From Prochlorococcus sp. AG-436-D21 (GTDB taxonomy: Bacteria; Cyanobacteriota; Cyanobacteriia; PCC-6307; Cyanobiaceae): a DNA stretch of 64,000 bases. A program made the translations under genes and the position numbers. Of this stretch, positions 1-64,000 are shown one piece after another (position 1 is the first letter of the stretch; every line of letters begins with the position of its first letter). The stretch is taken from NCBI GenBank assembly GCA_003212655.1, contig QCPF01000005.1, forward strand, positions 1 through 64,000, given 5' to 3'. The notes under the pieces were generated by a model. That model did no database searches. It worked only from the letters and a program-made list of their open reading frames with translations, and was not told the DNA's origin.

Positions 1-10
1 TTTTTAGTAG

Positions 11-1273
11 TCAGAGGATCCTGACGACAGGCCAAAAAGCCACACAATTCCAAAAAAAATTGATTATCAAGATATTATTTATTACTCTGCTCCTAAGCAA
101 AAAGAGAAGATTTCTAGCTTAGATGAAGTTGATCCCAAACTTCTTGAGACTTTTGACAAATTAGGAATACCCCTCACGGAGCAAAAAAAGCTCACGAATG
201 TCGCAGTAGATGCTGTCTTTGATAGTGTTTCTATAGCCACAACTTTTAGAGAAGAACTTGCTGAACATGGAGTTATATTTTGCTCAATTAGTGAAGCAGT
301 AAAAAATCATGCGGATTTGATCGAAAAATATTTAGGTACAGTAGTACCAGCTAGTGATAATTATTTTGCAGCACTAAATTCTGCAGTTTTTAGTGATGGT
401 TCTTTTGTTTATATCCCAAAAGGTGTTACCTGCCCTATGGATCTATCTTCCTACTTCAGAATTAATAGTGGAGATTCAGGACAATTCGAAAGAACACTAA
501 TCATTGCTGAAGAATCAAGTTCTGTAAGTTATCTAGAAGGTTGTACAGCTCCAATGTTTGATACAAATACCCTACATGCAGCAGTTGTAGAGCTTATAGC
601 ATTAGATGACGCCTCAATAAAATATTCAACAGTGCAAAATTGGTATGCTGGTGATGAAGAAGGTATTGGCGGAATTTTTAATTTTGTCACCAAGAGAGGA
701 AAATGTTTAGGTAAGAGAAGTAAAATTAGCTGGTCTCAAGTTGAAACAGGTTCTGCAATTACATGGAAATATCCTAGCTGTATTCTTTTAGGGGAAGAAT
801 CTGTAGGAGAATTTTATTCAGTGGCTCTCACCAATAATCTTCAGCAAGCAGATACAGGAACAAAAATGATCCATATTGGTCCTAAGACCAAATCAACTAT
901 TGTTAGCAAAGGTATTAGTGCAGGTAACTCAAAAAATAGCTACAGAGGTCTTGTCAAAATGGGAACAAAAGCTACAGGATCAAGAAATTACAGTCAATGT
1001 GATTCAATGTTAATAGGGGATCAAGCTTCTGCAAATACATTTCCTTACATCAAATCTCAACAACCCAATTCTGAAATTGAGCATGAAGCAAGCACATGTA
1101 GAATTTCAGAAGACCAACTTTTTTATCTCCAAAGCAGAGGTATTGAATTTGAGGAGGCAGTATCTATGATGGTCAGCGGTTTTTGCAGAGATGTATTTAA
1201 TCAATTACCTATGGAATTTGCTGCTGAAGCAGATAAGTTACTGGCACTTAAACTAGAGGGATCAGTAGGTTAA
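11..1273 (+). CDS. sufB: SufB, Fe-S cluster scaffold subunit (5' truncated)
   Basis: This is the C-terminal part (about 420 residues) of SufB, a core subunit of the SufBCD scaffold that builds Fe-S clusters in the cytoplasm. The reading frame is open back to base 11, well before the internal TTG at 317, and the sequence from about base 59 ([14 protein letters not shown]) is typical SufB. The C-terminal end has the SufB/SufD signature [15 protein letters not shown]. Full-length cyanobacterial SufB is about 480 residues, so roughly 60 are missing. In-frame stops occur at 5-7 and 8-10, and the first 30 or so bases do not read like SufB, which suggests a damaged sequence edge. It heads sufBCDS, and sufC follows after 21 bases. 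Identification is secure; the 5' end is not. Confidence 0.95.
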
Positions 1274-1294
1274 TTTATCAATTTCTAAACTGAA

Positions 1295-2080
1295 ATGCAA
1301 AGTAAAATGAAAGAATCAGATCCAATTTTAGAAGTTGAAAATCTCTCTGCATCTACTGATAATCTTCCAATTTTAAAAGGGGTTTCACTTACTGTCTATC
1401 CTGGAGAAATCCATGCCATTATGGGAAGAAATGGATGTGGCAAAAGTACTCTTTCGAAAATCATTGCAGGACACCCCTCGTATAATATTACAAATGGCGA
1501 CATTAAATTTTTAGGTGAAAACATCAACTCTCTAGAACCTGAAGAGAGATCTCAATCAGGAATTTTTCTTGGTTTTCAATATCCAATTGAGATTCCAGGT
1601 GTAAGTAATCTTGAGTTTCTTAGAGTTTCAACTAATGCTAGAAGGAAATACCTCAATAAAGAAGAATTGGATACTTTTGATTTTGAAGAATTAGTTAAAG
1701 AAAAGTTAGAAATTGTGAAAATGGATCACGCATTCCTATCAAGGAGTGTAAACCAAGGCTTTTCTGGAGGTGAAAAAAAAAGAAATGAGATTCTGCAAAT
1801 GGCTTTACTTGAACCAAAGATAGCAATATTAGATGAGACCGATTCTGGTCTAGATATCGATGCTCTAAGAATAGTGGCATCAGGAATTAAAAAAATATCT
1901 AATGCACAAACAGGAATTGTACTTATTACCCACTATCAAAGATTATTAGATGAAATTAAACCAAATTATGTTCATGTTATGTCAGACGGACAAATCATAA
2001 AAACTGGTGAGAGTGATCTTGCTCTAGAGCTTGAGGAAAAAGGGTATGAATGGACTGATAACTTTATAAAAGAGACCTAA
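1295..2080 (+). CDS. sufC: SufC, Fe-S assembly ATPase
   Basis: SufC is the ABC-type ATPase that drives the SufBCD scaffold. The 261-residue length is normal for the family. Visible motifs are Walker [10 protein letters not shown] near residue 44, the ABC signature FSGGEKKR near 156, and Walker [14 protein letters not shown] near 175. There are no membrane segments, as expected for a cytosolic ATPase. The chosen start is ATG 1295; a second in-frame ATG four codons later (1307) is also possible. The gene sits between sufB and sufD with gaps of 21 and 4 bases, so it is very likely co-transcribed with them. Confidence 0.97.
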
Positions 2081-2084
2081 ACAA

Positions 2085-3302
2085 ATGGAAATTATTGAAA
2101 AAATAAAAACTAATAAATCGAATGTTAACCTAACAGAAATACAAAAAATCTGTCTTCATAAATTACAATCAAGCCCTCTCCCTAATCCTAAAAGTGAATT
2201 ATGGAGACTTTCAAATAAATCAAAATTGTCAAACTTTTTAGATTACTCACTTAATGAAAAAGATTCAAACTTTGATATACCATATGCGAAAAATTCTCAA
2301 AGTACAATTAGATTAATAATTGGTGAGAATTGCCAAATTGAATTAATAGAAAAAAATTATTCAATACAGCAATTAAGTGAGGATGAATTACAAAAATATA
2401 TCAAGGAACAGATATCTTTTTTTAAGCAAAACGAAAATTGGAGTGACCTACTAAATCTGTCTTTAAGTTGTAAAAATAATATTTTGGGATTAAAAATAAA
2501 TGGATCAAAAATTCCTCCAATTGAAATTTTTAGTCATGCATCAAGTAATTCTTTAAACGCAAAAACCCTCGTAATATTTTTAGAAAAGAATTGTGATATT
2601 GACTTATTACAAGTAAATCTTGGTAAAGAAAACTCTTCATTAACTCAATCAACGTTCTTTTGCTTGAAAGAAAATAGTTCCGTAAATCATGGTGTTGTTT
2701 CTTACGGTGAAAACAGATCCAATCTATTAAATTCTCTCAATGTAATTCAACAAAAAAATAGTGCATACAACTTAGGATCTTTACATTTTAAATTTAATTA
2801 CGCGAGATTTGAAATTAGTATTAAACAATCTGCAGGAAACGCTAAAACAAATATCAAAGGTATGCAAATAACAAAAAAAGATGAGCAAATTTCAACCTAT
2901 ACAAATATAGAATTTAATGGCCCAAATGGATTTCTAGATCAAATTAATAAATCACTTGCTGATGATAAATCACATGCAATATTTGAAGGTTCAATAATAG
3001 TTCCGAAAATTGCCCAGAAAACCAATGCTTCCCAATTAAGCAGAAATTTACTTTTATCAAATCTCGCACAAATAGATACCAAACCTCAATTAGAAATAAT
3101 TGCTGATGACGTCAAATGCAAACATGGAGCTACAATTTCGCAACTAAATGAAGAAGAACTTTTTTATATGCGAACAAGAGGGATCACGTTAACAGAAGCA
3201 AGTAAACTACAATTAAGTTCTTACTTTCAAGAAGTAATTTCATTTATTCCTATTTCAAAAGATAGATGGGATTTGCTTGATAAACTTTTAAATGAGAATT
3301 AA
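2085..3302 (+). CDS. sufD: SufD, Fe-S scaffold subunit
   Basis: This 405-residue protein is SufD, the partner of SufB in the SufBCD scaffold. The C-terminal third carries the shared SufB/SufD core: the stretch around KCKHGATISQLNEEELFYMRTRGI parallels the SufB end in the same operon. The N-terminal half is divergent, as usual for SufD, but an early PLPNPKSELWRLSN stretch (near residue 33) resembles the N-terminal helical region of other cyanobacterial SufD proteins. The start is four bases after sufC, and the stop TAA shares its last base with the ATG of sufS, which implies translational coupling. Confidence 0.93.
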   Translation: MEIIEKIKTNKSNVNLTEIQKICLHKLQSSPLPNPKSELWRLSNKSKLSNFLDYSLNEKDSNFDIPYAKNSQSTIRLIIGENCQIELIEKNYSIQQLSEDELQKYIKEQISFFKQNENWSDLLNLSLSCKNNILGLKINGSKIPPIEIFSHASSNSLNAKTLVIFLEKNCDIDLLQVNLGKENSSLTQSTFFCLKENSSVNHGVVSYGENRSNLLNSLNVIQQKNSAYNLGSLHFKFNYARFEISIKQSAGNAKTNIKGMQITKKDEQISTYTNIEFNGPNGFLDQINKSLADDKSHAIFEGSIIVPKIAQKTNASQLSRNLLLSNLAQIDTKPQLEIIADDVKCKHGATISQLNEEELFYMRTRGITLTEASKLQLSSYFQEVISFIPISKDRWDLLDKLLNEN

Positions 3303-4555
3303 TGGAAACGATTCAAAATTTTCCTGAAATAACGAAGAAAGACTTTCCTCTTTTAAATAAGAACTTAAAAAGTAATGAGCAAATTATTTATTTAGATCAT
3401 GCTGCAACCACACAAAAACCAATACAAGTCTTAAAAAAAATTGATGAATACTATAAAAACTTTAATGCCAATGTACATAGAGGGGCACATCAATTAAGTG
3501 CTAAAGCAACAGAAGAATTTGAAAATGCACGATATTTAACTAGCAAATATATAAATGCGAATTCAGCAAAAGAAATTATTTTCACAAGAAATGCAACTGA
3601 GGCAATCAATCTAGTAGCTAGATCATGGGGCGAATATTTATTAAAAGAAAACGATGAAATTCTCTTATCAATAATGGAGCATCATAGCAATATTGTTCCA
3701 TGGCAAATGGTTGCAGAAAAAAATAAATGCAAATTAAAATTTACAGGTATAGATAAAGATGGGAAATTAGATATAGAAGACTTTAAATCAAAATTAACAT
3801 CTAGAACTAAACTTGTTAGCCTGGTACATGTTAGTAATACTCTAGGTTGCTGTAATCCAATCAAAGAAATAACTAAATTAGCTAAACAAAAAGGTTCTTT
3901 AGTATTAATAGATGCATGCCAAAGTTTGGCACACCAAAAACTGGATGTGATTGATCTTAATATAGATTTTTTAGCTGGATCAGGACATAAACTATGCGGT
4001 CCTACAGGTATTGGTTTCCTCTGGTCAAGAAAAGAAATCCTAGAAAAAATTCCTCCTCTCTTTGGAGGTGGCGAAATGATTCAAGATGTTTTTGAAGAGA
4101 AAAGTACTTGGGCAGAGCTACCACACAAATTTGAAGCTGGAACTCCAGCCATTGCAGAAGCAATAGGTCTTGCAGAAGCAATTAATTATATTAACAATAT
4201 TGGATTGAATGAAATTCATGAATATGAAAAGACTATTACTAGATATTTATTTGAAAAATTAAATCAAATAGAAAATATTGAAATCATAGGCCCATCGCAG
4301 GAGATAGATCCAGACAGAGCCTCACTTGCCACCTTTTATGTAAAAAATATACATTCAAATGATATTGCTGAAATTCTTGATTCAAAAGGAATTTGCATCA
4401 GAAGTGGCCACCATTGCTGTCAACCTCTACACAGATACATTGGAATTAAATCAACAGCTAGAATCAGCATGAATTTCACAACCAATAAAGAAGAAATTGA
4501 TATGTTTATAGAAAAATTAAAAGATACTATTGATTTTCTAAAAATAAATTCTTAA
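3302..4555 (+). CDS. sufS: SufS, cysteine desulfurase (group II)
   Basis: SufS is a PLP-dependent cysteine desulfurase that supplies sulfur for Fe-S assembly. The 417-residue length fits group II enzymes. The PLP lysine is seen in SGHKLCGPTG (about residue 230), and the active-site cysteine lies in RSGHHCCQPLHR (about residue 371). The histidine motif MEHHSNIVPW is also present. It is the last gene of sufBCDS and overlaps the sufD stop by one base. Its own stop overlaps by 4 bases the stop of the convergent S9 peptidase gene. Confidence 0.96.
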   Translation: METIQNFPEITKKDFPLLNKNLKSNEQIIYLDHAATTQKPIQVLKKIDEYYKNFNANVHRGAHQLSAKATEEFENARYLTSKYINANSAKEIIFTRNATEAINLVARSWGEYLLKENDEILLSIMEHHSNIVPWQMVAEKNKCKLKFTGIDKDGKLDIEDFKSKLTSRTKLVSLVHVSNTLGCCNPIKEITKLAKQKGSLVLIDACQSLAHQKLDVIDLNIDFLAGSGHKLCGPTGIGFLWSRKEILEKIPPLFGGGEMIQDVFEEKSTWAELPHKFEAGTPAIAEAIGLAEAINYINNIGLNEIHEYEKTITRYLFEKLNQIENIEIIGPSQEIDPDRASLATFYVKNIHSNDIAEILDSKGICIRSGHHCCQPLHRYIGIKSTARISMNFTTNKEEIDMFIEKLKDTIDFLKINS

Positions 4556-6477
4556 ATATTCAAAGCATTTTTTAAAAATTCCTGAGATTTTTGCATTACT
4601 ACTTCTTTATTTTCAATATTTCTAAAACCATGCCCTTCATTATCAAAAAAAATAACTTCTGAATATTTATTATTCTGAATCAAAATTTCTTGAATTTTTA
4701 AAGTTTGTTTATAAGAAATAACTGTATCTTTTTTTCCATGAAACAATAAGATAGGTTTTTTTATTTTGTTAATATGACTTATCGGTGATCTATTTATATA
4801 ATCATCATGATTTTTTGCATAATTTCCTACCAAAGAATTTAAATAATCTTTTTCAAACCTATGAGTGTTGTAATGCATATCCTTCAAATCAATAACAGGA
4901 TATTTACAAATTGCTGCTTTAAAAATAGACCCATATAATAAACAATTCAGGGCAGTTAACCCACCAGCACTATTCCCAAAAATTACTACTTTTTCACTAT
5001 CAACTTTATTTGATTTAATCAATTCAAGAGCAAGTGCTTTGCAATCATAAGAATCAACAATACCCCATTTATAATTCAATCTCTCTCTATATGCTTTGCC
5101 AAATCCTGATGATCCTCCATAATTGACTTCAGCAACAAAAAATCCCTTCGACGTCCAATATTGAACTTCAGAATTATATGATCCATCAAAACATAAAGTT
5201 GGTCCGCTGTGTGCTCTAACAAGGAGCGGTGGCTTTCTAAAATTTTCAACAAGCGGCCTATAAAGAAAAGAATGGGTTAATTGAGCTTCAAAACCTTTAA
5301 ACCAAAAAGATTCAGGTTTTGAAAAATCTTTTATATATTCAGGATTTATTTCCTCAAAAAAATTTGATAAAACTTCCTTTTTACAATCAATTTCAAGTAA
5401 ATTTCCAAGAAAATTAGATCCATGACCTTTCAAAACTACTTTCTTCTCAAAAACACAAAAATCACTTATTGAGGTAAAAGGAGTAGAAAATTCTTTAACG
5501 AATTGAAGATTTTTATATTGTTCAACTACTAAATTATTTTCTTTTTTTGATAAACAAAATAAATCTTTTATATCCCCTAAAAAAAATGTTATTCCTGAAA
5601 CCCACTGAGGTACTCCATATTCAACAAAATTTCTCTCTACTCTTTTTTTAATAAAAATATTCTCAATTTTACTAGCATCTAAAAACAATAAGTTCCACCA
5701 TCCAGAACTATCTTCGGAACATACTAAAAGAGTTTCACTTATCCAATAAGGTTGGAAAAAAGAAACGTTTTTTTTGGCATTAATCAGTTTATCTGAGAAT
5801 TTTTTTATTTTCGTTATCTCTCCATCTAAGTCAATTTGAGCAAAACAAAGATCATTTTTCTCCCAGGGCATGTATGGAGAATCCCACTCGACCCAAGAAA
5901 GTAAACTCACAGAAGTATTAGAAGATAATTCTCCAGCAAAATTTTTAAATTTTTTTATTCGGTAAATATCTTGTTTAGTTTTTTTTAAGTTTAAAGAAAA
6001 TAAATAATCTCTATTATTTATTTCACAAATACCATACAAAAAATTTTTTTGAGAAATAACAAATGAAGAATCGAAATTTCCATCAATTGATTTAGATAGT
6101 TGTCTCGGTTTTTGAACTGAATTGAGATATCTTTTTTGACTTCTATAATTTGATGCTACCTCTTTAAAAATTTGAAACCATACTGCGTTAGTAATCTGAT
6201 CTATCCATATCAAATAAAAATTATTTTTTAAATATATACATTTATAAGATTTACCACCATATCCATGAAAGTTATTTTTAATATTATATTTTTTACTTGT
6301 TAATTTTTGAGGAAAAGCCTCTTTTTCATTAAATGGTCTTGCAAAAATAGCATTTTCATTTTGACCTTCACCAACAAGATCAATCCAAAAAATTATATCC
6401 CTAACAATAGTTAATTCCTTGAAAGAATTTTTTTTAGCTACAGTTTGCCTAACTTTTAACTGATCATCATTACTCAT
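4552..6477 (-). CDS. S9 family (prolyl oligopeptidase-like) serine peptidase
   Basis: A 641-residue protein with the two-part layout of S9 acylaminoacyl/dipeptidyl peptidases: an N-terminal beta-propeller-like region (about residues 1-390) and a C-terminal alpha/beta hydrolase domain. The catalytic triad can be placed. The nucleophile Ser is in VIFGNSAGG (about residue 500), the Asp in LLFHGKKDTVI (about 584) and the His in NEGHGF (about 615). GNSAGG replaces the more common GxSYGG, which is tolerated in the family. There is no signal peptide, so it is probably cytoplasmic and cleaves short peptides. The start is ATG 6477. It is convergent with sufS and divergent from def. The exact substrate cannot be told from sequence. 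Confidence 0.85.
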   Translation of the reverse strand: MSNDDQLKVRQTVAKKNSFKELTIVRDIIFWIDLVGEGQNENAIFARPFNEKEAFPQKLTSKKYNIKNNFHGYGGKSYKCIYLKNNFYLIWIDQITNAVWFQIFKEVASNYRSQKRYLNSVQKPRQLSKSIDGNFDSSFVISQKNFLYGICEINNRDYLFSLNLKKTKQDIYRIKKFKNFAGELSSNTSVSLLSWVEWDSPYMPWEKNDLCFAQIDLDGEITKIKKFSDKLINAKKNVSFFQPYWISETLLVCSEDSSGWWNLLFLDASKIENIFIKKRVERNFVEYGVPQWVSGITFFLGDIKDLFCLSKKENNLVVEQYKNLQFVKEFSTPFTSISDFCVFEKKVVLKGHGSNFLGNLLEIDCKKEVLSNFFEEINPEYIKDFSKPESFWFKGFEAQLTHSFLYRPLVENFRKPPLLVRAHSGPTLCFDGSYNSEVQYWTSKGFFVAEVNYGGSSGFGKAYRERLNYKWGIVDSYDCKALALELIKSNKVDSEKVVIFGNSAGGLTALNCLLYGSIFKAAICKYPVIDLKDMHYNTHRFEKDYLNSLVGNYAKNHDDYINRSPISHINKIKKPILLFHGKKDTVISYKQTLKIQEILIQNNKYSEVIFFDNEGHGFRNIENKEVVMQKSQEFLKNALNI

Positions 6478-6557
6478 TTAAAAAAACTATAAAGAATGCA
6501 AATTAAAGTGCTAGTATTTTTATAGCTAAACTATTAAGTAAAAACCTTTTTTTAAAC

Positions 6558-7163
6558 GTGGCAAACCATTTTTCACAACTTGCAAAAAAGTCAAGAACAA
6601 ATGGAAGCTCAGAAAAAATTGCAAAAGAACAAACAGGTAAGCCATCTCTAGACATTTATAAACTTGGTGATGATGTATTAAGACAAAATTCTAAAAGAAT
6701 AACTAAGGTTGACGAATCGATTAGAAAACTTGCTAGAGAAATGCTTCAAAGCATGTACGCAGCTAAAGGGATTGGACTTGCTGCACCTCAAATTGGAATC
6801 AACAAAGAGCTTCTTGTCATAGATGTAAATTTTGAAGATTCAGCAGCAGAACCCCTAATATTAATCAATCCAGAAATTACGGACTATGGAACAACCCTTA
6901 ATTCATATGAAGAAGGCTGCTTGAGTATACCTGGGGTCTATTTAAATGTAGTAAGACCATCAACTATAAAATTAAAATTTAGAGATGAAATGGGGAGACC
7001 ACGTAAAATGAAAGCAGATGGACTTCTGGCGAGGTGTATTCAACACGAAATGGATCACTTAAACGGAATATTATTTGTTGATAGAGTTACATCAAAAGAT
7101 GATTTGAACAAAGAACTTATGAAGGAAGGTTTTGACGAAAAAGACGTAATTTCTATTAATTAA
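6558..7163 (+). CDS. def: Peptide deformylase
   Basis: Peptide deformylase removes the formyl group from the N-terminal methionine of new proteins. All three family motifs are present in order: GIGLAAPQIG (about residue 71), EEGCLSIPG (about 118, with the metal-binding Cys) and QHEMDHLNG (about 160, with the HExxH-type metal ligands). The 201 residues include a 30-residue N-terminal extension, common in cyanobacterial forms. Translation starts at GTG 6558; no in-frame ATG precedes the conserved region. A HIT protein gene follows after 4 bases, so the two are probably co-transcribed. Confidence 0.96.
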   Translation: MANHFSQLAKKSRTNGSSEKIAKEQTGKPSLDIYKLGDDVLRQNSKRITKVDESIRKLAREMLQSMYAAKGIGLAAPQIGINKELLVIDVNFEDSAAEPLILINPEITDYGTTLNSYEEGCLSIPGVYLNVVRPSTIKLKFRDEMGRPRKMKADGLLARCIQHEMDHLNGILFVDRVTSKDDLNKELMKEGFDEKDVISIN

Positions 7164-7167
7164 TCTA

Positions 7168-7509
7168 ATGACTGAAACTACAATATTTCAAAAAATAATT
7201 AATGAAGAAATACCCTGCGATAAGCTTTATGAAGATGAGTTTTGTATTGCGTTTAATGATATCCAAGCTCAAGCACCAGTACATTTTTTAGTGATTCCAA
7301 AAAAGCCAATTATTAGTTTAGTAAATTGTATTGAAGAAGATGCAAATTTATTAGGGCACTTACTTTTTATTGGTAGCAAAATAGCTAAGTCAAAAAACTT
7401 AACTAATTGGAGAACAGTAATTAATACTGGAGCAGAATCGGGACAAACAGTTTTTCATTTACATATTCATTTTTTATCTGGAAGAAAAATGAATTGGCCC
7501 CCAGGTTAA
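7168..7509 (+). CDS. HIT family nucleotide-binding hydrolase
   Basis: A 113-residue histidine-triad protein. The family motif appears near the C-terminus as VFHLHIHFLSG (His residues at about 97-101), and the early stretch FQKIINEEIPCDKLYEDE is typical of HIT nucleotide hydrolases of the PKCI/HinT type, which act on AMP-linked substrates. The length matches HinT (110-120 residues). It lies four bases after def, and the same def-hit pairing fits the usual picocyanobacterial order. The natural substrate is unknown. Confidence 0.93.
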   Translation: MTETTIFQKIINEEIPCDKLYEDEFCIAFNDIQAQAPVHFLVIPKKPIISLVNCIEEDANLLGHLLFIGSKIAKSKNLTNWRTVINTGAESGQTVFHLHIHFLSGRKMNWPPG

Positions 7510-7555
7510 AACTCTCGAAAGAAATGTTTATAGGTTATAAATAAGTAAAAACAAA

Positions 7556-7834
7556 ATGAATACACCAGATTCCTTAAATACAGAATCCAAAAATTTATTC
7601 AATTTAATATCAAAAAATTGGGATGAGTTAGACGACTCACTCAAAACTAAGTTAATAAAAATTTGGAGTATTTTAACTTATAAATGGCAATTACAAATTT
7701 TATTTAATCTACCTTTTCTTTTATGGTGGATATTAGATAAATCTTTTCCAAAAGTTCATAAATTTGACATAACAATCTTGAATTACTTAAATTTACCTGA
7801 CTGGGCACTTTCATTTATTGGCTTTAGTCAATAG
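7556..7834 (+). CDS. Small conserved membrane protein, unknown function
   Basis: A 92-residue protein I do not recognise. A hydrophobic stretch around residues 44-62 (LQILFNLPFLLWWILD) may be a membrane segment, and the N-terminal 30 residues are polar. It starts at ATG 7556, 46 bases after the HIT gene and 42 bases before the ABC transporter, in the same direction. Its position suggests an accessory role to one of them, but nothing in the sequence proves this. The codon use and AT content match the neighbours, so it is probably a native gene. Confidence 0.75.
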   Translation: MNTPDSLNTESKNLFNLISKNWDELDDSLKTKLIKIWSILTYKWQLQILFNLPFLLWWILDKSFPKVHKFDITILNYLNLPDWALSFIGFSQ

Positions 7835-7876
7835 ACTTCTAAAAGTTATAATTAACCTCATAAAAATAGTCGAGTA

Positions 7877-9859
7877 ATGAATAAAGCAGTTAATAATAAA
7901 TCCAAAATACTGTACCAATTACAAAAATTAAGGAAACTATCTCAGCCATTTTTCCTTCCAATAGATCAATGTAATGGGTTTCAATTCATATGGCTTTTGA
8001 TTTCTCTTTTATTTTGTGTTGGTGGAGTAGTACTTGTTGGTCTTACAGGAATAATAAGTTTTTTTGAAAGCTTTCAACCAATTTTTCTTGAAAAGTATTT
8101 TGGAGGTGTAGTAAGTACTGTTAATTCAATTTGGGCCGGTAGCTGGGGATTGCTTTTCTCTGCCTTATTTCTCATTGGATCAGGAAGCTTTTTTAGCTTA
8201 AGACGTCAATTAAAAAACCGTAGATGGTTACATTGGTTATTCCTTGCAATAATTGTATTAATGCTTTTAGCTGTAAACGGAATAAACGCAGGTATTGGCT
8301 TCATTGCAAGAGATTTAACAAATGCTTTAGTAGAAAAACAAGAAGATGGGTTTTATCGGATATTGGGGATTTACGCTTGTTGTTTCGCTGTGGCTCTACC
8401 AATACGTGTTTCCCAAATATTTTTTACATATAAATTAGGAATAATTTGGAGAGAATGGCTTTCAAAAAGTTTAGTCAAAGATTATATGACTAATAAAGCT
8501 TATTACCAATTAAATCCAAATGATGAAGAACAAACCGATGTAGATAATCCTGATCAAAGAATTACAGATGATACCCGAGCTTTTACCGGGCAAAGTCTCT
8601 CTTTCACATTAGGTATTTTTGATGCCCTACTAACATTTTCACTTAATATTCTTATTTTATGGAGTATTAGTACAACACTAACTTTTTCTTTATTTGGTTA
8701 CGCTGCATTTGCAACTTCTATCCTTTTAATTGCTGGAAAAAATCTTGTAAAGATTGACTTTGATCAATTAAGATATGAGGCAGACTTTCGATATGGCTTA
8801 GTACATATTAGAGATAATGCTGAATCAATAGCATTTTACTCTGGGGAGAATCCTGAGCGAAGTGAAACTGAAAGACGCTTAGGAGAAGTGGTGAGAAACT
8901 TTAATTTACTGATTATATGGAGAGTAATAATAGACGTCATGAGAAGATCCATTAATTATGCTGGAAATTTCTTTCCATATTTAATAATGGCAATTCCTTA
9001 CTTTAAAGGTGATATTGATTATGGACGCTTTATTCAAGCAAGCTTTGCATTTGGTATGGTTGAGGGTTCGTTATTTTTCATTGTTAATCAAATCGAAGAA
9101 CTTGCGAAATTTACTGCTGGTATTGGCAGATTAGAAGGATTCCAATCAAAAGTTGAATCCATCAGTCAAACCAATCCAACAAGCAATCAAAACGTTATTT
9201 CAGATTATCCCTCAATTCTTATTAATAATGCTGACCTTTGCCCACCAGGCTCAAATAAGACAATAATTAAAAATTTAAATTTGAGCATTGACAATAATCA
9301 ATCACTTTTAGTTGTAGGACCATCTGGATGCGGAAAAACATCTTTACTAAGAATGATTAGTGGTTTATGGGAACCCGATCAGGGAGTTATTAAAAAACCA
9401 AAAATTGGAGAATTATTATTCATACCTCAAAAACCATATATGTTACTTGGCTCTTTAAGGGAACAATTATGTTATCCCACAGAAGTTAAGAAATTTAGTG
9501 ATGAACATCTTACTTCTGTACTTCATGAAGTAAATTTAAAAACTTTAGTAGATCGGTATCCTAATCTTGATATAAAACAAGATTGGCCACGAATTCTTTC
9601 CCTAGGCGAGCAACAAAGATTAGCTTTTGCAAGACTCTTACTAAATTCACCAAGATTTGCAGTACTTGATGAAGCAACAAGTGCTTTAGATATTAACACT
9701 GAAAAAAAACTATATAGTTTACTAAAAGAACGAGAACTTTCTCTTATTAGTGTTGGACATAGACCTAGCTTAAAAGACTTTCACGAGAATATTTTAGAAT
9801 TAAATGGACAAGGTGACTGGAAATTATTGACTTCTGAAAAGTATAATTTTAAGGATTAA
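7877..9859 (+). CDS. ABC transporter, fused permease-ATPase (SbmA/BacA or ABCD type)
   Basis: A 660-residue half-transporter with an N-terminal membrane domain and a C-terminal ATPase domain. Membrane segments are clear at about residues 32-58, 91-110, 119-142, 160-185 and 245-285. The middle contains PDQRITDDTRAF, a hallmark of the SbmA/BacA and peroxisomal ABCD families. The ATPase domain has Walker A GPSGCGKTS (about 480), signature LSLGEQQR (about 573) and Walker B FAVLDEATSALD (about 593). It should act as a homodimer in the inner or thylakoid membrane. Substrates of relatives include peptides, cobalamin and acyl-CoA, so the cargo here is open. An hli gene follows 8 bases later. Confidence 0.9.
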   Translation: MNKAVNNKSKILYQLQKLRKLSQPFFLPIDQCNGFQFIWLLISLLFCVGGVVLVGLTGIISFFESFQPIFLEKYFGGVVSTVNSIWAGSWGLLFSALFLIGSGSFFSLRRQLKNRRWLHWLFLAIIVLMLLAVNGINAGIGFIARDLTNALVEKQEDGFYRILGIYACCFAVALPIRVSQIFFTYKLGIIWREWLSKSLVKDYMTNKAYYQLNPNDEEQTDVDNPDQRITDDTRAFTGQSLSFTLGIFDALLTFSLNILILWSISTTLTFSLFGYAAFATSILLIAGKNLVKIDFDQLRYEADFRYGLVHIRDNAESIAFYSGENPERSETERRLGEVVRNFNLLIIWRVIIDVMRRSINYAGNFFPYLIMAIPYFKGDIDYGRFIQASFAFGMVEGSLFFIVNQIEELAKFTAGIGRLEGFQSKVESISQTNPTSNQNVISDYPSILINNADLCPPGSNKTIIKNLNLSIDNNQSLLVVGPSGCGKTSLLRMISGLWEPDQGVIKKPKIGELLFIPQKPYMLLGSLREQLCYPTEVKKFSDEHLTSVLHEVNLKTLVDRYPNLDIKQDWPRILSLGEQQRLAFARLLLNSPRFAVLDEATSALDINTEKKLYSLLKERELSLISVGHRPSLKDFHENILELNGQGDWKLLTSEKYNFKD

Positions 9860-9867
9860 CAAAAAAA

Positions 9868-10143
9868 ATGAATTCTAAAGAAGAACAAACTAACTCAGAT
9901 GTCACTAATTTAGAGAATGAGAGTTTTATAGAACAGCAGAAAGATCCAAATGACATCGATGAACAAATTGGAGATAATAAATTAGATGAAAAATCTTTAG
10001 AAATTAAAGATGAATATAAATTTGGATGGAGTAGTTATTCTGAAATAACTAATGGAAGATTTGCAATGATTGGCTTCCTTGCAATAATATTAATTGAATT
10101 TTTTAGTAAACAATCATTTTTGAAATGGGCAGGAATCTTATAA
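9868..10143 (+). CDS. hli: High-light-inducible protein (Hli/SCP)
   Basis: A 91-residue protein. The C-terminal 40 residues carry the chlorophyll-binding helix of the Hlip family: E-x-x-NGRFAMIGF (about residues 64-75) followed by a hydrophobic tail. Hlips bind pigments at the thylakoid and protect photosystems under light stress. The N-terminal 50 residues are polar and very acidic, an extension seen in some longer Hlips. It starts 8 bases after the ABC transporter gene. The stop touches the end of the convergent ycf66-like gene. Prochlorococcus has many hli genes; this one is of the longer, chromosomal-core type. Confidence 0.92.
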   Translation: MNSKEEQTNSDVTNLENESFIEQQKDPNDIDEQIGDNKLDEKSLEIKDEYKFGWSSYSEITNGRFAMIGFLAIILIEFFSKQSFLKWAGIL

Positions 10144-11076
10144 TTAATCATCAAATCTAGAACTGTTATCTCTAGGTTTCTTCCTATTTGATCCAACATT
10201 ATATCTACTATTTTGATTTTTTGAACTTGATGATTTAGCAGAAGAGCTTACTCTACGAGTCTCACGCGGCTTTTTGACTTGATTAGCATCTTTAAATGTA
10301 GCATCTTCTACTTGAGATGTTGAAGTTTGCTGCCTAATAGGAGATCTAGTAGGTTTCTTTCTTAATGAAGAAGAATCACTAGGAGCAGAAATATTATCTT
10401 GCCTAGAAAATGTACGATTCATCCTGGGTCTTGACCCTGTTTTAAGTTCATCGCGTGATAAATTTCTTCTCTCACCAAAGGTATTTGTTTCAGTTTTTTT
10501 ATTATTTCTATCTTCAGAAGTCTGTCTTCTCCTTCTTATAGGTTCGTCATTTTCAAACTGACTTATTTCCCTTGTAGATGGCCTACCTCTACTTGCAGCA
10601 GCAGAGGGAATAGCTCTTGAAACATTCCTCCTACGAGATCTCCCCTCCGCATAATCTTCTTCAAATTCATCTTCTTGAGGTTTAAATCTTCTGGATGGTC
10701 TTTGAGATTCTTCAAACCTATCATAATCATCATTAAATCGGCCTCTAGAATTTCTGGGAACATCAGAAATAGGATCATCATCAAAATAAGATGACCTTCT
10801 AGCTTGATCAGTAGCAACTCCCCTCAATCGCACACTTTCATATGCGAAAAAAACTGTAGTTCCTGCTAATAAAAACTGACCAAACTGAAGGATAGGATCT
10901 AACCTCCAGCCTTGAAAAAATAATATTCCACCGCACAAAAGTCCAATTGCTGCGAAGAATACATCATAATCCCTTGCCAATGCAGGTTTAAAGGACCTCA
11001 AAAAATAAAGGCCCCCTCCACATACGGCAAGGACTATACCAACAATACTGGCCCAATTGAGACTAGCATTGACCAC
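10144..11076 (-). CDS. ycf66: Ycf66-like membrane protein
   Basis: A 310-residue protein whose first 110 residues match the Ycf66 family. It has three membrane segments (about residues 8-27, 41-55, 66-82), then AYESVRLRGVATDQARRSS. The remaining 200 residues are highly charged, Arg/Ser-rich and low in complexity, so probably disordered. Ycf66 occurs in cyanobacteria and some plastids; its function is not established. The gene lies just downstream of psbX on the same strand (79 bases), which fits a photosynthesis-related role. It ends one base from the convergent hli gene. Confidence 0.88.
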   Translation of the reverse strand: MVNASLNWASIVGIVLAVCGGGLYFLRSFKPALARDYDVFFAAIGLLCGGILFFQGWRLDPILQFGQFLLAGTTVFFAYESVRLRGVATDQARRSSYFDDDPISDVPRNSRGRFNDDYDRFEESQRPSRRFKPQEDEFEEDYAEGRSRRRNVSRAIPSAAASRGRPSTREISQFENDEPIRRRRQTSEDRNNKKTETNTFGERRNLSRDELKTGSRPRMNRTFSRQDNISAPSDSSSLRKKPTRSPIRQQTSTSQVEDATFKDANQVKKPRETRRVSSSAKSSSSKNQNSRYNVGSNRKKPRDNSSRFDD

Positions 11077-11155
11077 ATTCTTTCTCCAAAAAATATATTT
11101 TTAAAAGGGTTACTTATATCCCCTATATATAGTGTACTTAAAACTTCTACAAAAA

Positions 11156-11341
11156 CTAGCGTCTTCCAGTAGAAGTACGATCGAGAGAATCTTTCTGACT
11201 GACAAAAATCAAAAATGCAGTCGCTGGAATAACGATAAGTAAGGCAGCGGCAATAAAACTACCTATCATTCCAACTGCAGAATTATTTGCAACTTCAGCA
11301 GAAAAATCTGCAGCTAGTAATAAATTTGAGATTTGAAACAC
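11156..11341 (-). CDS. psbX: Photosystem II protein PsbX
   Basis: A 61-residue single-helix protein. The membrane span (about residues 25-46, [20 protein letters not shown]) followed by [10 protein letters not shown] is the conserved PsbX signature. PsbX is a small photosystem II subunit near the QB side that helps quinone turnover. The N-terminal 20 residues are longer than the mature protein and may be trimmed. It is transcribed ahead of ycf66 on the minus strand and is divergent from the YggT gene, with an 81-base gap that must hold both promoters. Confidence 0.92.
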
Positions 11342-11422
11342 TTTTTAAATATTAAATTCTCAATTTATAATACGAATTAAATACGTTTTAATGGGTTATT
11401 TATTAAGATGAATTAAATAATT

Positions 11423-11737
11423 GTGATTTCCTTGCTTGAAAACGCTCTTCAAATTTTAGATATTAGTTTAGGAATTTCTCTTTCATATCTAACTATAGTC
11501 TTTCTAATAAGATTAATACTTACTTGGTACCCAAAAACTGATTTAAGTAAGGGTTTATGGTTATTAATTTCAATACCATCAAGCTCTATTCTTAATTTAA
11601 CAAGAAAAATAATTCCTCCTATTGGAGGCGTTGATGTTGGGCCCGTAATTTGGATCGGAGTTATAAGTTTTTTAAGAGAAATTTTAGTCGGTCAGCAAGG
11701 GATTATAAAACTCGCATTGCATACACATGTGCAATAA
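11423..11737 (+). CDS. YggT/Ycf19 family membrane protein
   Basis: A 104-residue integral membrane protein with two hydrophobic segments (about residues 12-34 and 76-92). Between them is the family motif RLILTWYPKTDLSKG, followed by PIGGVDVGPVIW. YggT/Ycf19 proteins are conserved in cyanobacteria and plastids and are linked to thylakoid organisation and nucleoid distribution, but the molecular role is unsettled. The start is GTG 11423. It is convergent with accC, 18 bases away. Confidence 0.88.
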   Translation: MISLLENALQILDISLGISLSYLTIVFLIRLILTWYPKTDLSKGLWLLISIPSSSILNLTRKIIPPIGGVDVGPVIWIGVISFLREILVGQQGIIKLALHTHVQ

Positions 11738-11755
11738 AAATCATTTAATTATTTC

Positions 11756-13105
11756 TCAGTAATTTGGCAATAATTCTTCTTCTACATATTTAGTATGTAT
11801 CTTACCCTGCTTAAATTTAGATTTATTAAGTAAGGTTAGATGAAAGTTAATTGTTGTAGGAATACCAGTTACTGCACATTCATTTAAAGCCCTATTCATA
11901 CGTTTAATTGCAGTATTACGATCTTTACCCCAGACTATTAATTTGCCAATTAATGAGTCATAAAAAGGAGGTATTTCATAGCCTGTATAAACATGACTAT
12001 CCACCCTTACACCAGGGCCGCCAGGAGGAAGCCACCCAGTTATTTTTCCAGGTGATGGTCGGAAATTATGAGAAGGATCTTCAGCATTGATTCTGCATTC
12101 GATGGCATGACCGTTTAAATGGATATCATCCTGATTAAATTCCAGGTTTGCTCCGCTAGCGATTTTAATTTGCTCAGCTATTAAATCAACTCCTGTAACC
12201 ATTTCAGTAACAGGATGTTCAACTTGAATCCTAGTATTCATCTCCATAAAATAAAAATTATCATCATCATCAACTAAAAATTCAACTGTCCCCGCTCCTT
12301 CGTAGCCTATACTTTTTGCAGCAGCAATAGCTGCGTTTCCCATTTTTTTTCTTAGCTCAGTGTTAATTGCAGGACTAGGAGACTCTTCAAGTAACTTCTG
12401 ATGTCTTCTTTGAACTGAACAATCTCGCTCTCCTAAATGAACAACATTACCCGACCTATCGGCCAAAATTTGAATTTCTACATGTCTTGGCTTCTTTATA
12501 AATTTCTCCATATATAAACCATCATTACCAAAAGCTGCTTCTGCTTCACCTTGAGCTGCTCTAAACATTTTTTCAAGATTAGCAGAGTTTTCAACCAACC
12601 TCATACCTCTTCCACCCCCTCCAGCAGTCGCTTTAATAATTACCGGATAGCCTATATCATCTGCCAATTTATAAGCCTCATCAACATTTGACAACAAGCC
12701 TTTACTACCGGGTACTGTTGGAACTCCAACTGCTTCCATAGTTTCTTTAGCTGTAGATTTATCTCCCATAGATCTAATAGCTTTAGGAGATGGGCCAATA
12801 AAAACTATGCCATGATCGTTACACATCTCAGCAAATTTATCATTTTCCGCAAGAAATCCATAACCAGGATGAATAGCATCAACTCCTCTCGATGTAGCAG
12901 CAGCAAGTATATTTGGAATATTTAAATAACTCTTATTACTTAATGAATCTCCTACGCAAACAGCCTCATCAGCAAGCTGAACATGCAATGCTTTTTTATC
13001 TACAGTGCTAAAAACTGCAACGGTTGCAATACCTAGTTCTCTACAACTTCTGACAATTCGTAAAGCTATTTCTCCACGATTAGCAATTAAAACTTTTTCA
13101 ACCAT
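11756..13105 (-). CDS. accC: Acetyl-CoA carboxylase biotin carboxylase subunit
   Basis: AccC carboxylates biotin on AccB using ATP and bicarbonate, the first step of fatty acid synthesis. The 449-residue length is exact for the family. Visible are the N-terminal [10 protein letters not shown] motif, the ATP-grasp glycine loop [10 protein letters not shown] (about residue 164), and the catalytic region [19 protein letters not shown] (about 288-306). Biotin carboxylase C-terminal domain motifs such as [12 protein letters not shown] are also intact. accB, encoding its partner, lies far away at 62.7-63.2 kb in this window, so the subunits are not in one operon. Confidence 0.97.
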
Positions 13106-13365
13106 TATGAAAATAAAATTGAAGAAATGAAATGACTTAAAATAAAAAATTATTTGCCAAAGTATTCAACAAAATTTTTTAGTGATCAGAGGACATTTTT
13201 TACAATACAACCTAAAACGTTATATATGTATAAATATTTGTTTTATGCAATAGAAAAATTATTCATCATATTCAAAAAAACTCTTTTCGAACTACATGCT
13301 TAATTCAGCCAATAATGTATGATATTTTTAAGGTTTAAGCATCCCCGAGCTGCTGAAAACCCTTT

Positions 13366-13447
13366 GCGGACGTGGCGGAATTGGTAGACGCGCACGTCTA
13401 AGGAGCGTGTGGCTTTGGCCTTGCGAGTTCAAGTCTCGCCGTCCGCA
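13366..13447 (+). tRNA. tRNA-Leu (anticodon AAG)
   Basis: An 82-base class II tRNA can be folded by eye. The acceptor stem GCGGACG pairs with CGTCCGC (13440-13446). The D arm is GCG...CGC, and the anticodon stem CACGT pairs with GCGTG around the loop CTAAGGA. There is a long variable arm and a T arm GCGAG-TTCAAGT-CTCGC. The anticodon in the 7-base loop is AAG, which reads CUU/CUC leucine codons. The discriminator is A and CCA is not encoded. The 260 bases upstream (13106-13365) contain no ORF that I can support. Confidence 0.95.
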
Positions 13448-13472
13448 TTTAATGTATTCTGGTTTAACTGCA

Positions 13473-14738
13473 ATGAAAAAAGAATCAGTTGCAGTAGTTA
13501 TAATTTCCAATGGTCCTGGTGAATTAACTACATGGGTAAATCCCGTAGTGGATGAGCTAAACAAAATAAATAAATCTCTATGTGATGAAGATAAACAAGA
13601 TTTCACTCTTAGGTTAGTCCTTGTTCCTTGCCCAAATGCCACTGGTAAAGAATTTTTAGTTGCAAATTCATGGAATAAATTCGAATTAATTACAAAATCC
13701 AAAAGTTTTTGGAAATTATTAATAAAGCCACATTCTTTTGCTGCTTGGCCAAAAAAAGGGATAGTTATTTTCCTTGGTGGGGATCAATTTTGGAGCATTT
13801 TATTAGCTAAAAGATTAGGTTATTTAAATATCACATATGCTGAATGGGTTTCACGATGGCCTAAATGGACCAATGAAATTGCTGCTATGAATGTAAAAGT
13901 AAAAGAGTTAATACCTAGAAGATATAAATATAAATGTAAAGTAATTGGCGATTTGATGGCAGATATCAAACTTAATAGCGAAATATCACTAAGAAATAAA
14001 GAAAAACACTACATTGCATTATTGCCTGGTTCTAAGAAAGCAAAGCTTTCTATTGGAATTCCTTTCTTCTTAGAAGTGGCAGATCATATCGCTAAAGAAA
14101 ATCAAAATATAAATTTTATAATCCCCATTGCACCAACTACTGATAAAAGTGAATATTTATTTTTTCAAAGCAACAAAAATCCAATTGCTAAATATTACTC
14201 ATCAAAAATCAAAACAATTAAAAACTACAAAGACTCTAGTTTTGATTATGTAATTGAAACATCAAAAAAAACAAAGATTTATCTAATCAAGAAACATCCT
14301 TGCTATGAAATATTAAAAGAATGTGATCTTGCAATTACAACTGTAGGAGCAAATACTGCAGAATTAGCAGCAATTAGTCTTCCAATGTTAGTTGTTCTGC
14401 CAACTCAACATTTAAATATGATGAACGCTTGGGATGGTATTTTTGGAGTAATTGGAAAAATTTCATTCATAAATAGATTCCTAACTTTTATAATTAAAAA
14501 TTTCTATTTTAAAAAAAAGAAGTTTTTTGCTTGGCCAAATATTAAGGCTAAAAGAATGATTGTTCCTGAAAGGATAGGCAATATTTCGACAATAAAAATT
14601 GCAAGAGAAGTATTATCTCTTATTAAAAATAGAGATCAATTAAAAAGTATTAGGGATAATCTAAACAAAGAAAGAGGCGACAAAGGTGCTGCAAAAAAAC
14701 TTGCTTCTATAATTGTTAATTCAATAAAAAAACTCTAA
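13473..14738 (+). CDS. Lipid-A-disaccharide synthase-related (LpxB-like) protein
   Basis: A protein of about 421 residues resembling LpxB-type GT-B glycosyltransferases. It opens with VAVVIISNGPGELTTWVNPVV, the expected N-terminal nucleotide-fold start. Later it has IALLPGSKKAKLS (about residue 182) and a late CDLAITTVGANTAELAA (about 288), both at LpxB-like positions. Cyanobacteria encode this family without a normal lipid A pathway, so the true acceptor is uncertain. The open frame runs back into the tRNA, so the start must be ATG 13473 or ATG 13452; I prefer 13473, directly before the conserved core. It lies 25 bases after tRNA-Leu. Confidence 0.75.
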   Translation: MKKESVAVVIISNGPGELTTWVNPVVDELNKINKSLCDEDKQDFTLRLVLVPCPNATGKEFLVANSWNKFELITKSKSFWKLLIKPHSFAAWPKKGIVIFLGGDQFWSILLAKRLGYLNITYAEWVSRWPKWTNEIAAMNVKVKELIPRRYKYKCKVIGDLMADIKLNSEISLRNKEKHYIALLPGSKKAKLSIGIPFFLEVADHIAKENQNINFIIPIAPTTDKSEYLFFQSNKNPIAKYYSSKIKTIKNYKDSSFDYVIETSKKTKIYLIKKHPCYEILKECDLAITTVGANTAELAAISLPMLVVLPTQHLNMMNAWDGIFGVIGKISFINRFLTFIIKNFYFKKKKFFAWPNIKAKRMIVPERIGNISTIKIAREVLSLIKNRDQLKSIRDNLNKERGDKGAAKKLASIIVNSIKKL

Positions 14739-14741
14739 CAA

Positions 14742-15785
14742 TTACCAGGGATCATCAATTTCAAACTTTTCTGATTTTTTATTATCTTGAACTAAATTTT
14801 GTTCGTTTAGTGGTTCAATATCTAAAGTTTCAGTTGCATTTTGAATTGGTCTTTTCGAAGCTAAATTAGCAGTTGATTGTTTTTTTTGCTTTAAATCAAT
14901 ATCGTTTTTTTCATCTATTTGATTAACACTATTTTGATTCTGGATCTGATCATAATCATCATTATCCATGTATAGCTTTTTTCTATTATTTATTTCTTCT
15001 TCAGAACCCTTTATTTCAACGTATTCAAGTTCATCTTCATAATCATCTTCATAATCATCTTGTTCAACAACTTCTTCATATTCCTCGACCAAATTGTTTT
15101 GCTGTTCTGATTCAGAACCTGAAAGTAACTGATTCTCAACAGGTACAAGATTTGCTGAGTATCCATTTACTTCCCTTTCATCCCATGAAGAACCCCCGAC
15201 TCCAAGTTTCTCAAGTAATCCACTACTTAGTTGCTTCAATTTCTCTTCCGCACCTTCATAAACAATAATCCTATCGGTACCACTACTTACAATTTCCTCA
15301 ACAGGTATTTCCCAAGTACTTAAAACTCCCTCGCCTAAAAGCGGAACACCAACAGCACCCATAACAAGAGATATCAAATCCCCAGTCTCAATATCAAAAG
15401 AAAAGCCAAGAACTCTTCCCAGAAGTTGTCCAGATTCTGTAATTACTTGACAATTAATTACCTTCCCATACCTTTCTGGAGAAAAACTTTCACTCAAAGA
15501 ATCTAGGGAGTCAACTAATATGACATCCCCAACTTGCTTAATACTTTCTAAAGGCATCCATTTTGGCAAACCTGGTAAAAATCTTGTAAGTGGATTATCT
15601 CTTAGTCCCAAAGCGACCACCTCTCTTCTATCAATATCAACAACAACTTCGCCAACTACGCCTAGCCGTCTTCCAGTATCAGTAGTTATCACTTGTGTTC
15701 CCATTAATTCTGACCTTAACCATAAACGTTCACTAGGAACCGAGTTAGGGAGATTCTTATTAGCAGATGTGTTAGACAAGCTCAT
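14742..15785 (-). CDS. PRC-barrel domain protein
   Basis: A 347-residue protein with two PRC-barrel-like domains. The first spans about residues 20-90 (LRSELMGTQVITTDTGRRLG, then VVVDIDRREVVALGL) and the second about 105-180 (GKVINCQVITESGQLLGRVLG). The rest (about 190-347) is acidic and low in complexity, with runs of Glu/Asp, and is probably disordered. PRC barrels bind RNA or proteins in RimM and photosynthetic reaction-centre H subunits; the partner here is unknown. It is transcribed after smc on the minus strand (45-base gap), a pairing I believe is common in picocyanobacteria. Confidence 0.85.
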   Translation of the reverse strand: MSLSNTSANKNLPNSVPSERLWLRSELMGTQVITTDTGRRLGVVGEVVVDIDRREVVALGLRDNPLTRFLPGLPKWMPLESIKQVGDVILVDSLDSLSESFSPERYGKVINCQVITESGQLLGRVLGFSFDIETGDLISLVMGAVGVPLLGEGVLSTWEIPVEEIVSSGTDRIIVYEGAEEKLKQLSSGLLEKLGVGGSSWDEREVNGYSANLVPVENQLLSGSESEQQNNLVEEYEEVVEQDDYEDDYEDELEYVEIKGSEEEINNRKKLYMDNDDYDQIQNQNSVNQIDEKNDIDLKQKKQSTANLASKRPIQNATETLDIEPLNEQNLVQDNKKSEKFEIDDPW

Positions 15786-15830
15786 AAATTTCTTTTTATC
15801 ATTCTGACGTATAAATTTAAAAAAGTGTGT

Positions 15831-18800
15831 TTATGCAGCATTTGGTAACCCAAGAACTTGAGTATTAGCACCTCTTGCTTGCGCAACCCCAATTGTTCGT
15901 TCAGATGCACTAATCATAGGCCTTCTATGACTTACGACTATAAATTGAGCATTTGATGACTGATTTGATATTAGTTTTGACAACCTTTCAACATTAATAC
16001 CATCTAAAAAACTATCAACCTCGTCTAATGCATAAAAAGGTGAAGGCTTGTACTTTTGCAAAGCAAATAAAAAACTTAAAGCAGTTAACGATTTTTCACC
16101 ACCTGACATAGACGCTAATCTTCTGACATTTTTCCCCTTGGGATGAGCCACTAGAGTTAGTCCTCCTTCTAAAGGAGAATTAGGATTTTCAAGTTGAAGA
16201 AACCCATCTCCATCAGATAAATTTGCAAAAATTTCTCTAAAATGTCTATCAACTTCTTTAAATGCTTGCATAAAAGCTTCTTGACGCATCGTAGATACAG
16301 TTTCTATTCTCAGCAATAATTCAGATCTCTCATTAGATAGAATTTCTAATTTTTCTCGCAAACCATTTAATCTCTCAATTAATTCTTCTAGTTCATCTAG
16401 AGCTAACATATTGACAGGTTCTAAGCTTTCTAGTTTTGCATTTATAATCGAAATATCTGATTGCAAAGATTCAAGACTCTTCCCTTCATATTCTCCAAAC
16501 TCCGGGGAAGGATTAGGTAGATCTTTTTTATAATTTTCTAATTTTATTTTCTCGCTCCTCATCTCTTCTTTAAGGGAATGCATATCCCTTTCAAGATATT
16601 CAAGCTTTAACAGATAGTTATTATATTCTTGCCTTTTATTTGAAATTGAAGAGTTTAATTCATCTCTTTTCCTTCTCAATAAACCTAAATTCTTCTCTAG
16701 AAAATTTTTTTGATCATCGAGATCTGAAAGCTCTTTTTTAAATTGATCTCTTTTTTCTATCCATTCACTATGAGCAATTGCGAGTTGTTTAATAGATTCC
16801 TGCAAGTTTTTTTCTTGTAGTAAAGTGATTTTTAATGAATTATTGATACGCTCTTTATTTAAAGCAAATTGATTCTTTTTATCTAGTAATGTATTTCTGT
16901 CTTTAATAAGTAATTCAAGTTTTTTATCAAGATTATTAAAATCATCATTAAAAGCTATTAATGATGATTTTTGATTTTTTTCATAATTTACCTTTTGAAT
17001 GGTTTGTAGTTGATCAAACTTTTCGTGATAAGGCTTCAATTGATTTTTTAAATGACCTAACTCGTTAACTAATAAATTATTAGCAGTATCAAGTTTATTT
17101 AATCTCGATTTACAATCCTCAATTCTTTGCGAGACAGCTTTAAGAGAATCTTGATTTACTTCAATTTCTTTATTAAATGAGGCGCAATCCTCAATTATTT
17201 GACTGCGGTTAGAATTTAATATACTAAGTCTATTATTTTTTAGTATCAAATCATTATTTGACTCTTTTAAAGCTTCTTCGATAACTAATAATCTTTCTTT
17301 TATAGGACTGGAATCATCAATATCATTGTTAATTCCAAACTTATAAGCCAAATCTTTATTTAACTTACTTCCTCCTGTAATAGCACCACTTGCTTCTAAT
17401 AATTCACCACTTAAGGTAACCAACCTATTTTTTTGTGTAGACAACCTTGCTGAGGATAAGTCTGAAAAAACCAAAGTATCTCCAAAAACATATCGAAAAA
17501 CATCCGAATAAACTTCATCAAAAGTAATTAGATTAATAGCTTTATCAATAAATCCATTCTCCCTGTTATTTTCAAATCTTGAAATTGCATAATTCTTTTT
17601 TTGACTTTTAATTCTATTTAAAGGTAAAAAAGTTAATCTTCCCGCTTTCTTCTTTTTAAGAATTTCAATTGCTTTTGCAGCAATATGATCATTATCAACA
17701 ACAATTTGTCCTAACCTATTTCCAGCAGCAATTTCTAATGCATATCTATTTTTCTCACTGACCTCTCCAAGTTGAGCTACATAACCATGTATACCCTCTA
17801 ACCCTGCCTCTAAGAGAATTCTGAGAGCATATGAACCTCTAGATTCGTTTAAAGCTTCCTTCCTGCTTTCAAATCTAGATAAATCCTTTTCAAGCCTTAA
17901 TTGTTCGTTATTTAGCCTTGATTTAGTTTTAATTAATAAATCGATTTCATTTTTTAAAGAATTAATTTCTGCGCTATTACTTGCCAAGTTTTTATTCTTT
18001 GTATCAGATGTCTCTTTTTTTCTTTGATTTACCTGAAAAAGTTTCTGCTTTTCTAAGTCTAAGGATTCGATCTGTGACAATATCTCATCTTTTTGAATAT
18101 TATTTTGAATAGTTTCTTCTTCAATTTTCCTTTTTTTTATTTCCAAAGGATTAATTTCATTTTTTATACTTTCAAGCTCAGCATTTAATTTGATACTTTG
18201 TTTTGAGAATTCTCCAGATTCTCCAGCAGCATCAGAAAGTTTTTTTCTTGATAGTTTGTGTTTTAAAGTGAGATCGTCAATTTGCAAGTTCAATTGATTT
18301 AAAAAATTATCATCGAAATTTTCTTGTCTCATCTTTTCTGACTCGATATTCCTCTTAGAAATTGCAATTTCATCTCTCTGTTTTTGTAATTTAATACCTT
18401 CTTCTTTATTCAGACTTGATATCCTATCAAGTTCTCTCAAGCTAGAATTAATACTTCCAATATCAGAATTAACTTTTATCAAGTTATCCTCTCCTTTCTC
18501 CTTAAGCTCATCAACAAGTATTTTCAAAGCATCTTCTAAAACTGATATTTCTTTACTAATAGATTCTTTTTCTTTATTAAACAAGATTTTATTTTTTTCA
18601 ATTTCACTTTCTTTTTTTTCTATAGATTCAACATGCTTAACTTGTTTTTCAAAAATAAGAACTTTCTCTAATTCTATTATTTGTAATAGTTTTGCCTTTA
18701 ACTCTTTATATCGTTTTGCTTTTTCACATTCTTTTTCAAGCTTATTTTTACTTGATTGCAATTCATTTTCTAAAATTTCACATCTTTCTTGTCTTTCAAA

Positions 18801-19421
18801 AACGTCATTTAATTTTGCATTAGTTTGTTCTATTCTTGTATCAAAAAGTGCGACTCCTGCTAATTCATCAATAAGATTTCTCCTCTCCTTATTATTCATT
18901 GATACTATTCTTGTTACATCACCCTGCATAACAACATTGCTGCCCTCAGGATCAACACTAATATCTCTTAATATTCTCTGTATTTGTTGCAAAGTACATT
19001 GTTTGCCATCAGAAGTATAAGTAGAAGCATAAGATCCACCTGGCATAAGCCTTAATTTTCTAGAAACTACCCATTCTTTTTGACCTTTATTAAGGGCAAT
19101 TTCTTCTTCTTCTAGTTCCAAAGGCGGAAGGTCCTCTCTTGGAGACCAATCTTGAATATTAAATTTTACTGATACAGATGTTTCTGATGACTTACCCTCT
19201 TTAACTTTGGAGTTATTTATTAGATCTGGTAATCTTTCAGCCCTCATCCCTCTACTATTAGCTAGACCTAAACAGAATAAAATTCCATCTAAAATATTAC
19301 TTTTCCCAGAACCGTTAGGGCCCGTAACCACTGTGAAGCCTTCTTCAAGAGGAATTTTTACATTTCCCCCAAAAGATTTAAAATTTTCAAACTCGACCTG
19401 ATTGATATGTACCAATCTCAA
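15831..19421 (-). CDS. smc: Chromosome segregation protein SMC
   Basis: A 1196-residue SMC ATPase, the core of bacterial condensin. The N-terminal head has Walker A GPNGSGKSN (residues 34-42) and SRKLRLMPGGSYAS. Two long coiled coils flank a hinge at about residues 520-660 (ALRILLEAGLEGIHGYVAQLGEV). The C-terminal head has the signature SMSGGEKSLTALSFLFA and Walker B PFYALDEVDSFLD. The length is typical. The N-terminal start MRLVHINQVEFENFKSF is standard. It organises and segregates the chromosome together with ScpA and ScpB, which are not in this window. Confidence 0.97.
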   Translation of the reverse strand: MRLVHINQVEFENFKSFGGNVKIPLEEGFTVVTGPNGSGKSNILDGILFCLGLANSRGMRAERLPDLINNSKVKEGKSSETSVSVKFNIQDWSPREDLPPLELEEEEIALNKGQKEWVVSRKLRLMPGGSYASTYTSDGKQCTLQQIQRILRDISVDPEGSNVVMQGDVTRIVSMNNKERRNLIDELAGVALFDTRIEQTNAKLNDVFERQERCEILENELQSSKNKLEKECEKAKRYKELKAKLLQIIELEKVLIFEKQVKHVESIEKKESEIEKNKILFNKEKESISKEISVLEDALKILVDELKEKGEDNLIKVNSDIGSINSSLRELDRISSLNKEEGIKLQKQRDEIAISKRNIESEKMRQENFDDNFLNQLNLQIDDLTLKHKLSRKKLSDAAGESGEFSKQSIKLNAELESIKNEINPLEIKKRKIEEETIQNNIQKDEILSQIESLDLEKQKLFQVNQRKKETSDTKNKNLASNSAEINSLKNEIDLLIKTKSRLNNEQLRLEKDLSRFESRKEALNESRGSYALRILLEAGLEGIHGYVAQLGEVSEKNRYALEIAAGNRLGQIVVDNDHIAAKAIEILKKKKAGRLTFLPLNRIKSQKKNYAISRFENNRENGFIDKAINLITFDEVYSDVFRYVFGDTLVFSDLSSARLSTQKNRLVTLSGELLEASGAITGGSKLNKDLAYKFGINNDIDDSSPIKERLLVIEEALKESNNDLILKNNRLSILNSNRSQIIEDCASFNKEIEVNQDSLKAVSQRIEDCKSRLNKLDTANNLLVNELGHLKNQLKPYHEKFDQLQTIQKVNYEKNQKSSLIAFNDDFNNLDKKLELLIKDRNTLLDKKNQFALNKERINNSLKITLLQEKNLQESIKQLAIAHSEWIEKRDQFKKELSDLDDQKNFLEKNLGLLRRKRDELNSSISNKRQEYNNYLLKLEYLERDMHSLKEEMRSEKIKLENYKKDLPNPSPEFGEYEGKSLESLQSDISIINAKLESLEPVNMLALDELEELIERLNGLREKLEILSNERSELLLRIETVSTMRQEAFMQAFKEVDRHFREIFANLSDGDGFLQLENPNSPLEGGLTLVAHPKGKNVRRLASMSGGEKSLTALSFLFALQKYKPSPFYALDEVDSFLDGINVERLSKLISNQSSNAQFIVVSHRRPMISASERTIGVAQARGANTQVLGLPNAA

Positions 19422-19497
19422 GTCTCAATAGCTAAATAAGAATAACTAATTTGCAAAAATTCTCAATAGAAATATTACGTTTATTTATAAATGAATA

Positions 19498-19860
19498 TTA
19501 ATAATTTTTGGTCAATCTACAAGAATTTGCCGAAATTTCAAACAAACCAGAAAGAAGTTCACCATCCAAAATGAATCGATAATTTTCAAAGTCCAAATCT
19601 GTAGAGACGTTTTTAAATATTCCATGATCAATTCTTTTTACAAAACCTCTATTATCAGAAAGTTCATGTTCTATCCTGGATAGCCATATAAGTCTATGAT
19701 TTGGCTGCTTAGAAATTTCTATAGAAGCTTGATTTAATAAAGGTAGTTTTAAAAATTTCCAAGTTAAACAATCTATTCCATTTTCAACAAGAAAATCATA
19801 ATGAATATCTTTAGACTTAGCATTATAAACTTCATGTTCCAGCAAAACCCATTTATCCAT
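19498..19860 (-). CDS. Small protein resembling the LigD 3'-phosphoesterase domain
   Basis: A 120-residue protein. The pattern VLLEHEV, HYDFLVENGIDCLTWKF, HRLIWLSRIEHELSDNRGFVKRIDHG follows the order of the phosphoesterase (PE) domain that begins bacterial LigD and also occurs as a stand-alone protein. The corresponding PE layout is H-x-D-x-x-x-E, then a WxxP-like stretch, then YEGxxxxGxGxVxxWDxG. Two glycines and the Trp are changed here, so activity is doubtful. This is a motif-level resemblance that I infer; a profile search is needed. It sits 76 bases upstream of smc on the same strand. Confidence 0.6.
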   Translation of the reverse strand: MDKWVLLEHEVYNAKSKDIHYDFLVENGIDCLTWKFLKLPLLNQASIEISKQPNHRLIWLSRIEHELSDNRGFVKRIDHGIFKNVSTDLDFENYRFILDGELLSGLFEISANSCRLTKNY

Positions 19861-19942
19861 TATTTAGTTGATAAATAAATTAAATCTTTTTGCAAAACAA
19901 AGTTTAGATAAAGATATTTTTCTTAAAGATGGTCCATTTTAT

Positions 19943-20098
19943 TTAATTACCTGCATCAGGAACAAATCTTAAAGCGATGAATAGCAAACTTCCAGCTCCA
20001 GCAATAGCTGCAGCTACTAATCCAAAATCTGTAGGGATTGTGCGAGATGCAAAAATTAATGATGCAAATGTAATATCCATGATGAAATTTAAACTCAT
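19943..20098 (-). CDS. Small single-span membrane protein
   Basis: A 51-codon ORF that I translated by hand; it begins MSLNFIMDITFASLIF and ends RFVPDAGN. One clear hydrophobic helix covers about residues 27-44 (GLVAAAIAGAGSLLFIAL). An internal ATG at codon 7 (20080) is an alternative start. It looks like one of the small photosynthesis-associated or stress membrane proteins of picocyanobacteria, but I cannot name it. Codon use is like the neighbours. It is divergent from the DUF883-like gene at 20268, and a 169-base gap without ORFs separates them. Confidence 0.6.
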   Translation of the reverse strand: MSLNFIMDITFASLIFASRTIPTDFGLVAAAIAGAGSLLFIALRFVPDAGN

Positions 20099-20267
20099 TT
20101 AATTATTCCAGTAATAGCTTAACAAAAGCTTCTTGCAGAACAGAGTAGATAAATAAAATGTAAATAAACTTTTATATGTTTTTATTCTATATAAATCCCA
20201 CAATTATTTAGATAAGGGTTCCAAATTAAGAAAATGGGTCTAATCTTAAAATAAATAAGTTTGAATA

Positions 20268-20729
20268 ATGGAGACTTACCATCCTCCCAAAGAAGTAAAA
20301 GATAAAGAAGATAACTCTAATCTTCCCGAAAGAGAGGTTCTCTCGGAAAAATGGTTACTAGAAAAAATTGACAGTTTAATACCTTTAATAAAAGAAAAAT
20401 GGCCTGACATTGCACAACAAACCCTTGAAGCCACAAAAGGGAGTATTGACGATTTAGTTGAAGTAATAGCAAGCCATAGTGGAACCTCAGCAATTAGAAT
20501 AAAAAGCCAACTATTTGAAATAATTGATTCAATAAGAGAAAACAATTGGGAAATAGCAGAAAAAATTGAGCCTATAGAAAGTCAATTAGAAGAATTATTA
20601 GAAGAACTTAACGATACACTTAGACCAAAAATAGAAAGTCCCATAAGAAAAAAACCATTATTGTCTATTGCTATTGCGGCTGGTATTGGTTTACTAATAG
20701 GAACGCTCCTAAACAGTGGTAGAAAATAA
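20268..20729 (+). CDS. DUF883/ElaB-like membrane-anchored protein
   Basis: A 153-residue protein with a long amphipathic helical region (about residues 25-120) and one C-terminal membrane anchor, RKKPLLSIAIAAGIGLLIG (about 128-146). This layout, helices followed by a glycine-rich anchor of the type K-P-x-x-S-x-x-x-A-x-G-x-G, resembles DUF883 proteins such as ElaB/YqjD, which anchor stationary-phase ribosomes to membranes. The similarity is architectural. The stop is one base before the start of the next gene, a holin-X-like membrane protein, so the two form a unit; in enterobacteria YqjD also lies beside a YqjE holin-X-like gene, which supports the call. Confidence 0.65.
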   Translation: METYHPPKEVKDKEDNSNLPEREVLSEKWLLEKIDSLIPLIKEKWPDIAQQTLEATKGSIDDLVEVIASHSGTSAIRIKSQLFEIIDSIRENNWEIAEKIEPIESQLEELLEELNDTLRPKIESPIRKKPLLSIAIAAGIGLLIGTLLNSGRK

Positions 20730-20730
20730 T

Positions 20731-21117
20731 ATGGAAAAACCAAAAAATAAAAACTTTGCAAATACCGCCTCCAGAATTTCAGCGATTGCAAGTTCAGTTA
20801 TGGATTTGCATGTAAGAATAGCTCTTCAAGAAGTAGATAGAGAAAAAAGAAGATTAATTAGTGGTGGAATATTTTTGGCAATTGGCAGCACATTATTATT
20901 ATTAGTACTAATTTGCATCCATATTATTTTCTACCTTTTTCTAACGAAATATAATAACTGGAATATTGAATATAATTTATTACTAATAATATTTATCGAT
21001 TTAGTTCTTGCAGGCTTAAGTTTAAAACTTGGCGGAAAATTAGCCAAAGGACCATATCTTCCTCAAACATTAGAGGGTTTAGGCAAGACAACAAAAGCCG
21101 TTTTAGGCAAAAAATAA
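20731..21117 (+). CDS. YqjE/holin-X-like membrane protein
   Basis: A protein of about 128 residues with two membrane segments (about residues 47-70 and 80-100) after an amphipathic N-terminal helix. The helix includes the pattern MDLHVRIALQEVDREKRRLISGG, in which the ALQE..E..R core is typical of YqjE/Actinobacterial holin-X proteins. ATG 20731 is chosen over the upstream GTG 20716 because it follows the preceding stop by one base. Despite the family name, a lytic role is unlikely; paired YqjD/YqjE proteins are thought to act at the inner membrane. It ends one base from the convergent methyltransferase gene. Confidence 0.65.
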   Translation: MEKPKNKNFANTASRISAIASSVMDLHVRIALQEVDREKRRLISGGIFLAIGSTLLLLVLICIHIIFYLFLTKYNNWNIEYNLLLIIFIDLVLAGLSLKLGGKLAKGPYLPQTLEGLGKTTKAVLGKK

Positions 21118-21118
21118 A

Positions 21119-22243
21119 TTACCTTATTAAATACTTTATCCATCTACAATCTATTCCTCCATTACTAACAGGAATTTTCAATGAAGATTTCATTTTCAAA
21201 TATTTTGTTAGTTTTGAATTTCCACTTAGCAGCCAAAATTCCCAACCTGAAAAATTATTCTTTAGGAAGATTCCCATTTGTTCATATAAATAAATCAATT
21301 CATTTTCATCGCCTAATTTTTTGCCGTATGGAGGATTACATATGATTATCCCAGGAGTACAACTTAATTGGAGTGCTAAAAAATCATTATTTATAAGCTC
21401 AATATAATTTTCTAGTCCAGCTAATGATATGTTTACATTTGCCTGCTCAAAAACCTTTTTATTAATTTCACATCCTATTATTGTTGGCAATTTTTCATAA
21501 TTTATAATTTTATTTTTTGCCTTATTTTTTTCATTAAGATAAATATCTTTCCTAAAGTCCAACCAATTCTCAAAAAGATATACTTGATCAATATTTATGG
21601 GAACTCCAAGGTATTGGTTGACTGCCTCAATTAAAAAAGTTCCCGAACCGCACATAAAATCTATCAATGGAACTTTGCCATTCCATTGAGTCATATTTAT
21701 CAATCCAGAAGCTAAATTTTCTTTTAATGGAGCATTTCCAATTGCGGGTCTATAGCCTCTTTTGTGTAAGCTTTCAACGCTGCTTTGAAGACTAATAATT
21801 GCTTTATTATTATTTAAATGCAGATGAATTATAAAATCAGGATTAGCTAGAGAAATATTTGATCTTTTATTCCAAACTGCCTGTTGCAAATCAGTTATGG
21901 AATTTTTTACTTCAAGAGCAGTGAAATGAGTATGACTTAAAGAAGATGTTCTCCCAGTCACTTGAACATTAAACGTTTTATCAAAGTGCAACCAATTTAA
22001 CCAATCAAATGAATCTCTAACCCCCGCATATAAAGATTGCTTGTCATAGCAATTAAAACTTGCAATTTCTCTATAAAAACGAAAAGCTAATCTGGAATAG
22101 AAATGAACTCTATAAAAAGTTTCAAAATCACATTCAAAATTAATAAATCTTTTATGAGTATTAATATTAAAGCCGCCTAAATTTGAAATTTCTTCTGCTA
22201 AAGATTTCTCTAGTCCCTCCGGAGATGATGCCACTACATTCAT
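21119..22243 (-). CDS. RlmL-like 23S rRNA (guanine-N2) methyltransferase
   Basis: A 374-residue protein of the THUMP-methyltransferase family. The N-terminal 170 residues form a THUMP-like region (FNVQVTGRTSSLSHTHFTALEVKNSI). The C-terminal half is a Rossmann methyltransferase with the SAM motif LIDFMCGSGTFLIEA (about residue 193) and the catalytic NPPYGKKLG (about 303). This matches the N-terminal (m2G2445) half of E. coli RlmL; the C-terminal RlmK half is absent, as in many bacteria. The start is ATG 22243. It is convergent with the YqjE-like gene and divergent from the tmRNA gene. Confidence 0.88.
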   Translation of the reverse strand: MNVVASSPEGLEKSLAEEISNLGGFNINTHKRFINFECDFETFYRVHFYSRLAFRFYREIASFNCYDKQSLYAGVRDSFDWLNWLHFDKTFNVQVTGRTSSLSHTHFTALEVKNSITDLQQAVWNKRSNISLANPDFIIHLHLNNNKAIISLQSSVESLHKRGYRPAIGNAPLKENLASGLINMTQWNGKVPLIDFMCGSGTFLIEAVNQYLGVPINIDQVYLFENWLDFRKDIYLNEKNKAKNKIINYEKLPTIIGCEINKKVFEQANVNISLAGLENYIELINNDFLALQLSCTPGIIICNPPYGKKLGDENELIYLYEQMGIFLKNNFSGWEFWLLSGNSKLTKYLKMKSSLKIPVSNGGIDCRWIKYLIR

Positions 22244-22445
22244 ATACGATAAAACTTAGTAAAAAAACTATTCAATAACCATTTTGCCTGTCAGAATATA
22301 AATGTCCAATTGGACTAGGTGATCTCAACCGATGTTTCGGACAGCGGTTCGATTCCGCTCAACTCCACTATTTGGGGTTGTAATGGTTTCGACGGGGCAT
22401 AAGGAAGGTGACTGAAGCCGGCTCGGTTAGAGCAAAAACACAAAT

Positions 22446-22496
22446 GCTAACAAAATCGTTAGTTTCTCCCGTCAAACAGCACCAGTTGCTGCTTGA
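22446..22496 (+). other. tmRNA proteolysis tag reading frame
   Basis: From the resume codon GCT the frame reads ANKIVSFSRQTAPVAA and stops at TGA 22494. The final A-P-V-A-A is the degron that marks stalled proteins for Clp-type proteases. The tag matches the picocyanobacterial version from memory. Confidence 0.93.
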
Positions 22497-22544
22497 TCCT
22501 AAAGGAGATGGGGTTATATCAGCCTTATCAACCAAATGATACGA

Positions 22545-22571
22545 GGAGTCTGGAAGGACTCCACTTTTTTT
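22545..22571 (+). terminator. Intrinsic terminator of tmRNA
   Basis: GGAGTC (22545-22550) pairs with GACTCC (22557-22562) around a 6-base loop. AC and seven T residues follow (22565-22571). Confidence 0.75.
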
Positions 22572-22726
22572 AAATAACTAAGAAGTTGTAGTAGATAATT
22601 TATGAGTGTGTAAATATTGCTGCAATTACTTGTATTAAAAAGAATTTTTTTAATTTTATAAGTATAAATACTGAGAAGATAAGTTTTAAATTAATTTATC
22701 TTATTAAGAAATCCAATCTTCCAAAA

Positions 22727-22863
22727 TGGAATCTAATAAAAAACTAAATGACCTGATAATAAATCTCAAACCAAAAGTTATTAGATTCACTGGTGAAAAA
22801 TTTCCCAATGAACTATGGAATAGTGGTTGTCAAATCAAAAAAAATAAGAACATAACTAGCTAA
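22727..22863 (+). pseudogene. Possible 45-codon ORF broken by a 1-base shift
   Basis: ATG 22727 opens MESNKN and stops at 22745. If one A were added to the A5 run at 22739-22743, the frame would continue MESNKKLNDLIINLKPK and on to TAA 22861, 45 residues. The 39 codons after the shift read like protein and contain Trp and Cys, with no stops. Either this is a decayed mini-gene, a sequence error, or chance in AT-rich DNA. No ribosome-binding site is obvious. Apart from this and the terminator tail, the stretch 22572-22871 holds nothing I can support. Confidence 0.3.
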
Positions 22864-22871
22864 AAATTTAA

Positions 22872-23834
22872 TTAATTACTCGAAAAAGGATTTTTCGGCA
22901 TTTTTTTTAAACATTTTTGTGAAACTTCCTGAAGTACTTTAAATTCATTTTTTTTTAAATTCCAATTAAATACATTAGATACATCTATAACTTGAGATTT
23001 TTTTCGCATTCCAACTAGTGGAATAGTTCCTTGATAACAACACCAATTAATTGCTACTTGCGCTTGGGAAACTGATCTTTGATGCGCAATTCTTTTTAGA
23101 CACCTCCGCAATTCATATGTTGGTTTTTTATAGTTTTCAAATAAGGAATTACGAATAAAACTTTTTTCTTTATTTTCTTCTTTATCCGGATCAATACAAA
23201 GTATTCCAAAGGACAAAGGACTATAAGCAAAGAAATCAATATTATTTTCGTCGCAAATTTTTTTTACCTGATATTGTTTTCCTAAATCGGGAGCAAGCAA
23301 AGAAAACTGTATTTGAACACTCTTTAGGTGCTGATCTCTTTTTGCTAAAAAATTAATTAATTTCATCAATCTTTTAGGGCCTGTATTTGATAAACCTATT
23401 TGAAAATCAAAGCCTTCATCTTTTAAATCGCAAAGATTATTCAACAGCCCTAATTCCTGCCAAGGATTGTATTTTGCAGTTGACCAATGTAATTGCACTA
23501 TATCTAATTTGTTATTAAGTCTCTCTAAACTTTTCAAAAAAGGTTTATTGAAGCCTCTGTTACCTATTCTCCAGGGATAAGGTGCAAGTTTGGTTGCTAT
23601 TTGAATTCTTTTTTTCTTTGCTGAAGGAGTATTTAGTAAAAATTTTCCTATCAACAATTCACTTCTGCCCTGAAGATTCCCAGTACCGTAAGAATCTGCA
23701 GTATCAATTAGATCAAAACCTCTTTGTAACGCTTCATCATATGTCTCACGTAAATCATCGTCATTTGTAGATTGGTAATTCCAGAAAAGCTTATTCCCCC
23801 AAGACCACGTACCTAAGCCAATTCTTTTCTTCAC
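22872..23834 (-). CDS. Aldo/keto reductase
   Basis: A 320-residue NADPH-dependent oxidoreductase of the aldo/keto reductase family. The N-terminal barrel start IGLGTWSWGN is followed by FDLIDTADSYG, which holds the catalytic Asp and Tyr of the tetrad (about residues 43 and 48). The catalytic Lys is in IQIATKLAPYPW (about 82), and the His in VQLHWS (about 117). The C-terminal half has the cofactor strand FAYSPLSFGIL. The substrate cannot be predicted. It is on the opposite strand from the ParA-like gene, with a 150-base shared upstream region. Confidence 0.9.
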   Translation of the reverse strand: MKKRIGLGTWSWGNKLFWNYQSTNDDDLRETYDEALQRGFDLIDTADSYGTGNLQGRSELLIGKFLLNTPSAKKKRIQIATKLAPYPWRIGNRGFNKPFLKSLERLNNKLDIVQLHWSTAKYNPWQELGLLNNLCDLKDEGFDFQIGLSNTGPKRLMKLINFLAKRDQHLKSVQIQFSLLAPDLGKQYQVKKICDENNIDFFAYSPLSFGILCIDPDKEENKEKSFIRNSLFENYKKPTYELRRCLKRIAHQRSVSQAQVAINWCCYQGTIPLVGMRKKSQVIDVSNVFNWNLKKNEFKVLQEVSQKCLKKMPKNPFSSN

Positions 23835-23984
23835 TAGCGAATTTAAATAAGGAACTTTATAAGGTTATCTAAAAATATTAACTTCTTTAAAATATTTCAA
23901 AAAATAAGTTTTAAAGCATTAACAATCAATTTCTCTTGACATTAAGAGATTATTCTCCAAAGTAAGAGAAATAAAAATAAAAAA

Positions 23985-24656
23985 TTGTTCATTACCGTTT
24001 GCGGACAAAAAGGGGGGGTGGCCAAGACCTGTACAAGTATTCACCTTGCAAGTTTTTGGCATTCTGAAGGTAAAAAAGTTTGCATAGTCGATGCCGACAA
24101 GAATAGATCTGCTTTAGCATACGCATCAAGAGGCAATCTTCCATTTCCAGTTTTCCCCGTCAATTCAGCTGCTAAAGCATCAAGATCATCAGAAATTGTA
24201 ATAACTGATGGCCAAGCTAGCAGTGATCAAGAAGAACTTAAACACTTAGCGTATGGTTCAGATTTAGTTATCTTACCTACAACTGCAAAAGCAAGATCAG
24301 TAGAATTAACTGTTGAACTAGCTAATTTATTAAGTAACTTAAAAGTTAACCATGCTGTAGTAATAGTAAAAGTTGATTTTAGACAGCAAAAAGCAGCGCA
24401 ACAAGCCAAAGCAGCTCTAGAAAATTTTGGTTTATATGTTTTTGATACATTTATACCCTTACTCTCAGCATTTGATAAAGCAGAAGCCTCCGGCAATGCT
24501 GTATTTGAAGCTGTAGACGATTTAGGCAGATCAGATCCTCGTCGAATGGCGGGCTGGTCTGCTTATTGTTCAATTGCCTCACAAATTCCATGCCTGATTT
24601 CGAAGCCCTCATCCGACACCAACAACTTAAACAACCAACAACCAATAAGCGCTTAA
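23985..24656 (+). CDS. ParA-family ATPase (single gene, no ParB)
   Basis: A 223-residue deviant Walker ATPase. The N-terminus reads MFITVCGQKGGVAKTCTSIHLA, with the ParA/MinD-type P-loop KGGVAKT (residues 9-15), and VCIVDADKNRSAL is the A' motif. A short length and no visible ParB or parS suggest an orphan ParA, possibly for positioning a protein complex such as carboxysomes (McdA-like); the latter is only inference. The start is TTG 23985, because no ATG precedes the P-loop. It overlaps the following membrane-protein gene by 67 bases in another frame, which suggests coupled expression. Confidence 0.8.
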   Translation: MFITVCGQKGGVAKTCTSIHLASFWHSEGKKVCIVDADKNRSALAYASRGNLPFPVFPVNSAAKASRSSEIVITDGQASSDQEELKHLAYGSDLVILPTTAKARSVELTVELANLLSNLKVNHAVVIVKVDFRQQKAAQQAKAALENFGLYVFDTFIPLLSAFDKAEASGNAVFEAVDDLGRSDPRRMAGWSAYCSIASQIPCLISKPSSDTNNLNNQQPISA

Positions 24657-24832
24657 AAGTAGTTGATTCTCCTAATTTTGAAGAAGAAAAAAAAGAAAAA
24701 GCAAAAATTAGACAATCTGGATTATTAGTTAATTTTTTTGGAGGTTTTATAGGCTCTGTAATTGGAACTTTAACAATACTGTTTTTCTATATTAATGAAT
24801 ATCTACCATTAGATTTACTAAAACTTAAGTAG
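24590..24832 (+). CDS. Small membrane protein overlapping parA-like gene
   Basis: An 80-residue protein starting at ATG 24590 (MPDFEALIRHQQ). The first 45 residues are polar, then one membrane segment follows (about residues 48-70, LLVNFFGGFIGSVIGTLTIL). Its first 67 bases overlap the ParA-like gene. Its stop TAG (24830-24832) falls at the edge of the island's left attachment site, and in the uninterrupted chromosome it would have been directly next to the argJ stop. No known family was recognised. The context suggests an anchor or partner of the ParA-like ATPase. Confidence 0.7.
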   Translation: MPDFEALIRHQQLKQPTTNKRLKVVDSPNFEEEKKEKAKIRQSGLLVNFFGGFIGSVIGTLTILFFYINEYLPLDLLKLK

Positions 24833-24850
24833 TATATTCGCTATTAATTT
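24832..24850 (+). repeat. Attachment-site copy 1 (attL)
   Basis: GTATATTCGCTATTAATTT. The first 14 bases are identical to copies 2 (26766) and 3 (31472). On the minus strand it reads GTG GAA ATT AAT AGC GAA TAT ACT ACT TAA, that is V-E-I-N-S-E-Y-T-T-stop, the same end as argJ. The left flank is chromosomal and the right flank belongs to element 1. Copies 1 and 2 share TATATACACCTT at the same distance to the right. Confidence 0.85.
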
Positions 24851-24921
24851 CCACCTTGAGCAAATAGTATATACACCTTGCTGTAATCCATTGGCATCAC
24901 TAGAGCAAGTTTTTAGAAAAT

Positions 24922-25040
24922 AATCACACCATAATCACAGTCGGCAAAATAATAATCACAGTTTTAGATTTTAAATAAAAACCATTGAAATTATTAGGAT
25001 TAATTTCTGTGATCTTATTAGTAATCACAGAATAATCACA
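24922..25040 (+). repeat. AATCACA repeat cluster, left end of element 1
   Basis: Five direct copies of AATCACA start at 24922, 24933, 24954, 25023 and 25034, plus an inverted ATCACA at 25008-25013. Two pairs are exactly 11 bases apart, one helical turn. They fill the region between the attachment site and the YadA-like gene, where I see no ORF (24833-25171). Their arrangement suggests arm-type sites for the tyrosine recombinase or an accessory factor. Confidence 0.75.
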
Positions 25041-25171
25041 TTAATACCAAAAGTGAGTATTCATTATTGAGAGGGGGGATGGGAATTTCCTGTTATTGAT
25101 TGAAAAAATATAAACAATCAAAAGACAAAATCTATATTTGAAGGAAACTATATTTAACTAGTATCAAAATC

Positions 25172-26413
25172 ATGAAAAAGTTCTTAATCTTTTCTCTTAT
25201 TAGTTCAGGTTTTATATTTAATATTCAAAAAGCACAAGCAGACTGGGATTATTGGGGCTATAAAGATGAAACAGAAACAGTAAATGGTCATACAGATACT
25301 TTTCGTAATTTATATACAATTAATTCTGCTACTGGTGTTGGAACTAGAAGACAAAGATTTTGCTACAGCAGCAATATCAACACCATGAATACTTGTCATA
25401 CAAATACAGGACTTCCAATTCTTAGATCCCCAACTGATATTGCTTACCCTGAAAAACATATTGATAAAGATACTTTAATTATCAAACAAAAAGAAACAAA
25501 TTATTCAAGCGACACAATTCAGAAAAAATATAATTTAAATGGAGATACTCTAACCAGTGAGACAATTACTTCTGCTACCACTTATTGGTATGACGACTAT
25601 AGTTACGTTCAAGTAAGAGGGGCCGCACAAATTGATAGTGATGGAAATTATTATTCAGATATTGGTGGGCAAATGTGGATTAAGCAAACCTCAGATGGAA
25701 CAATTAGTTTTGGCAAATCAGGTAGTGATACTGCTATCTATTCATTAAGTGAAAATGGAGTTTCACAAGGAGGAAGTAATTTAATAAGTAGAACCTCTGA
25801 TGGGATAACAAGTATTGGAGCAAACTCACTTAAATTACAGGAAAGTGGTGGATTACAAAAAATGTGGGCGACTGATGCTAGCGGGAAAAGCATTCCAATA
25901 GATATTACAAATGGGACTAAATTACTAATCAACGGAAGAGATGTAGAGCAATCAATTAATAATGTAGGCGCACTCAGCGCTGCCTTAACAGGACTACCAA
26001 CAGTTCCAAGTGACACAACATTAGCGTGCGGTTTTGGAACGGGGACTCATGGCGGTGATATTGCTCTTTCTGGTGGGTGTGCTTCAAAAATTAATGAAAA
26101 ACTTTCAATAAATTATGCTGCTTCGTTGACTATGCCCGGTCAAGATTATGCCGGTAATCTTGAAGATAAGTTTTCTGCTAGAGCAGGATTTGTTTGGAAA
26201 TTAGGAAAGTCCTTGAAACCTACTCAAATCAGTATGGGAGAAAAAGAAAAAATGGAAGACAAGATCAATTCTCTTGAAGAGAAGAATGAAAAAATTCTGT
26301 CTAAAAATCAGAAATTAGAAAATACAGTCTCTACTCTTTTAGCAAGACTAGAGCGACTAGAAAAAGTAGCACTTGGTGAGACTAAATCAAAAGATTTAGC
26401 CAACCTAAGGTAG
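25172..26413 (+). CDS. YadA-like surface adhesin / fibre protein with C-terminal coil
   Basis: A 413-residue exported protein. Residues 1-23 form a signal peptide ending AQA before DWDYWG. The middle (about 60-260) is Ser/Thr/Gly-rich with repeated short beta-like segments such as SLSENGVSQGGSNLISRTSDG. Residues about 262-350 resemble a YadA anchor domain: NNVGALSAALTGLPTVP, then a Gly-rich set of beta strands ending ARAGFVWKLG. Unlike standard autotransporters, a coiled coil of about 60 residues follows (EKMEDKINSLEEKNEKIL onward). A trimeric outer-membrane location is likely. It is the only large cargo of element 1, and a possible function is attachment or phage-receptor change. Confidence 0.75.
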   Translation: MKKFLIFSLISSGFIFNIQKAQADWDYWGYKDETETVNGHTDTFRNLYTINSATGVGTRRQRFCYSSNINTMNTCHTNTGLPILRSPTDIAYPEKHIDKDTLIIKQKETNYSSDTIQKKYNLNGDTLTSETITSATTYWYDDYSYVQVRGAAQIDSDGNYYSDIGGQMWIKQTSDGTISFGKSGSDTAIYSLSENGVSQGGSNLISRTSDGITSIGANSLKLQESGGLQKMWATDASGKSIPIDITNGTKLLINGRDVEQSINNVGALSAALTGLPTVPSDTTLACGFGTGTHGGDIALSGGCASKINEKLSINYAASLTMPGQDYAGNLEDKFSARAGFVWKLGKSLKPTQISMGEKEKMEDKINSLEEKNEKILSKNQKLENTVSTLLARLERLEKVALGETKSKDLANLR

Positions 26414-26489
26414 TTAATGTAAAAAAATTACAAGATCTTTGAGAAAAAAAATTTTGAAAGTAAAATCATCTCAAATATCTGAAAACAAA

Positions 26490-26633
26490 ATGGCTGCGAC
26501 TTGGAACGTCAAATTAAGTGCTCAAGGAAGAACAATGAACGTAACCGTTCAGGCAGGAACTCAACCCGAAGCAAGAAAAATAGCGGAACATCAATATCCA
26601 GGATATAAAGCAGTTACTGCTCAAAGGGCATAA
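26490..26633 (+). CDS. 47-residue microprotein, GRT/A-x-x-x-YP family
   Basis: A 47-residue protein starting at ATG 26490 (MAATWNVKLSAQGRTMNV); the open frame extends to TTG 26439 but the conserved part begins at this ATG. It shares a pattern with the 46-residue protein of element 2 at 29096: V-x-L-x-x-x-G-R-T, then A, then a helix A-x-x-x-A-x-x-x-YP. The probable fold is a beta hairpin plus helix. Similar small proteins occur in picocyanobacteria and their phages, from memory. The function is unknown. It follows the YadA-like gene by 76 bases in the same direction. Confidence 0.75.
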   Translation: MAATWNVKLSAQGRTMNVTVQAGTQPEARKIAEHQYPGYKAVTAQRA

Positions 26634-26670
26634 TTTGAAAAATTAAATGATCTAAAAATCTTGAAATAAT

Positions 26671-26754
26671 AATCACAGTATTATCACAGTCGCAAAAGGT
26701 GTGTATTCTTTTTGGGATTTTATATAGTCATATCAATTGATCCTAAAGATCACA
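26671..26754 (+). repeat. AATCACA-type repeats, right end of element 1
   Basis: AATCACA at 26671, TATCACA at 26682 (11 bases later) and GATCACA at 26748. The last ends 11 bases before the core of copy 2. The same pair spacing (11) and the same N11 distance occur at the right end of element 2. An AAGGTGTGTAT at 26696 is a near inverse of the left-end TATATACACCTT. The region 26634-26765 holds no ORF. Confidence 0.7.
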
Positions 26755-26765
26755 AAAACTACGTC

Positions 26766-26784
26766 GTATATTCGCTATTTATTT
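26766..26784 (+). repeat. Attachment-site copy 2 (element junction)
   Basis: GTATATTCGCTATTTATTT. On the minus strand it reads GTG CAA ATA AAT AGC GAA TAT ACG ACG TAG, giving V-Q-I-N-S-E-Y-T-T-stop. The two Thr codons are synonymous with those in copies 1 and 3. It is both the right end of element 1 and the left end of element 2. Confidence 0.85.
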
Positions 26785-26962
26785 GCACCTATAGTATTTG
26801 TTATATACACCTTTATATCGCCTTCAGAGGGGTCTTAAATATTTCATCTTAATAATACTCAAATATGCTAATTTAACCCCATATATGGTGTAAAAATGGC
26901 ATTTCAGGGCATTTATTCAAGCTTTCTCTTCATAAGCTTAAACTGAATATTTTACGAATACA

Positions 26963-27085
26963 AATCACACTACAAATCACACCGCATCACAAACAAATCA
27001 CACTCCATTTAGCTCTATATGGACTTCTAATGGTGGTAAGGCTTTATGACGTGCAAATACTCCCACAAATCACAAACAAATCGCA
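26963..27085 (+). repeat. AATCACA repeat cluster, left end of element 2
   Basis: AATCACA at 26963, 26975, 26996 and 27068, with variants CATCACA at 26985 and AATCGCA at 27079. Most neighbouring copies are 10-12 bases apart. The cluster starts 184 bases inside the core of copy 2. From 26785 to 27121 there is no ORF worth calling. Confidence 0.75.
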
Positions 27086-27121
27086 TTTCCTACCAAGAGG
27101 CATATTCTAAACTTGTATAAA

Positions 27122-27249
27122 TAATTGTAGAAAGAATTAGTTTCGTTCTTTCTAAAAGAAATGGTTTTAAAGTTGTTACCACGATTTCCCATTTCTTTTT
27201 CATTGAGTAAATCTACAGCCTTCTCAAGTGAACCTTGAGGAGGTTTTTT
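27122..27249 (+). ncRNA. Candidate structured small RNA of element 2
   Basis: Three consecutive hairpins can be drawn on the plus strand, and no ORF overlaps them. Hairpin 1 pairs AGAAAGAA (27129-27136) with TTCTTTCT (27146-27153). Hairpin 2 pairs AAGAAATGG (27156-27164) with CCATTTCTT (27189-27197). Hairpin 3 is a strong terminator with a T run (27219-27249). A -10-like TATAAAT lies near 27112. The start is a guess from that box. The function is unknown; this could be a regulatory RNA for the element. Confidence 0.45.
27219..27249 (+). terminator. Intrinsic terminator, plus strand
   Basis: CCTTCTCAAG (27219-27228) pairs with CTTGAGGAGG (27234-27243), one pair being T-G, around the loop TGAAC. 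Six T residues follow (27244-27249). No plus-strand gene ends nearby, so it implies a non-coding plus-strand transcript. Confidence 0.75.
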
Positions 27250-27254
27250 ACTAC

Positions 27255-27298
27255 AAAAAAAAAATTGAAATCAAATGTTTAAAGAAATCTGATTTCAA
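27255..27298 (-). terminator. Intrinsic terminator of the small-gene operon, minus strand
   Basis: On the minus strand TTGAAATCA (27298-27290) pairs with TGATTTCAA (27273-27265), and ten T residues follow (27264-27255). It lies about 75 bases after the last gene of the five-gene operon. Confidence 0.8.
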
Positions 27299-27371
27299 AT
27301 AAGTTTTATCTCTCTCAAATCGTTATTTTAAGCTTAATAGTATCTTTCAATTTAGCTTCAGGGGTGTTGTC

Positions 27372-27728
27372 TCACGAACGAACACACGAAATAACGAAAT
27401 CAATAACAATATTAGATATATGCAAGAGGAGCTTATTATCAAATTGATTGCTGATTAGTTCTATTTGTGGTTCAGAATTAATAACCAAGTAGCAACTTGT
27501 TGTTCCTTTAGAAAAATTAAAAAATCTGTATATTAAATCTTCTTCTTCGTCATATAAAAAGAAACTTTCTTCCAAGCTCCAATCTGCAATATTTTCTAAA
27601 AGCAAATCTTCAATCGCAAGTAAAATCTTCTGGGCGATTTCTATATCTTCAGCAGAAAGTTTTGTCTTTTTTAACTGCTCTGGAGTTAATTGATATTTGT
27701 TCTTAAACTTTTCTACATCTAATTCCAT
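27372..27728 (-). CDS. Unknown 118-residue protein, last gene of small operon
   Basis: An acidic protein of 118 residues that I do not recognise. The N-terminal half is helical (ELDVEKFKNKYQLTPEQLKK, then SAEDIEIAQKILLAIEDLL), and the C-terminal half alternates beta-like strands (SCYLVINSEPQIELIS). Its ATG overlaps the stop of the preceding 51-residue gene by one base (TAATG), so it is translationally coupled. It is the last of five genes read leftward from 28540, and an intrinsic terminator follows at 27255-27298. Confidence 0.65.
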   Translation of the reverse strand: MELDVEKFKNKYQLTPEQLKKTKLSAEDIEIAQKILLAIEDLLLENIADWSLEESFFLYDEEEDLIYRFFNFSKGTTSCYLVINSEPQIELISNQFDNKLLLHISNIVIDFVISCVRS

Positions 27729-27883
27729 TAATACTCTGGCAAATTAAGAGATTTATATTCATCATCAATTTTCTTGGATAGAAACTTGGCAGCTCCAGAA
27801 CTACTTGTATCTGTAATTCTGTGACCCTTAAGCATCAATATTTTTAATTTTTCAGAAATTATCGGAGAAAATACAACATTCAT
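27728..27883 (-). CDS. Unknown 51-residue protein in small operon
   Basis: A 51-codon ORF translated by hand: MNVVFSPIISEKLKILMLKG, a helix-rich middle, and an end KSLNLPEY. Both ends overlap neighbours by one base (TAATG on each side), and this argues that it is real. It has no recognised domain. The early PIISEKLKILMLKGHRITDTS stretch could pair with the preceding small protein, as in toxin-antitoxin-like pairs, but this is inference only. Confidence 0.6.
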   Translation of the reverse strand: MNVVFSPIISEKLKILMLKGHRITDTSSSGAAKFLSKKIDDEYKSLNLPEY

Positions 27884-28020
27884 TAGTTTCGTTCAATCAA
27901 CTTTCGTTTCTGATACTCGCTTAAGATAAGTTCTTCAATATATTCTTCAGGTTCAGCATTATTTTGTCTTGCAAGTGTCTTTAGCATTACCGCAAATGTG
28001 GGAGTGATATTTAATTTCAT
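27883..28020 (-). CDS. 45-residue possible ribbon-helix-helix protein
   Basis: A 45-codon ORF translated by hand: MKLNITPTFAVMLKTLARQN, then NAEPEEYIEELILSEYQKRK. A short beta strand followed by two helices, with the loop between them rich in acidic residues, looks like a ribbon-helix-helix (CopG/Arc-type) DNA-binding protein. That is a structural guess. The ATG overlaps the previous stop (ATGA) and its own stop overlaps the next ATG (TAATG), so it is embedded in a coupled operon. Confidence 0.6.
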   Translation of the reverse strand: MKLNITPTFAVMLKTLARQNNAEPEEYIEELILSEYQKRKLIERN

Positions 28021-28304
28021 AATTTCAAATAAGGTAATCCTGAAGGAGCTGGCTTCATACCTTCAGGTGGTTTTCCTTTAATTGGTTGAGAGTGCCTTTT
28101 AACTAATCTTGGTGGGTTCGCCAACATATTAGGTCTAAAGGTAACTTCAAAATAAGTGTCTGGGTCATTATCAGAAATCTGATAATATTTTTGCGACATT
28201 AGTTCTCGGTGCTGATTACGAATATCAAAAATATTTCTTCTTTCGCGTTCAAAGTAAGCATCATCTTGATAAGCCAGTTCATTCTTTTCGTAATTTTGCT
28301 TCAT
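28017..28304 (-). CDS. Unknown 95-residue protein in small operon
   Basis: A 95-residue hydrophilic protein of unknown function. It is rich in charged and aromatic residues in the first half (NELAYQDDAYFERERRNIFD), and Pro-rich at the end (PIKGKPPEGMKPAPSGLPY). No membrane segment or known domain is visible. It overlaps the 78-residue gene upstream by one base and the 45-residue gene downstream by four bases, so it is translationally coupled on both sides. Confidence 0.65.
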   Translation of the reverse strand: MKQNYEKNELAYQDDAYFERERRNIFDIRNQHRELMSQKYYQISDNDPDTYFEVTFRPNMLANPPRLVKRHSQPIKGKPPEGMKPAPSGLPYLKL

Positions 28305-28540
28305 TAGATTATGGTAATTTTCTTTTCGTTAAACTCTTCGTTATATCTTTCTGCGATTAAGTGCTTAACCAGAGTTGAATATCCGCACCTATACTTTTTC
28401 ATCAGCTCTTCTTCTTTATCATTCAAATGTCGTTGGTGCATTCCATAAGAAACGTTCTTACTTATAGGTGGTCTTGAGTGAAAAGGAACTTCGTTCCTTT
28501 TGCCTTCGGCATCTCTTCTCTTGAATAATGTTTGTGGCAT
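28304..28540 (-). CDS. Unknown 78-residue basic protein, first gene of small operon
   Basis: A 78-residue protein, first of five overlapping genes. The N-terminal part is basic and Pro-rich (MPQTLFKRRDAEGKRNEVPF). The C-terminal part is helical, DKEEELMKKYRCGYSTLVKH followed by LIAERYNEEF, and could be a ribbon-helix-helix or small helical DNA-binding domain. No family is recognised. The upstream region (28541-28680) has an AT-rich promoter-like stretch and a 12-base palindrome. A regulator or excisionase role would fit a first gene in such an element but is not shown. Confidence 0.65.
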   Translation of the reverse strand: MPQTLFKRRDAEGKRNEVPFHSRPPISKNVSYGMHQRHLNDKEEELMKKYRCGYSTLVKHLIAERYNEEFNEKKITII

Positions 28541-29095
28541 ATTTGTCTAATTGATTATCTTATTAACTTCATTTATTTATGCATTACGGACTTACCATAC
28601 ATCTCTTACCTATACTTCTATGAACCTTCTTATATGATTTCTTCTGCAAAATCCCTTTAAAGTGTCCTATAGGACTTAATTAAGGCTTAACATTCTCATC
28701 AACCTCTACAAAGGTTATTGTATACAAGTTTTATGCAAAATTGCACTATTATATGAAGTTAAGTAAACTTAAGCGGTATTATTGTTAGCATTTAAATATA
28801 AACATATAATCCTTGACATCTATTCTGGCATCTACTCTAGTCCTTTTTACCACAATCCCTTTAAAGTATCTTTAAGAAGCCATACCCTCTGGTTCAACCG
28901 TAACAGAGTTACTTATATAAAAAATGATAGGATTTTAAAAATATTTTACATAAGTTCATATTCAAGAGAAATAATATCAGCATCTAATCATCAAGAAATC
29001 TTCGCTGACATCAATTCTGCCATCTATTTTAGAGGCATAAACATACCATCACTTTTTTTCGTCGCTGTTGTAGGTCAATCTGAAGGGACTTTTTT
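28541..29095. repeat. Repeat-rich spacer between small operon and recombinase genes
   Basis: This 555-base stretch lacks a convincing gene. It holds a perfect palindrome GTCCTATAGGAC (28664-28675) and a 14-base direct repeat AATCCCTTTAAAGT (28650 and 28854). It also has two copies of a tandem 12-mer: CATCTATTCTGG-CATCTACTCTAG at 28817-28840, and CATCAATTCTGC-CATCTATTTTAG at 29009-29032. These could be protein-binding sites, for example serine-recombinase or regulator sites. A TTG-started plus-strand frame (28782-29099) crosses it but lacks support. Confidence 0.55.
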
Positions 29096-29236
29096 TTAGA
29101 AAGTTGCCGTTGTAAAGATAATTGTGGCATCAGGGTAAATATTCCTGGCTGTTTCTTCTGCTTGCTGATTAGAGGTTGCATAGCACCTGAACCAGAAAGT
29201 CCTACCCCCTAGAAAGAGTTGCACCTTATACTTCAT
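29096..29236 (-). CDS. 46-residue microprotein coupled to serine recombinase
   Basis: A 46-codon ORF translated by hand, starting MKYKVQLFLGGRTFWFR and ending in ATIIFTTATF. It shares the pattern V-x-L-x-x-x-G-R-T, A, then a helix with A-x-x-x-A and YP, with the 47-residue protein of element 1 (26490). Its ATG overlaps the stop of the serine recombinase (ATGA), so the two are made together. Small basic partners of recombinases can be directionality factors; that is inference here. The family otherwise has no known role. Confidence 0.75.
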   Translation of the reverse strand: MKYKVQLFLGGRTFWFRCYATSNQQAEETARNIYPDATIIFTTATF

Positions 29237-29772
29237 TTCTTTAATAAGCGATAAACACTATCTCTATGAATATTCAATTCTTTTGCGATTTTTGTAGCTC
29301 CATATCCTTCTGCTTTTAATCTTCTAATTTCTTCTACATTAATTTTTTTCTTACCGCCCTTATAAACTCCTCTTGCTTTTGCTTTCGCAATTCCCTCCAT
29401 CTGTCTCTCCTTGCGAATATTTGTCTCAAACTCGGCAAAAACTCCAAGCATATCCAGAAAGCATTTAGAAGTTGCATCTTTAGTTGATATTGGTTGCTCT
29501 GTTGCTACTAATCCAACTCCTTTATCAGTTAATTCTTTAACTATTAACTGCAAATCTAAAATACTGCGGGCTAATCTATCCGTCCTAGTGATATAGCAAG
29601 TATCGCCTTCACGGACAAACTCAAGCATCTCTTTTAATTTTTCTCTCCCTTGAGTAGAAGTTCCGCTTACTTTCTCCTCAAAAATCTTATCTACGTTTTC
29701 CTTCTGGACTGCTTCGCGTTGAAGTTCTAAAGATTGAGTTGAACTACTAACTCTTATGTAAGCAACTTTCAT
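29233..29772 (-). CDS. Serine recombinase (resolvase/invertase family)
   Basis: A 179-residue small serine recombinase. The N-terminus MKVAYIRVSSSTQSLELQRE carries the catalytic serine (residue 9, 10 or 11). REGDTCYITRTDRLARSILDL (about 56-76) holds the active-site arginines. FLDMLGVFAEFETNIRKERQMEGI is the long E helix, and the C-terminal 45 residues are a helix-turn-helix (GYGATKIAKELNIHRDSVYRLL). The length matches resolvases and invertases. It may act on the element's own sites, for example resolving dimers or inverting DNA. It overlaps the 46-residue gene by four bases, and a repeat-rich 141-base region lies upstream. Confidence 0.93.
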   Translation of the reverse strand: MKVAYIRVSSSTQSLELQREAVQKENVDKIFEEKVSGTSTQGREKLKEMLEFVREGDTCYITRTDRLARSILDLQLIVKELTDKGVGLVATEQPISTKDATSKCFLDMLGVFAEFETNIRKERQMEGIAKAKARGVYKGGKKKINVEEIRRLKAEGYGATKIAKELNIHRDSVYRLLKK

Positions 29773-29781
29773 TTGTTTAAG

Positions 29782-29908
29782 TGTCGTATCTACATCTAAA
29801 CGTTAGAGCTGATATGTCGTATCAGAAAAAAACAACCCTGATACGTAGCCTTTTGTAGCCCTTTTTGTCGGATAATTTTTATCGTGAACGGTATACCATT
29901 TACGACAC
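29782..29908. promoter_or_regulatory. TGTCGTATC repeats and palindrome between the recombinases
   Basis: Two direct copies of TGTCGTATC lie at 29782-29790 and 29815-29823. The inverted repeat CGTATCAG (29818-29825) / CTGATACG (29838-29845) overlaps the second. An inverted GTGTCGT is found at 29902-29908. The first copy is 9 bases from the serine recombinase ATG (29772). This looks like an operator that controls that gene. Confidence 0.55.
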
Positions 29909-29913
29909 GAATA

Positions 29914-31287
29914 TTATTCGTCTACACCAAGTAATTTTTCGTATTCCATCAAATCATTAGAATAAGTTTTTTTGTAAAAAGTTCTATTTTTAGTAATTTT
30001 TTCCCACGTATTTCTGCTTTCCTGTTCGTGGTGGTAATAAGTTAGTTCAATTTCTTTTAATGAAGTCCCCGCAAGTTCAGCCAGAGTAATTAAAGGAACT
30101 CCATTTCCTACTGCAAATGATATACCTGTGTGGCGAAAACTATACCAAGTTATATTTTTACTTCCCCAGTATCGTGCTTTGCATAAATCTTTAATTTTTT
30201 TCCATTCTCTTTCCCACGTTCCATTTCCCATTCTTTCATCTTTATTAAACTTTTTAATAATTGGCTTATCCATATATTCAAGTGGGACGTGAGGAAACTT
30301 ACTCTTGGGAACTTTAGGTATTCCAGATAATTCACGAATAGCGTTGAAGCGTGTAACTGTGGGAGTTAAAACAACTCTGGAAGTTCCAACTTTACAAGCT
30401 TCTTTTCTCACACGAATTAAATGACCGATTTGTTGGTCTTCTTTAGTAAGATTTTCTGCAACATCTAAATCTCCCCATACCAAGTTTCTTAAAGTTCCTT
30501 TTCTTAATAAGCTATTCGTCATTATGAAAATACAATTCAATAAAATCTTGCGATTATATACTTGCGAAGGTGTTGCAGCTTTACTTTTAGTCCAAGCATA
30601 AAGAGTAGGAATTGTTTGTTTATATTCTTTCTGGTTTAAATAATCTCTTCTACTATCTTTTCTTCTTTCTCTTACAACTTCTTTAAACTCTGGGACTTTT
30701 AAAACTAATCCTCTATTCACAAGAAATCTAAAATACAATCTGAAAGTTGATAATTCTTGAGATATTGTTTGCATATACTTGGGCGGTGTATTGGTAGGTG
30801 TTTTTAAGCTCCTCCAATAGGGATATTCATATAATTTTTTATAATCAAGTTTTTCTAAAGGTATATTTTTATTCTTATAAAACTTTTTAAGGTGGTCTAA
30901 CCTTGCGGACATAGCCCTATGAGTTCCTTTTGTAATGTATCCGCGAACTGCATATGGTTTAATTCTTTTCTCTTCTTGTCTTAAGAAATCGTCCATCAGG
31001 TCAAATAATCCTTTCTTGACTATTGCCTTCATACCAGCTTGCATTCTTGCTTTTGCTTCGTGGAACTTTTCCTGTGCGAATAATCTTGCTTCTTCTAATC
31101 CAACATTTATATCGTCATTATCTCCTTGTATCTTCGTAGATTTTTTTATTGTGCCTTCGCCATCTAACTGCAAATAGTATTGCCACACGCTTGAACGAGG
31201 ACGCTTGTGTATAAAACAATTCCTCAAGCCATATATTTCTACCTTATGTTTAATGTATTTTCCCTCTGTGGGTCGTCCTTTAGGCAT
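29914..31287 (-). CDS. Tyrosine recombinase (integrase)
   Basis: A 457-residue phage-type integrase. The catalytic domain occupies the C-terminal half. The first Arg is seen in LLRKGTLRNLVWGDLD (about residue 255), the box II pair in TWYSFRHTGISFAVGNG (H-R region, about 385), and the nucleophile Tyr in the late ELTYYHHEQ (about 430). The N-terminal part has an arm-binding-like basic region and a SAM-like core-binding domain. It starts at ATG 31287, 28 bases from AATCACA repeats, and lies 177 bases from the attachment site in argJ. Such recombinases integrate elements at short gene-end sites, which fits this context well. Confidence 0.93.
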   Translation of the reverse strand: MPKGRPTEGKYIKHKVEIYGLRNCFIHKRPRSSVWQYYLQLDGEGTIKKSTKIQGDNDDINVGLEEARLFAQEKFHEAKARMQAGMKAIVKKGLFDLMDDFLRQEEKRIKPYAVRGYITKGTHRAMSARLDHLKKFYKNKNIPLEKLDYKKLYEYPYWRSLKTPTNTPPKYMQTISQELSTFRLYFRFLVNRGLVLKVPEFKEVVRERRKDSRRDYLNQKEYKQTIPTLYAWTKSKAATPSQVYNRKILLNCIFIMTNSLLRKGTLRNLVWGDLDVAENLTKEDQQIGHLIRVRKEACKVGTSRVVLTPTVTRFNAIRELSGIPKVPKSKFPHVPLEYMDKPIIKKFNKDERMGNGTWEREWKKIKDLCKARYWGSKNITWYSFRHTGISFAVGNGVPLITLAELAGTSLKEIELTYYHHEQESRNTWEKITKNRTFYKKTYSNDLMEYEKLLGVDE

Positions 31288-31314
31288 CTGACAGCAAAAT
31301 TATGTGAATATACT

Positions 31315-31460
31315 AATCACACATAAATCACACTGCAACTATGTTGATATAACAAATATATTGATAAGGCTATAAATGTGCCTTTATTGAGAAAATATGC
31401 CTGTTTTTGGTCTTAAATGGTGGTTTTATTGAGAATATCTACAGCCCATTATAAATCACA
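31315..31460 (+). repeat. AATCACA repeats, right end of element 2
   Basis: AATCACA at 31315 and 31326 (11 bases apart), and again at 31454. The last ends 11 bases before the core of copy 3, exactly as at the right end of element 1. The first pair lies in the upstream region of the integrase gene, so the integrase might repress its own expression. The rest of 31288-31464 is without an ORF. Confidence 0.75.
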
Positions 31461-31464
31461 CTTT

Positions 31465-32704
31465 CTATGTAGTATATTCGCTATTTATTTCAACATATTT
31501 TTTAGAAAGATCGCACCCCCAAGCTGTGCCTTTCGATTCTCCAGAATTTAGATTAATCATAATTTCTACAATATCATCTACCAAATATCTACCTTTCATT
31601 CTGGACTTAATATAGTCTGTGACTTTTTGTTGATCATATTTATTTAACTGGCCTTTTTCCAAAATATGGGCGTTTCCTATATATAAGTCAACGTCATTTA
31701 AATTAAATTTAACTCCAGAATTACCTGCAGCAGAAATGATTCGTCCCCAATTTGGATCACAACCATGTATCGCAGTTTTTACCAAGGCAGAATTACAAAT
31801 AGATTTCGCGAGCATAATTGCATCATCTGTATTTTTTGCTCCTTGAACCAAAACTTCTATTAAACAATTTGCTCCCTCTCCATCTCTTGCAATATTTTTT
31901 GCCAAGTTCTGACATACAATATCAATACCTTGTTGGATAATTGGGAAAAACCTTTTTTCAATTTTCTCTCCTGCATTTATTCCAACAAAAGAATCATTTG
32001 TGCTTGTCTCTCCATCAACTGATATTGCATTAAAAGATTTTTGAACCGCAATAGCAATCATTTTGTCCCATTCTTCTTTTTGAATACCCGCATCACAGGT
32101 TAGAAAAGCAAGCATTGTAGCCATATTGGGGTAAATCATTCCTGAACCTTTTGCAAATCCTGCTATTTTTATTTTTCTACCTTGAATAATCGTCTCTATT
32201 GACACTTTTTTTCAAAGTCAAATCAGTAGTTAAAATTGCTTCTGCTGCATTTTCAAAATTATTACCCTTTAAATCACTAACTAAATTCGGTAAATTTTTT
32301 ACTAAATCATTTATTTGTATTGGAACACCAATTACACCAGTTGAGCACATTAAAACTTCTTCTTCTTTTATTCCTAAAAGTTCCGCAATCTTTCCTGTAG
32401 CAATTTGAAAATGTTGAATGCCAAGATTTCCTGTACATGCATTTGCTTGACCAGAATTAATTAGAATTGCTCTTACAAAACCTGAAGTTGTTTTAATCCT
32501 TTCCTCACAAATATCCACACAAGAAGCTCGAACTATTGATTGGGTAAACATCCCACTAAAAATACTTCCTTCTGGAGCGAGTATTAGTGCTAAATCTTTT
32601 TTATTAGAAGCTTTTAAACCAGCAGATATCCCAGCAAAAAGAAACCCCTTGGGTGTTACCTTACTGTCATCAACAAACGACCAATTGGAATCTAACTGGC
32701 TCAA
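31465..32704 (-). pseudogene. argJ: argJ, bifunctional ornithine acetyltransferase/NAGS, one-base frameshift
   Basis: ArgJ makes N-acetylglutamate and recycles the acetyl group in arginine synthesis. Two overlapping frames cover the gene: residues 1-about 166 from TTG 32704, and the rest from about 32205 to TAG 31465. They meet at a run of seven T (32206-32212; A7 on the coding strand). Removing one base gives a single 412-residue ArgJ, the expected length, with KK-VSIETIIQGRK across the join. The self-cleavage site is intact in KGSGMIYPNMATMLAF, where Thr is the nucleophile. Sequence error, true mutation or slippage at A7 are all possible. The 3' end is the island's integration site. Confidence 0.85.
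31472..31490 (+). repeat. Attachment-site copy 3 (attR), inside argJ
   Basis: GTATATTCGCTATTTATTT. It is the 3' end of argJ itself. On the minus strand it reads GTT GAA ATA AAT AGC GAA TAT ACT ACA TAG, V-E-I-N-S-E-Y-T-T-stop. The right side is chromosomal argJ; the last codons and the stop come from the element. Confidence 0.85.
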
Positions 32705-32780
32705 ACTTTTTGGTATTTTAATTCATACTAACTATTCTTTAATACTAAAGAAACTAAGTAATTAGATTATTATTAATTAT

Positions 32781-33398
32781 ATGGATATTCTTCAAAAATT
32801 AAAAAACAACCAAAGAAGGATTGGTTTAACAGGAGGTATTGCAAGTGGGAAGACAACCATAACTAATTACATAAGAAAACATAAAAACATACCAATATTA
32901 GATGCAGATCATTTTTCAAGAGAATTAATCAAACCAAACACATATGGATATAAGAAAATTTTAGATTATTTTGGAAATAAAATTATTGATAATAAAAGCA
33001 TTTCAGAAAGGGAAATAAACAGAAAACTTTTAAGGAACATTATTTTTAAAAATTCAGCAAGCAAGGAATGGATTGAAAAACTACTTCACCCCTTAATTAA
33101 AGAAAGAATGATAGAAGAATGCAGTAAATACAGAAATAATCAAACTATAGTATTGGTTATTCCATTATTGTTTGAAGCAAAATTTGAAGATATTTGCACT
33201 GAAATATGGTTAGTTAAATGTCCTAAAGAAATACAAAAAAACAGACTTATCAAAAGAGATAAAATTAGCGAAAAAGAAGCATATAAATTGATAAATTTTC
33301 AATTAAATTTTGAAGAAAAAAGAAAATTCTCAAATATTATTTTAGAAAATTCAGATAATCAAAATAAATGGATCAATACGATAAAAGAGCTTCTTTAA
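32781..33398 (+). CDS. coaE: Dephospho-CoA kinase
   Basis: A 205-residue P-loop kinase that performs the last step of coenzyme A synthesis. Walker A is LTGGIASGKTT (residues 16-26), DADHFSREL (about 43) contains the conserved Asp, and the lid has HPLIKERM. The length is normal. It is transcribed away from argJ with a 76-base gap and ends 3 bases before the convergent gatB end. Confidence 0.95.
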   Translation: MDILQKLKNNQRRIGLTGGIASGKTTITNYIRKHKNIPILDADHFSRELIKPNTYGYKKILDYFGNKIIDNKSISEREINRKLLRNIIFKNSASKEWIEKLLHPLIKERMIEECSKYRNNQTIVLVIPLLFEAKFEDICTEIWLVKCPKEIQKNRLIKRDKISEKEAYKLINFQLNFEEKRKFSNIILENSDNQNKWINTIKELL

Positions 33399-33401
33399 GC
33401 T

Positions 33402-34874
33402 TTAGCTATTTAATTTTTCCATAAGAAGTTTATTTGCAAGTTTAGGGTCAGCTTTACCTTTTGTTCTTTTCATAAGTTGACCAACAAAAAAGCCAAGTAA
33501 CTTAGTTTTGCCATTTTTAAATGCTTGAACTTCATTTGGATGTTGATTTATAAGTTCATCAATTATTGGTGAAATACTTGAAGAATCAGATATCATTGCC
33601 AACCCTTTTTCTTCAACTAATTTTTTCGGGGAAATATTTTTTTGAATAAGTTCAGGTAAAATTTCTTTTGCAATTTTTCCACTAATTACATTTTTTGAAA
33701 TCATGTTGATCATTTCAGCAAGATTTTCAGGACTAAGCTTTAATTCACTAAAACTTAGTTTGTTTGATTTTAAATAGCCCACAATATCACTTGTTACCCA
33801 ATTTGAAGCTAGTTTAGCCTCAGCACCATTTGCTACTGTTTGTTCAAAAAAGTTTGCCATGCTTATTTCATCAGAAATTACCCTTGCATCATATGCAGAC
33901 AACCCAAATTGACTTACGTATTTATATCTTTTCTTTGAAGGTAATTCTGGTAGTTCTTTAAACCATATTTCTTGTTGGGCTTTTGTTATTTCAATTGGAC
34001 CTAAGTCAGGATCAGGAAAATATCTATAGTCACTGCTACCTTCTTTTAATCTCATACTTTTCGTTAATTGCTTAGCTTCATCCCATAACCTAGTTTCTTG
34101 GAAAATTTTTCCTCCATTTTCATAAACTTCTATTTGTCTGGCTATTTCATAATCACAAGCCTTTTGAATTGCAGAAAATGAATTCATATTTTTTATTTCC
34201 ACTTTGGTACCAAAAGGAGCATTAGGTCCTTTTCTAACTGAAATATTGACATCGCAGCGTAATGAACCCTCTTGCATATTTCCATCTGATACCCCTAGAT
34301 ATCTAACTGTTCTTCTAATCTCTGAAGCATATTCAGATGCCTCTTTACCTGATCTAATATCTGGTTTGCTTACAATCTCACAAAGTGCTATTCCCGCACG
34401 ATTGTAATCAACTAAAGAATACTTAGAGCCAGCCAATCTATCACTTCCTGAATGGACTAGTTTTCCGGCGTCTTCTTCCATATGTAGCCTTTCTATACCA
34501 ATTTTTTTGATATAGGGTTCTTTGTCCTTTTCAATTATTTCAACCTCTAACCAACCATTTTCAGCTAGTGGCTCATCAAATTGTGAAATTTGATAATTTT
34601 TAGGAAGATCAGGATAAAAATATTGTTTTCTATCAAATTTACAATGTTCTGCAACGTTTAAATTTAATGCTAGCGAAGTTTTTACAGCATACTCAAGAAC
34701 AGTCTCATTCAGAACTGGAAGAGTTCCTGGTAACCCACAAACTACAGGATCTATATGAGTATTAGGTGCATCACCAAAAGCTGTTGACGCAGATGTGAAT
34801 ATTTTACTTTTCGTATTAAGCTGTACATGAGTTTCCAAACCAATAACAGCTTCCCAAGATTCCAAATTGTTCAT
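33402..34874 (-). CDS. gatB: Asp-tRNA(Asn)/Glu-tRNA(Gln) amidotransferase subunit B
   Basis: GatB, about 490 residues, works with GatA and GatC to convert Glu-tRNA(Gln) to Gln-tRNA(Gln). The N-terminus WEAVIGLETHVQLNTKSKIF is the conserved start, followed by VCGLPGTLPVLNE and KQYFYPDLPKNYQISQFD. The family signature around DYNRAGIALCEIVSKPD is present, and the C-terminal YqeY-like domain ends in the usual VGQLMKRTKGKADPKLAN. The open frame begins earlier, at 34931, but the 19 extra residues are not conserved-looking, so I place the start at ATG 34874. It is divergent from thiO. Confidence 0.95.
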   Translation of the reverse strand: MNNLESWEAVIGLETHVQLNTKSKIFTSASTAFGDAPNTHIDPVVCGLPGTLPVLNETVLEYAVKTSLALNLNVAEHCKFDRKQYFYPDLPKNYQISQFDEPLAENGWLEVEIIEKDKEPYIKKIGIERLHMEEDAGKLVHSGSDRLAGSKYSLVDYNRAGIALCEIVSKPDIRSGKEASEYASEIRRTVRYLGVSDGNMQEGSLRCDVNISVRKGPNAPFGTKVEIKNMNSFSAIQKACDYEIARQIEVYENGGKIFQETRLWDEAKQLTKSMRLKEGSSDYRYFPDPDLGPIEITKAQQEIWFKELPELPSKKRYKYVSQFGLSAYDARVISDEISMANFFEQTVANGAEAKLASNWVTSDIVGYLKSNKLSFSELKLSPENLAEMINMISKNVISGKIAKEILPELIQKNISPKKLVEEKGLAMISDSSSISPIIDELINQHPNEVQAFKNGKTKLLGFFVGQLMKRTKGKADPKLANKLLMEKLNS

Positions 34875-34953
34875 TCTTAAAAGTCTCTTTATTAATATTA
34901 TTGGATATAAAGGAAAAGAGGACCAAAACACAAATAAAAATATTAATTTTTAA

Positions 34954-36063
34954 ATGGCACAAGAAACCAAAAATTCAATATTAATCATTGGAGGTGGACT
35001 TTTAGGTTTATCTATTGCTTATAAATTTTCGAGAAATAACTTCAAAGTTTTAGTTTTAAGCAAAAACAGAAATGAATCAGCTGGATTTGTTGCTGCAGGA
35101 ATGTTAGCTACTCATGCCGAAGGGCTCGAAGATGAGTTACTAAAATTTGGCCAAGAAAGTCAAAATCTAATCCCAAAGTGGATACAAAGTATTGAACAAG
35201 ATAGTAATATTAAATGCGGTTTAAAAAAATGTGGCATAGTAGTTCCTTTTAAAAACAAAGAAGATCTTGAAGAGTTTCCCACTTATGAATATGGAAAATA
35301 TTTAAATCACAAAGATCTTCAAACAGAAATCAATGGAATGAATTCTATTTGGAAACATGGTTTACTTTTTGAACAAGATGGTCAAATAGATAACCGAAGA
35401 AAACTGATGCGTGCTCTTGAGAGAGCATGCTCCTTGAATGGAGTCGATTTTCAAGAGGGATCAGAAGTAGAGGATTTGACATTCGAAAAAAACAAAATTA
35501 CAGGTGCAAGAGTTTTATGTGCCACTGGGGAAATAAAAAAAATTAACTGCGAAAAAGCAATTATATGCAGCGGTGCTTGGAGTAAAAAAATTTTTAATAA
35601 GATTCCAGTCTTTCCTGTAAAGGGACAAATGCTTTCAATACAAGGTCCAACAAATTTTTTGAAAAGAGTTATTTTTGGTCCAAAAACTTATCTAGTTCCC
35701 CGTGATGATGGACTTATCATAGTTGGAGCGACAGTTGAAAAAGATTCAAAATTTAATCAGGGTAATACTCCTAATGGAATAAAGCAACTGCAAGAAGGCA
35801 TTCGCTCCTTATTACCAGAAGCTATTAATTGGCCACAAATGGAACATTGGTGGGGATTTAGACCTTGCACACCAGATCTGAAACCAATAATTGGAAAATC
35901 AAAAATTGAAAATCTTTTTATAGCTACAGGACATTACAGAAATGGAGTTTTATTTTCTGCAATAACAAGTGATCTTCTTTTGAAAATAGTTCAAAATAAA
36001 AATCTCAACGAAATAGAAAAAAGCTTTTTAGAAAAATTTAGTTTAGATAGATTTGCGATTTAA
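34954..36063 (+). CDS. thiO: FAD-dependent glycine oxidase-like protein (ThiO)
   Basis: A 369-residue DAO-family flavoenzyme. The FAD-binding motif is IIGGGLLGLSIAYKFS near residue 10, and the C-terminal FAD contact is IENLFIATGHYRNGVLFS (about 325). ThiO oxidises glycine to the imine used to build the thiazole of thiamine, and VKGQML (about 224) and WWGFRPCTPDLKPI (about 300) are typical of it. In cyanobacteria ThiO is often fused to ThiG, but this one is separate. It is convergent with ndk, 3 bases away. Confidence 0.85.
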   Translation: MAQETKNSILIIGGGLLGLSIAYKFSRNNFKVLVLSKNRNESAGFVAAGMLATHAEGLEDELLKFGQESQNLIPKWIQSIEQDSNIKCGLKKCGIVVPFKNKEDLEEFPTYEYGKYLNHKDLQTEINGMNSIWKHGLLFEQDGQIDNRRKLMRALERACSLNGVDFQEGSEVEDLTFEKNKITGARVLCATGEIKKINCEKAIICSGAWSKKIFNKIPVFPVKGQMLSIQGPTNFLKRVIFGPKTYLVPRDDGLIIVGATVEKDSKFNQGNTPNGIKQLQEGIRSLLPEAINWPQMEHWWGFRPCTPDLKPIIGKSKIENLFIATGHYRNGVLFSAITSDLLLKIVQNKNLNEIEKSFLEKFSLDRFAI

Positions 36064-36066
36064 ATT

Positions 36067-36525
36067 TTAATTTTCAGATCGCCATTTCGAATCAGAATTC
36101 TCCCACTCACATAATTCCTCTTGGTTAAACCATAGATCAATTTCAAATTTTGCTGTATCTTCTCCATCAGAACCATGAATAATATTCCTCCCAATATCAA
36201 TAGCTAAATCACCTCTAATTGTTCCAGGCTCTGCTTCCAGAGGTTTTGTTGCACCTATTAGTTTTCTAGCACTCAAAATAACTCCTTCGCCTTCCCACAC
36301 CATTGCTACAACAGGACCACTTGAAATAAAATCTACTAAATCACCAAAAAAGGGTCTTTCTCTATGTACTCCATAATGATTTTGAGCAAGTTCTTTTGAA
36401 GGAATTAATTGCTTTAATCCAACCAATTTGAATCCTTTTTTTTCAAATCTGCCAATAATCTCAGACACATATCCTCTTTGAACTCCATCTGGTTTAATTG
36501 CAATAAAGGTTCTCTCTTTGGTCAT
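36067..36525 (-). CDS. ndk: Nucleoside diphosphate kinase
   Basis: A 152-residue enzyme that transfers phosphate between nucleoside di- and triphosphates. The phosphorylated His is residue 117 in NIIHGSDG, and [13 protein letters not shown] is the classic N-terminus. The length is typical. It lies between thiO and speA, on the opposite strand from both; the 122 bases upstream hold the promoters for it and for speA. Confidence 0.97.
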
Positions 36526-36647
36526 TTAGTTAATAATCACTCTATGTATATTCAACTTTTGGGTGGTAACTTGGCAAGTAATCATTAAAATAAAAGATAT
36601 TGTTTTGAGTTATTTTCAAAAACATTTATTAATCACTAAGACATAAA

Positions 36648-38594
36648 TTGACCAATTTTGAGCCGAAAAAATTAAAGAATATTTGGACTATTGAAGATAG
36701 TATTTCGACTTATAACATAGACAAATGGGGAGATAAATATTTTTCTATAAATTCCAAAGGAAATATATCAGTAACTAAAGATATAAAATCTGAAAATAAG
36801 ATTGATCTTTTTAAGCTTGTCAATGAACTTAAGAGTAGAGAAATAAATCCTCCATTAATCATAAGATTTAATGATATCTTGAAAGATCGCTTAAATGCAT
36901 TACATGATTCTTTTTTAAAAGCAATAAAAACCTATAAATATAAGAATATTTATCAAGGCGTTTTTCCTGTCAAATGTAATCAACAGAAAAATGTCCTAGA
37001 AAAGATAATAGAGTTTGGTAGCCAATGGAATTTTGGTTTAGAAGTAGGAAGTAAATCAGAACTATTAATTGGCCTTGCACTTCTTGAAAACCAAAATTCA
37101 TTATTAATATGCAACGGATATAAAGATAAAAAATATATTGAAATTGCTACTTTATCCAGAAAACTCGGCAAAAATCCAATAATAGTTATTGAACAACGAG
37201 ATGAGGTAAAAAGAATTATTCAAGCAGTTCAAGAACTTAACGCGACTCCATTGATAGGAATTAGAGCAAAATTATCAAGTAAAAGTAGTGGTAGATGGGG
37301 TAAATCTATTGGAGATAATTCCAAATTTGGATTATCAATCCCAGAAATTATGTTGACAATAAAAGAACTAAAAGAAGCAAATCTTATCAGCGAAATGAAA
37401 CTGCTTCATTTTCATATAGGCAGTCAAATAAGTGATATTGCTGTGATCAAAGACGCATTACAAGAAGCGAGTCAAATATATGTTGAACTATGCAAACTAG
37501 GAGCCCCAATGCAATATATCGACGTTGGGGGAGGATTAGGAATAGATTTTGATGGAACAAAAACCTCCTCCAACACCTCTACTAATTATTCTCTTCAAAA
37601 TTATGCTAACGATGTAATTGCAACTATTAAGGATTCATGTGAATTAAATAATATCAACCATCCAACCATAATCTCAGAAAGTGGAAGAGCAATAATTAGT
37701 CATTGTTCAGTTTTAATTTTTAATGTCTTAGGAACAAGCCATGTCAGTTCCAAACTACAAATTTTTGATAAAAAAAATCAACAATTAATCATTTCAAATT
37801 TACTTGAAACTTTTTATGAATTAAAAAAACTTAAAAATAAAAAAATAAATTTATCTCAAATAATTGAACTATGGAATGATGCAAAAAAGTTTAAAGAAGA
37901 TTGCTTAGTCGCTTTTAGATTAGGATTTTTAAGTTTGGCAGAAAGAGCTTATGCCGAAGAACTTACTTGGGCTTGCGCAAAAGAAATTTCTAATAACCTG
38001 AATAATGATGAAATCAATCACCCTGATTTATCTGAAATTACAGAAACTCTTGCATCAACTTATTATGCAAATTTATCTATCTTTAAATCTATTCCCGATA
38101 GCTGGGCAATAAATCAGATTTTCCCAATAGTACCAATACATAGGCACTTAGAGGAGCCGTTCTGCAAAGGCAACTTTGCAGATTTAACTTGTGATTCAGA
38201 TGGGAAACTAAATAATTTTTTTGATGATGGAAAAATTAAATCACTACTAAATTTACATAAGCCAGAGAAAGATAAAGATTATCTAATTGGCATTTTTATG
38301 ACTGGAGCCTATCAAGAAGCATTAGGAAACTTGCACAATTTATTTGGCAGTACAAACGTTGTTCATATAGACATAAATCAAGATAATTCATATAAGGTCA
38401 AAAATATTATTAAAGAGGACAGTAAATCTGAAATTTTACAATTATTAGATTACAGTTCAGCTTCTTTGGTTGAATCTATAAGAATTAATACTGAATCAGC
38501 AATTTATCAAAAAAAATTAACTATTGAAGAAGCAAGGAAATTAATGGATCAAATCGAAATTAGTCTCAGAAAAAGTAGTTATTTATCTGAATGA
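36648..38594 (+). CDS. speA: Biosynthetic arginine decarboxylase
   Basis: A 648-residue PLP enzyme of fold type III that makes agmatine for polyamine synthesis. The PLP lysine lies in [17 protein letters not shown] (about residue 107). [11 protein letters not shown] (about 259), [12 protein letters not shown] (about 291) and [14 protein letters not shown] (about 343) are family motifs, and the C-terminal region has the CDSDGK motif. The length matches SpeA. Translation starts at TTG 36648. Its end overlaps the end of the convergent alaS gene by 16 bases. Confidence 0.95.
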
Positions 38595-41239
38595 CTATCT
38601 AATTTTTTTTGCAAATAATTTTTAGCATAATCTAGAGCATCAGTTAACTTATCAATATCTTTAGCACCTGCTTGAGCAAAGTTAGGCTTTCCTCCTCCAC
38701 CTCCCGAACAAATTCTTGCAATCTCATTAATTAATTTACCTGCATGCAATCCTATTTTTACTACATCATCACCTAAAGAAACTACAAATAACAACTTTCT
38801 ATTTTCTGGATTTGGTATTCCCCCAAGAATCACTATTGCTTTATTTCCCAAATGAGAAGTTAAATTAAGTGCTGCAGATTGCAAAGAATTCCCATCTAAG
38901 CCATCAATCTGATTAACTAAAATTGAAAAAGAGTTTACTATTTCTGCGGATGATTTTATAGAAGAGTATTTAAAATATGCAATTTCATCTTTCATTTTTT
39001 GTATCTCTTTATTCTTATTGAGAAGCTCTGCTTGCAAATTATTAACCCTTTCAAAAAGTTGATTAGGATTTGCTTTTAACAAATCACTTAGTTGATTTAC
39101 TAAAGCATTTCTCTCACTGAAATAGTCTAATGCTGATTGGCCTGATAATGCTTCGATTCTTCTCACTCCAGCTGAGATTCCTTCCTCACTAATTATTTTG
39201 AAAGAACCTAATTCGGATGTAGTTTTAACATGTGTGCCACCACAAAGTTCCATTGAAACTCCTGGTACATTAACAACGCGCACTTCATCATCATATTTTT
39301 CTCCAAACATGGCGACTGCGCCCTTTTGAAGAGCCTCACTCTTAGACATATTTTTTATTTCTAAGGCATGATTTTCTATAATCCAAGAGTTAACTAAAGT
39401 CTCAATCTTAGAAATTTGATCTTTAGAAATAGAATTAGAGGAATTAAAATCAAATCGTAATTTATTAAAAGCTACTAATGAACCTTTTTGTCCGACACTT
39501 TCGTTAACAACTGATTTGAGCGCAGATTGTAATAAATGAGTAGCTGTATGATTTGCAGCAGCCTTAGCTCTATTAGAAGAGTTAACGTTAGTCTTAACTT
39601 TTTGTCCAATAGTTAATATTCCTTTTTTGATAGTTCCGTAATGTAAAAAAACATTTTTCTTTCGTATAACATTATCAACCATAACCTCTACATCTTTTGA
39701 AAATATCGTTCCAATATCACCAACTTGCCCGCCAGATTCTCCATAAAAAGTTGTCTGATCAAGAACAATTAAAACTTTCTGCCCCTCAGTTGCTTGCTTA
39801 ACTAATGTGGAATCCAAGAATATACCCTTTATTTCAGCTTCCGAAAGGAGTGAATTGTAACCATTAAAAACAGTTTTTTTAAAAAGATCTATTTCTCGTT
39901 CTAATGATCCCTCTAATGTCAAATCAATATTACTTGAAGCAGCTTTAGCTCTCTCTTTTTGTGCATTCATTTCTTCTTCAAAACCCTTTACATCTACACT
40001 GATACTATTTTCTTCTGCAATTTCTACAGTAAGTTCTAGAGGGAATCCATAAGTATCATAAAGTTCAAAAGCTTTAAAACCAGAAATTAATTTCTGCCCT
40101 GAAGTAATTAACTCATCTAACAATTTCTGTCCTCTTTCAAGAGTTTCCCTAAATCTTATTTCTTCAATTTTTATCTCATTCAAAATTAAATCATTATTAT
40201 TTTTTAAATCAGGATAATTATTTTGCATTAAATTGATCCCGACAGTAGCAATATGTGGTAAAAATTCATTTGTTATACCTAATAATCTCCCATGTCTGAC
40301 CATTCTTCTAATAAGCCTTCTTAGTATATATCCCCTACCAAGATTACTTGCTACTACTCCATCAGAAATTAAATGAATAACAGCTCTTGTATGATCACCA
40401 ATGATTTTTAAAGAAATTTTGTTTTTATCATCTGAAGAAAAATAATCAATATTTGCAATCTCACAAATTTTTTGAATGATAGGAAAAATTAAATCTGTCT
40501 CATAATTATTTTGCTTTTTTTGTAGTATTTGAGCCATCCTTTCAAGACCCATTCCTGTATCAATATTTTTAAATTTTAAATCCGTCAATTTTCCATTAAG
40601 ATCACGATTATATTGCATAAAAACAAGATTATAAAATTCAATAAAACGATCTCCATCTTCTAAATCAATATTCTGCAGACCCTTTTCAGGATGAAAATCA
40701 TAATAAAGTTCTGAACAAGGTCCACATGGACCTGTTTTGCCAGATGACCAAAAATTATCTTCCTCACCTAGTTTCACTATCCTATCTGGATGAATACCAA
40801 TTTCATCTCTCCAAATTTTTGCAGATTCTTCGTCTTCGTGAAAAACACTCACAATTATATTTTCAACAGAAAGTTGATAAATATTAGTAACTAATTCCCA
40901 AGCCCATTGAATAGCCTCTCGTTTAAAATAATCTCCAAAAGAAAAATTACCAAGCATTTCAAAAAAAGTGTGATGTCTAGCTGTAACTCCAACGTTTTCT
41001 ATATCGTTTGTTCTGATGCACTTTTGGCTAGATGTAGCCCTTTTTGATGGTCTTTCTTTTAAACCTAGAAAAACTGGTTTAAAAGGGAGCATTCCAGCAA
41101 TTGTGAGCATAACCGTAGGGTCATCTGGAATCAAAGATGCACTTGGAATGATTTTATGTAATTTTTCACTATAAAATTTTAAAAAAGCATTTCTTATCTC
41201 ATCTCCAGTAACTATTTTTTTAATTAGTTGAGATGTCAT
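38579..41239 (-). CDS. alaS: Alanyl-tRNA synthetase
   Basis: An 886-residue alanyl-tRNA synthetase with all domains. The class II core has motif [19 protein letters not shown] (about residue 92), [10 protein letters not shown] (about 171) and the arginine-rich [13 protein letters not shown] (about 303). The editing domain has the zinc-binding HTATHLL (about 568) and CGGTHV (about 667). The C-terminal domain ends in [16 protein letters not shown]. It overlaps the 3' end of speA by 16 bases. Confidence 0.97.
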
Positions 41240-41358
41240 TTATCCAGAATAAGAAGATTAAAAATTAAAGAAAAGCGTAATTTCGGTTATTTCGCAAAAA
41301 TAATCACGCGAATTTATATTCTATATAACTAAAGTTAATTTATAAAGCTAATTATCCT

Positions 41359-43134
41359 ATGATAGCCTCTGCTCAGACAAGTAATTCTAAATTGGCACAA
41401 ACTAATAACAAGTTGACGGTTCAATCTCAAAACTTTGCTGATGATTCTTGTGCTATAAGATCTTTGGATTGGGATCGTAGTAGATTTGATATTGAATTTG
41501 GTTTAAGAAATGGAACTACTTACAATAGTTTTATTATTAAAGGCGAAAAACTAGCAATTATTGATACTAGTCACGCAAAGTTCAAAGAATTATGGTTTGA
41601 AGAATTACTGAAAAAGGTAAATCCGCTAGAAATTGATTATCTAATTACTAGCCATACAGAACCTGATCACTCTGGTTTAATAGGCAATCTTTTAGAGTTA
41701 AACCAAAATATCACAGTAGTTGGATCAAAATTAGCACTTAAATTTATTGAAGACCAAATACATATTCCCTTTAAACGTTTAGAGGTTAAAAGTGGAGAAT
41801 TTTTAAATCTCGGAACTAATCCTAATAGTGGTTTAGAACACAATATTGAATTTATAAGTGCACCAAATTTACATTGGCCAGATACCATATTTTCATATGA
41901 TCACAGCACAAATGTTCTCTATACATGCGATGCATTTGGACTCCATTATTGTTCTGACGAATTTTTTGACACTGATCAAAAAGAAATATTCGATGATTTC
42001 CGTTTTTATTACGATTGCCTTATGGGTCCAAACGCTAGAAGCGTTATGCAGGCAATTAAAAGAATAGATAAGCTACCTGAATTAAAAACAATAGCCGTTG
42101 GTCATGGGCCTTTGCTCCATAATCAGGTCAATTTTTGGAAAGGAAAATATTTAGAATGGAGTAGTAATAAAAGCAAAGGCAATGATTTTGTGTCAGTCTG
42201 CTACATAAGCGACTATGGTTATTGTGATCGACTAAGTCAAGCGATATCTCATGGAATAAGCAAAGCAGATGCTCAGGTTCAGTTAATTGATTTAAGATCT
42301 TCTGACCCGCAAGAATTAACAAGTTTAATTTCCGAATCAAAAGCAGTAGTCATTCCCACATGGCCAGTTGACTCAGATAATGAATTAAAAGAATCTCTCG
42401 GTACTTTATTTGCAGCATTAAAACCAAAACAATTTACTGCAGTTTATGATGCATTTGGTGGAAATGATGAACCTATAGATTCTTTAGCAAATAAACTAAG
42501 AGAACTTGGTCAAAAAGAAGCTTTCTCTCCCTTAAGAGTCAAAAATATTCCAGATCCCATTGTTTATCAACAATTCGAAGAAGCTGGAACTGACTTGGGT
42601 CAATTGATCAATAAAAAGAAGAATATTGCCTCTATGAAGAGCCTCGATTCAAATTTAGATAAGGCATTAGGAAGATTAAGTGGTGGATTATATGTAGTTA
42701 CAGCGAGCCAAGGCGAAGGTTCTACATTTAGACAAAGTGCAATGGTCGCAAGTTGGGTTAGTCAAGCAAGCTTTTCTCCACCAGGTATTACAGTTGCAGT
42801 AGCAAAAGATAGGGCTATTGAATCATATATGCAAGTTGGGAAAGGTTTTGTTGTGAATATTCTGAGAGAAGATAACTATCAAAAAATGTTCAGACATTTT
42901 TTAAAAAGATTTGCCCCTGGAGCTGATAGATTTGCGGATGTAGATGTAATTAGCAACATCGCTGAAGGAGGACCAGTTCTTTCAGATTCACTCGCCTTTC
43001 TAGATTGTAAAGTTAGTTCCAGGCTAGAGACTCCAGACCATTGGATAATTTACGGAATAGTTGAAAATGGTAATGTTTCTGACTTATCATGCAAGACAGC
43101 AGTTCATCACAGAAAAGTTGCTAATCACTATTAG
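41359..43134 (+). CDS. flv3: Diflavin flavodiiron protein, canonical site (Flv3-type)
   Basis: A 591-residue three-domain protein: a metallo-beta-lactamase-like diiron domain (about 35-270), a flavodoxin domain (about 280-420), and a C-terminal flavin reductase domain (about 435-591). The diiron ligand motif SHTEPDHSG (H-x-E-x-D-H) is intact (about residue 95), and further His and Asp ligands follow (NLHWPDTIF, CDAFGLHY, VGHGPLLH). In cyanobacteria such proteins reduce O2 to water with NAD(P)H, in a Flv1/Flv3 pair, to relieve the photosynthetic chain. The gene is followed by flv1 after 16 bases. Confidence 0.93.
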   Translation: MIASAQTSNSKLAQTNNKLTVQSQNFADDSCAIRSLDWDRSRFDIEFGLRNGTTYNSFIIKGEKLAIIDTSHAKFKELWFEELLKKVNPLEIDYLITSHTEPDHSGLIGNLLELNQNITVVGSKLALKFIEDQIHIPFKRLEVKSGEFLNLGTNPNSGLEHNIEFISAPNLHWPDTIFSYDHSTNVLYTCDAFGLHYCSDEFFDTDQKEIFDDFRFYYDCLMGPNARSVMQAIKRIDKLPELKTIAVGHGPLLHNQVNFWKGKYLEWSSNKSKGNDFVSVCYISDYGYCDRLSQAISHGISKADAQVQLIDLRSSDPQELTSLISESKAVVIPTWPVDSDNELKESLGTLFAALKPKQFTAVYDAFGGNDEPIDSLANKLRELGQKEAFSPLRVKNIPDPIVYQQFEEAGTDLGQLINKKKNIASMKSLDSNLDKALGRLSGGLYVVTASQGEGSTFRQSAMVASWVSQASFSPPGITVAVAKDRAIESYMQVGKGFVVNILREDNYQKMFRHFLKRFAPGADRFADVDVISNIAEGGPVLSDSLAFLDCKVSSRLETPDHWIIYGIVENGNVSDLSCKTAVHHRKVANHY

Positions 43135-43150
43135 AAAATAAGTCTTTGAA

Positions 43151-44953
43151 ATGTCAGATATTAATATAGGCTTACTTGCAGAAAATCAAAATTTAACAGA
43201 ATTTGATATTACTGAAAATTTTTCTTGTGTAAGATTCTTAGACCAAAATAAAGAAAGATTTGAACTTGAATTTAACCTTGAAAAAGGGACCTCTTTTAAT
43301 ACTTTTTTCATTAGAAGTCATGAGGAACTTTTTATTATTCATCCACCTGAGAAACAATATTTAGATTCGTTTAATAAAGTAATTTCTAGGTTTTGCAATC
43401 AATTTAATTTAGGTAAAATTAACTTCATTTCTGGTCATATTAATCCCCAAATTATTGAAACTATAAAGAGAATAAGCACCCAATTTCAAAAAACAACTAT
43501 TACTTGCTCTAATCCAGGTTATAAACTTATTAGCGAACTTTGGAATCAAAGAAATCCTACCTTAGAAAACTTCATTGATATTCAATTACCTGAAATAAAC
43601 ATAATCAAAAAAGAACTTAATTTAGAATTAGATAACATTTCACTAGAGTTAATTCCTATTCCAACTGCACGTTGGCCTGGTGGACTGATAATTTATGAAC
43701 GTAATCAAGAAATACTTCTTAGTGAAAAAATTTTCTCTGCACATATTGCATCTAAATATTGGTCTGAAACAAATCGAGTTAGCACAGAAATTGATAGGAA
43801 ACATTTTTATGATTGCTTGATGGCACCAATGTCTAATCAAGTAGTATCAATAACTGAAAAAATTGCCGATTATGACATTAAAACTATTGCACCATTACAT
43901 GGTCCCGCGATCGAATATAGCTTAAAAAGCTTTTTAAATGACTATATTAGATGGGGAGAGAATCTCTCAACCAATAATCATAAGATCGCCCTGATATATG
44001 CAAGCGCATATGGAAACACAGCCTCAATAGGCGATGCATTAGCAAAAGGGATAAATAGAACCTCCGTAGAAGTTGAAAGTATTAATTGTGAATTTACCCC
44101 AAATGATGTACTTGTAAAATCCATCCAAAATGCTGATGGTTATTTAATAGGCTCTCCTACATTGGGTGGCCACGCACCAACTCCAATAGTTAGTGCACTA
44201 GGAACATTGTTAGCAGAGGGCAATAGAGATAAGCCAGTAGGAATTTTTGGAAGTTTTGGCTGGAGCGGCGAAGCTATAGATTTACTTGAAACAAAATTAA
44301 AAGACGGTGGTTTTAAGTTTAGTTTTGACCCTATTAGGATTAAATTTAGTCCAAATAAACCAAAGATTAAAGAGTTAGAAGAAATAGGAACCCACTTTGG
44401 AAGAAAAATTATAAAAAAAGCAAAGAAAAAACCAAGAAAATCAGATACTGGAATGATTACAAGCAAAACGGATCCAAAGCTCCAAGCTCTTGGAAGAGTA
44501 ATTGGTTCACTTTGTGTCCTGACAGCCTCTAAAGGCAAAGATGAGAATAATATCAAAGGAGCCATGCTTGCATCTTGGGTTAGTCAAGCAAGTTTTTCTC
44601 CGCCTGGGTTAAGTATTGCAGTAGCAAAAGATAGATCGGTAGAGTCTCTTCTGCAAATAGGAGATTCATTCGCATTAAATATTCTTAGTGAAAAAGATTT
44701 TAAAGAACCTTTGAAAAGATTCACAAAGCCCTTTGCTCCTGGAGAAGATAGATTTGAAGGAATAAATATTGAATTAACTCCTAATGAACAGATAATCATT
44801 CCTGAAGCACTCGCATGGTTAGATGCTTCTGTAAAAGAGAGAATGGAATGTGGAGATCATTGGGTAATTTACGCCGAAGTACTACACGGTAATATACTAA
44901 AATCCGATAGTCTAACGGCAGTTCATCACCGCAAAACAGGTGCTAACTATTAA
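43151..44953 (+). CDS. flv1: Diflavin flavodiiron protein, non-canonical site (Flv1-type)
   Basis: A 600-residue paralogue of the preceding protein with the same three domains. The diiron ligand motif is lost: where Flv3 has SHTEPDHSG, this protein has SGHINPQIIE, and the later ligand positions also differ (ARWPGG for HWPD). This is the known pattern of Flv1, whose diiron site is non-canonical while Flv3 keeps it. The flavodoxin domain (YASAYGNTASIGDALAKG, about 279) and flavin reductase domain (ASWVSQASFSPPGLSIAVAKDR) are intact. The two should form a heteromer. Confidence 0.93.
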   Translation: MSDINIGLLAENQNLTEFDITENFSCVRFLDQNKERFELEFNLEKGTSFNTFFIRSHEELFIIHPPEKQYLDSFNKVISRFCNQFNLGKINFISGHINPQIIETIKRISTQFQKTTITCSNPGYKLISELWNQRNPTLENFIDIQLPEINIIKKELNLELDNISLELIPIPTARWPGGLIIYERNQEILLSEKIFSAHIASKYWSETNRVSTEIDRKHFYDCLMAPMSNQVVSITEKIADYDIKTIAPLHGPAIEYSLKSFLNDYIRWGENLSTNNHKIALIYASAYGNTASIGDALAKGINRTSVEVESINCEFTPNDVLVKSIQNADGYLIGSPTLGGHAPTPIVSALGTLLAEGNRDKPVGIFGSFGWSGEAIDLLETKLKDGGFKFSFDPIRIKFSPNKPKIKELEEIGTHFGRKIIKKAKKKPRKSDTGMITSKTDPKLQALGRVIGSLCVLTASKGKDENNIKGAMLASWVSQASFSPPGLSIAVAKDRSVESLLQIGDSFALNILSEKDFKEPLKRFTKPFAPGEDRFEGINIELTPNEQIIIPEALAWLDASVKERMECGDHWVIYAEVLHGNILKSDSLTAVHHRKTGANY

Positions 44954-44970
44954 ATTAATTTATCTAATTT

Positions 44971-45495
44971 ATGACTGAAACAAAAGATCTAATAATCATT
45001 ACGGCTAGTTGTGGTAAAAATCTAGAACTTTCTGAAAAATTTCTTGAAAAAAGTAATGAACTTAAAATAAGTTCCGAAATTTTAGATCTTACCACTCTTG
45101 ATATTCCTTTATTTAATCCAAGAATTCACAGCAAAGAAAATATTCCAAATGAAATAAAAGAATTAAAAAAAAAGCTTTTCAAAATTGAAAAATGGGTGAT
45201 TTGTGCGCCTGAATATAATGGATCAATACCTCCGATTCTCTCCAACTTCATAGCATGGCTTTCTATTTCAGGAGATGACTTTAGGAATTTATTTAATGGT
45301 CAACCGATTGCAATAGCAACATTTTCTGGTGGCATAGGGTTAGAGCTGCTGACCTCATTACGCATTCAATTAGTGCATTTAGGAAGTCAAGTATTAGGTA
45401 GACAACTTTTGTCCTCATACAGTAAACCTATAGATACAAAAACTATTGAAGATATTATTCAAAGACTTTTACAAATGAAAAAATTAAAAACATAA
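44971..45495 (+). CDS. NADPH-dependent FMN reductase family protein
   Basis: A 174-residue flavodoxin-like reductase. The FMN-binding motif CAPEYNGSIPPILSNFIAWLS (about residues 75-95) is the family signature, and FSGGIGLELLTSLRIQLVHLG matches the C-terminal helix region. It follows flv1 by 17 bases, so it may be in the same transcript and could supply reduced flavin. The N-terminus starts at ATG 44971. The 3' end is 12 bases from the convergent PBP2 gene. Confidence 0.88.
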   Translation: MTETKDLIIITASCGKNLELSEKFLEKSNELKISSEILDLTTLDIPLFNPRIHSKENIPNEIKELKKKLFKIEKWVICAPEYNGSIPPILSNFIAWLSISGDDFRNLFNGQPIAIATFSGGIGLELLTSLRIQLVHLGSQVLGRQLLSSYSKPIDTKTIEDIIQRLLQMKKLKT

Positions 45496-45507
45496 ACTTA
45501 AAAAAAA

Positions 45508-47301
45508 TTATAAATTTTTTTCATTCCAAACTTTTAAAATTTGTTTAGCCATAGGAAGAGCATGTACCGAACCTCCACCAGGAGTATTTTGTGCAAAAGC
45601 GACTACAAGCAACTCACTCTTTTCCGAGGGAGCAAAGCAAATGAACCAAGCGTGATCTAAGCCACCTTCCCCATCTTCAGCAGTGCCAGTTTTACCTGAA
45701 ACTGGAGGTAAATTTGAAACTCCATAATTAATTGATACTCCTGTGCCAGACTCTACTACTTTCCTTAGACCACTTTTTATCACTTGAATATGTTGTGGAT
45801 CAATGTCAATTTGAATAGGTTTTTTATCTAAATGACTTTCTACATCTTTTTTAGTCAAATGTGGAGTAATTAGATAACCTCCATTAGCAATCGCTGCATA
45901 TGCTCTAGCTAGTTGAATTGGAGTTACTTGAACAACAAATTGTCCAATAGACATACTTGCAATATCTTCTGGAACCCAAGGGGTTCTCCCTGGTTGCCCC
46001 CATCCTCTACCTTCTTTAGCCCATTCACTACTTGCTACCAATCCTATATTTTCTTGTTCAGAAATTTCAATTCCAGATAAAGAATTAAAACCAAGCTTTC
46101 TGGAGACCTTATGAATTTCATCAACTCCTACTCCATAACCTATTTGATAAAAAAATGTATTACTAGAAACTCTTAAAGCATCTTCATAACCTATAAGCCC
46201 AAAGCCTAAATCATTATGCTCTCTAAAACATTGACTCCCATAAGTTATACATGGCTTGGTATCTAACATAGTATCTCTAGGGAATTTGCCACTTTCCAAG
46301 CCCGCTAAAGCAGTTACAATTTTCCAAACACTTCCTGGATCATAAGCATTTAATGCTCTATTAAAAAGAGGTTTTTCAGGAGAATTAAATATATTATTGT
46401 ATTCTTTTTCAGGTTTAAAATCCTTTGAAAAAAAATTCAAATCAAAATTAGGTTTACTTACCATTGCTCTTATTGCACCATCTCGTGGATCCATCACTAC
46501 TATCGCGCCAGCTTTTTTGTCTTTAAGAACTTCCTCAGCAACTAATTGCAGATTAAGATCAATTGTTAGTTCAATATCATTACCTTGTACTGGTGGTCTT
46601 ATACCCAATGATCTTTGAAATTCTCCTAATGAATTCACTTCAACCATTTCTCCACCCCATTCACCTCTTATAAAATCTTCATAAACATATTCGATTCCTG
46701 TTCTTCCTATTAAATCGTTTAATTTATAACCTTTCTTAGATAAAAACTTATATTCTGATTCAGTAATTGGCTGAGTATAACCAATTACATGGGCAGCAAG
46801 GGATTTATAAGGATAATTTCTAATTAATTTCGTTGCTACTTCAAAACTAATTAATTTACCTTCATTTTCTTTAAATTTTATTAATTGATCTACATTTAAA
46901 TCATCAAGGATAGTTACTGAAAGTTTTTGATTTTTTAGTCCATCAGAATATTTTTTTTGAATTAAATCACTATCAATATTTAATAAGTTAGTAAGGATTG
47001 ATTTATGTCTTTCCCAATATCTTTTATTAACAGATTGAGGCTTTATTATTAAAGAATATTTAACTCTACTATCTGCTAAAACATAACCATTCTTATCTAT
47101 TATTCTGCCCCGTATTGGCTGTGAAGCAATAAGTCTGATCCTATTCTCATCTGACATCTTCTTAAAAGATTCATAATTTAAAAGTTGTAAAAAAATTAAC
47201 CTAAATAGAATCAATAAAAAGGAAATAGAAGAAAATATAAGTAAGACTAGTGGTTGTCTTTTTAATGAAATATGTTTTTTATTAGGACTTGTTTTTATCA
47301 A
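45508..47301 (-). CDS. mrdA: Penicillin-binding protein 2 (class B PBP)
   Basis: A 597-residue cell-wall transpeptidase of the elongasome. There is one N-terminal membrane anchor (about residues 17-40) and a dimerisation region. The transpeptidase motifs are SVWK (about residue 318, in YDPGSVWKIVTA), SSN (about 379) and KTGTAE (about 536). The overall layout, length and GRTGIEYVYEDFIRG stretch match PBP2 (MrdA) rather than PBP3. The start is ATG 47301. A 47-residue coiled-coil gene precedes it by 11 bases. Confidence 0.93.
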   Translation of the reverse strand: MIKTSPNKKHISLKRQPLVLLIFSSISFLLILFRLIFLQLLNYESFKKMSDENRIRLIASQPIRGRIIDKNGYVLADSRVKYSLIIKPQSVNKRYWERHKSILTNLLNIDSDLIQKKYSDGLKNQKLSVTILDDLNVDQLIKFKENEGKLISFEVATKLIRNYPYKSLAAHVIGYTQPITESEYKFLSKKGYKLNDLIGRTGIEYVYEDFIRGEWGGEMVEVNSLGEFQRSLGIRPPVQGNDIELTIDLNLQLVAEEVLKDKKAGAIVVMDPRDGAIRAMVSKPNFDLNFFSKDFKPEKEYNNIFNSPEKPLFNRALNAYDPGSVWKIVTALAGLESGKFPRDTMLDTKPCITYGSQCFREHNDLGFGLIGYEDALRVSSNTFFYQIGYGVGVDEIHKVSRKLGFNSLSGIEISEQENIGLVASSEWAKEGRGWGQPGRTPWVPEDIASMSIGQFVVQVTPIQLARAYAAIANGGYLITPHLTKKDVESHLDKKPIQIDIDPQHIQVIKSGLRKVVESGTGVSINYGVSNLPPVSGKTGTAEDGEGGLDHAWFICFAPSEKSELLVVAFAQNTPGGGSVHALPMAKQILKVWNEKNL

Positions 47302-47312
47302 AGATATAAAAA

Positions 47313-47456
47313 TTATTTAAATATTGTTTTTTCCAATAAAGCAATGTTTGATTTTATCTCTCTAAGTTTAGTAATTAAATCTTTATAATCACTATCTTCA
47401 TTGTTTAGGTTAAACTCATCATTTTCAATATTATTTGAATTCAAATTTTCACTCAT
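47313..47456 (-). CDS. Small coiled-coil protein upstream of PBP2
   Basis: A 47-codon ORF translated by hand: MSENLNSNNIENDEFNLNNE, then KDLITKLREIKSNIALLEKT. The N-terminal half is acidic and Asn-rich, and the C-terminal half is a short helix with heptad-like leucines. It lies 11 bases before the PBP2 gene on the same strand. It has a proper ATG (47456) and stop, but I do not recognise it and it could be chance. Confidence 0.5.
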   Translation of the reverse strand: MSENLNSNNIENDEFNLNNEDSDYKDLITKLREIKSNIALLEKTIFK

Positions 47457-47564
47457 GTAACTTATAGTTTTTTAGGAATTATTCCATTTAGTATAATCTT
47501 AAATAAGAAATTTATTTTTTCAAAATTATATTAACTCAGATACTTAAAAAATATCAAAAACAAA

Positions 47565-48173
47565 TTAATTCAATTGATCTATATTTTGTTCAAAATAAGG
47601 ATTACAACTATTCTTTGATATCCCTAAAGACCATCCAATAAATGAAGAAATAAATATCGTTATTATTAAGGGCAAAATGGCTTGTTGAGTATTTACAAGA
47701 CTAAACCATTCCCTCCAGCTACTAATAAATCTTTCTCTTTGAAATTTTCTTCTTTCATTTTCTAATAATCTCGCTTTTTTTGCGAAGGATTTTGTTACCC
47801 ACTTCTCGAAAGGAATCTTTTTTATAATCGCCATTTTTCTCTCCACTTCTAATAATTGTCCAGAACTAAGATAAGGATGAAATGTACTTATCAATTCAAG
47901 AGTTTTTAAAAACATTTCAACAGTTGCATCTTTTATGAGCTTTTGCTCATGACTTAAATCAGCCCACTCTATTTCTGGATAAAAACGGTTCCTGTTTGGT
48001 GAAATTTGATCCTCTGACATTTGACCAGGTTCTCTGAGCCATCTATTAGTATTTTCGTCAAATCTCCGCCAATATAAAAAAGGATTTATAAAAATTGTTT
48101 TACCAGATACTTTGACTACATCTTGTTGAAGATGATTAGTTATCTTTCTTTCAGAATTTTTCGATTTTATCAA
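47565..48173 (-). CDS. Conserved hypothetical protein with C-terminal membrane anchor
   Basis: A 202-residue protein I cannot name. The first 150 residues are polar, with INPFLYWRRFDENTNRWLREPG early on, and a basic helical stretch at about 115-155. One membrane segment sits near the C-terminus (about residues 165-187, AILPLIITIFISSFIGWSLG). Codon use is native. It is the middle gene of a minus-strand set (nuclease gene, this one, small coiled-coil gene, PBP2) with gaps of 81 and 108 bases on either side. Confidence 0.7.
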   Translation of the reverse strand: MIKSKNSERKITNHLQQDVVKVSGKTIFINPFLYWRRFDENTNRWLREPGQMSEDQISPNRNRFYPEIEWADLSHEQKLIKDATVEMFLKTLELISTFHPYLSSGQLLEVERKMAIIKKIPFEKWVTKSFAKKARLLENERRKFQRERFISSWREWFSLVNTQQAILPLIITIFISSFIGWSLGISKNSCNPYFEQNIDQLN

Positions 48174-48254
48174 AAGTCTAAATTAATAATCTAATTAAAG
48201 ATTATCTTTTTTTAACTACTTTTCCAGGAATATGAAAAAATTATCCTATAAGTA

Positions 48255-48968
48255 TTAAGTTATCGATAACTGCCAACGCTTCTTTAAATAATTGCAGTAT
48301 TCGCAATTTAAGGAAGGTTTGGGGAAATTATCCGAACGCAATAAATTTACAGTATCAATTATCTTTTTTTCTACCCATGCAGTAGAGCAATCTAATTTAA
48401 TTAGGTATACGTCAAAATTTAATTGATTATTAAATAACTCTTCATTTTTCTTTCCATTGAAATATAAAAGATAAGCTTCTTTAGCTACTTGAAAACCATT
48501 TTTTTTAAATAACCACTGATACATTTCTAATTGTCTCTTATAAGCTTTTGCATATTCGTACTTATTAAAAGTCTCAGACCAATCAAAATTATTTCTAGAT
48601 GTTGCTTTTACATCAACAATAATGAGATCACCATTTTTTTTCTGCCAAATATCATCCACTGCTCCACCAAAATCATAATTATGTTCAATTGACTTATATC
48701 TTATCCCTTGAAAATTACTTCTCCAACGTTCTAAATCTTTGTGTTTAAAAGGAATAGCATCAATACTATGTTCAATAAATAATGGATGAGGCTCCTGAAT
48801 TTTTCTGTAGTAGTCAAATTCATTTTTACATAAATTGTCTACAGCAATATTTAAAGTAAATGGTAAAGATGGTGGTTTTATTTGATATTTTTTGTCAAGT
48901 ACACAACATCTTGGACAACTAAGATATTTCTCAACAGTAGATCGACTTAATTTAATAATCTCATTCAT
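48255..48968 (-). CDS. Cas4/RecB-like PD-(D/E)XK nuclease with Cys cluster
   Basis: A 237-residue nuclease of the RecB/Cas4 fold. The active site is FGGAVDDIWQKKNGDLIIVDVKATS, with the D and D-x-K residues at about 107 and 120, followed by the QxxxY motif RQLEMYQWL. Cysteines at the two ends (CPRCC near residue 18 and CEYCNYLKK near the C-terminus) fit the four Fe-S ligands of Cas4 and AddB-type proteins. No CRISPR array or cas gene is visible in the window, so a DNA repair role is more likely than adaptation; this is inferred. Confidence 0.82.
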   Translation of the reverse strand: MNEIIKLSRSTVEKYLSCPRCCVLDKKYQIKPPSLPFTLNIAVDNLCKNEFDYYRKIQEPHPLFIEHSIDAIPFKHKDLERWRSNFQGIRYKSIEHNYDFGGAVDDIWQKKNGDLIIVDVKATSRNNFDWSETFNKYEYAKAYKRQLEMYQWLFKKNGFQVAKEAYLLYFNGKKNEELFNNQLNFDVYLIKLDCSTAWVEKKIIDTVNLLRSDNFPKPSLNCEYCNYLKKRWQLSIT

Positions 48969-49173
48969 TACGATTAATATCTCATTTAAAAATAGTTCTT
49001 ACATACAATAAAAGTAATAAATTTTTGAACAATTTGCTAACTTACTACCACTCTATAGTACCTAGAAAAAGGGTAGTCATAAACGCTGTGATACCAACAT
49101 GTTTGAACCCATAATAACACAAATTTTTCCACGTAAAACCTGATTAAATATCACTTACTGCAATATTTACAGC

Positions 49174-49860
49174 TTAAGCAACCCTAAATTCCCGTTTCAT
49201 ATTCATTTCAGGCAGGTCATTCATTGAATCTCTCCATTCCTGGGCCCATTCACTTTGACTATGTCTATATATTCTAATTAATTCATCTACAGAGGAATTA
49301 TGATAATCAACTCTAAGGTCTAAAAGGGGAAAGCCTAATTCTCCACTTACCTTTAGGGCGCTTGAGGTTGAACGGGGGCTTCGTCTATCTCCACCTATAT
49401 TTTCTCCCGCATTAAGAGCATCAAGTAGTCTTTTCCCTAATTTAATATTTGGATCACTTTGTTTAAAAACATCAGCCATCACCTCAAGAACTTCAATATT
49501 CTCTAAAAAATTGCCAGCTACAGAAAAGTTTTCTCCACTTATATGTCCGCATGTCTGAAAACATTCTTGACCTGTCCAGCATGCGCTTCTTCCATACTTA
49601 TCAATTAAGTGAACCTGTCTTTTTTCCCTGCCAAAATCTTCCTTAATTAAATCATCCAAAACAATTTTGGAATCAGAGCAGGATTGGAGTGACTCAAGAC
49701 TTCTTAATCCTAAATAGGGATTAGTTTGCCCTTGAGTTGCCACAGCGCCAACCTGTGATCTAACGAATGAAACTGTTGAGCCAACAGCTATATGGCAAGA
49801 AGAAACTGCAACACCAAATCTATTTTTTAAAGGATCAAAACCAATAATTGAAAATGTCAT
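49174..49860 (-). CDS. DUF1028 family protein
   Basis: A 228-residue protein with the DUF1028 pattern. The N-terminus TFSIIGFDPLKNRFGVAVSS is followed by VGAVATQGQTNPYLGLRSLE (about 38-57), and a Gly-rich stretch with GNFLENIEVLEVMADVF lies in the middle. DUF1028 proteins have an Ntn-hydrolase-like fold; some are encoded beside amidases and carbamoyl hydrolases. Here it abuts the M20 amidohydrolase (stop and start almost touch), which supports a shared amide pathway. It is the last gene of a four-gene operon. A 205-base gap to the nuclease gene holds no ORF. Confidence 0.88.
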   Translation of the reverse strand: MTFSIIGFDPLKNRFGVAVSSCHIAVGSTVSFVRSQVGAVATQGQTNPYLGLRSLESLQSCSDSKIVLDDLIKEDFGREKRQVHLIDKYGRSACWTGQECFQTCGHISGENFSVAGNFLENIEVLEVMADVFKQSDPNIKLGKRLLDALNAGENIGGDRRSPRSTSSALKVSGELGFPLLDLRVDYHNSSVDELIRIYRHSQSEWAQEWRDSMNDLPEMNMKREFRVA

Positions 49861-51138
49861 TTATATCATTAGAGGCTTTTCTAAAAAGTTCTTATCAATG
49901 GAAAATATTGTATTTAATAAAACCTCAATACCATTAGCACATTGATCAAGAGAAGTATATTCCTTGTAGGAATGACTCAAACCATTCCTACTTGGGACAA
50001 AGATCATCACCATAGGACAGATCCTTCCTATTTCTTGTGAGTCATGACTTGCTTTGCTTGGTAAGATTCCAGTTTTAAATCCCAACTTTTCAGATTCATG
50101 AAATGAAGAGCTCACTAATTTAGGGCATGACTTCGTGGGAATCACTTCAAATTGAGGTTCTATCTGTATCACGCATCCAGTAACTTCTTTAATTTCTGAA
50201 CATAGATTCTCAATTCTTAAACTCATTTTCCCAATTACATCTTCATCCAAATCTCTCATATCTATCGTGAATACTGCCTCTCCTGGAATAACATTTGCCG
50301 CATTGGGATGTAATTTCAATTTACCAACTGTTGCGACTGCACTTTCAGAAGTAGTTTTAGCTATGTGTTCAATGCCAACAATAATTTTAGAGGCGGCCAA
50401 AAGTGCGTCATTTCTATTTGACATCGGTGTAGTTCCAGCATGATTTGCCTGACCTATAACCTTAACGGTTATTCTTTTTTGACCAACTATTCCATTAACA
50501 ATTCCGATATCCAAACCACCATCTTCAAGGACCTTTCCCTGTTCAACATGTAATTCAAGAAAAGCGAATATATCTTTTTTACGTCTTACCGCACTTTTAA
50601 TGTCAAGCCAATTTCCGCCAATCCGAGAAAGATTATCATTTATTGAACGGGAATTACTTGTAATAAAATCTTCTTCGTTTAAAGATAAATTTCCTGTAAA
50701 GCCCTTACAGCCAACCATTGTCGATTCTTCATCAGCAAAAACAATTATTTCAAAGGGTCTATTTAATTTAATGTCATTTTCCTGAAGGAAAAAAGCAATT
50801 TCAATTCCTGCAATCACTCCTAAAGTACCGTCATACTTACCTCCCTTTGGAACAGTGTCGAGATGAGATCCAGTAACAATGGGAGGCAAATTATTATCAT
50901 GTCCATCTAATCTTGCAATAATATTTCCGGCAGTATCTATTCTTATTTTTAAACCTAAGTCCTTAAGAGTTTTTATAAAAAAATTTCTTGCATATATATC
51001 TTCATCAGAAAAACCTATTCTTGAAACAGAACCATTCTCAGAAGCTCCGATTGAAGAAAAAGAATTTATCAAGTCTTGGATTCTCTCCCTATTTATTACC
51101 AGTGGCTCTAGGATATTTAACCCAGCGCTATAGCTCAT
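49861..51138 (-). CDS. M20 amidohydrolase (allantoate / N-carbamoyl-amino acid hydrolase type)
   Basis: A 425-residue zinc-dependent hydrolase of the ArgE/AllC branch of M20. GSHLDTVPKGGKYDGTLGVIAG (about 95-116) and FADEESTMVGCKGF (about 144-157) contain the metal ligands His, Asp and Glu. LELHVEQGKVLEDGGLDIG (about 205) is typical of N-carbamoyl-amino acid and allantoate hydrolases. QANHAGTTPMSNRNDAL follows in the dimerisation domain. Hydrolysis of an N-carbamoyl or ureido group is likely; the substrate is unknown. It follows the asparagine synthase gene in the operon (94-base gap) and abuts the DUF1028 gene. Confidence 0.9.
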   Translation of the reverse strand: MSYSAGLNILEPLVINRERIQDLINSFSSIGASENGSVSRIGFSDEDIYARNFFIKTLKDLGLKIRIDTAGNIIARLDGHDNNLPPIVTGSHLDTVPKGGKYDGTLGVIAGIEIAFFLQENDIKLNRPFEIIVFADEESTMVGCKGFTGNLSLNEEDFITSNSRSINDNLSRIGGNWLDIKSAVRRKKDIFAFLELHVEQGKVLEDGGLDIGIVNGIVGQKRITVKVIGQANHAGTTPMSNRNDALLAASKIIVGIEHIAKTTSESAVATVGKLKLHPNAANVIPGEAVFTIDMRDLDEDVIGKMSLRIENLCSEIKEVTGCVIQIEPQFEVIPTKSCPKLVSSSFHESEKLGFKTGILPSKASHDSQEIGRICPMVMIFVPSRNGLSHSYKEYTSLDQCANGIEVLLNTIFSIDKNFLEKPLMI

Positions 51139-51232
51139 ACTTTTATTACTTAAACCTATTTAAAATCTCTTATTTTTCAAATAAAACCTGTATTAGTTTA
51201 CACCTTTTCAGAAATTAATTTAAGAAACGAAT

Positions 51233-53245
51233 TCAAACTTTCCAGCCCAAATTATCAGCCATCTTTTGAGCCTTATCAGGGATATCCTCAATTATAAAAA
51301 TCTTATATAAGATCTGAACGCTTAAAAGATGATTGATTATTGCATCCAGTTGTACTTTTTCTGAGGCATCAAGCTCTGAACTAAAAAATTTATTCAGCAA
51401 ATCATTTACTTCTGTTTCATCCAGGATTCCATATTCTCTTATCCTCTCATGACTTAAAAAATCATTCACAATTTCCTTCATAGAACTTAAATTATCTTTA
51501 TCTGCATGGGAAGGGGGAGCCATGAAAGGGAATTTTTCACGTTTATATAATGATTCAGGCAGCAATCCTGACATGGCTTCTCTTAAAACATACTTCTCGA
51601 CATTGTCTTTAATCCTTAATTCAGGGGGAACAGTAACGGCAGCTTCAGCTAGGTGATGATCTAAAAATGCAGGTCTGGCTTCCATTGAATTTGACATATC
51701 TACTCTATCTCCACCCCATGTAAGAATTTGGCCCTCAAGCATAGTCTTCATCCAAACATACTGAGCCTGATCAATTGCGTATCTATCTTCTAACTGTTCA
51801 AGATCAAGTTCTCTAAAAATTGCCTCCCCGGGATCATAATTTTCCGTTATCTCTTTGTATTTACTTGAGACTAGACTTTTCGCGTAAGTTTCACATGCAA
51901 GCCAAGGTTGAAGGCAACTTGGCGTAAATCCTAAATATTCCTTGAAAGATTGATTACTTATCTCTTCATTAGCTAACATCGCACCCTTGAAAATATCATT
52001 CGAATTTTCCAGATTCTCTTTAAGATTCTCAGATTCTGAATTAGAAATTCCGACCCCATAGGTATACATATCTTTTCTAAAAGCGGGATAGCCACCAAAT
52101 AATTCATCTGAACCCTCTCCTGTCATAACAACCTTATAATCGAGCTCATTCACTCTTTTACTCATAAGGTATTTGGCAATTGCAAGGGTGTTATAAATAG
52201 ATCTTTCAGTAAACCATAGAACCTTTTCAAAATTTCCATATAGATCATCTCCATTTATTTTTAAAATCTCATGATCTGCATTTGTGGCGACAGCCATCTC
52301 TTTTGCTATCGAAGTTTCATCATATCTTTCATCACTGAAACCAATCGTGAATGCCTTTACTGATTTTTGACTAATAGCAGAAGCCAATCCCAAAATTGAG
52401 CAACTATCAATTCCACCAGATAAATAACAGCCGACAGGAACATCAGCGACCATTCTTAGTTCAACTGCTCTCAACAATTCTTTTCTAATATTTTCAATAA
52501 AATATTTTTCACTTTTATCTCTTTCATAAGTGTTTTTCTTAGGGAAATTTATATCCCAGAATTTTTCCTCTGTTATCTGAAGTTTATTATTTACTCTTTT
52601 GACCTTAAGGATATATCCGGGTTTGACTTGTTTAACACCGGCGAATGCTGTAGAGCCAGGTACCATTACCTGCATCAATTGATGCACCAGACCTTCACCC
52701 GTAAATTTTCTTTCAACTGATGGATGGGCGAATAATACTTTTAATTCAGAGCCAAATATTAAGGAATCATCGGTCTCAATCCAGTATTGAGGTTTAATCC
52801 CAAAACGATCTCTTACAAGATAAAGACAATCCTGTTCTGCATCAAACAATGAAAAGGCAAATTCTCCTCGCAGATAGGATAATGATTCATCAATGCCATA
52901 TTTCTCATAAAGCCTAAGCAATATTTCCGAATCACTTTTTGAAGAAAAGCTTACGCCCTGTGCAACAAGATCAGCCCTGATTCTCTGAAAGTCATAAAAT
53001 TCACCATTATGCGCCATCAGAATATGATTTTCGGCACCTCCGACAAAAGGTTGTCTGGCTCGATTTTGATTTAAATCTATTATTGATAATCTCGCATGAC
53101 AGAATCCTACGGAAGCATCATCTGATAATTTATATCCAAAACCGTCCGGTCCACGATGGCTTTGAATAGCCGCCATATTTACAAGAATCTGAGGCTCAAC
53201 AGATTTATCTTTTGATTTATGAAAAACCCCACCTATTCCACACAT
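51233..53245 (-). CDS. asnB: Asparagine synthase (glutamine-hydrolysing) family protein
   Basis: A 670-residue AsnB-type amidotransferase. The N-terminal glutaminase begins MCGIGGVFHK, with the catalytic Cys2 exposed after Met removal, and SHRGPDGFGY follows. The synthase domain has the PP-loop VGCYLSGGIDSCSILG (about residue 272) and VVMTGEGSDELFGGYPAFR (about 370). The family also includes enzymes of antibiotic and polysaccharide synthesis, so making plain asparagine is not certain; the neighbouring carbamoyltransferase and amidohydrolase hint at another substrate. It is four bases downstream of the carbamoyltransferase gene. Confidence 0.9.
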   Translation of the reverse strand: MCGIGGVFHKSKDKSVEPQILVNMAAIQSHRGPDGFGYKLSDDASVGFCHARLSIIDLNQNRARQPFVGGAENHILMAHNGEFYDFQRIRADLVAQGVSFSSKSDSEILLRLYEKYGIDESLSYLRGEFAFSLFDAEQDCLYLVRDRFGIKPQYWIETDDSLIFGSELKVLFAHPSVERKFTGEGLVHQLMQVMVPGSTAFAGVKQVKPGYILKVKRVNNKLQITEEKFWDINFPKKNTYERDKSEKYFIENIRKELLRAVELRMVADVPVGCYLSGGIDSCSILGLASAISQKSVKAFTIGFSDERYDETSIAKEMAVATNADHEILKINGDDLYGNFEKVLWFTERSIYNTLAIAKYLMSKRVNELDYKVVMTGEGSDELFGGYPAFRKDMYTYGVGISNSESENLKENLENSNDIFKGAMLANEEISNQSFKEYLGFTPSCLQPWLACETYAKSLVSSKYKEITENYDPGEAIFRELDLEQLEDRYAIDQAQYVWMKTMLEGQILTWGGDRVDMSNSMEARPAFLDHHLAEAAVTVPPELRIKDNVEKYVLREAMSGLLPESLYKREKFPFMAPPSHADKDNLSSMKEIVNDFLSHERIREYGILDETEVNDLLNKFFSSELDASEKVQLDAIINHLLSVQILYKIFIIEDIPDKAQKMADNLGWKV

Positions 53246-53249
53246 CTAG

Positions 53250-54362
53250 TTAAACGACATCCATCACTCTTGTTGTTCTATCCATCAGACAGGTAAGTAA
53301 TGCCATTCTTACAAATACCGCTCCTCTTGACTGAGCAAAATACCAATTTTTTGAGGTCTGATCCAGTGATGTTGACAATTCAGGTCCACGAGCGAGTGGA
53401 TGCAATATTATGGAATCTTTTTTAAATGGCAACTCACTATGCAATTTAAATGAACTTCCATGAACCTCATAATTTTCTCCAACCCATGCAATTGCATTTA
53501 TATAGGTAACGTCCAGAGAAGGCAATACTTTTTGCATATCCGTCTCCAGCTCAATCTTTAGATCAGATTCAATAAGTTGTTCCAGCTGGCCTTCATCAAA
53601 TAGATCGTTCTGATCAATGGATTTATCATCGTAAATGACAATAATTTTTTTTATGAAATATGGAAACTTGCAGAATAATTTCAGAAGAGATCTGACTGTT
53701 CTCATTCGTGATGGAACTCCGATGATACCAATGGTTATTTTTTCACTATCATCAATTGATTTGTTAACCAGATGCGGTCTCCATTTAAAAATCGTATAAA
53801 GATCAGACATAGCTTGAGTGGGATGTTCATCGATTCCGTTACCGGCATTGATTATTGGAATTCTCAATGATTTTGTCATTTCAAAGATCGCCTCATTGTC
53901 ACTTTCTCTGAGGACAACGCAGTCACCGTAATTATTAAACATATGAGCAATATCCAGATGGGTCTCTCCCTTGGCAATTCCAGTGGAACTTTTATCGGTG
54001 ATATTTATTGAATCCCCACCCAGCCTGTGCCATGCGCTGTCAAACGATAGCCTTGTTCTGGTGCTTGGTTCATAGAAGGCATTTATGAGTATCTTTCCTT
54101 TGAGGGGACTGTTATGGGAAATATATCTGTTTGGATTACTTTCAAATTTTGCCGCCAGCCTGAAAAGTTGTAGAAGACAATCTTTACTGAAGGGGTCTAT
54201 GGAAATTACATGCCTGTCCAATAACTCATATAGAAATTCCGCTCTTTCCTTTATTTCAGATAATAAATTCTGAGGATGAGTGGAGCCGTAAATATCAGGT
54301 CCTATTCTTGAAAAAGAATATGATTTTTCCTTATGTAAGGTTTTTACTGTATTTGATCCCAA
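53250..54362 (-). CDS. Aspartate/ornithine carbamoyltransferase-like protein
   Basis: A 370-residue carbamoyltransferase. The carbamoyl-phosphate loop is YEPSTRTRLSF (about residues 98-107) and the second motif is NAGNGIDEHPTQAMSDLYTI (about 172-190), as in ATCase; the protein also keeps IGVPSRMRTVRSLL and LHPLARGPE. It is about 60 residues longer than ordinary PyrB, with an extra N-terminal stretch, so it is likely a paralogue with a different acceptor. It is the first gene of the four-gene operon. DNA of this region looks richer in G+C than the flanks. The acceptor cannot be read from the sequence. Confidence 0.85.
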   Translation of the reverse strand: MGSNTVKTLHKEKSYSFSRIGPDIYGSTHPQNLLSEIKERAEFLYELLDRHVISIDPFSKDCLLQLFRLAAKFESNPNRYISHNSPLKGKILINAFYEPSTRTRLSFDSAWHRLGGDSINITDKSSTGIAKGETHLDIAHMFNNYGDCVVLRESDNEAIFEMTKSLRIPIINAGNGIDEHPTQAMSDLYTIFKWRPHLVNKSIDDSEKITIGIIGVPSRMRTVRSLLKLFCKFPYFIKKIIVIYDDKSIDQNDLFDEGQLEQLIESDLKIELETDMQKVLPSLDVTYINAIAWVGENYEVHGSSFKLHSELPFKKDSIILHPLARGPELSTSLDQTSKNWYFAQSRGAVFVRMALLTCLMDRTTRVMDVV

Positions 54363-54527
54363 AATATTAAAGTTCTAAAATTTGTGCCGATAACTACATT
54401 TTTATAAACAAAAATCAATAAAGACAAGTAATTTCAAAGAAAAATCTCAGAAAAATTCTAATCATTAGCAGTTTCTGTATAGTTGTAATACAAGAAATTA
54501 TTAATTTAGCTTGGAACATTATTCACC

Positions 54528-54560
54528 GTAGAGAAAATTATTTTTATAAGATTTCTCTAC
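54528..54560. repeat. Inverted repeat upstream of the carbamoyltransferase operon
   Basis: GTAGAGAAA (54528-54536) is perfectly inverted as TTTCTCTAC (54552-54560). It lies 166 bases before the operon start and about 80 bases after guaA. The 54363-54638 gap also holds a tandem ACGTGAAACCT/ACGTAAAACCG (54581-54602). A terminator is unlikely because no T run follows; a regulatory site is possible. Confidence 0.4.
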
Positions 54561-54638
54561 AGAGATAGACTTTTACCTTGACGTGAAACCTACGTAAAAC
54601 CGTTTTTTTCAGTATATAACTAGGTTGTTAAAGATTTT

Positions 54639-56225
54639 TTACTCCCACTCAATAGTTCCAGGAGGTTTACTTGTAATATCGTAAACAACCCTATTTACTA
54701 AAGTTACTTCATTTACGATTCTATTTGAAATTCTCTCCAAAATCTGAAAAGGAATTTTTGACCAATCTGCTGTCATCCCATCTTCACTAGATACACAACG
54801 TAAAACAATTGGCCATGAATAGGTCCTTTTATCACCCATAACTCCCACAGTTTTTACGGGTAACAATACTGCAAAAGCTTGCCATATATCATTGTAGAGA
54901 CCTGCTTTTTTAATTTCGTCTCTTACTATCCAGTCTGCATCTCTTAAACAATCAAGTTTTTCATTATTAACTTCTCCCAAGATTCTTATAGCTAATCCTG
55001 GTCCTGGGAATGGATGCCTTTTTATAATTTCATCTGGCAAACCTAAAGCGGCCCCAACTTTTCGGACTTCATCCTTAAAAAGTTTTCTTAACGGCTCAAC
55101 TAATTTAAATTGTAAATCTTTTGGCAATCCACCCACATTATGATGGCTCTTTATTTTTACAGCTATTCTTTCACCTGTCTTGGGATCAATATTAGTACCA
55201 GCACTTTCAATAACATCAGGATAAAGAGTACCTTGGGCTAAGTACTGAAAAGGTCCCAATCTATTACTTTCTTCTTCAAATACTCTAATAAATTCTTCAC
55301 CAATTATTTTCCTTTTTTGTTCTGGATCAGTAATCCCTTTTAATTTGGCAATAAACCTTTCCCTTGCATTTATATATTCAACCTTTATGTGAAATTTCTT
55401 ATCAAAAAAATTCATTAAAAATTCTGGTTCACCTTTTCTCATAAAGCCTTGATCTATAAACATACATGTAAGCTGATTTCCAATTGCTTTATTTAGAAGA
55501 AAAGCAAGAGTTGAGGAATCAACTCCTCCTGACAAGGCAAGCAAAACTTTTTTATTGCCAACTTGCTCTCTTATCAGAGGGATAGTTTCCTCTATATAAG
55601 TATCGGTTGTCCAGTCAGCCACACAACTAGAAATTTTATAAACAAAATTTTTAATTATGGTCATTCCAAACTCTGAATGAATAACTTCAGGATGAAATTG
55701 TACGCCAAATAATTTATTTCTATCATTTGAAATGGCTGCATGGAGTGTGTTCTCAGTATGAGCAATTCTATTAAATCCATCAGGCAAAGAATTAATTGAA
55801 TCACCATGACTCATCCACATTATAGATTTATCTTCTACATCAGATAGAAGGTCAGATTCTTGATCTATATTGATTGGCGCTCTCCCATATTCAGCTTTTT
55901 TAGTTGCTGAAATAACAGATCCTCCAAGTTCTTTGACCATTAATTGCATTCCATAGCATATGCCAAGAATAGGAATTCCTAAATTAAAAATTTTTTCATC
56001 ACATTTAGGAGCATTTTCTTCATAAACAGAATTTGGACCTCCACTCAAAATGATCCCTTTAGGACTAATTGCATTAATATCCTCTATTGAAATACAGTTA
56101 CTGACTACAAGAGAAAAAACATTAGTTTCTCTAATTCTTCTTGCGATCAATTCAGAATATTGAGATCCGAAATCTAAAATTAATATTGAAGGATCTCGTT
56201 CTTTTTTTAAAGATATTTGACTCAT
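54639..56225 (-). CDS. guaA: GMP synthase (glutamine-hydrolysing)
   Basis: A 528-residue enzyme that converts XMP to GMP. The class I glutaminase has GICYGMQLM with the nucleophile Cys (about residue 94). The ATP pyrophosphatase domain has [16 protein letters not shown] (about 228). The dimerisation domain ends in [17 protein letters not shown], the universal GuaA C-terminus. The length is normal. Confidence 0.97.
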
Positions 56226-56279
56226 GTATAAAAGTTAGCTCAATTTATTTACAAAAGCATAATGAATCAAAAATTAATC

Positions 56280-57392
56280 TTATTTAAAATAGGAAAAATA
56301 ATTATTACCGAAATTTCCAGCCCACCTTATTTCCCTTTTTCTATCAAAAATGATTGATGCGATTTCCATATCCGTTTTTACATACCTATTTACATAAGCA
56401 AAAGAACGTTTTTCAATCGTATTTGATAAATTCTTAAATAATTTATCAGCTCTAGATTTATCAAATTCTTCAAGGAGTAATAATCCATCCTCAAGATTAT
56501 TTAACTCAGATAATTTAACTATTATTTCAAGTGGTAACTTTTCTTGAACTGCTAAATAAACAAGAATTTCAATTCTTCCATCAGCTAAATGATTATGTGT
56601 ATGAAAAATACCACCTGCTAATTTAATTAATTTGCCGTGATAACCAAAAAGAATTACAGTTTTAACTTTTTTTATTGCAGCATCGACTAGTAATGGGCCT
56701 ATCCAATTTCCAATTTTAATAATTGGTAAATCAACATTATAAGTTTTTGCCAAATTTAATCCATTTTCACCAATGACAAAAACAACTTTTCCTTTAAAAT
56801 TGTTTTGCATTAATTTTGCTAGATTAGTTTTAGCTTCTTCCAATTGATCAGGTGAAGCACTCGAATAGGTCTCAGCCGAAGTTCCAATAATAGATAATCC
56901 GTCAACAATACCAAATGACTTATTACTAGTTCTTTCAGCTAAAAACTCCCCATTTGGAAAAATAATCTCTAATTTCAAATTAAAGCCCGTAGGAATAATA
57001 TCTAATAAATTTTCAAATAAAACTTCTTTTGCAAAATCAGAAATGCATATCTCTGAAGTCTCCTCTTTTATACCAACTCCAGATCCTGGAATAATATTTA
57101 TAGGATTTGTTTGGTTAAGGTTGTTAAAATTAATTTTTTCTAAAGAGGTTATTGTCCATATTTCTAAGTTTTGTGTAATGTCAAGATCTAAGCCTGACTT
57201 GGCAAAGGAGATTCCTAGTGCATGCGAATCATCCTTTAGTAAACCAACAGAATGAACTTCTATTTTTATTTGTTTTTTTTCGTTAGGAACTTTTATTAGT
57301 TCATAATTCTCAAATGGTAGACCTACTAGTTTTTTTAATGCTGACTTAGCAGCTCCAGCGACCCACAAAGGTAAAGAAAATCCTTTTTTCAA
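56280..57392 (-). CDS. cbiD: Cobalt-precorrin-5B C1-methyltransferase
   Basis: CbiD, 370 residues, acts in the anaerobic branch of cobalamin synthesis. The N-terminus FSLPLWVAGAAKSALKKLVG is characteristic of the cyanobacterial form. The Gly-rich region has PINIIPGSGVGIKEE (about 97-112), and FGYHGKLIKLAGGIFHTHN (about 247-266) is a conserved stretch. It lies upstream of guaA (54-base gap) on the same strand and is divergent from the aminotransferase gene. Prochlorococcus makes pseudocobalamin, so the gene fits. Confidence 0.9.
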   Translation of the reverse strand: MKKGFSLPLWVAGAAKSALKKLVGLPFENYELIKVPNEKKQIKIEVHSVGLLKDDSHALGISFAKSGLDLDITQNLEIWTITSLEKINFNNLNQTNPINIIPGSGVGIKEETSEICISDFAKEVLFENLLDIIPTGFNLKLEIIFPNGEFLAERTSNKSFGIVDGLSIIGTSAETYSSASPDQLEEAKTNLAKLMQNNFKGKVVFVIGENGLNLAKTYNVDLPIIKIGNWIGPLLVDAAIKKVKTVILFGYHGKLIKLAGGIFHTHNHLADGRIEILVYLAVQEKLPLEIIVKLSELNNLEDGLLLLEEFDKSRADKLFKNLSNTIEKRSFAYVNRYVKTDMEIASIIFDRKREIRWAGNFGNNYFSYFK

Positions 57393-57452
57393 ATCAAGTA
57401 ATTGAAAAATATATAATGAGAACTAATCTAAGAATGACCTATTTAACAAAAA

Positions 57453-58616
57453 GTGGCCATACAACAAAAATTATCATTGATGATTCCTGGTCCAACACCA
57501 GTTCCAGAAAAAGTGTTACAAGCATTAAGTAAGCATCCAATAGGCCATCGCAGTAAAGAATTCCAAGATCTCGTAGAAAGCACTACCAAAAACTTACAAT
57601 GGCTTCATCAAACTCAGAATGATGTTCTAACAATTACGGGTAGTGGAACTGCCGCAATGGAAGCTGGAATAATAAATACCTTAAGTAAAGGAGATAAAGT
57701 AATTTGTGGAGAGAATGGAAAATTTGGAGAAAGATGGGTAAAAGTTGCTAAAGAATTTGGTTTGGAAGTCATAACAATTGATTCAGCATGGGGCACTCCG
57801 CTTAATCCAGAAGAATTCAAAAAGGTATTAGAAGAAGATAAAGAAAAAAAAATAAAAGCAGTTATTTTGACTCATTCTGAAACTTCAACAGGTGTAATTA
57901 ATGATCTAAAAACTATAAGCACATATATTCGCGATCACAACACAGCTTTATCAATAGTTGACTGCGTTACAAGTCTTGGAGCTTGCAATGTACCAGTAGA
58001 TGAATGGGAATTGGATATCGTTGCTTCAGGATCACAAAAGGGATATATGATACCCCCAGGACTTAGTTTTATATCAATGAGCCAAAAAGCATGGGATGCT
58101 GCGGATAAATCCAATTTACCAAAATTCTATTTAAACTTAAAATCTTATAGAAAAAGTCTTTTAAGCAACAGTAATCCATATACTCCAGCAGTTAATTTAA
58201 TTTTTGCTTTAGATGAAGCTTTAAAAATGATGAGAGAAGAAGGCTTAAATAACATTTTCCTCAGACACAATAAACATAAATTAGCCATGAGCAATGCAAT
58301 GAAAACTTTAAATTTAAAATTATTTGCTGATGAAAAATATTTAAGCCCCTCAATTACCGCAATAAACACTGGAGAACTAGATGCTGAAGAATTTCGAAAA
58401 AAAATAAAGAATAATTTTGATATCTTACTTGCTGGTGGACAAGATCATTTAAAAGGCAAAATATTTAGAGTTGGGCACTTAGGTTATGTTAACGATAGAG
58501 ATATTATTACAGTAGTTTCGGCTATAAGTAATACACTGCTTGATCTTGGTAAAATCACAGCTCAACAAGCTGGTGAAGCATTAGTTGTTACATCTAAATA
58601 TCTGGAAGGAAATTGA
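57453..58616 (+). CDS. Class V aminotransferase (serine/alanine-glyoxylate type)
   Basis: A 387-residue PLP enzyme. MIPGPTPVPEKVLQALSKHPIGHRS is the typical start of the alanine-glyoxylate/serine-pyruvate family. The PLP lysine is in VASGSQKGYMIPPGLSF (about residue 195). The C-terminal GGQDHLKGKIFRVGHLG is also a family motif. It starts at GTG 57453, just after a promoter region of 60 bases shared with cbiD. It may serve photorespiratory glyoxylate or a related transamination; the substrate is not certain. Confidence 0.93.
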   Translation: MAIQQKLSLMIPGPTPVPEKVLQALSKHPIGHRSKEFQDLVESTTKNLQWLHQTQNDVLTITGSGTAAMEAGIINTLSKGDKVICGENGKFGERWVKVAKEFGLEVITIDSAWGTPLNPEEFKKVLEEDKEKKIKAVILTHSETSTGVINDLKTISTYIRDHNTALSIVDCVTSLGACNVPVDEWELDIVASGSQKGYMIPPGLSFISMSQKAWDAADKSNLPKFYLNLKSYRKSLLSNSNPYTPAVNLIFALDEALKMMREEGLNNIFLRHNKHKLAMSNAMKTLNLKLFADEKYLSPSITAINTGELDAEEFRKKIKNNFDILLAGGQDHLKGKIFRVGHLGYVNDRDIITVVSAISNTLLDLGKITAQQAGEALVVTSKYLEGN

Positions 58617-58617
58617 G

Positions 58618-58815
58618 TTAAGTTCCTGGTTCTTCAATATTTCCGCCTAATTCAACGATCTTTTTTCTAAGAACGATTGATTTTTTTTCGTCACCCTTAG
58701 TTTGAGCAATTGCAAGGGCAAACTCTAATTTTTCTAACTGATGGCCACCCTCAAAAAAAGATAATTTTTTCTTAATGCGGTTTTTATTATCTTTGTATGA
58801 AATTTGTGAAGACAT
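58618..58815 (-). CDS. Small conserved hypothetical protein
   Basis: A 65-residue hydrophilic protein that I do not recognise. It is mostly helical, with KNRIKKKLSFFEGGHQLEKL and ALAIAQTKGDEKKSIVLRKK, and no membrane segment. It begins at ATG 58815 and ends one base after the convergent aminotransferase gene. A complete reading frame with typical codon use supports it; the function is unknown. Confidence 0.65.
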   Translation of the reverse strand: MSSQISYKDNKNRIKKKLSFFEGGHQLEKLEFALAIAQTKGDEKKSIVLRKKIVELGGNIEEPGT

Positions 58816-58948
58816 AAAAATTCATCCTTTAAGTAATATTATGCCAATAAAAGGGGACATTACGAGAGGAAACTAAAAATATTATTTGACTATAAACTTA
58901 AACAAAAAAAAATTTTTCTAATATCATGTTCAAACATCTCTCAAATTT

Positions 58949-59461
58949 ATGCCAAACATAAATCTAATCTACTATCTAATTGCAGGTGGTATTTTTGGAG
59001 CTTTAGCTCTAATAACAGGTATTCCTGCAGCTCCTCTTGCAGGTGCTTTAATCGGTTCAAGCATACTTAGCATCAGCGGCAAAGTTGATATTGCAAATTG
59101 GCCAGTCGGAACAAGAACAATTTTAGAAATATGCATTGGAACTGTAATTGGCACATCATTAACCAAAGATTCATTAGTTGATCTTCAAAGCTTATGGAGG
59201 CCTGCCATACTAATAACTTTTACTTTAGTTATTACTGGATTAGCAATTGGATTATGGACAAGCAGATTACTTAATATTGATGTGATAACAACAATTCTGG
59301 GTGCTGCACCAGGAGGGATTAGTGGTATGAGTCTTGTAGGATCTGAATACGGAGTGGGGGCTGCAGTAGCAACTTTACACGCAGTCAGATTGATTACTGT
59401 GCTTTTAATTCTTCCTTTAGTTGTAAAATGCTTGAATTTATTTGGAGTAATTAAATCTTAA
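58949..59461 (+). CDS. AbrB-family membrane protein
   Basis: A 170-residue membrane protein with four to five hydrophobic segments. GIPAAPLAGALIGSSIL (about 24-40), GAAPGGISGMSLVGSEYG (about 120-137) and VATLHAVRLITVLL are the repeat-like motifs of the AbrB/ammonia-monooxygenase-like transporter family. Full members have two such repeats; this one has one repeat, the usual half-length form. A transport role is presumed, but the substrate is unknown. It does not resemble the AbrB transcription factor. Confidence 0.85.
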   Translation: MPNINLIYYLIAGGIFGALALITGIPAAPLAGALIGSSILSISGKVDIANWPVGTRTILEICIGTVIGTSLTKDSLVDLQSLWRPAILITFTLVITGLAIGLWTSRLLNIDVITTILGAAPGGISGMSLVGSEYGVGAAVATLHAVRLITVLLILPLVVKCLNLFGVIKS

Positions 59462-59515
59462 ATTTCTATAGACATATTCACAATAAAAGATATTTTTAAA
59501 TAGAGGAAAAGTTTA

Positions 59516-59980
59516 ATGAAAACGTTAAAGCCCAAAAAACTAATATTATCAACTTTAGGATTGTTAATTCCTCTAGTCTTTACTACTTTAAAAGTTAATG
59601 CAGGATCATTTGGGGCAGAAATTTTCTGTACCATGAGAGATGGAGGAAATGACCATGAAAGTAGTTGGGATGCGGCATATACTTATATAAAAAAACAAAA
59701 AGGAGGATTTTTCAAAGTCTCACCTAAACAAGCAGCAGCGCAAATTACAGAATCAGTAATTAGAGATAGAGAAACCTTCAGTTATTGTGTTGAGTACCTC
59801 GATAAACTTCATCCAAATAGACAACTAATAAGAGAAATAGAATTAGAAGAAAAAAGAAAAGAAAAAGAAGCACAAGACAGAGAAAATAAAAGAAAAAAGT
59901 TAGAAAGAGAATTAGAAGAAACTAATGAAGGGATTTCTGAAGAATTTACTGATGAAACACTTGATAGATATAGTTATTAA
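59516..59980 (+). CDS. Exported protein with charged C-terminal coil
   Basis: A 154-residue protein with a signal peptide (MKTLKPKKLILSTLGLLIPL, cleaved near AG-SFG about residue 30). The mature part has SFGAEIFCTMRDGGNDHESS and a conserved-looking domain to about residue 105 with two Cys (about 38 and 91) that could form a disulfide. A long Lys/Glu coil follows and ends EEFTDETLDRYSY. I recall the family in marine picocyanobacteria, but have no function for it. Confidence 0.75.
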   Translation: MKTLKPKKLILSTLGLLIPLVFTTLKVNAGSFGAEIFCTMRDGGNDHESSWDAAYTYIKKQKGGFFKVSPKQAAAQITESVIRDRETFSYCVEYLDKLHPNRQLIREIELEEKRKEKEAQDRENKRKKLERELEETNEGISEEFTDETLDRYSY

Positions 59981-60145
59981 TAAAAGTTTCAGAAAAGATA
60001 ATAATTTTTCCAAATTTTAATAAATACTATTTTGTATCTAAACACACTAAATCACATTTTTACTGACAAATTTAGTCTAAAACAAATCAATAAATGTTGA
60101 CTTTTAAATTATTCGAGCCATTATTTATTTAACTAAATATTCTGA

Positions 60146-60547
60146 ATGCATATTAATGATGCGGTGTTTTTAGAGGATTTATGTCCCAAGTTCAGATTAA
60201 GACAATGGCGAAAATCTATTCATAGGTTTACAGGAAAAAGTTGTATATATTGCGGAAAACCATCTGAATCTATCGATCATGTATTACCTCGTAGCCAAGG
60301 CGGTTTAAGTACGACAGAAAACTGTGTCCCTGCATGTCTTTCCTGTAATGGAGATAAATCAGATGAAAATGCCTTGTATTGGTATAGAAGGCAAAAATTT
60401 TATGACCCTCGAAGAGCAATGGCTATAAGAGCGTGGTTAGAGGGAGATTTAAGATTAGCTATCAGATTACTGCAATGGGCTAATCCTAATTTCAAACCAA
60501 AAAATAAAAATTACGAAAAAGATGAATCAGAATACAAAGCAGCTTGA
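60146..60547 (+). CDS. HNH endonuclease family protein
   Basis: A 133-residue protein with the HNH zinc-finger nuclease motif. CIYC (33-36) and CLSC (64-67) bind zinc; SIDHVLPRSQGG (about 42-53) holds the Asp-His pair, and ENCVPACLSCNGDKSD completes the fold. This exact form, with the following YRRQKFYDPRRAMAIRAWLEG, is common as a single-copy gene in cyanobacteria and is not linked to an intron or phage here. The substrate is unknown. The stretch 59981-60145 before it is non-coding. Confidence 0.9.
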   Translation: MHINDAVFLEDLCPKFRLRQWRKSIHRFTGKSCIYCGKPSESIDHVLPRSQGGLSTTENCVPACLSCNGDKSDENALYWYRRQKFYDPRRAMAIRAWLEGDLRLAIRLLQWANPNFKPKNKNYEKDESEYKAA

Positions 60548-60778
60548 CTACCAAACATTACATATTGTTCTAGAGTTATAACTCTTACATATATTTTCCA
60601 ATTCTCTTGGCGATTCTGGGAATATTAAAATTGTCGATAATGTAATAAGAAAGATAAATAACTTTTGGTAGGATTTAAAATTAACTGAAGTTACTTCTTT
60701 CTCTATAACACGGGGATAACTTTTGCTAACACAGAAAGTTTTTGATTTTAAAACGGGTTTAAGAGCTGTCTTCATCAT
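60548..60778 (-). CDS. Small hypothetical membrane protein
   Basis: A 76-residue protein that I do not recognise. The first 35 residues are basic, then there is one hydrophobic segment (about 39-54, QKLFIFLITLSTILIF) and a short polar tail with two Cys. It touches the end of the HNH gene and is divergent from the epimerase gene. Its length and single helix make it plausible, but it could be spurious. Confidence 0.5.
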   Translation of the reverse strand: MMKTALKPVLKSKTFCVSKSYPRVIEKEVTSVNFKSYQKLFIFLITLSTILIFPESPRELENICKSYNSRTICNVW

Positions 60779-60810
60779 TTATTAATACATATGTACTACT
60801 TTATCGCCGC

Positions 60811-61689
60811 ATGAAGAATCCTGCAAGTTCACTAAGTAAAAAAAATAAATTTTTAATCTTTGGATGTGGTTTCAGCGGTAGTTTCTTTGCAAAAGCTATA
60901 AGGCAATTAGGTTGTTCTGCTTTGACAAGTTCTAGATCTGAAAAAAACGATCCATATAGTTTCGTATTCAACAGTGAAAATAGCGTGGTTCCTGAGTCAA
61001 AAATTTTTGATGGAGTCACACATATTCTTAGTTGCATACCTCCCGACAAAAATGGAAATGATCCAGTATTAATGAGTCTCAACAATCAACTAAGAAGTTT
61101 ATCCCCTCAATGGGTTGGTTATTTATCTACAACAGGAGTTTATGGGAACACCATGGGTGATTGGGTTTCTGAAGTTGATGAACCAAACCCTTTTCAAAAA
61201 AGAAGTCATAAGAGGTTAAATTGTGAAAAAGAATGGATTGAATCAGGTTTACCTGTACAAATTTTTAGATTACCCGGTATTTATGGACCTGGAAGATCTA
61301 CTTTTGAAGCAATAAAAAATAAAAAAATTCGTGTTATATCTAAGAAAAATCAGGTATTTTCAAGAATTCATGTTGCTGATATTGTGAATGCAATTATCTA
61401 TCTATTACAAAATAAAAATTCCTTAAAGTTTTACCAGATTATTAATATTGCAGATGATCAACCCTGTTCTCAGATAGAAGTTATTCAATATTGCTACGAT
61501 TTACTTGGTTTAACAATGCCAAAACCTATCCTATTTGAGGATGCAAAAGCAGAATTATCACCTATCGCTCAATCTTTTTGGATGGAAAATAGAAGAGTTT
61601 CGAACAAACTTTTATGCGAAACACTTGGATATAAACTAATTTATAAAAACTATAAAACAGGTTTAAAAAATTGCTACCTAAATATTTAA
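60811..61689 (+). CDS. NAD-dependent epimerase/dehydratase family protein
   Basis: A 292-residue extended SDR protein. The Rossmann motif is FLIFGCGFSGSFFAKA (residues 14-29), with GxGxxGxxxA spacing modified to G-C-G-F-S-G. LSTTGVYG (about 106-113) has the active-site Thr and Tyr; the family YxxxK is shifted, since R-S-H-K follows at about 129. RLPGIYGPGRSTFEAI and FSRIHVADIVNAI are typical of the atypical SDR group that includes YeeZ-like proteins. Its substrate is unknown. It starts at ATG 60811, upstream of pdxA by 23 bases. Confidence 0.85.
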   Translation: MKNPASSLSKKNKFLIFGCGFSGSFFAKAIRQLGCSALTSSRSEKNDPYSFVFNSENSVVPESKIFDGVTHILSCIPPDKNGNDPVLMSLNNQLRSLSPQWVGYLSTTGVYGNTMGDWVSEVDEPNPFQKRSHKRLNCEKEWIESGLPVQIFRLPGIYGPGRSTFEAIKNKKIRVISKKNQVFSRIHVADIVNAIIYLLQNKNSLKFYQIINIADDQPCSQIEVIQYCYDLLGLTMPKPILFEDAKAELSPIAQSFWMENRRVSNKLLCETLGYKLIYKNYKTGLKNCYLNI

Positions 61690-61712
61690 AAAAATAAATT
61701 AAAAAACTTTTT

Positions 61713-62747
61713 ATGAATTTTCAAAATACAAATAAAACATTGAAGGTAGTATTAAGCGTCGGAGATGAGTCGGGTATTGGACCTGAAATAATCTTAAAAG
61801 CACTTTGTTCTAATGAGATACCAGAAAATATTGACTTTATATTAGTTGGATCAAGAAAAAATCTACAAAATACTTATGAAAATCTTAGATCCTTAGGATT
61901 AAAAAACCTTGCAAACCCTAAAAATTTAAATATACATGATCTCGAAATTTCTTCTTCAGAAAATGACACTCAATCAAATTACGGTAATTCAAGTTTCCAA
62001 TATTTAAAAAAAGCTATAGAAATTGTAAAACAATATCCTGATTCAGCACTTGTAACTGGACCAATTTGCAAGAAATCATGGTCTCTAGCGGGTCATTACT
62101 TCTCAGGCCAAACCGAAGTACTAGCAAAATCATGTGAGGCCAAAAACGTTGGAATGTTATTCACGGCAAAATCACCAATTACAGGTTGGAGATTTAATAC
62201 TTTACTCGCCACAACACACATAGCCCTGTGTGAAGTTCCAAAGAAATTGACTAGAGAATTAATACACTCTAAATTGGATCTTTTCAAAGATTTTTGTAAA
62301 TCCTACACTAATGAGCCTACTTTAAAAGTCGCAGGATTAAACCCTCATGCTGGCGAAGACGGTATTCTAGGTCATGAAGAAAAAGATTGGATCAATGATG
62401 CATTAATAACATGGAATGAGAAGAATAAAGGTATCAGATTATTAGGTCCTTTATCACCAGATAGTTGCTGGAATTCTTCAGTAAAAGCATGGAGTGATAA
62501 AAATGCTGAAAAGCACGATGGCATTCTTGCTATGTATCATGATCAAGGTTTAATTCCAATGAAAGTGATAGCTTTTAATTACTCTGTCAATACCACAATA
62601 GGTTTACCTTTTATCAGAACGTCTCCTGACCATGGAACGGGATTTGATATTGCAGGTAAAGGAATTGCTCAATCTCAGAGCATGATTGAAGCTATAAAAG
62701 CTGCCATAGAAATGACCAACAATTCAAGACAGCTTAACGCGCATTAA
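61713..62747 (+). CDS. pdxA: 4-hydroxythreonine-4-phosphate dehydrogenase
   Basis: A 344-residue enzyme of pyridoxal phosphate synthesis. The N-terminus VVLSVGDESGIGPEIILKAL is typical (E for P at one place). The metal ligands are the His residues in LLATTHIALCEVP (about 170), GLNPHAGEDG (about 210) and YHDQGLIPMK (about 270). FIRTSPDHGTGFDIAGKG is a further signature. The length is normal. The last 24 bases overlap the end of the convergent accB gene. Confidence 0.95.
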   Translation: MNFQNTNKTLKVVLSVGDESGIGPEIILKALCSNEIPENIDFILVGSRKNLQNTYENLRSLGLKNLANPKNLNIHDLEISSSENDTQSNYGNSSFQYLKKAIEIVKQYPDSALVTGPICKKSWSLAGHYFSGQTEVLAKSCEAKNVGMLFTAKSPITGWRFNTLLATTHIALCEVPKKLTRELIHSKLDLFKDFCKSYTNEPTLKVAGLNPHAGEDGILGHEEKDWINDALITWNEKNKGIRLLGPLSPDSCWNSSVKAWSDKNAEKHDGILAMYHDQGLIPMKVIAFNYSVNTTIGLPFIRTSPDHGTGFDIAGKGIAQSQSMIEAIKAAIEMTNNSRQLNAH

Positions 62748-63224
62748 AACTTGACCGAATTCAACTGGTGTACCATTTTCAACGAGAATCTCTACTATTT
62801 CAGCATTAAATTCAGATTCAATTTCATTCATTAACTTCATAGCTTCCAAAATACAAATAGTTTGACCAACCTTAATATTATTTCCAATCTCGACGAATGG
62901 CTCCTCACCAGGAGCTGCAGCCCTATAAAAGGTTCCGACCATAGGAGAAGTAATTTCAGTAAGATCAGAGCGCCCAGGAGGGGCTACCTGAGGTGCGTCA
63001 GGCTCCCTTACCAGTGAAACATTATCATTAATAGATTTTTGGTTAGCAATTGTTTGCCTGTCAATAGAGGTATTAGAAACTAAATTATTAGAAATTTGAT
63101 TTTGATCAAATAAATTCCTTTTTATTTCGAGTTTAAAATCTTCTCCTTCTAATGAGAATTCTTGAATATCGCTTTTAGAGATTTTCTCGATTAAGCGATT
63201 TAAATCTTCATGATCTAATTTCAT
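62724..63224 (-). CDS. accB: Acetyl-CoA carboxylase biotin carboxyl carrier protein
   Basis: A 166-residue carrier whose biotin is attached to the Lys in ILEAMKLMNEI (about residue 128). The biotinylation motif is A-M-K-L here instead of A-M-K-M. The N-terminal 75 residues are a linker with low complexity, and the C-terminal domain has the barrel-like ITSPMVGTFYRAAAPGEEPF. It is carboxylated by AccC, encoded at 11.8-13.1 kb. It lies 5 bases after efp on the same strand; an efp-accB pair is common in cyanobacteria and other bacteria. Confidence 0.96.
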   Translation of the reverse strand: MKLDHEDLNRLIEKISKSDIQEFSLEGEDFKLEIKRNLFDQNQISNNLVSNTSIDRQTIANQKSINDNVSLVREPDAPQVAPPGRSDLTEITSPMVGTFYRAAAPGEEPFVEIGNNIKVGQTICILEAMKLMNEIESEFNAEIVEILVENGTPVEFGQVLMRVKLS

Positions 63225-63229
63225 AGCAA

Positions 63230-63790
63230 TTAATTTTCACGTCCAAGATAACTGTCGTTTCGAGTATCAACTTTAATCATTTCTCCCTCTGAAATAAATA
63301 AAGGAACCATAACTTGAGCACCTGTCTCTAGAATAGCTGGTTTCGTGCCTCCACTAGCAGTATCACCTTTAACTCCAGGATCAGTTTCAGTAACTTTCAA
63401 AGTAACAGATATTGGAAGTTCGACTTCTAGCACTTTACCATTATGAAAAATTACATTAACCTCCATTCCCTCTTTCAAATACTTTGAACCTTTACCGATT
63501 TGTTCAGAGGTGAGTCTTGTCTCTTCAAAACTTGTCATGTCCATAAAAACATAATCGCCAGACTCCACATAAGTATGCTGCAGGTTAGACTTCTCAAGGA
63601 TAGCCTGCTGTACTGATTCTCCGGCTCGAAAAGTTTTTTCAACCACGTTGCCGCTTTGAACTGATTTTAATTTTGTTCGCACAAAAGCAGAACCCTTGCC
63701 AGGCTTGACATGTAGAAATTCTACAACACGCCAAACTTGTCCATCCAATTCGATGGTAGTACCTGTGCGAAAATCGTTACTGGAAATCAT
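63230..63790 (-). CDS. efp: Elongation factor P
   Basis: EF-P, about 186 residues, rescues ribosomes stalled at poly-proline. The start is chosen at ATG 63790 ([17 protein letters not shown]), since the open frame upstream to 63826 adds 12 residues that are not EF-P. The loop [10 protein letters not shown] carries the Lys at position 32 that can be modified in other bacteria. The three barrel domains are complete, ending in [13 protein letters not shown]. It is divergent from the cyclophilin-like gene by 43 bases. Confidence 0.96.
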
Positions 63791-63833
63791 TCCTGTATTA
63801 CATCCCCAAGGATCATAAACCTGCAAGAGTGCT

Positions 63834-64000
63834 ATGCAAAAATTCTTATCAAATCAGAACAAACTTTTCTTAATTCTATCGATTGTAATTTTACAGGTTT
63901 TTCTCTTAAAACCGATTCAAGTACTAGCTGATTTACCTACTGGAAATGCAGTAAAAGACCCTAGTGCAATCCTCAGAAACGCCCTCCCTATCAAGCAAGT
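63834..64000 (+). CDS. Cyclophilin-like protein, N-terminal part (cut by window end)
   Basis: The frame opens at ATG 63834 and stays open to the window end (55 codons). Residues 1-37 form a signal peptide or membrane anchor ([17 protein letters not shown], then VLA before D). The next part, [20 protein letters not shown], matches the start of the TLP40/cyclophilin-type peptidyl-prolyl isomerases of cyanobacterial thylakoid lumen or periplasm. It is incomplete, so the call rests on that short motif and on its usual position next to efp. Confidence 0.75.

Follow-up and report, generated by a model that had tools for sequence, protein, structure and literature searches.

The AATCACA repeats that cluster at the ends of two adjacent genetic elements in this Prochlorococcus genome are most probably arm-type sites of an argJ-specific tyrosine integrase (probability about 0.86), which would bind them and with which the larger element, hereafter B, would form the autonomous partner and the smaller, A, a satellite moved in trans. 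The sequence-only reading had likened the repeats to the arm sites of lambda-like or Tn916-like integrases; their arm-type nature is supported by fixed offsets, a single orientation, co-occurrence with homologous integrases across genera, heptamers matched between element ends and a model of the integrase N-terminal domain, but the likeness is closer to site-specific lambda- and P4-type systems than to Tn916, an element without such specificity.

The window, namely the whole stretch of 64,000 nt that was analysed, contains the core or crossover region, GTATATTCGCTATT, in three exact plus-strand copies, placed at the left end of A (24832..24845), at the A/B junction (26766..26779) and within the last codons of argJ (31472..31485). 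Exact copies occur solely at these three element boundaries, and the same core is present in the empty sites of other genomes, where p88, core and argJ are directly joined. Integration is site-specific and restores the host gene: the target consists of the last codons of argJ (31465..32704, minus strand; its frame is broken near 32205 in the assembly), and the ArgJ C-terminus (EYTT stop) is re-created by the element end. Every copy found lies at this one gene end, and no tRNA or tmRNA gene is closer than the tmRNA at 22278. Our literature search returned no paper linking argJ with integration in Prochlorococcus; the original tycheposon paper lay outside its matches and may hold an earlier description. 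Element A (24832..26779) is a 1.93-kb cassette flanked by att sites and without an integrase of its own, as in satellites or CIMEs. Its cargo is a 413-aa secreted protein with a YadA-type anchor near the C-terminus (25172..26413, plus strand), followed by a small ORF of 64 aa with no family match (26439..26633, plus strand). Element B (26766..31485, 4.7 kb) bears a tyrosine integrase of 457 aa that belongs to the argJ-specific family (29914..31287) and a 179-aa serine resolvase/invertase (29233..29772), both on the minus strand. Small RHH-like ORFs were seen by eye in B and in G083.

The putative arm sites all lie on the plus strand. At the left end of A they are L1 (24922..24928, +89 from the core start, a position shared by most A-type cassettes), L2 (24933..24939, +100), L3 (24954..24960, +121), L4 (25023..25029, +190) and L5 (25034..25040, +201), and an inverted GATCACA beside L4 (25008..25014, minus strand), conserved in cassette left ends, is a possible further site. 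The right end of A carries R1 (26671..26677, -96), R2 (26682..26688, -85), which reads TATCACA, a variant retained in most A-type cassettes, and R3 (26748..26754, -19), which reads GATCACA. In the left end of B the sites lie at 26963..26969 (+196), 26975..26981 (+208), 26985..26991 (+218, CATCACA), 26996..27002 (+229), 27068..27074 (+301) and 27079..27085 (+312, AATCGCA); in its right end they are R1 (31315..31321, -158, directly upstream of the integrase start codon), R2 (31326..31332, -147) and R3 (31454..31460, -19). These inventories agree with the five or six copies per left end and three per right end counted earlier: five exact heptamers plus the inverted GATCACA, and four exact ones plus two variants, in the left ends of A and B, respectively, and one exact copy with two variants, and three exact copies, in their right ends. 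The five pairs singled out in that reading (24922/24933, 25023/25034, 26671/26682, 27068/27079 and 31315/31326) are all spaced by exactly 11 bp, but neighbouring sites in the left end of B also lie 12 and 10 bp apart. The second members at 26682 and 27079 are one-base variants, which the earlier count had allowed.

The heptamer is scarce beyond the element ends, as had been claimed by eye. Among its 23 copies in the window (19 on the plus and four on the minus strand), 13 of the plus-strand and none of the minus-strand copies fall within the four end zones (876 bp in all), an enrichment of about 187-fold over background (0.07 plus-strand copies expected; Poisson P ~ 1e-25), leaving six plus- and four minus-strand copies as ordinary background. 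Clustering extends to the genome scale: in pattern searches of the 1.16-Mb genome, which is 72.6% complete, AATCACAN{3,5}AATCACA occurs four times, each time inside A or B, the reversed-pattern control gives no match, and no close AATCACA pair is found outside these elements.

That the repeats track the attachment sites is borne out by their offsets from the core, which are rigid both in A-type cassettes and in elements from other genera that bear an integrase. Several Prochlorococcus/Synechococcus genera hold relatives of the 457-aa integrase, all at the argJ 3' end, with short repeated sites that flank the core at set distances, the common layout being left sites at about +89, +100, +121, +190 and +201 and right sites near -96, -85 and -20. 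The offsets are +89/+100/+121/+193/+204 and -98/-87/-20 in G552, +91/+102/+124 and -99/-88/-20 in G449, and -96/-85/-20 at the right ends of G581, G543 and G584. All arm-type sites share one orientation. Across genera they occur with homologous integrases, whereas the core tracks the host argJ sequence. Arms are more conserved than spacers between element types (identity 0.87 vs 0.48, in 28 of 28 comparisons), a contrast that is partly built in, since the relatives' sites were located by motif; the fixed offsets are not built in. Offsets in B itself (from +196 onward; -158/-147) are unlike those of A, which makes it less than certain that B's integrase acts on A.

This geometry bears upon two other functions that short direct repeats may have. 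Were they operators of a transcription regulator for the integrase or cargo genes, the location of R1/R2 of B just upstream of int and of the left array upstream of the cargo gene would be accounted for, but site positions are fixed to the core rather than to gene starts, and sites are also present at the right ends of cassettes, where no gene starts, and in gene-less cassettes of 185 bp; we hold this very improbable. Iterons of a replication origin, which arrays of short, helically spaced direct repeats do resemble, have a negligible likelihood given sites at both ends at a fixed core distance in elements of 1.2-2 kb without a Rep gene. Sites that are core-fixed, at both ends and retained even in the gene-less 185-bp cassettes led us to rule out both readings.

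The heptamer varies by element (AATCACA, AGTCRCA or TATCACA), but agrees between the two ends in all eight elements that could be read at both (P = 0.006, end permutation), although with nine integrases the motif and integrase phylogeny are inseparable. G292 contains two adjacent elements, one with AGTCGCA and the other with AATCACA at both of its ends. A conserved GGTGTGTATTC block is present in element ends besides the conserved inverted GATCACA. The repeats might instead bind another recombination protein, such as an excisionase (directionality factor) or a host bending protein, the integrase contacting the core only. Excisionase sites are also typically direct repeats one turn apart, the GGTGTGTATTC block and inverted GATCACA point to possible binding by several proteins, and the RHH-like ORFs of B and G083 could be considered in the same context. 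A host factor is nonetheless unlikely because the motif differs between elements in one host and locus; moreover, the sites are common to integrase-bearing relatives, in which no shared small protein was evident, and the best fold matches of the modelled integrase N-domain are arm-binding domains. We thus regard this possibility as improbable.

The integrase of B possesses a tyrosine-recombinase catalytic domain with the Arg-Lys-Arg-Tyr set, since R262, K299, R385 and Y417 are invariant in eight relatives. Its PF00589 match is weak but aligned, its match to the phrog_1 integrase reaches 3.5e-19, and in Foldseek its modelled fold resembles those of lambda Int and Tn1549 Int, both on core DNA, and of Cre; the two active-site histidine positions, assigned by eye, are apparently Tyr and Thr in this family. 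The N-domain is modelled as three strands (residues 21-28, 34-41 and 45-54) followed by a helix (64-83), and its top three VIA matches are the arm-type domains of P4-like, HPI and HAI7 integrases, with Z scores of 5.7-6.1, under Z 8. Foldseek with the N-domain alone gave no significant match, and Pfam and sequence searches of it found no arm-domain match; its predicted role in arm binding is supported by the model, not proven. The integrase is 21-25% identical to the other 500-aa integrases recovered from the genus. Relatives were recovered by a profile scan of genome contigs, while a single-sequence scan of the same contigs, scans of viral contigs and a phage tblastn found none. A scan for sigma-70 promoters gave fewer matches than shuffled sequences and was uninformative.

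The pair was the sole pattern in a blind scan of 266 Prochlorococcus genomes; of the 45 stretches fetched, 35 contain the argJ 3' end and represent 35 further argJ loci. The other ten, without argJ locus or core, are apparent chance matches (with spacers such as AAAA and GAGA). Most of the 35 loci hold one-gene cassettes of 1.2-2.1 kb with the layout of A and without integrase, in which arms are more conserved than the remaining sequence (98.7% vs 89.5% identity; P = 4e-7). Element A is best read as one of many putative integrase-less satellites of a widespread class. Phage and plasmid blastn with A found no match, and viral contigs show isolated matches to the arm and core patterns, the combined layout being absent. 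The argJ integrase family itself occurs in only two of the 266 genomes and is absent from nearly all those with A-type cassettes, as might be expected if A were a decayed, immobile remnant of an ancient element, its arm sites real and the satellites inert. Against this stand the cargo ORFs, which are mostly intact, the tandem arrays, which differ in content, and one cassette that has 88% identity to A's cargo in a host with an argJ of only 79% identity, when cassettes of close hosts are 75% identical; inert remnants are, in our judgement, unlikely. Alternatively, a resident chromosomal Xer-like tyrosine recombinase of 389-393 aa might move the cassettes in the manner of pdif modules, the arm arrays being relics. 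Six genomes with cassettes (G021, G153, G032, G133, G040 and G144) do have this enzyme as their single tyrosine recombinase above threshold, but arm geometry, which unused relics would lose, is kept within cassettes and matches that of integrase-bearing elements of other genera, and we know of no such arm arrays in Xer dif modules. The resident enzyme is thus a quite improbable agent.

Under the preferred reading, that of arm-type sites of the argJ-specific integrase, the catalytic domains would hold the core in the last argJ codons and the N-terminal domain the arm sites. The attP and attL/attR complexes would take their shape, as they do in lambda- and P4-type systems, from the five sites on the left and three on the right, which keep fixed distances from the core and pair at one helical turn. 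The autonomous form would be element B, and A would be a one-gene satellite that retains all its arm and core sites for an integrase of this family supplied in trans; the R1/R2 pair just upstream of the start codon may also mediate autorepression of int. We give even odds to a broader proposal, in which an integron-like cassette system of marine picocyanobacteria, based on a lambda-type integrase, docks at the argJ 3' end, with one-gene cassettes that each bear the whole standard set of eight arm sites, tandem build-up, exchange between hosts, mainly surface-protein and restriction- or defence-like cargo, and an integrase that circulates apart from them in rare autonomous elements.

Footprinting of one phage after another is the usual way to map arm sites. 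Comparative genomics here provides dozens of att sites as a natural series, constant in geometry and with motifs particular to each element, in which arm recognition by the integrase and the specificity between helper and satellite become directly testable. Tiny one-gene elements can be grouped by this layout into a widespread family, whose members keep their sites, very probably for docking of the integrase's extra DNA-binding domain, without an integrase of their own, and may offer photosynthetic cells that rank among the most abundant in the ocean a route to swap single surface-protein or restriction-like genes at one chromosomal spot.

In comparison with known systems, the P4-like, HPI and HAI7 integrases and lambda Int share with the argJ family the catalytic fold, a core within a host gene's end, short direct repeats as arm sites to either side, an arm pair in the region upstream of int and, according to the model, a putative arm-binding fold of the N-domain. 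Unlike them, the argJ elements target a protein gene end instead of a tRNA, have eight arm sites in one largely fixed layout across genera, and encode an integrase without sequence-level match to known arm domains and with apparent Tyr and Thr (by eye) at the two histidine positions. Tn916 has arm-like direct repeats (DR2) near both ends and the argJ integrase matches Tn1549 Int by Foldseek, but these transposons are not site-specific, whereas all argJ elements found lie at one gene end. Tycheposons, described as elements of 4-200 kb tied to tRNA genes (PMC10872708), have the same Prochlorococcus hosts, a tyrosine recombinase and hitch-hiking cargo; the argJ elements differ from them in their protein-gene target away from any tRNA, their mostly smaller size (1.9 kb for A and 1.2-2.1 kb for most A-type cassettes; B has 4.7 kb) and an integrase of another family. 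CIMEs and trans-mobilised satellites likewise show att flanks, lack of integrase and tandem accretion beside an autonomous element, but the argJ cassettes recur at a standard size, mostly with a single gene, keep the full arm array and occur in dozens of helper-less genomes. Integron cassettes and pdif (Xer) modules are also one-gene tandem modules with a recombinase supplied elsewhere, as is probably the case for the argJ cassettes; the enzyme nearest to the latter is not IntI, and they are set apart by complex double-stranded att sites, arm arrays and a fixed target in argJ.

The source genome is Prochlorococcus-like: the window has a GC content of 32% and carries a tmRNA, and the closest matches of its integrase lie in Prochlorococcus single-cell genomes. 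Its two small mobile elements, A (24832-26779; cargo a 413-residue secreted protein with a YadA-type anchor) and B (26766-31485; encoding a 457-residue tyrosine integrase and a 179-residue serine recombinase), are flanked by a conserved ParA/88-residue gene pair on one side and by argJ on the other. The core GTATATTCGCTATT is present at all three element boundaries, its third copy lying within the final codons of argJ, and the element end re-creates the EYTT-stop ending of ArgJ. In this assembly argJ (31465-32704) is read in two overlapping frames with a break near 32205, either a frameshift or an assembly error; the argJ of another genome compared here, G083, is a single frame of 412 residues.

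The sequence-only reading had reported AATCACA repeats, often in pairs 11 bp apart, at the element ends. Its repeat coordinates and five 11-bp pairs all proved correct, and the clustering was confirmed, since 13 of the 19 plus-strand copies fall within 876 bp of end sequence (0.07 expected). A shuffle test of the whole window is weaker because it ignores position (23 copies against a mean of 14.4, with 3 of 100 dinucleotide shuffles reaching 23). Genome-wide, the four close pairs present all lie in these elements, and the reversed-pattern control gave none.

Counted from the first base of TATATTCGCTATT, the sites of element A lie at +89, +100, +121, +190 and +201 on the left and at -96, -85 (TATCACA) and -19 (GATCACA) on the right, offsets from which most A-type ends of other Prochlorococcus genomes deviate by no more than one base. 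Among 24 non-redundant A-type left ends, identity is 98.7% in arm columns versus 89.5% in other non-core columns (P = 4e-7); among 22 right ends it is 96.3% versus 86.9% (P = 0.001). In element B the array is displaced (+196, +208, +218, +229, +301, +312; -158, -147, -19), and G083 shows yet another arrangement (+101, +112, +121, +132, +218; -117, -106, -19); site pairing and order are therefore conserved, with the distance to the core falling into a few classes. A conserved GGTGTGTATTC block (26701-26711), found also in the right ends of cassettes (mostly one-gene, integrase-less elements with A's layout), is possibly a second protein site or a pseudo-core.

Relatives of the integrase (41-58% identity) occur in G083, G552, G292 (two), G449, G499, G581, G543 and G584, every one located, from sequence, at argJ or in an adjoining tandem. 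Their ends keep the common layout despite divergence of the core alongside the host argJ (TATATTCGCTATT vs TGTAATCGGCATT and similar). Between element types, mean identity is 0.87 for arms versus 0.48 for gapped spacers, with arms exceeding spacers in every one of the 28 pairs, a contrast partly built in because sites were located by motif. The heptamer is AATCACA in the window's own element (G000), G083, G552 and G292a, AGTCGCA in G292b, AGTCACA in G581, G543 and G584, where it is the right ends that could be read, and TATCACA in G449 and G499. An element's two ends share one heptamer in all eight elements having both ends read (permutation P = 0.006); the best internal control is G292, in which two adjoining elements have two integrases and two motifs, each consistent at both ends of its own element. 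A second recombinase seems to be the rule in autonomous argJ elements: a tyrosine recombinase of ~200 residues with only the catalytic domain (G552:C6:6921-7424, G292:C1:83162-83665, G449:C1:2474797-2475273), replaced in B and G083 by a serine recombinase (179 and 238 residues).

The AlphaFold2 model of the integrase, built with eight relatives (pLDDT 73.8, pTM 0.51), has a tyrosine recombinase fold matching lambda Int, Tn1549 Int and Cre, residues 1-95 forming antiparallel strands and one helix. Foldseek gave no significant hit for this N-domain; the structural comparison VIA ranked three arm-type binding domains on top, those of P4-like (Z 6.1), HPI (Z 5.8) and HAI7 (Z 5.7) integrases. These scores are under the level where a fold match is trusted by itself; that all three top-ranked domains are of the arm-type kind is just what an arm-binding role would predict. 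In the integrase (29914-31287), Y382 and T408, invariant in the eight aligned relatives, seem by eye to occupy the usual positions of the two active-site histidines of tyrosine recombinases.

A blind close-pair scan matched 46 of 266 genus genomes, and 35 of the 45 stretches examined are the argJ locus; the other 10, having neither argJ nor core, look like chance. Between successive cores we extracted 81 intervals (median 1643 bp), of which 21 hold both the +89 and -96 sites: 18 of 1165-2072 bp, one of 6080 bp and two of 185 bp. The latter (L081 6505-6690, L095 9145-9330) contain no gene, L1/L2 and R1/R2 being one shared pair (89 + 96 = 185), and were perhaps made through recombination between arm pairs. 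By our own count from the core table, about 83 of the 266 genomes carry at least two cores; an argJ-type integrase was found in two. Six cassette-bearing genomes have a single tyrosine recombinase above threshold (389-393 residues), apparently a resident enzyme, and several closed genomes show the empty site, its core joining the 88-residue gene directly to argJ.

Cassette cargo consists chiefly of YadA-anchor proteins; the others, assigned by eye, include a C5-methyltransferase-like protein, helicase/restriction-like proteins, a trypsin-like protease and a PD-DExK-like nuclease. Large helicase/restriction-like proteins (921 and 1341 residues) in argJ cassettes L146 3879-9022 and L147 5342-13025 suggest a defence role for some cargo. 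The cargo family of 25172-26413, present in 71 of 266 genomes, combines a variable N-terminal part and a conserved YadA-type anchor with a coiled coil C-terminal of the anchor, which is unusual for trimeric autotransporters. In one host (L097) the cassette is 88% identical to A's cargo and argJ 79% identical, and where the host argJ is more than 94% identical, cassette identity is about 75%; this pattern of sequence identity points to exchange between hosts.

We propose that integrase catalytic domains would hold the core and N-domains the arm pairs, DNA bending uniting the two bound parts. In B the R1/R2 pair lies just upstream of the integrase start codon, and putative autorepression of the integrase through this pair is likely. 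Satellites keeping all sites would be movable by any entering integrase of matching arm type; B's integrase, with offsets unlike A's, is a candidate for acting on A's ends. We found no literature description of one-gene cassettes of standard build that carry the complete set of arm sites and are inserted at a protein gene, the original tycheposon description lying outside this comparison. Taken singly, arm sites, hitch-hikers that lack an integrase and the targeting of a gene end can be understood within known kinds, and the proposed bridging of core and arms resembles that of the lambda and P4 systems; what appears to be new is that standardised one-gene cassettes are common in a genus nearly without the integrase.

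Follow-up and report, generated by a model that had tools for sequence, protein, structure and literature searches.

Two short reading frames lie in neighbouring inserts of a Prochlorococcus chromosome, and one of them overlaps the stop codon of a small serine recombinase gene. The question raised by this locus is whether the two frames encode one protein common to both inserts, and what such a protein would do next to a recombinase. The window, that is, the whole stretch of DNA that was analysed, spans 64,000 nucleotides of contig QCPF01000005.1 of Prochlorococcus sp. AG-436-D21, a genome assembly that is 72.6% complete. Both frames are present where the initial annotation had placed them, and so is the four-base overlap it described between the ATG of the element-2 gene and the stop of the recombinase gene (Table 1).

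Table 1. Features of the window discussed in the text. L followed by a number denotes a compared locus.
Feature	Position	Strand	Evidence or remark
att-like copy 3, element 1 far end	24826..24854		90% identity
Element-1 cargo gene, 413 aa, weak YadA-anchor match	25172..26413	+	PF03895 E 1.4e-4, just under cut-off; relative in argJ insert L234
Element-1 microprotein, 47 aa	26490..26633	+	ORF; relatives; purifying selection; AlphaFold2 model pLDDT 89.6
att-like copy 2, element 2/element 1 boundary	26759..26792		85% identity
118-aa small gene, element-2 cassette	27372..27728	-	Comparison of larger stretches
51-aa small gene, element-2 cassette	27728..27883	-	Comparison of larger stretches
45-aa small gene, element-2 cassette	27883..28020	-	Comparison of larger stretches
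95-aa small gene, element-2 cassette	28017..28304	-	Comparison of larger stretches
78-aa small gene, after the microprotein in elements of the element-2 type	28304..28540	-	Relatives in L235, L236, L237, L240, L241
Element-2 microprotein, 46 aa, phrog_685 family	29096..29236	-	phrog_685 E 5.5e-7; family alignment; AlphaFold2 model pLDDT 95
ATGA overlap, recombinase stop/microprotein start	29233..29236	-	Same overlap in L235, L236, L237, L238, L241 (L241: extra N-terminal domain)
Small serine recombinase, 179 aa, resolvase/invertase type	29233..29772	-	PF00239 E 1.3e-36; HTH_7 E 2.4e-7; phrog_125
Tyrosine recombinase (integrase), element 2, 457 aa	29914..31287	-	phrog_1 E 3.5e-19; PF13102
att-like copy 1, argJ 3' end	31450..31506		Repeat match
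argJ, target gene, split here into two overlapping frames	31465..32704	-	Intact 418-aa frame in relatives

All three att-like copies match the 3' end of argJ, and beyond copy 3 the window continues with the sequence that follows argJ in insert-free relatives. It follows that argJ carries elements 2 and 1 as a tandem insertion and that the parA-like gene at 23985 belongs to the ordinary chromosomal surroundings. Different inserts occupy this argJ site in several relatives. In another genome, the argJ insert L234 contains a relative of the element-1 YadA-like gene and lacks the element-1 microprotein. A tmRNA was also considered as the att site and was rejected: a search for repeats of it was negative, and those present correspond to argJ.

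Compared directly, the two microproteins give a weak, gap-free alignment with 10 of 33 residues identical (E 2e-4 as a single comparison), the local score of which was equalled by 2 of 5000 shuffles. Of the short ORFs in the window, 143 in all, the element-2 frame matched the element-1 protein best. Alignment of one family against the other with hhalign gave E 1.8e-6 and a probability of 90% over 40 gap-free columns, none of 60 column-shuffled controls being as good. The element-1 protein is also detected by an HMM built from the element-2 family (E 5.3e-4). AlphaFold2 models each protein with high confidence as one compact domain of beta-beta-alpha-beta order: strands at residues 3-11, 14-22 and 40-46 and a helix at 25-35 in the element-1 protein, strands at 2-9, 12-19 and 38-45 and a helix at 23-33 in the element-2 protein. 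The hairpin and helix predicted earlier are thus borne out in both models, with a third strand following the helix. Most nucleotide changes fall at third codon positions, both between the element-1 gene and its Synechococcus relative (27 silent codon differences, 13 amino-acid-changing) and between the element-2 gene and its nearest relative (20 and 16, respectively); judged from these codon comparisons, both genes are under purifying selection.

The two proteins are homologous and belong to one superfamily with deep branches. On a tree of 39 members, which rests on few alignment columns, they fall on separate branches with support of 92/100, so they are distant cousins and not one shared protein. 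The earlier proposal of a single microprotein family consequently stands as far as homology and fold are concerned, and gives way to two separate subfamilies on the tree.

The family is neither new nor specific to mobile elements. The element-2 protein aligns over its full length with phrog_685 (residues 1-46 on positions 1-46 of the 47-position profile). PHROG 685 is the T4-like cyanophage cluster GC 650, and its phage members are annotated as 'T4-LIKE GC: 650'. Phage records with phrog_685 numbered 66 when the threshold was loose, and 65 viral contigs also had it. It was also present in 44 of 99 relatives, all 44 in the window's own genus, and in 107 of the 270 nearly complete genomes of a family-wide search, including most of that genus. 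The chromosomal copy of the genus usually neighbours znuB, with a gene for a Fur-type regulator nearby. Prochlorococcus chromosomes therefore carry phrog_685 as a near-core gene, and it is common in cyanophages as well; the idea that the microprotein marks elements was rejected for this reason.

The element-1 protein has a different distribution. It did not match the phrog_685 profile at E <= 1, and its similarity to PHROG 685 is one of superfamily level only; its relatives match the profile weakly (E 0.013-0.019). A search of 199 further genomes from the window's genus gave no copy. Closest to it is a chromosomal gene shared by four genomes from one Synechococcus genus, with 74-77% identity where complete, followed by a protein of cyanophage S-CREM2 (52% identity) and a more distant one in an Oceanospirillaceae MAG; a scan of viral contigs with the element-1 family gave no match. 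DpnD-PcfM (PF14207) is similar in size, and its weak match to the element-1 protein (E 0.094) is far under the cut-off (13.2 vs 25 bits). Sequence searches of the PDB returned chance matches only, such as chymotrypsin inhibitor 2 and designed helical bundles.

Clustering beside recombinases, which the initial annotation proposed as a check, holds for the non-core copies of the element-2 branch and was not found for the element-1 branch or the phage copies. Thirteen fetched genomic copies lie less than 1 kb from a small serine recombinase gene, all of them on the same strand and 12 of the 13 downstream. This linkage of non-core element-2-branch copies is far above chance, for which we used about 0.0015 per copy, a rough rate that assumes a generous recombinase density and takes sites that are not all independent without correction for shared ancestry. 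The ATGA overlap of the window recurs in L235, L236, L237 and L238 and in the fusion-like L241, where the slot encodes a 124-aa protein whose C-terminal part is the family domain. In L240 a 76-aa gene of its own corresponds to the N-terminal part of the L241 protein, and a 52-aa protein of similar layout comes after it. A different small gene occupies the ATGA slot in L239 and L240, and tBLASTn gave no phage relative of the L239 slot protein (56 aa). Within the window's genus, 10 loci encode a relative of the serine recombinase found in the window. The microprotein follows with the identical overlap in four of them, and other small genes fill the slot in two; the remaining four have neither, and in one of these the recombinase is broken.

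Mapping of the recombinase link on the tree requires 8 changes, at least 5 of which are forced by well-supported branches. The link has thus repeatedly arisen or disappeared, and a single chance event passed down by descent does not account for it; the recombinases linked to the microprotein belong to clearly different lineages. In L235, L236 and L237 the cassette has the same order as in element 2, with the serine recombinase, ATGA, the microprotein and homologues of the small genes at 27372-28540; an integrase lies upstream where the contig reaches that far. Between elements the integrases differ and the cassette is retained. This recurrent link of the element-2 branch appears to be undescribed in the literature searched.

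Most family copies are found away from recombinases, namely those in phages and the near-core one next to znuB, and about two thirds of the fetched small-serine-recombinase loci have no microprotein gene. Relatives of the recombinase were found beside none of the 65 viral copies, and none near the element-1-branch relatives at the loci examined. An even spread over core genomes, which would speak against a tie to mobile DNA, therefore describes most copies of the family and does not describe element 2's branch.

Our preferred explanation of both genes is a tentative one, held with somewhat less than even confidence. The element-2 protein would be an accessory of the recombinase, translated by stop-start coupling, and the element-1 protein would be cargo. 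Gene order and overlap show that mobile elements keep the element-2 branch directly downstream of a small serine recombinase. The microprotein would be translated from the recombinase message, and the fixed order together with the overlap speaks for its production in step with the enzyme. Resolvase-type enzymes work in synaptic complexes, and the recombinase or its synapse could offer a docking surface to a small sheet protein, which would control the timing of DNA resolution or inversion. The element-1 protein, which belongs to the branch of Synechococcus chromosomes and cyanophage, most likely has another target. We count against the accessory role both the recombinases without the gene and the family copies away from recombinases. 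In addition, the recombinase-linked copy of Synechococcus genus g35 has an apparent signal peptide and two cysteines, a poor fit to a DNA-recombination factor. Phage copies show a stop-start overlap of the same kind behind a peptidase or a DNA methyltransferase, and the overlap alone is thus no proof of shared function.

A rival possibility, which we regard as rather doubtful, is that the microproteins are passengers: a small mobile family that settles behind many genes of flexible islands and is unrelated to recombination, for example a generic binding domain with different partners that would serve as an anti-host factor in phages or as cargo in islands. Neighbours of the family are indeed diverse (peptidase, cytosine methyltransferase, 2OG-oxygenase, ParB-methyltransferase and serine recombinase), and the secreted-looking variant and the chromosomal relatives in Oceanospirillaceae and Synechococcus point to functional spread. 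For passengers, however, the recombinase link is too frequent and too regular, being always on the same strand, with the exact overlap repeated and with distant recombinase lineages involved. A directionality or maturation factor common to a satellite and its helper, as first envisaged, would agree with two elements in tandem at one att site, each with a family member. It is nevertheless very improbable, because the two proteins are on different branches, the element-1 protein being nearest to the Synechococcus chromosomal gene (77% identity). Furthermore, the family as a whole is not tied to att sites, and both the L234 insert, with its YadA-like gene and no element-1 microprotein, and the lack of recombinases near the element-1 branch speak against such a factor.

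The fold suggests a further reading, which we consider unlikely, in which RNA polymerase is the binding partner of the family. In phages its members would divert transcription of the host, in its near-core form the protein would accompany the host polymerase, and in elements it would adjust transcription of the element or the host. T7 Gp2 (PF16857, phrog_1307) and the Firmicutes RNAP epsilon subunit (YkzG/RpoY) share the beta-beta-alpha-beta order and have a similar length. For both models the top Foldseek match in the PDB was T7 Gp2 bound to E. coli RNAP (TM 0.75 and 0.78), at an E value of 0.085 that is not significant, and YkzG/epsilon was also high among the matches. The Gp2 structure 4lk0_M aligned with the two models at Z 7.2 and 7.0, with rmsd 1.5 and 1.6, respectively (over 46 in both cases). 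The fold is a common one, and these Z scores tie with those of ribosomal eL20 and PurS, two matches that we set aside because they are tied in Z and come without sequence support. In hhalign, a Gp2 alignment matched one family at E 3.2e-5 and the other at 1e-4, and in each test none of 60 shuffles did as well. Nine of 32 members match RNA_pol_inhib (PF16857; best E 5.7e-4), under the curated cut-off, and the two proteins of the window do not match it; one freshwater phage member matches the RNA polymerase inhibitor profile phrog_1307 (E 0.0028). In S-PM2 and Syn33 the family gene lies near replication genes, which we count in favour of this reading.

This weak, shuffle-proof profile similarity has to be set against the residues that Gp2 requires. 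Gp2 R56 and R58 contact the beta' jaw, and their loss abolishes binding (PMC3541766). The third strand of the element-2 family has no equivalents, and the element-1 family matches one of them at most, near the end. RNAP epsilon, although structurally related to Gp2, binds a different site on the polymerase (PMC7722741); the target thus cannot be read off the fold. RNA-polymerase binding, as suggested by models and profiles, is thus a lead only. Still more speculative, and in our view improbable, is a combined scheme in which the superfamily would be the cyanobacterial counterpart of RNAP epsilon and Gp2, with a near-core copy that binds host RNAP, T4-like cyanophages that redirect it and elements that couple their copies to recombinases. 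If this were true, a small protein bound to the host polymerase would have been overlooked in the near-core copy next to znuB.

The interest of the family extends beyond this locus, as a near-core host gene, a common cyanophage gene and an element gene belong to it, and solving one copy would inform all three. Small serine recombinases are common in mobile elements of Prochlorococcus and Synechococcus, and the microprotein encoded behind them is a concrete, small candidate partner.

Element 2 resembles tycheposon-like integrative elements in having a tyrosine recombinase and in being flanked by repeats where it sits in the chromosome. No tRNA gene is present at its insertion site, which is the 3' end of argJ, whereas the parts of PMC10187409 that were searched name tRNA-Phe and tRNA-Cys for the elements described there, and not argJ. 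No mention of the microprotein was found in those parts. They describe picocyanobacterial islands in which a new tyrosine integrase has a small serine recombinase close by, and they suggest a resolving role for the latter. As far as can be seen from these parts, element 2, the tycheposons and the elements of PMC10187409 have in common a tyrosine integrase combined with a small serine recombinase in the variable islands of Prochlorococcus and Synechococcus.

The 3' end of argJ, the target gene of the tandem elements 2 and 1, is an integration hot spot (window 24826-31506; L200-L228). Directly after the argJ stop codon, relatives carry either an empty site or varying inserts. The gene itself forms a single frame of 418 aa in relatives, compared with two overlapping frames in the window, and this split reflects either a frameshift or an assembly error. 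The family-wide search with phrog_125, the profile matched by the window serine recombinase, also returned one weaker serine-recombinase match in nearly every Prochlorococcus genome; its open frame spans about 220 aa and is likely a chromosomal gene.

At the recombinase end in L239, the slot of the microprotein, including the ATGA overlap, is occupied by a different protein (MKISIQW...), and L002 has a look-alike of it close to a DNA methyltransferase fragment. The phrog_16908 domain of 76 aa is fused to a family domain in L241, and in L240 it is encoded by a separate gene. Members from Synechococcus genus g35 have two cysteines and an apparent signal peptide, and a serine recombinase is found less than 1 kb away in two of the three loci. 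Outside cyanobacteria, an Oceanospirillaceae MAG encodes a protein clearly related to that of element 1, unless the contig is a contaminant.

Features discussed in the text (L, loci from other genomes)
Feature	Location	Strand
argJ, two overlapping frames	window 31465-32205 and 32177-32704	
56-aa protein MKISIQW...	L239, recombinase end near locus position 6522	complement
phrog_16908 domain, fused	L241 5122-5496	-
phrog_16908 domain, stand-alone gene preceding 52-aa family look-alike	L240 10207-10437	-
g35 family members	L136-L138, about 1440-1700	
Element-1 protein relative	L116 5001-5153	
Methylase and family member	L244 8182-9805	-

In L244, the last 11 bases of a ParB-domain DNA methylase gene are overlapped by a family member, and the island holding both also has a tyrosine integrase. 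Similarly, the family member of phage S-PM2 overlaps a methyltransferase gene.
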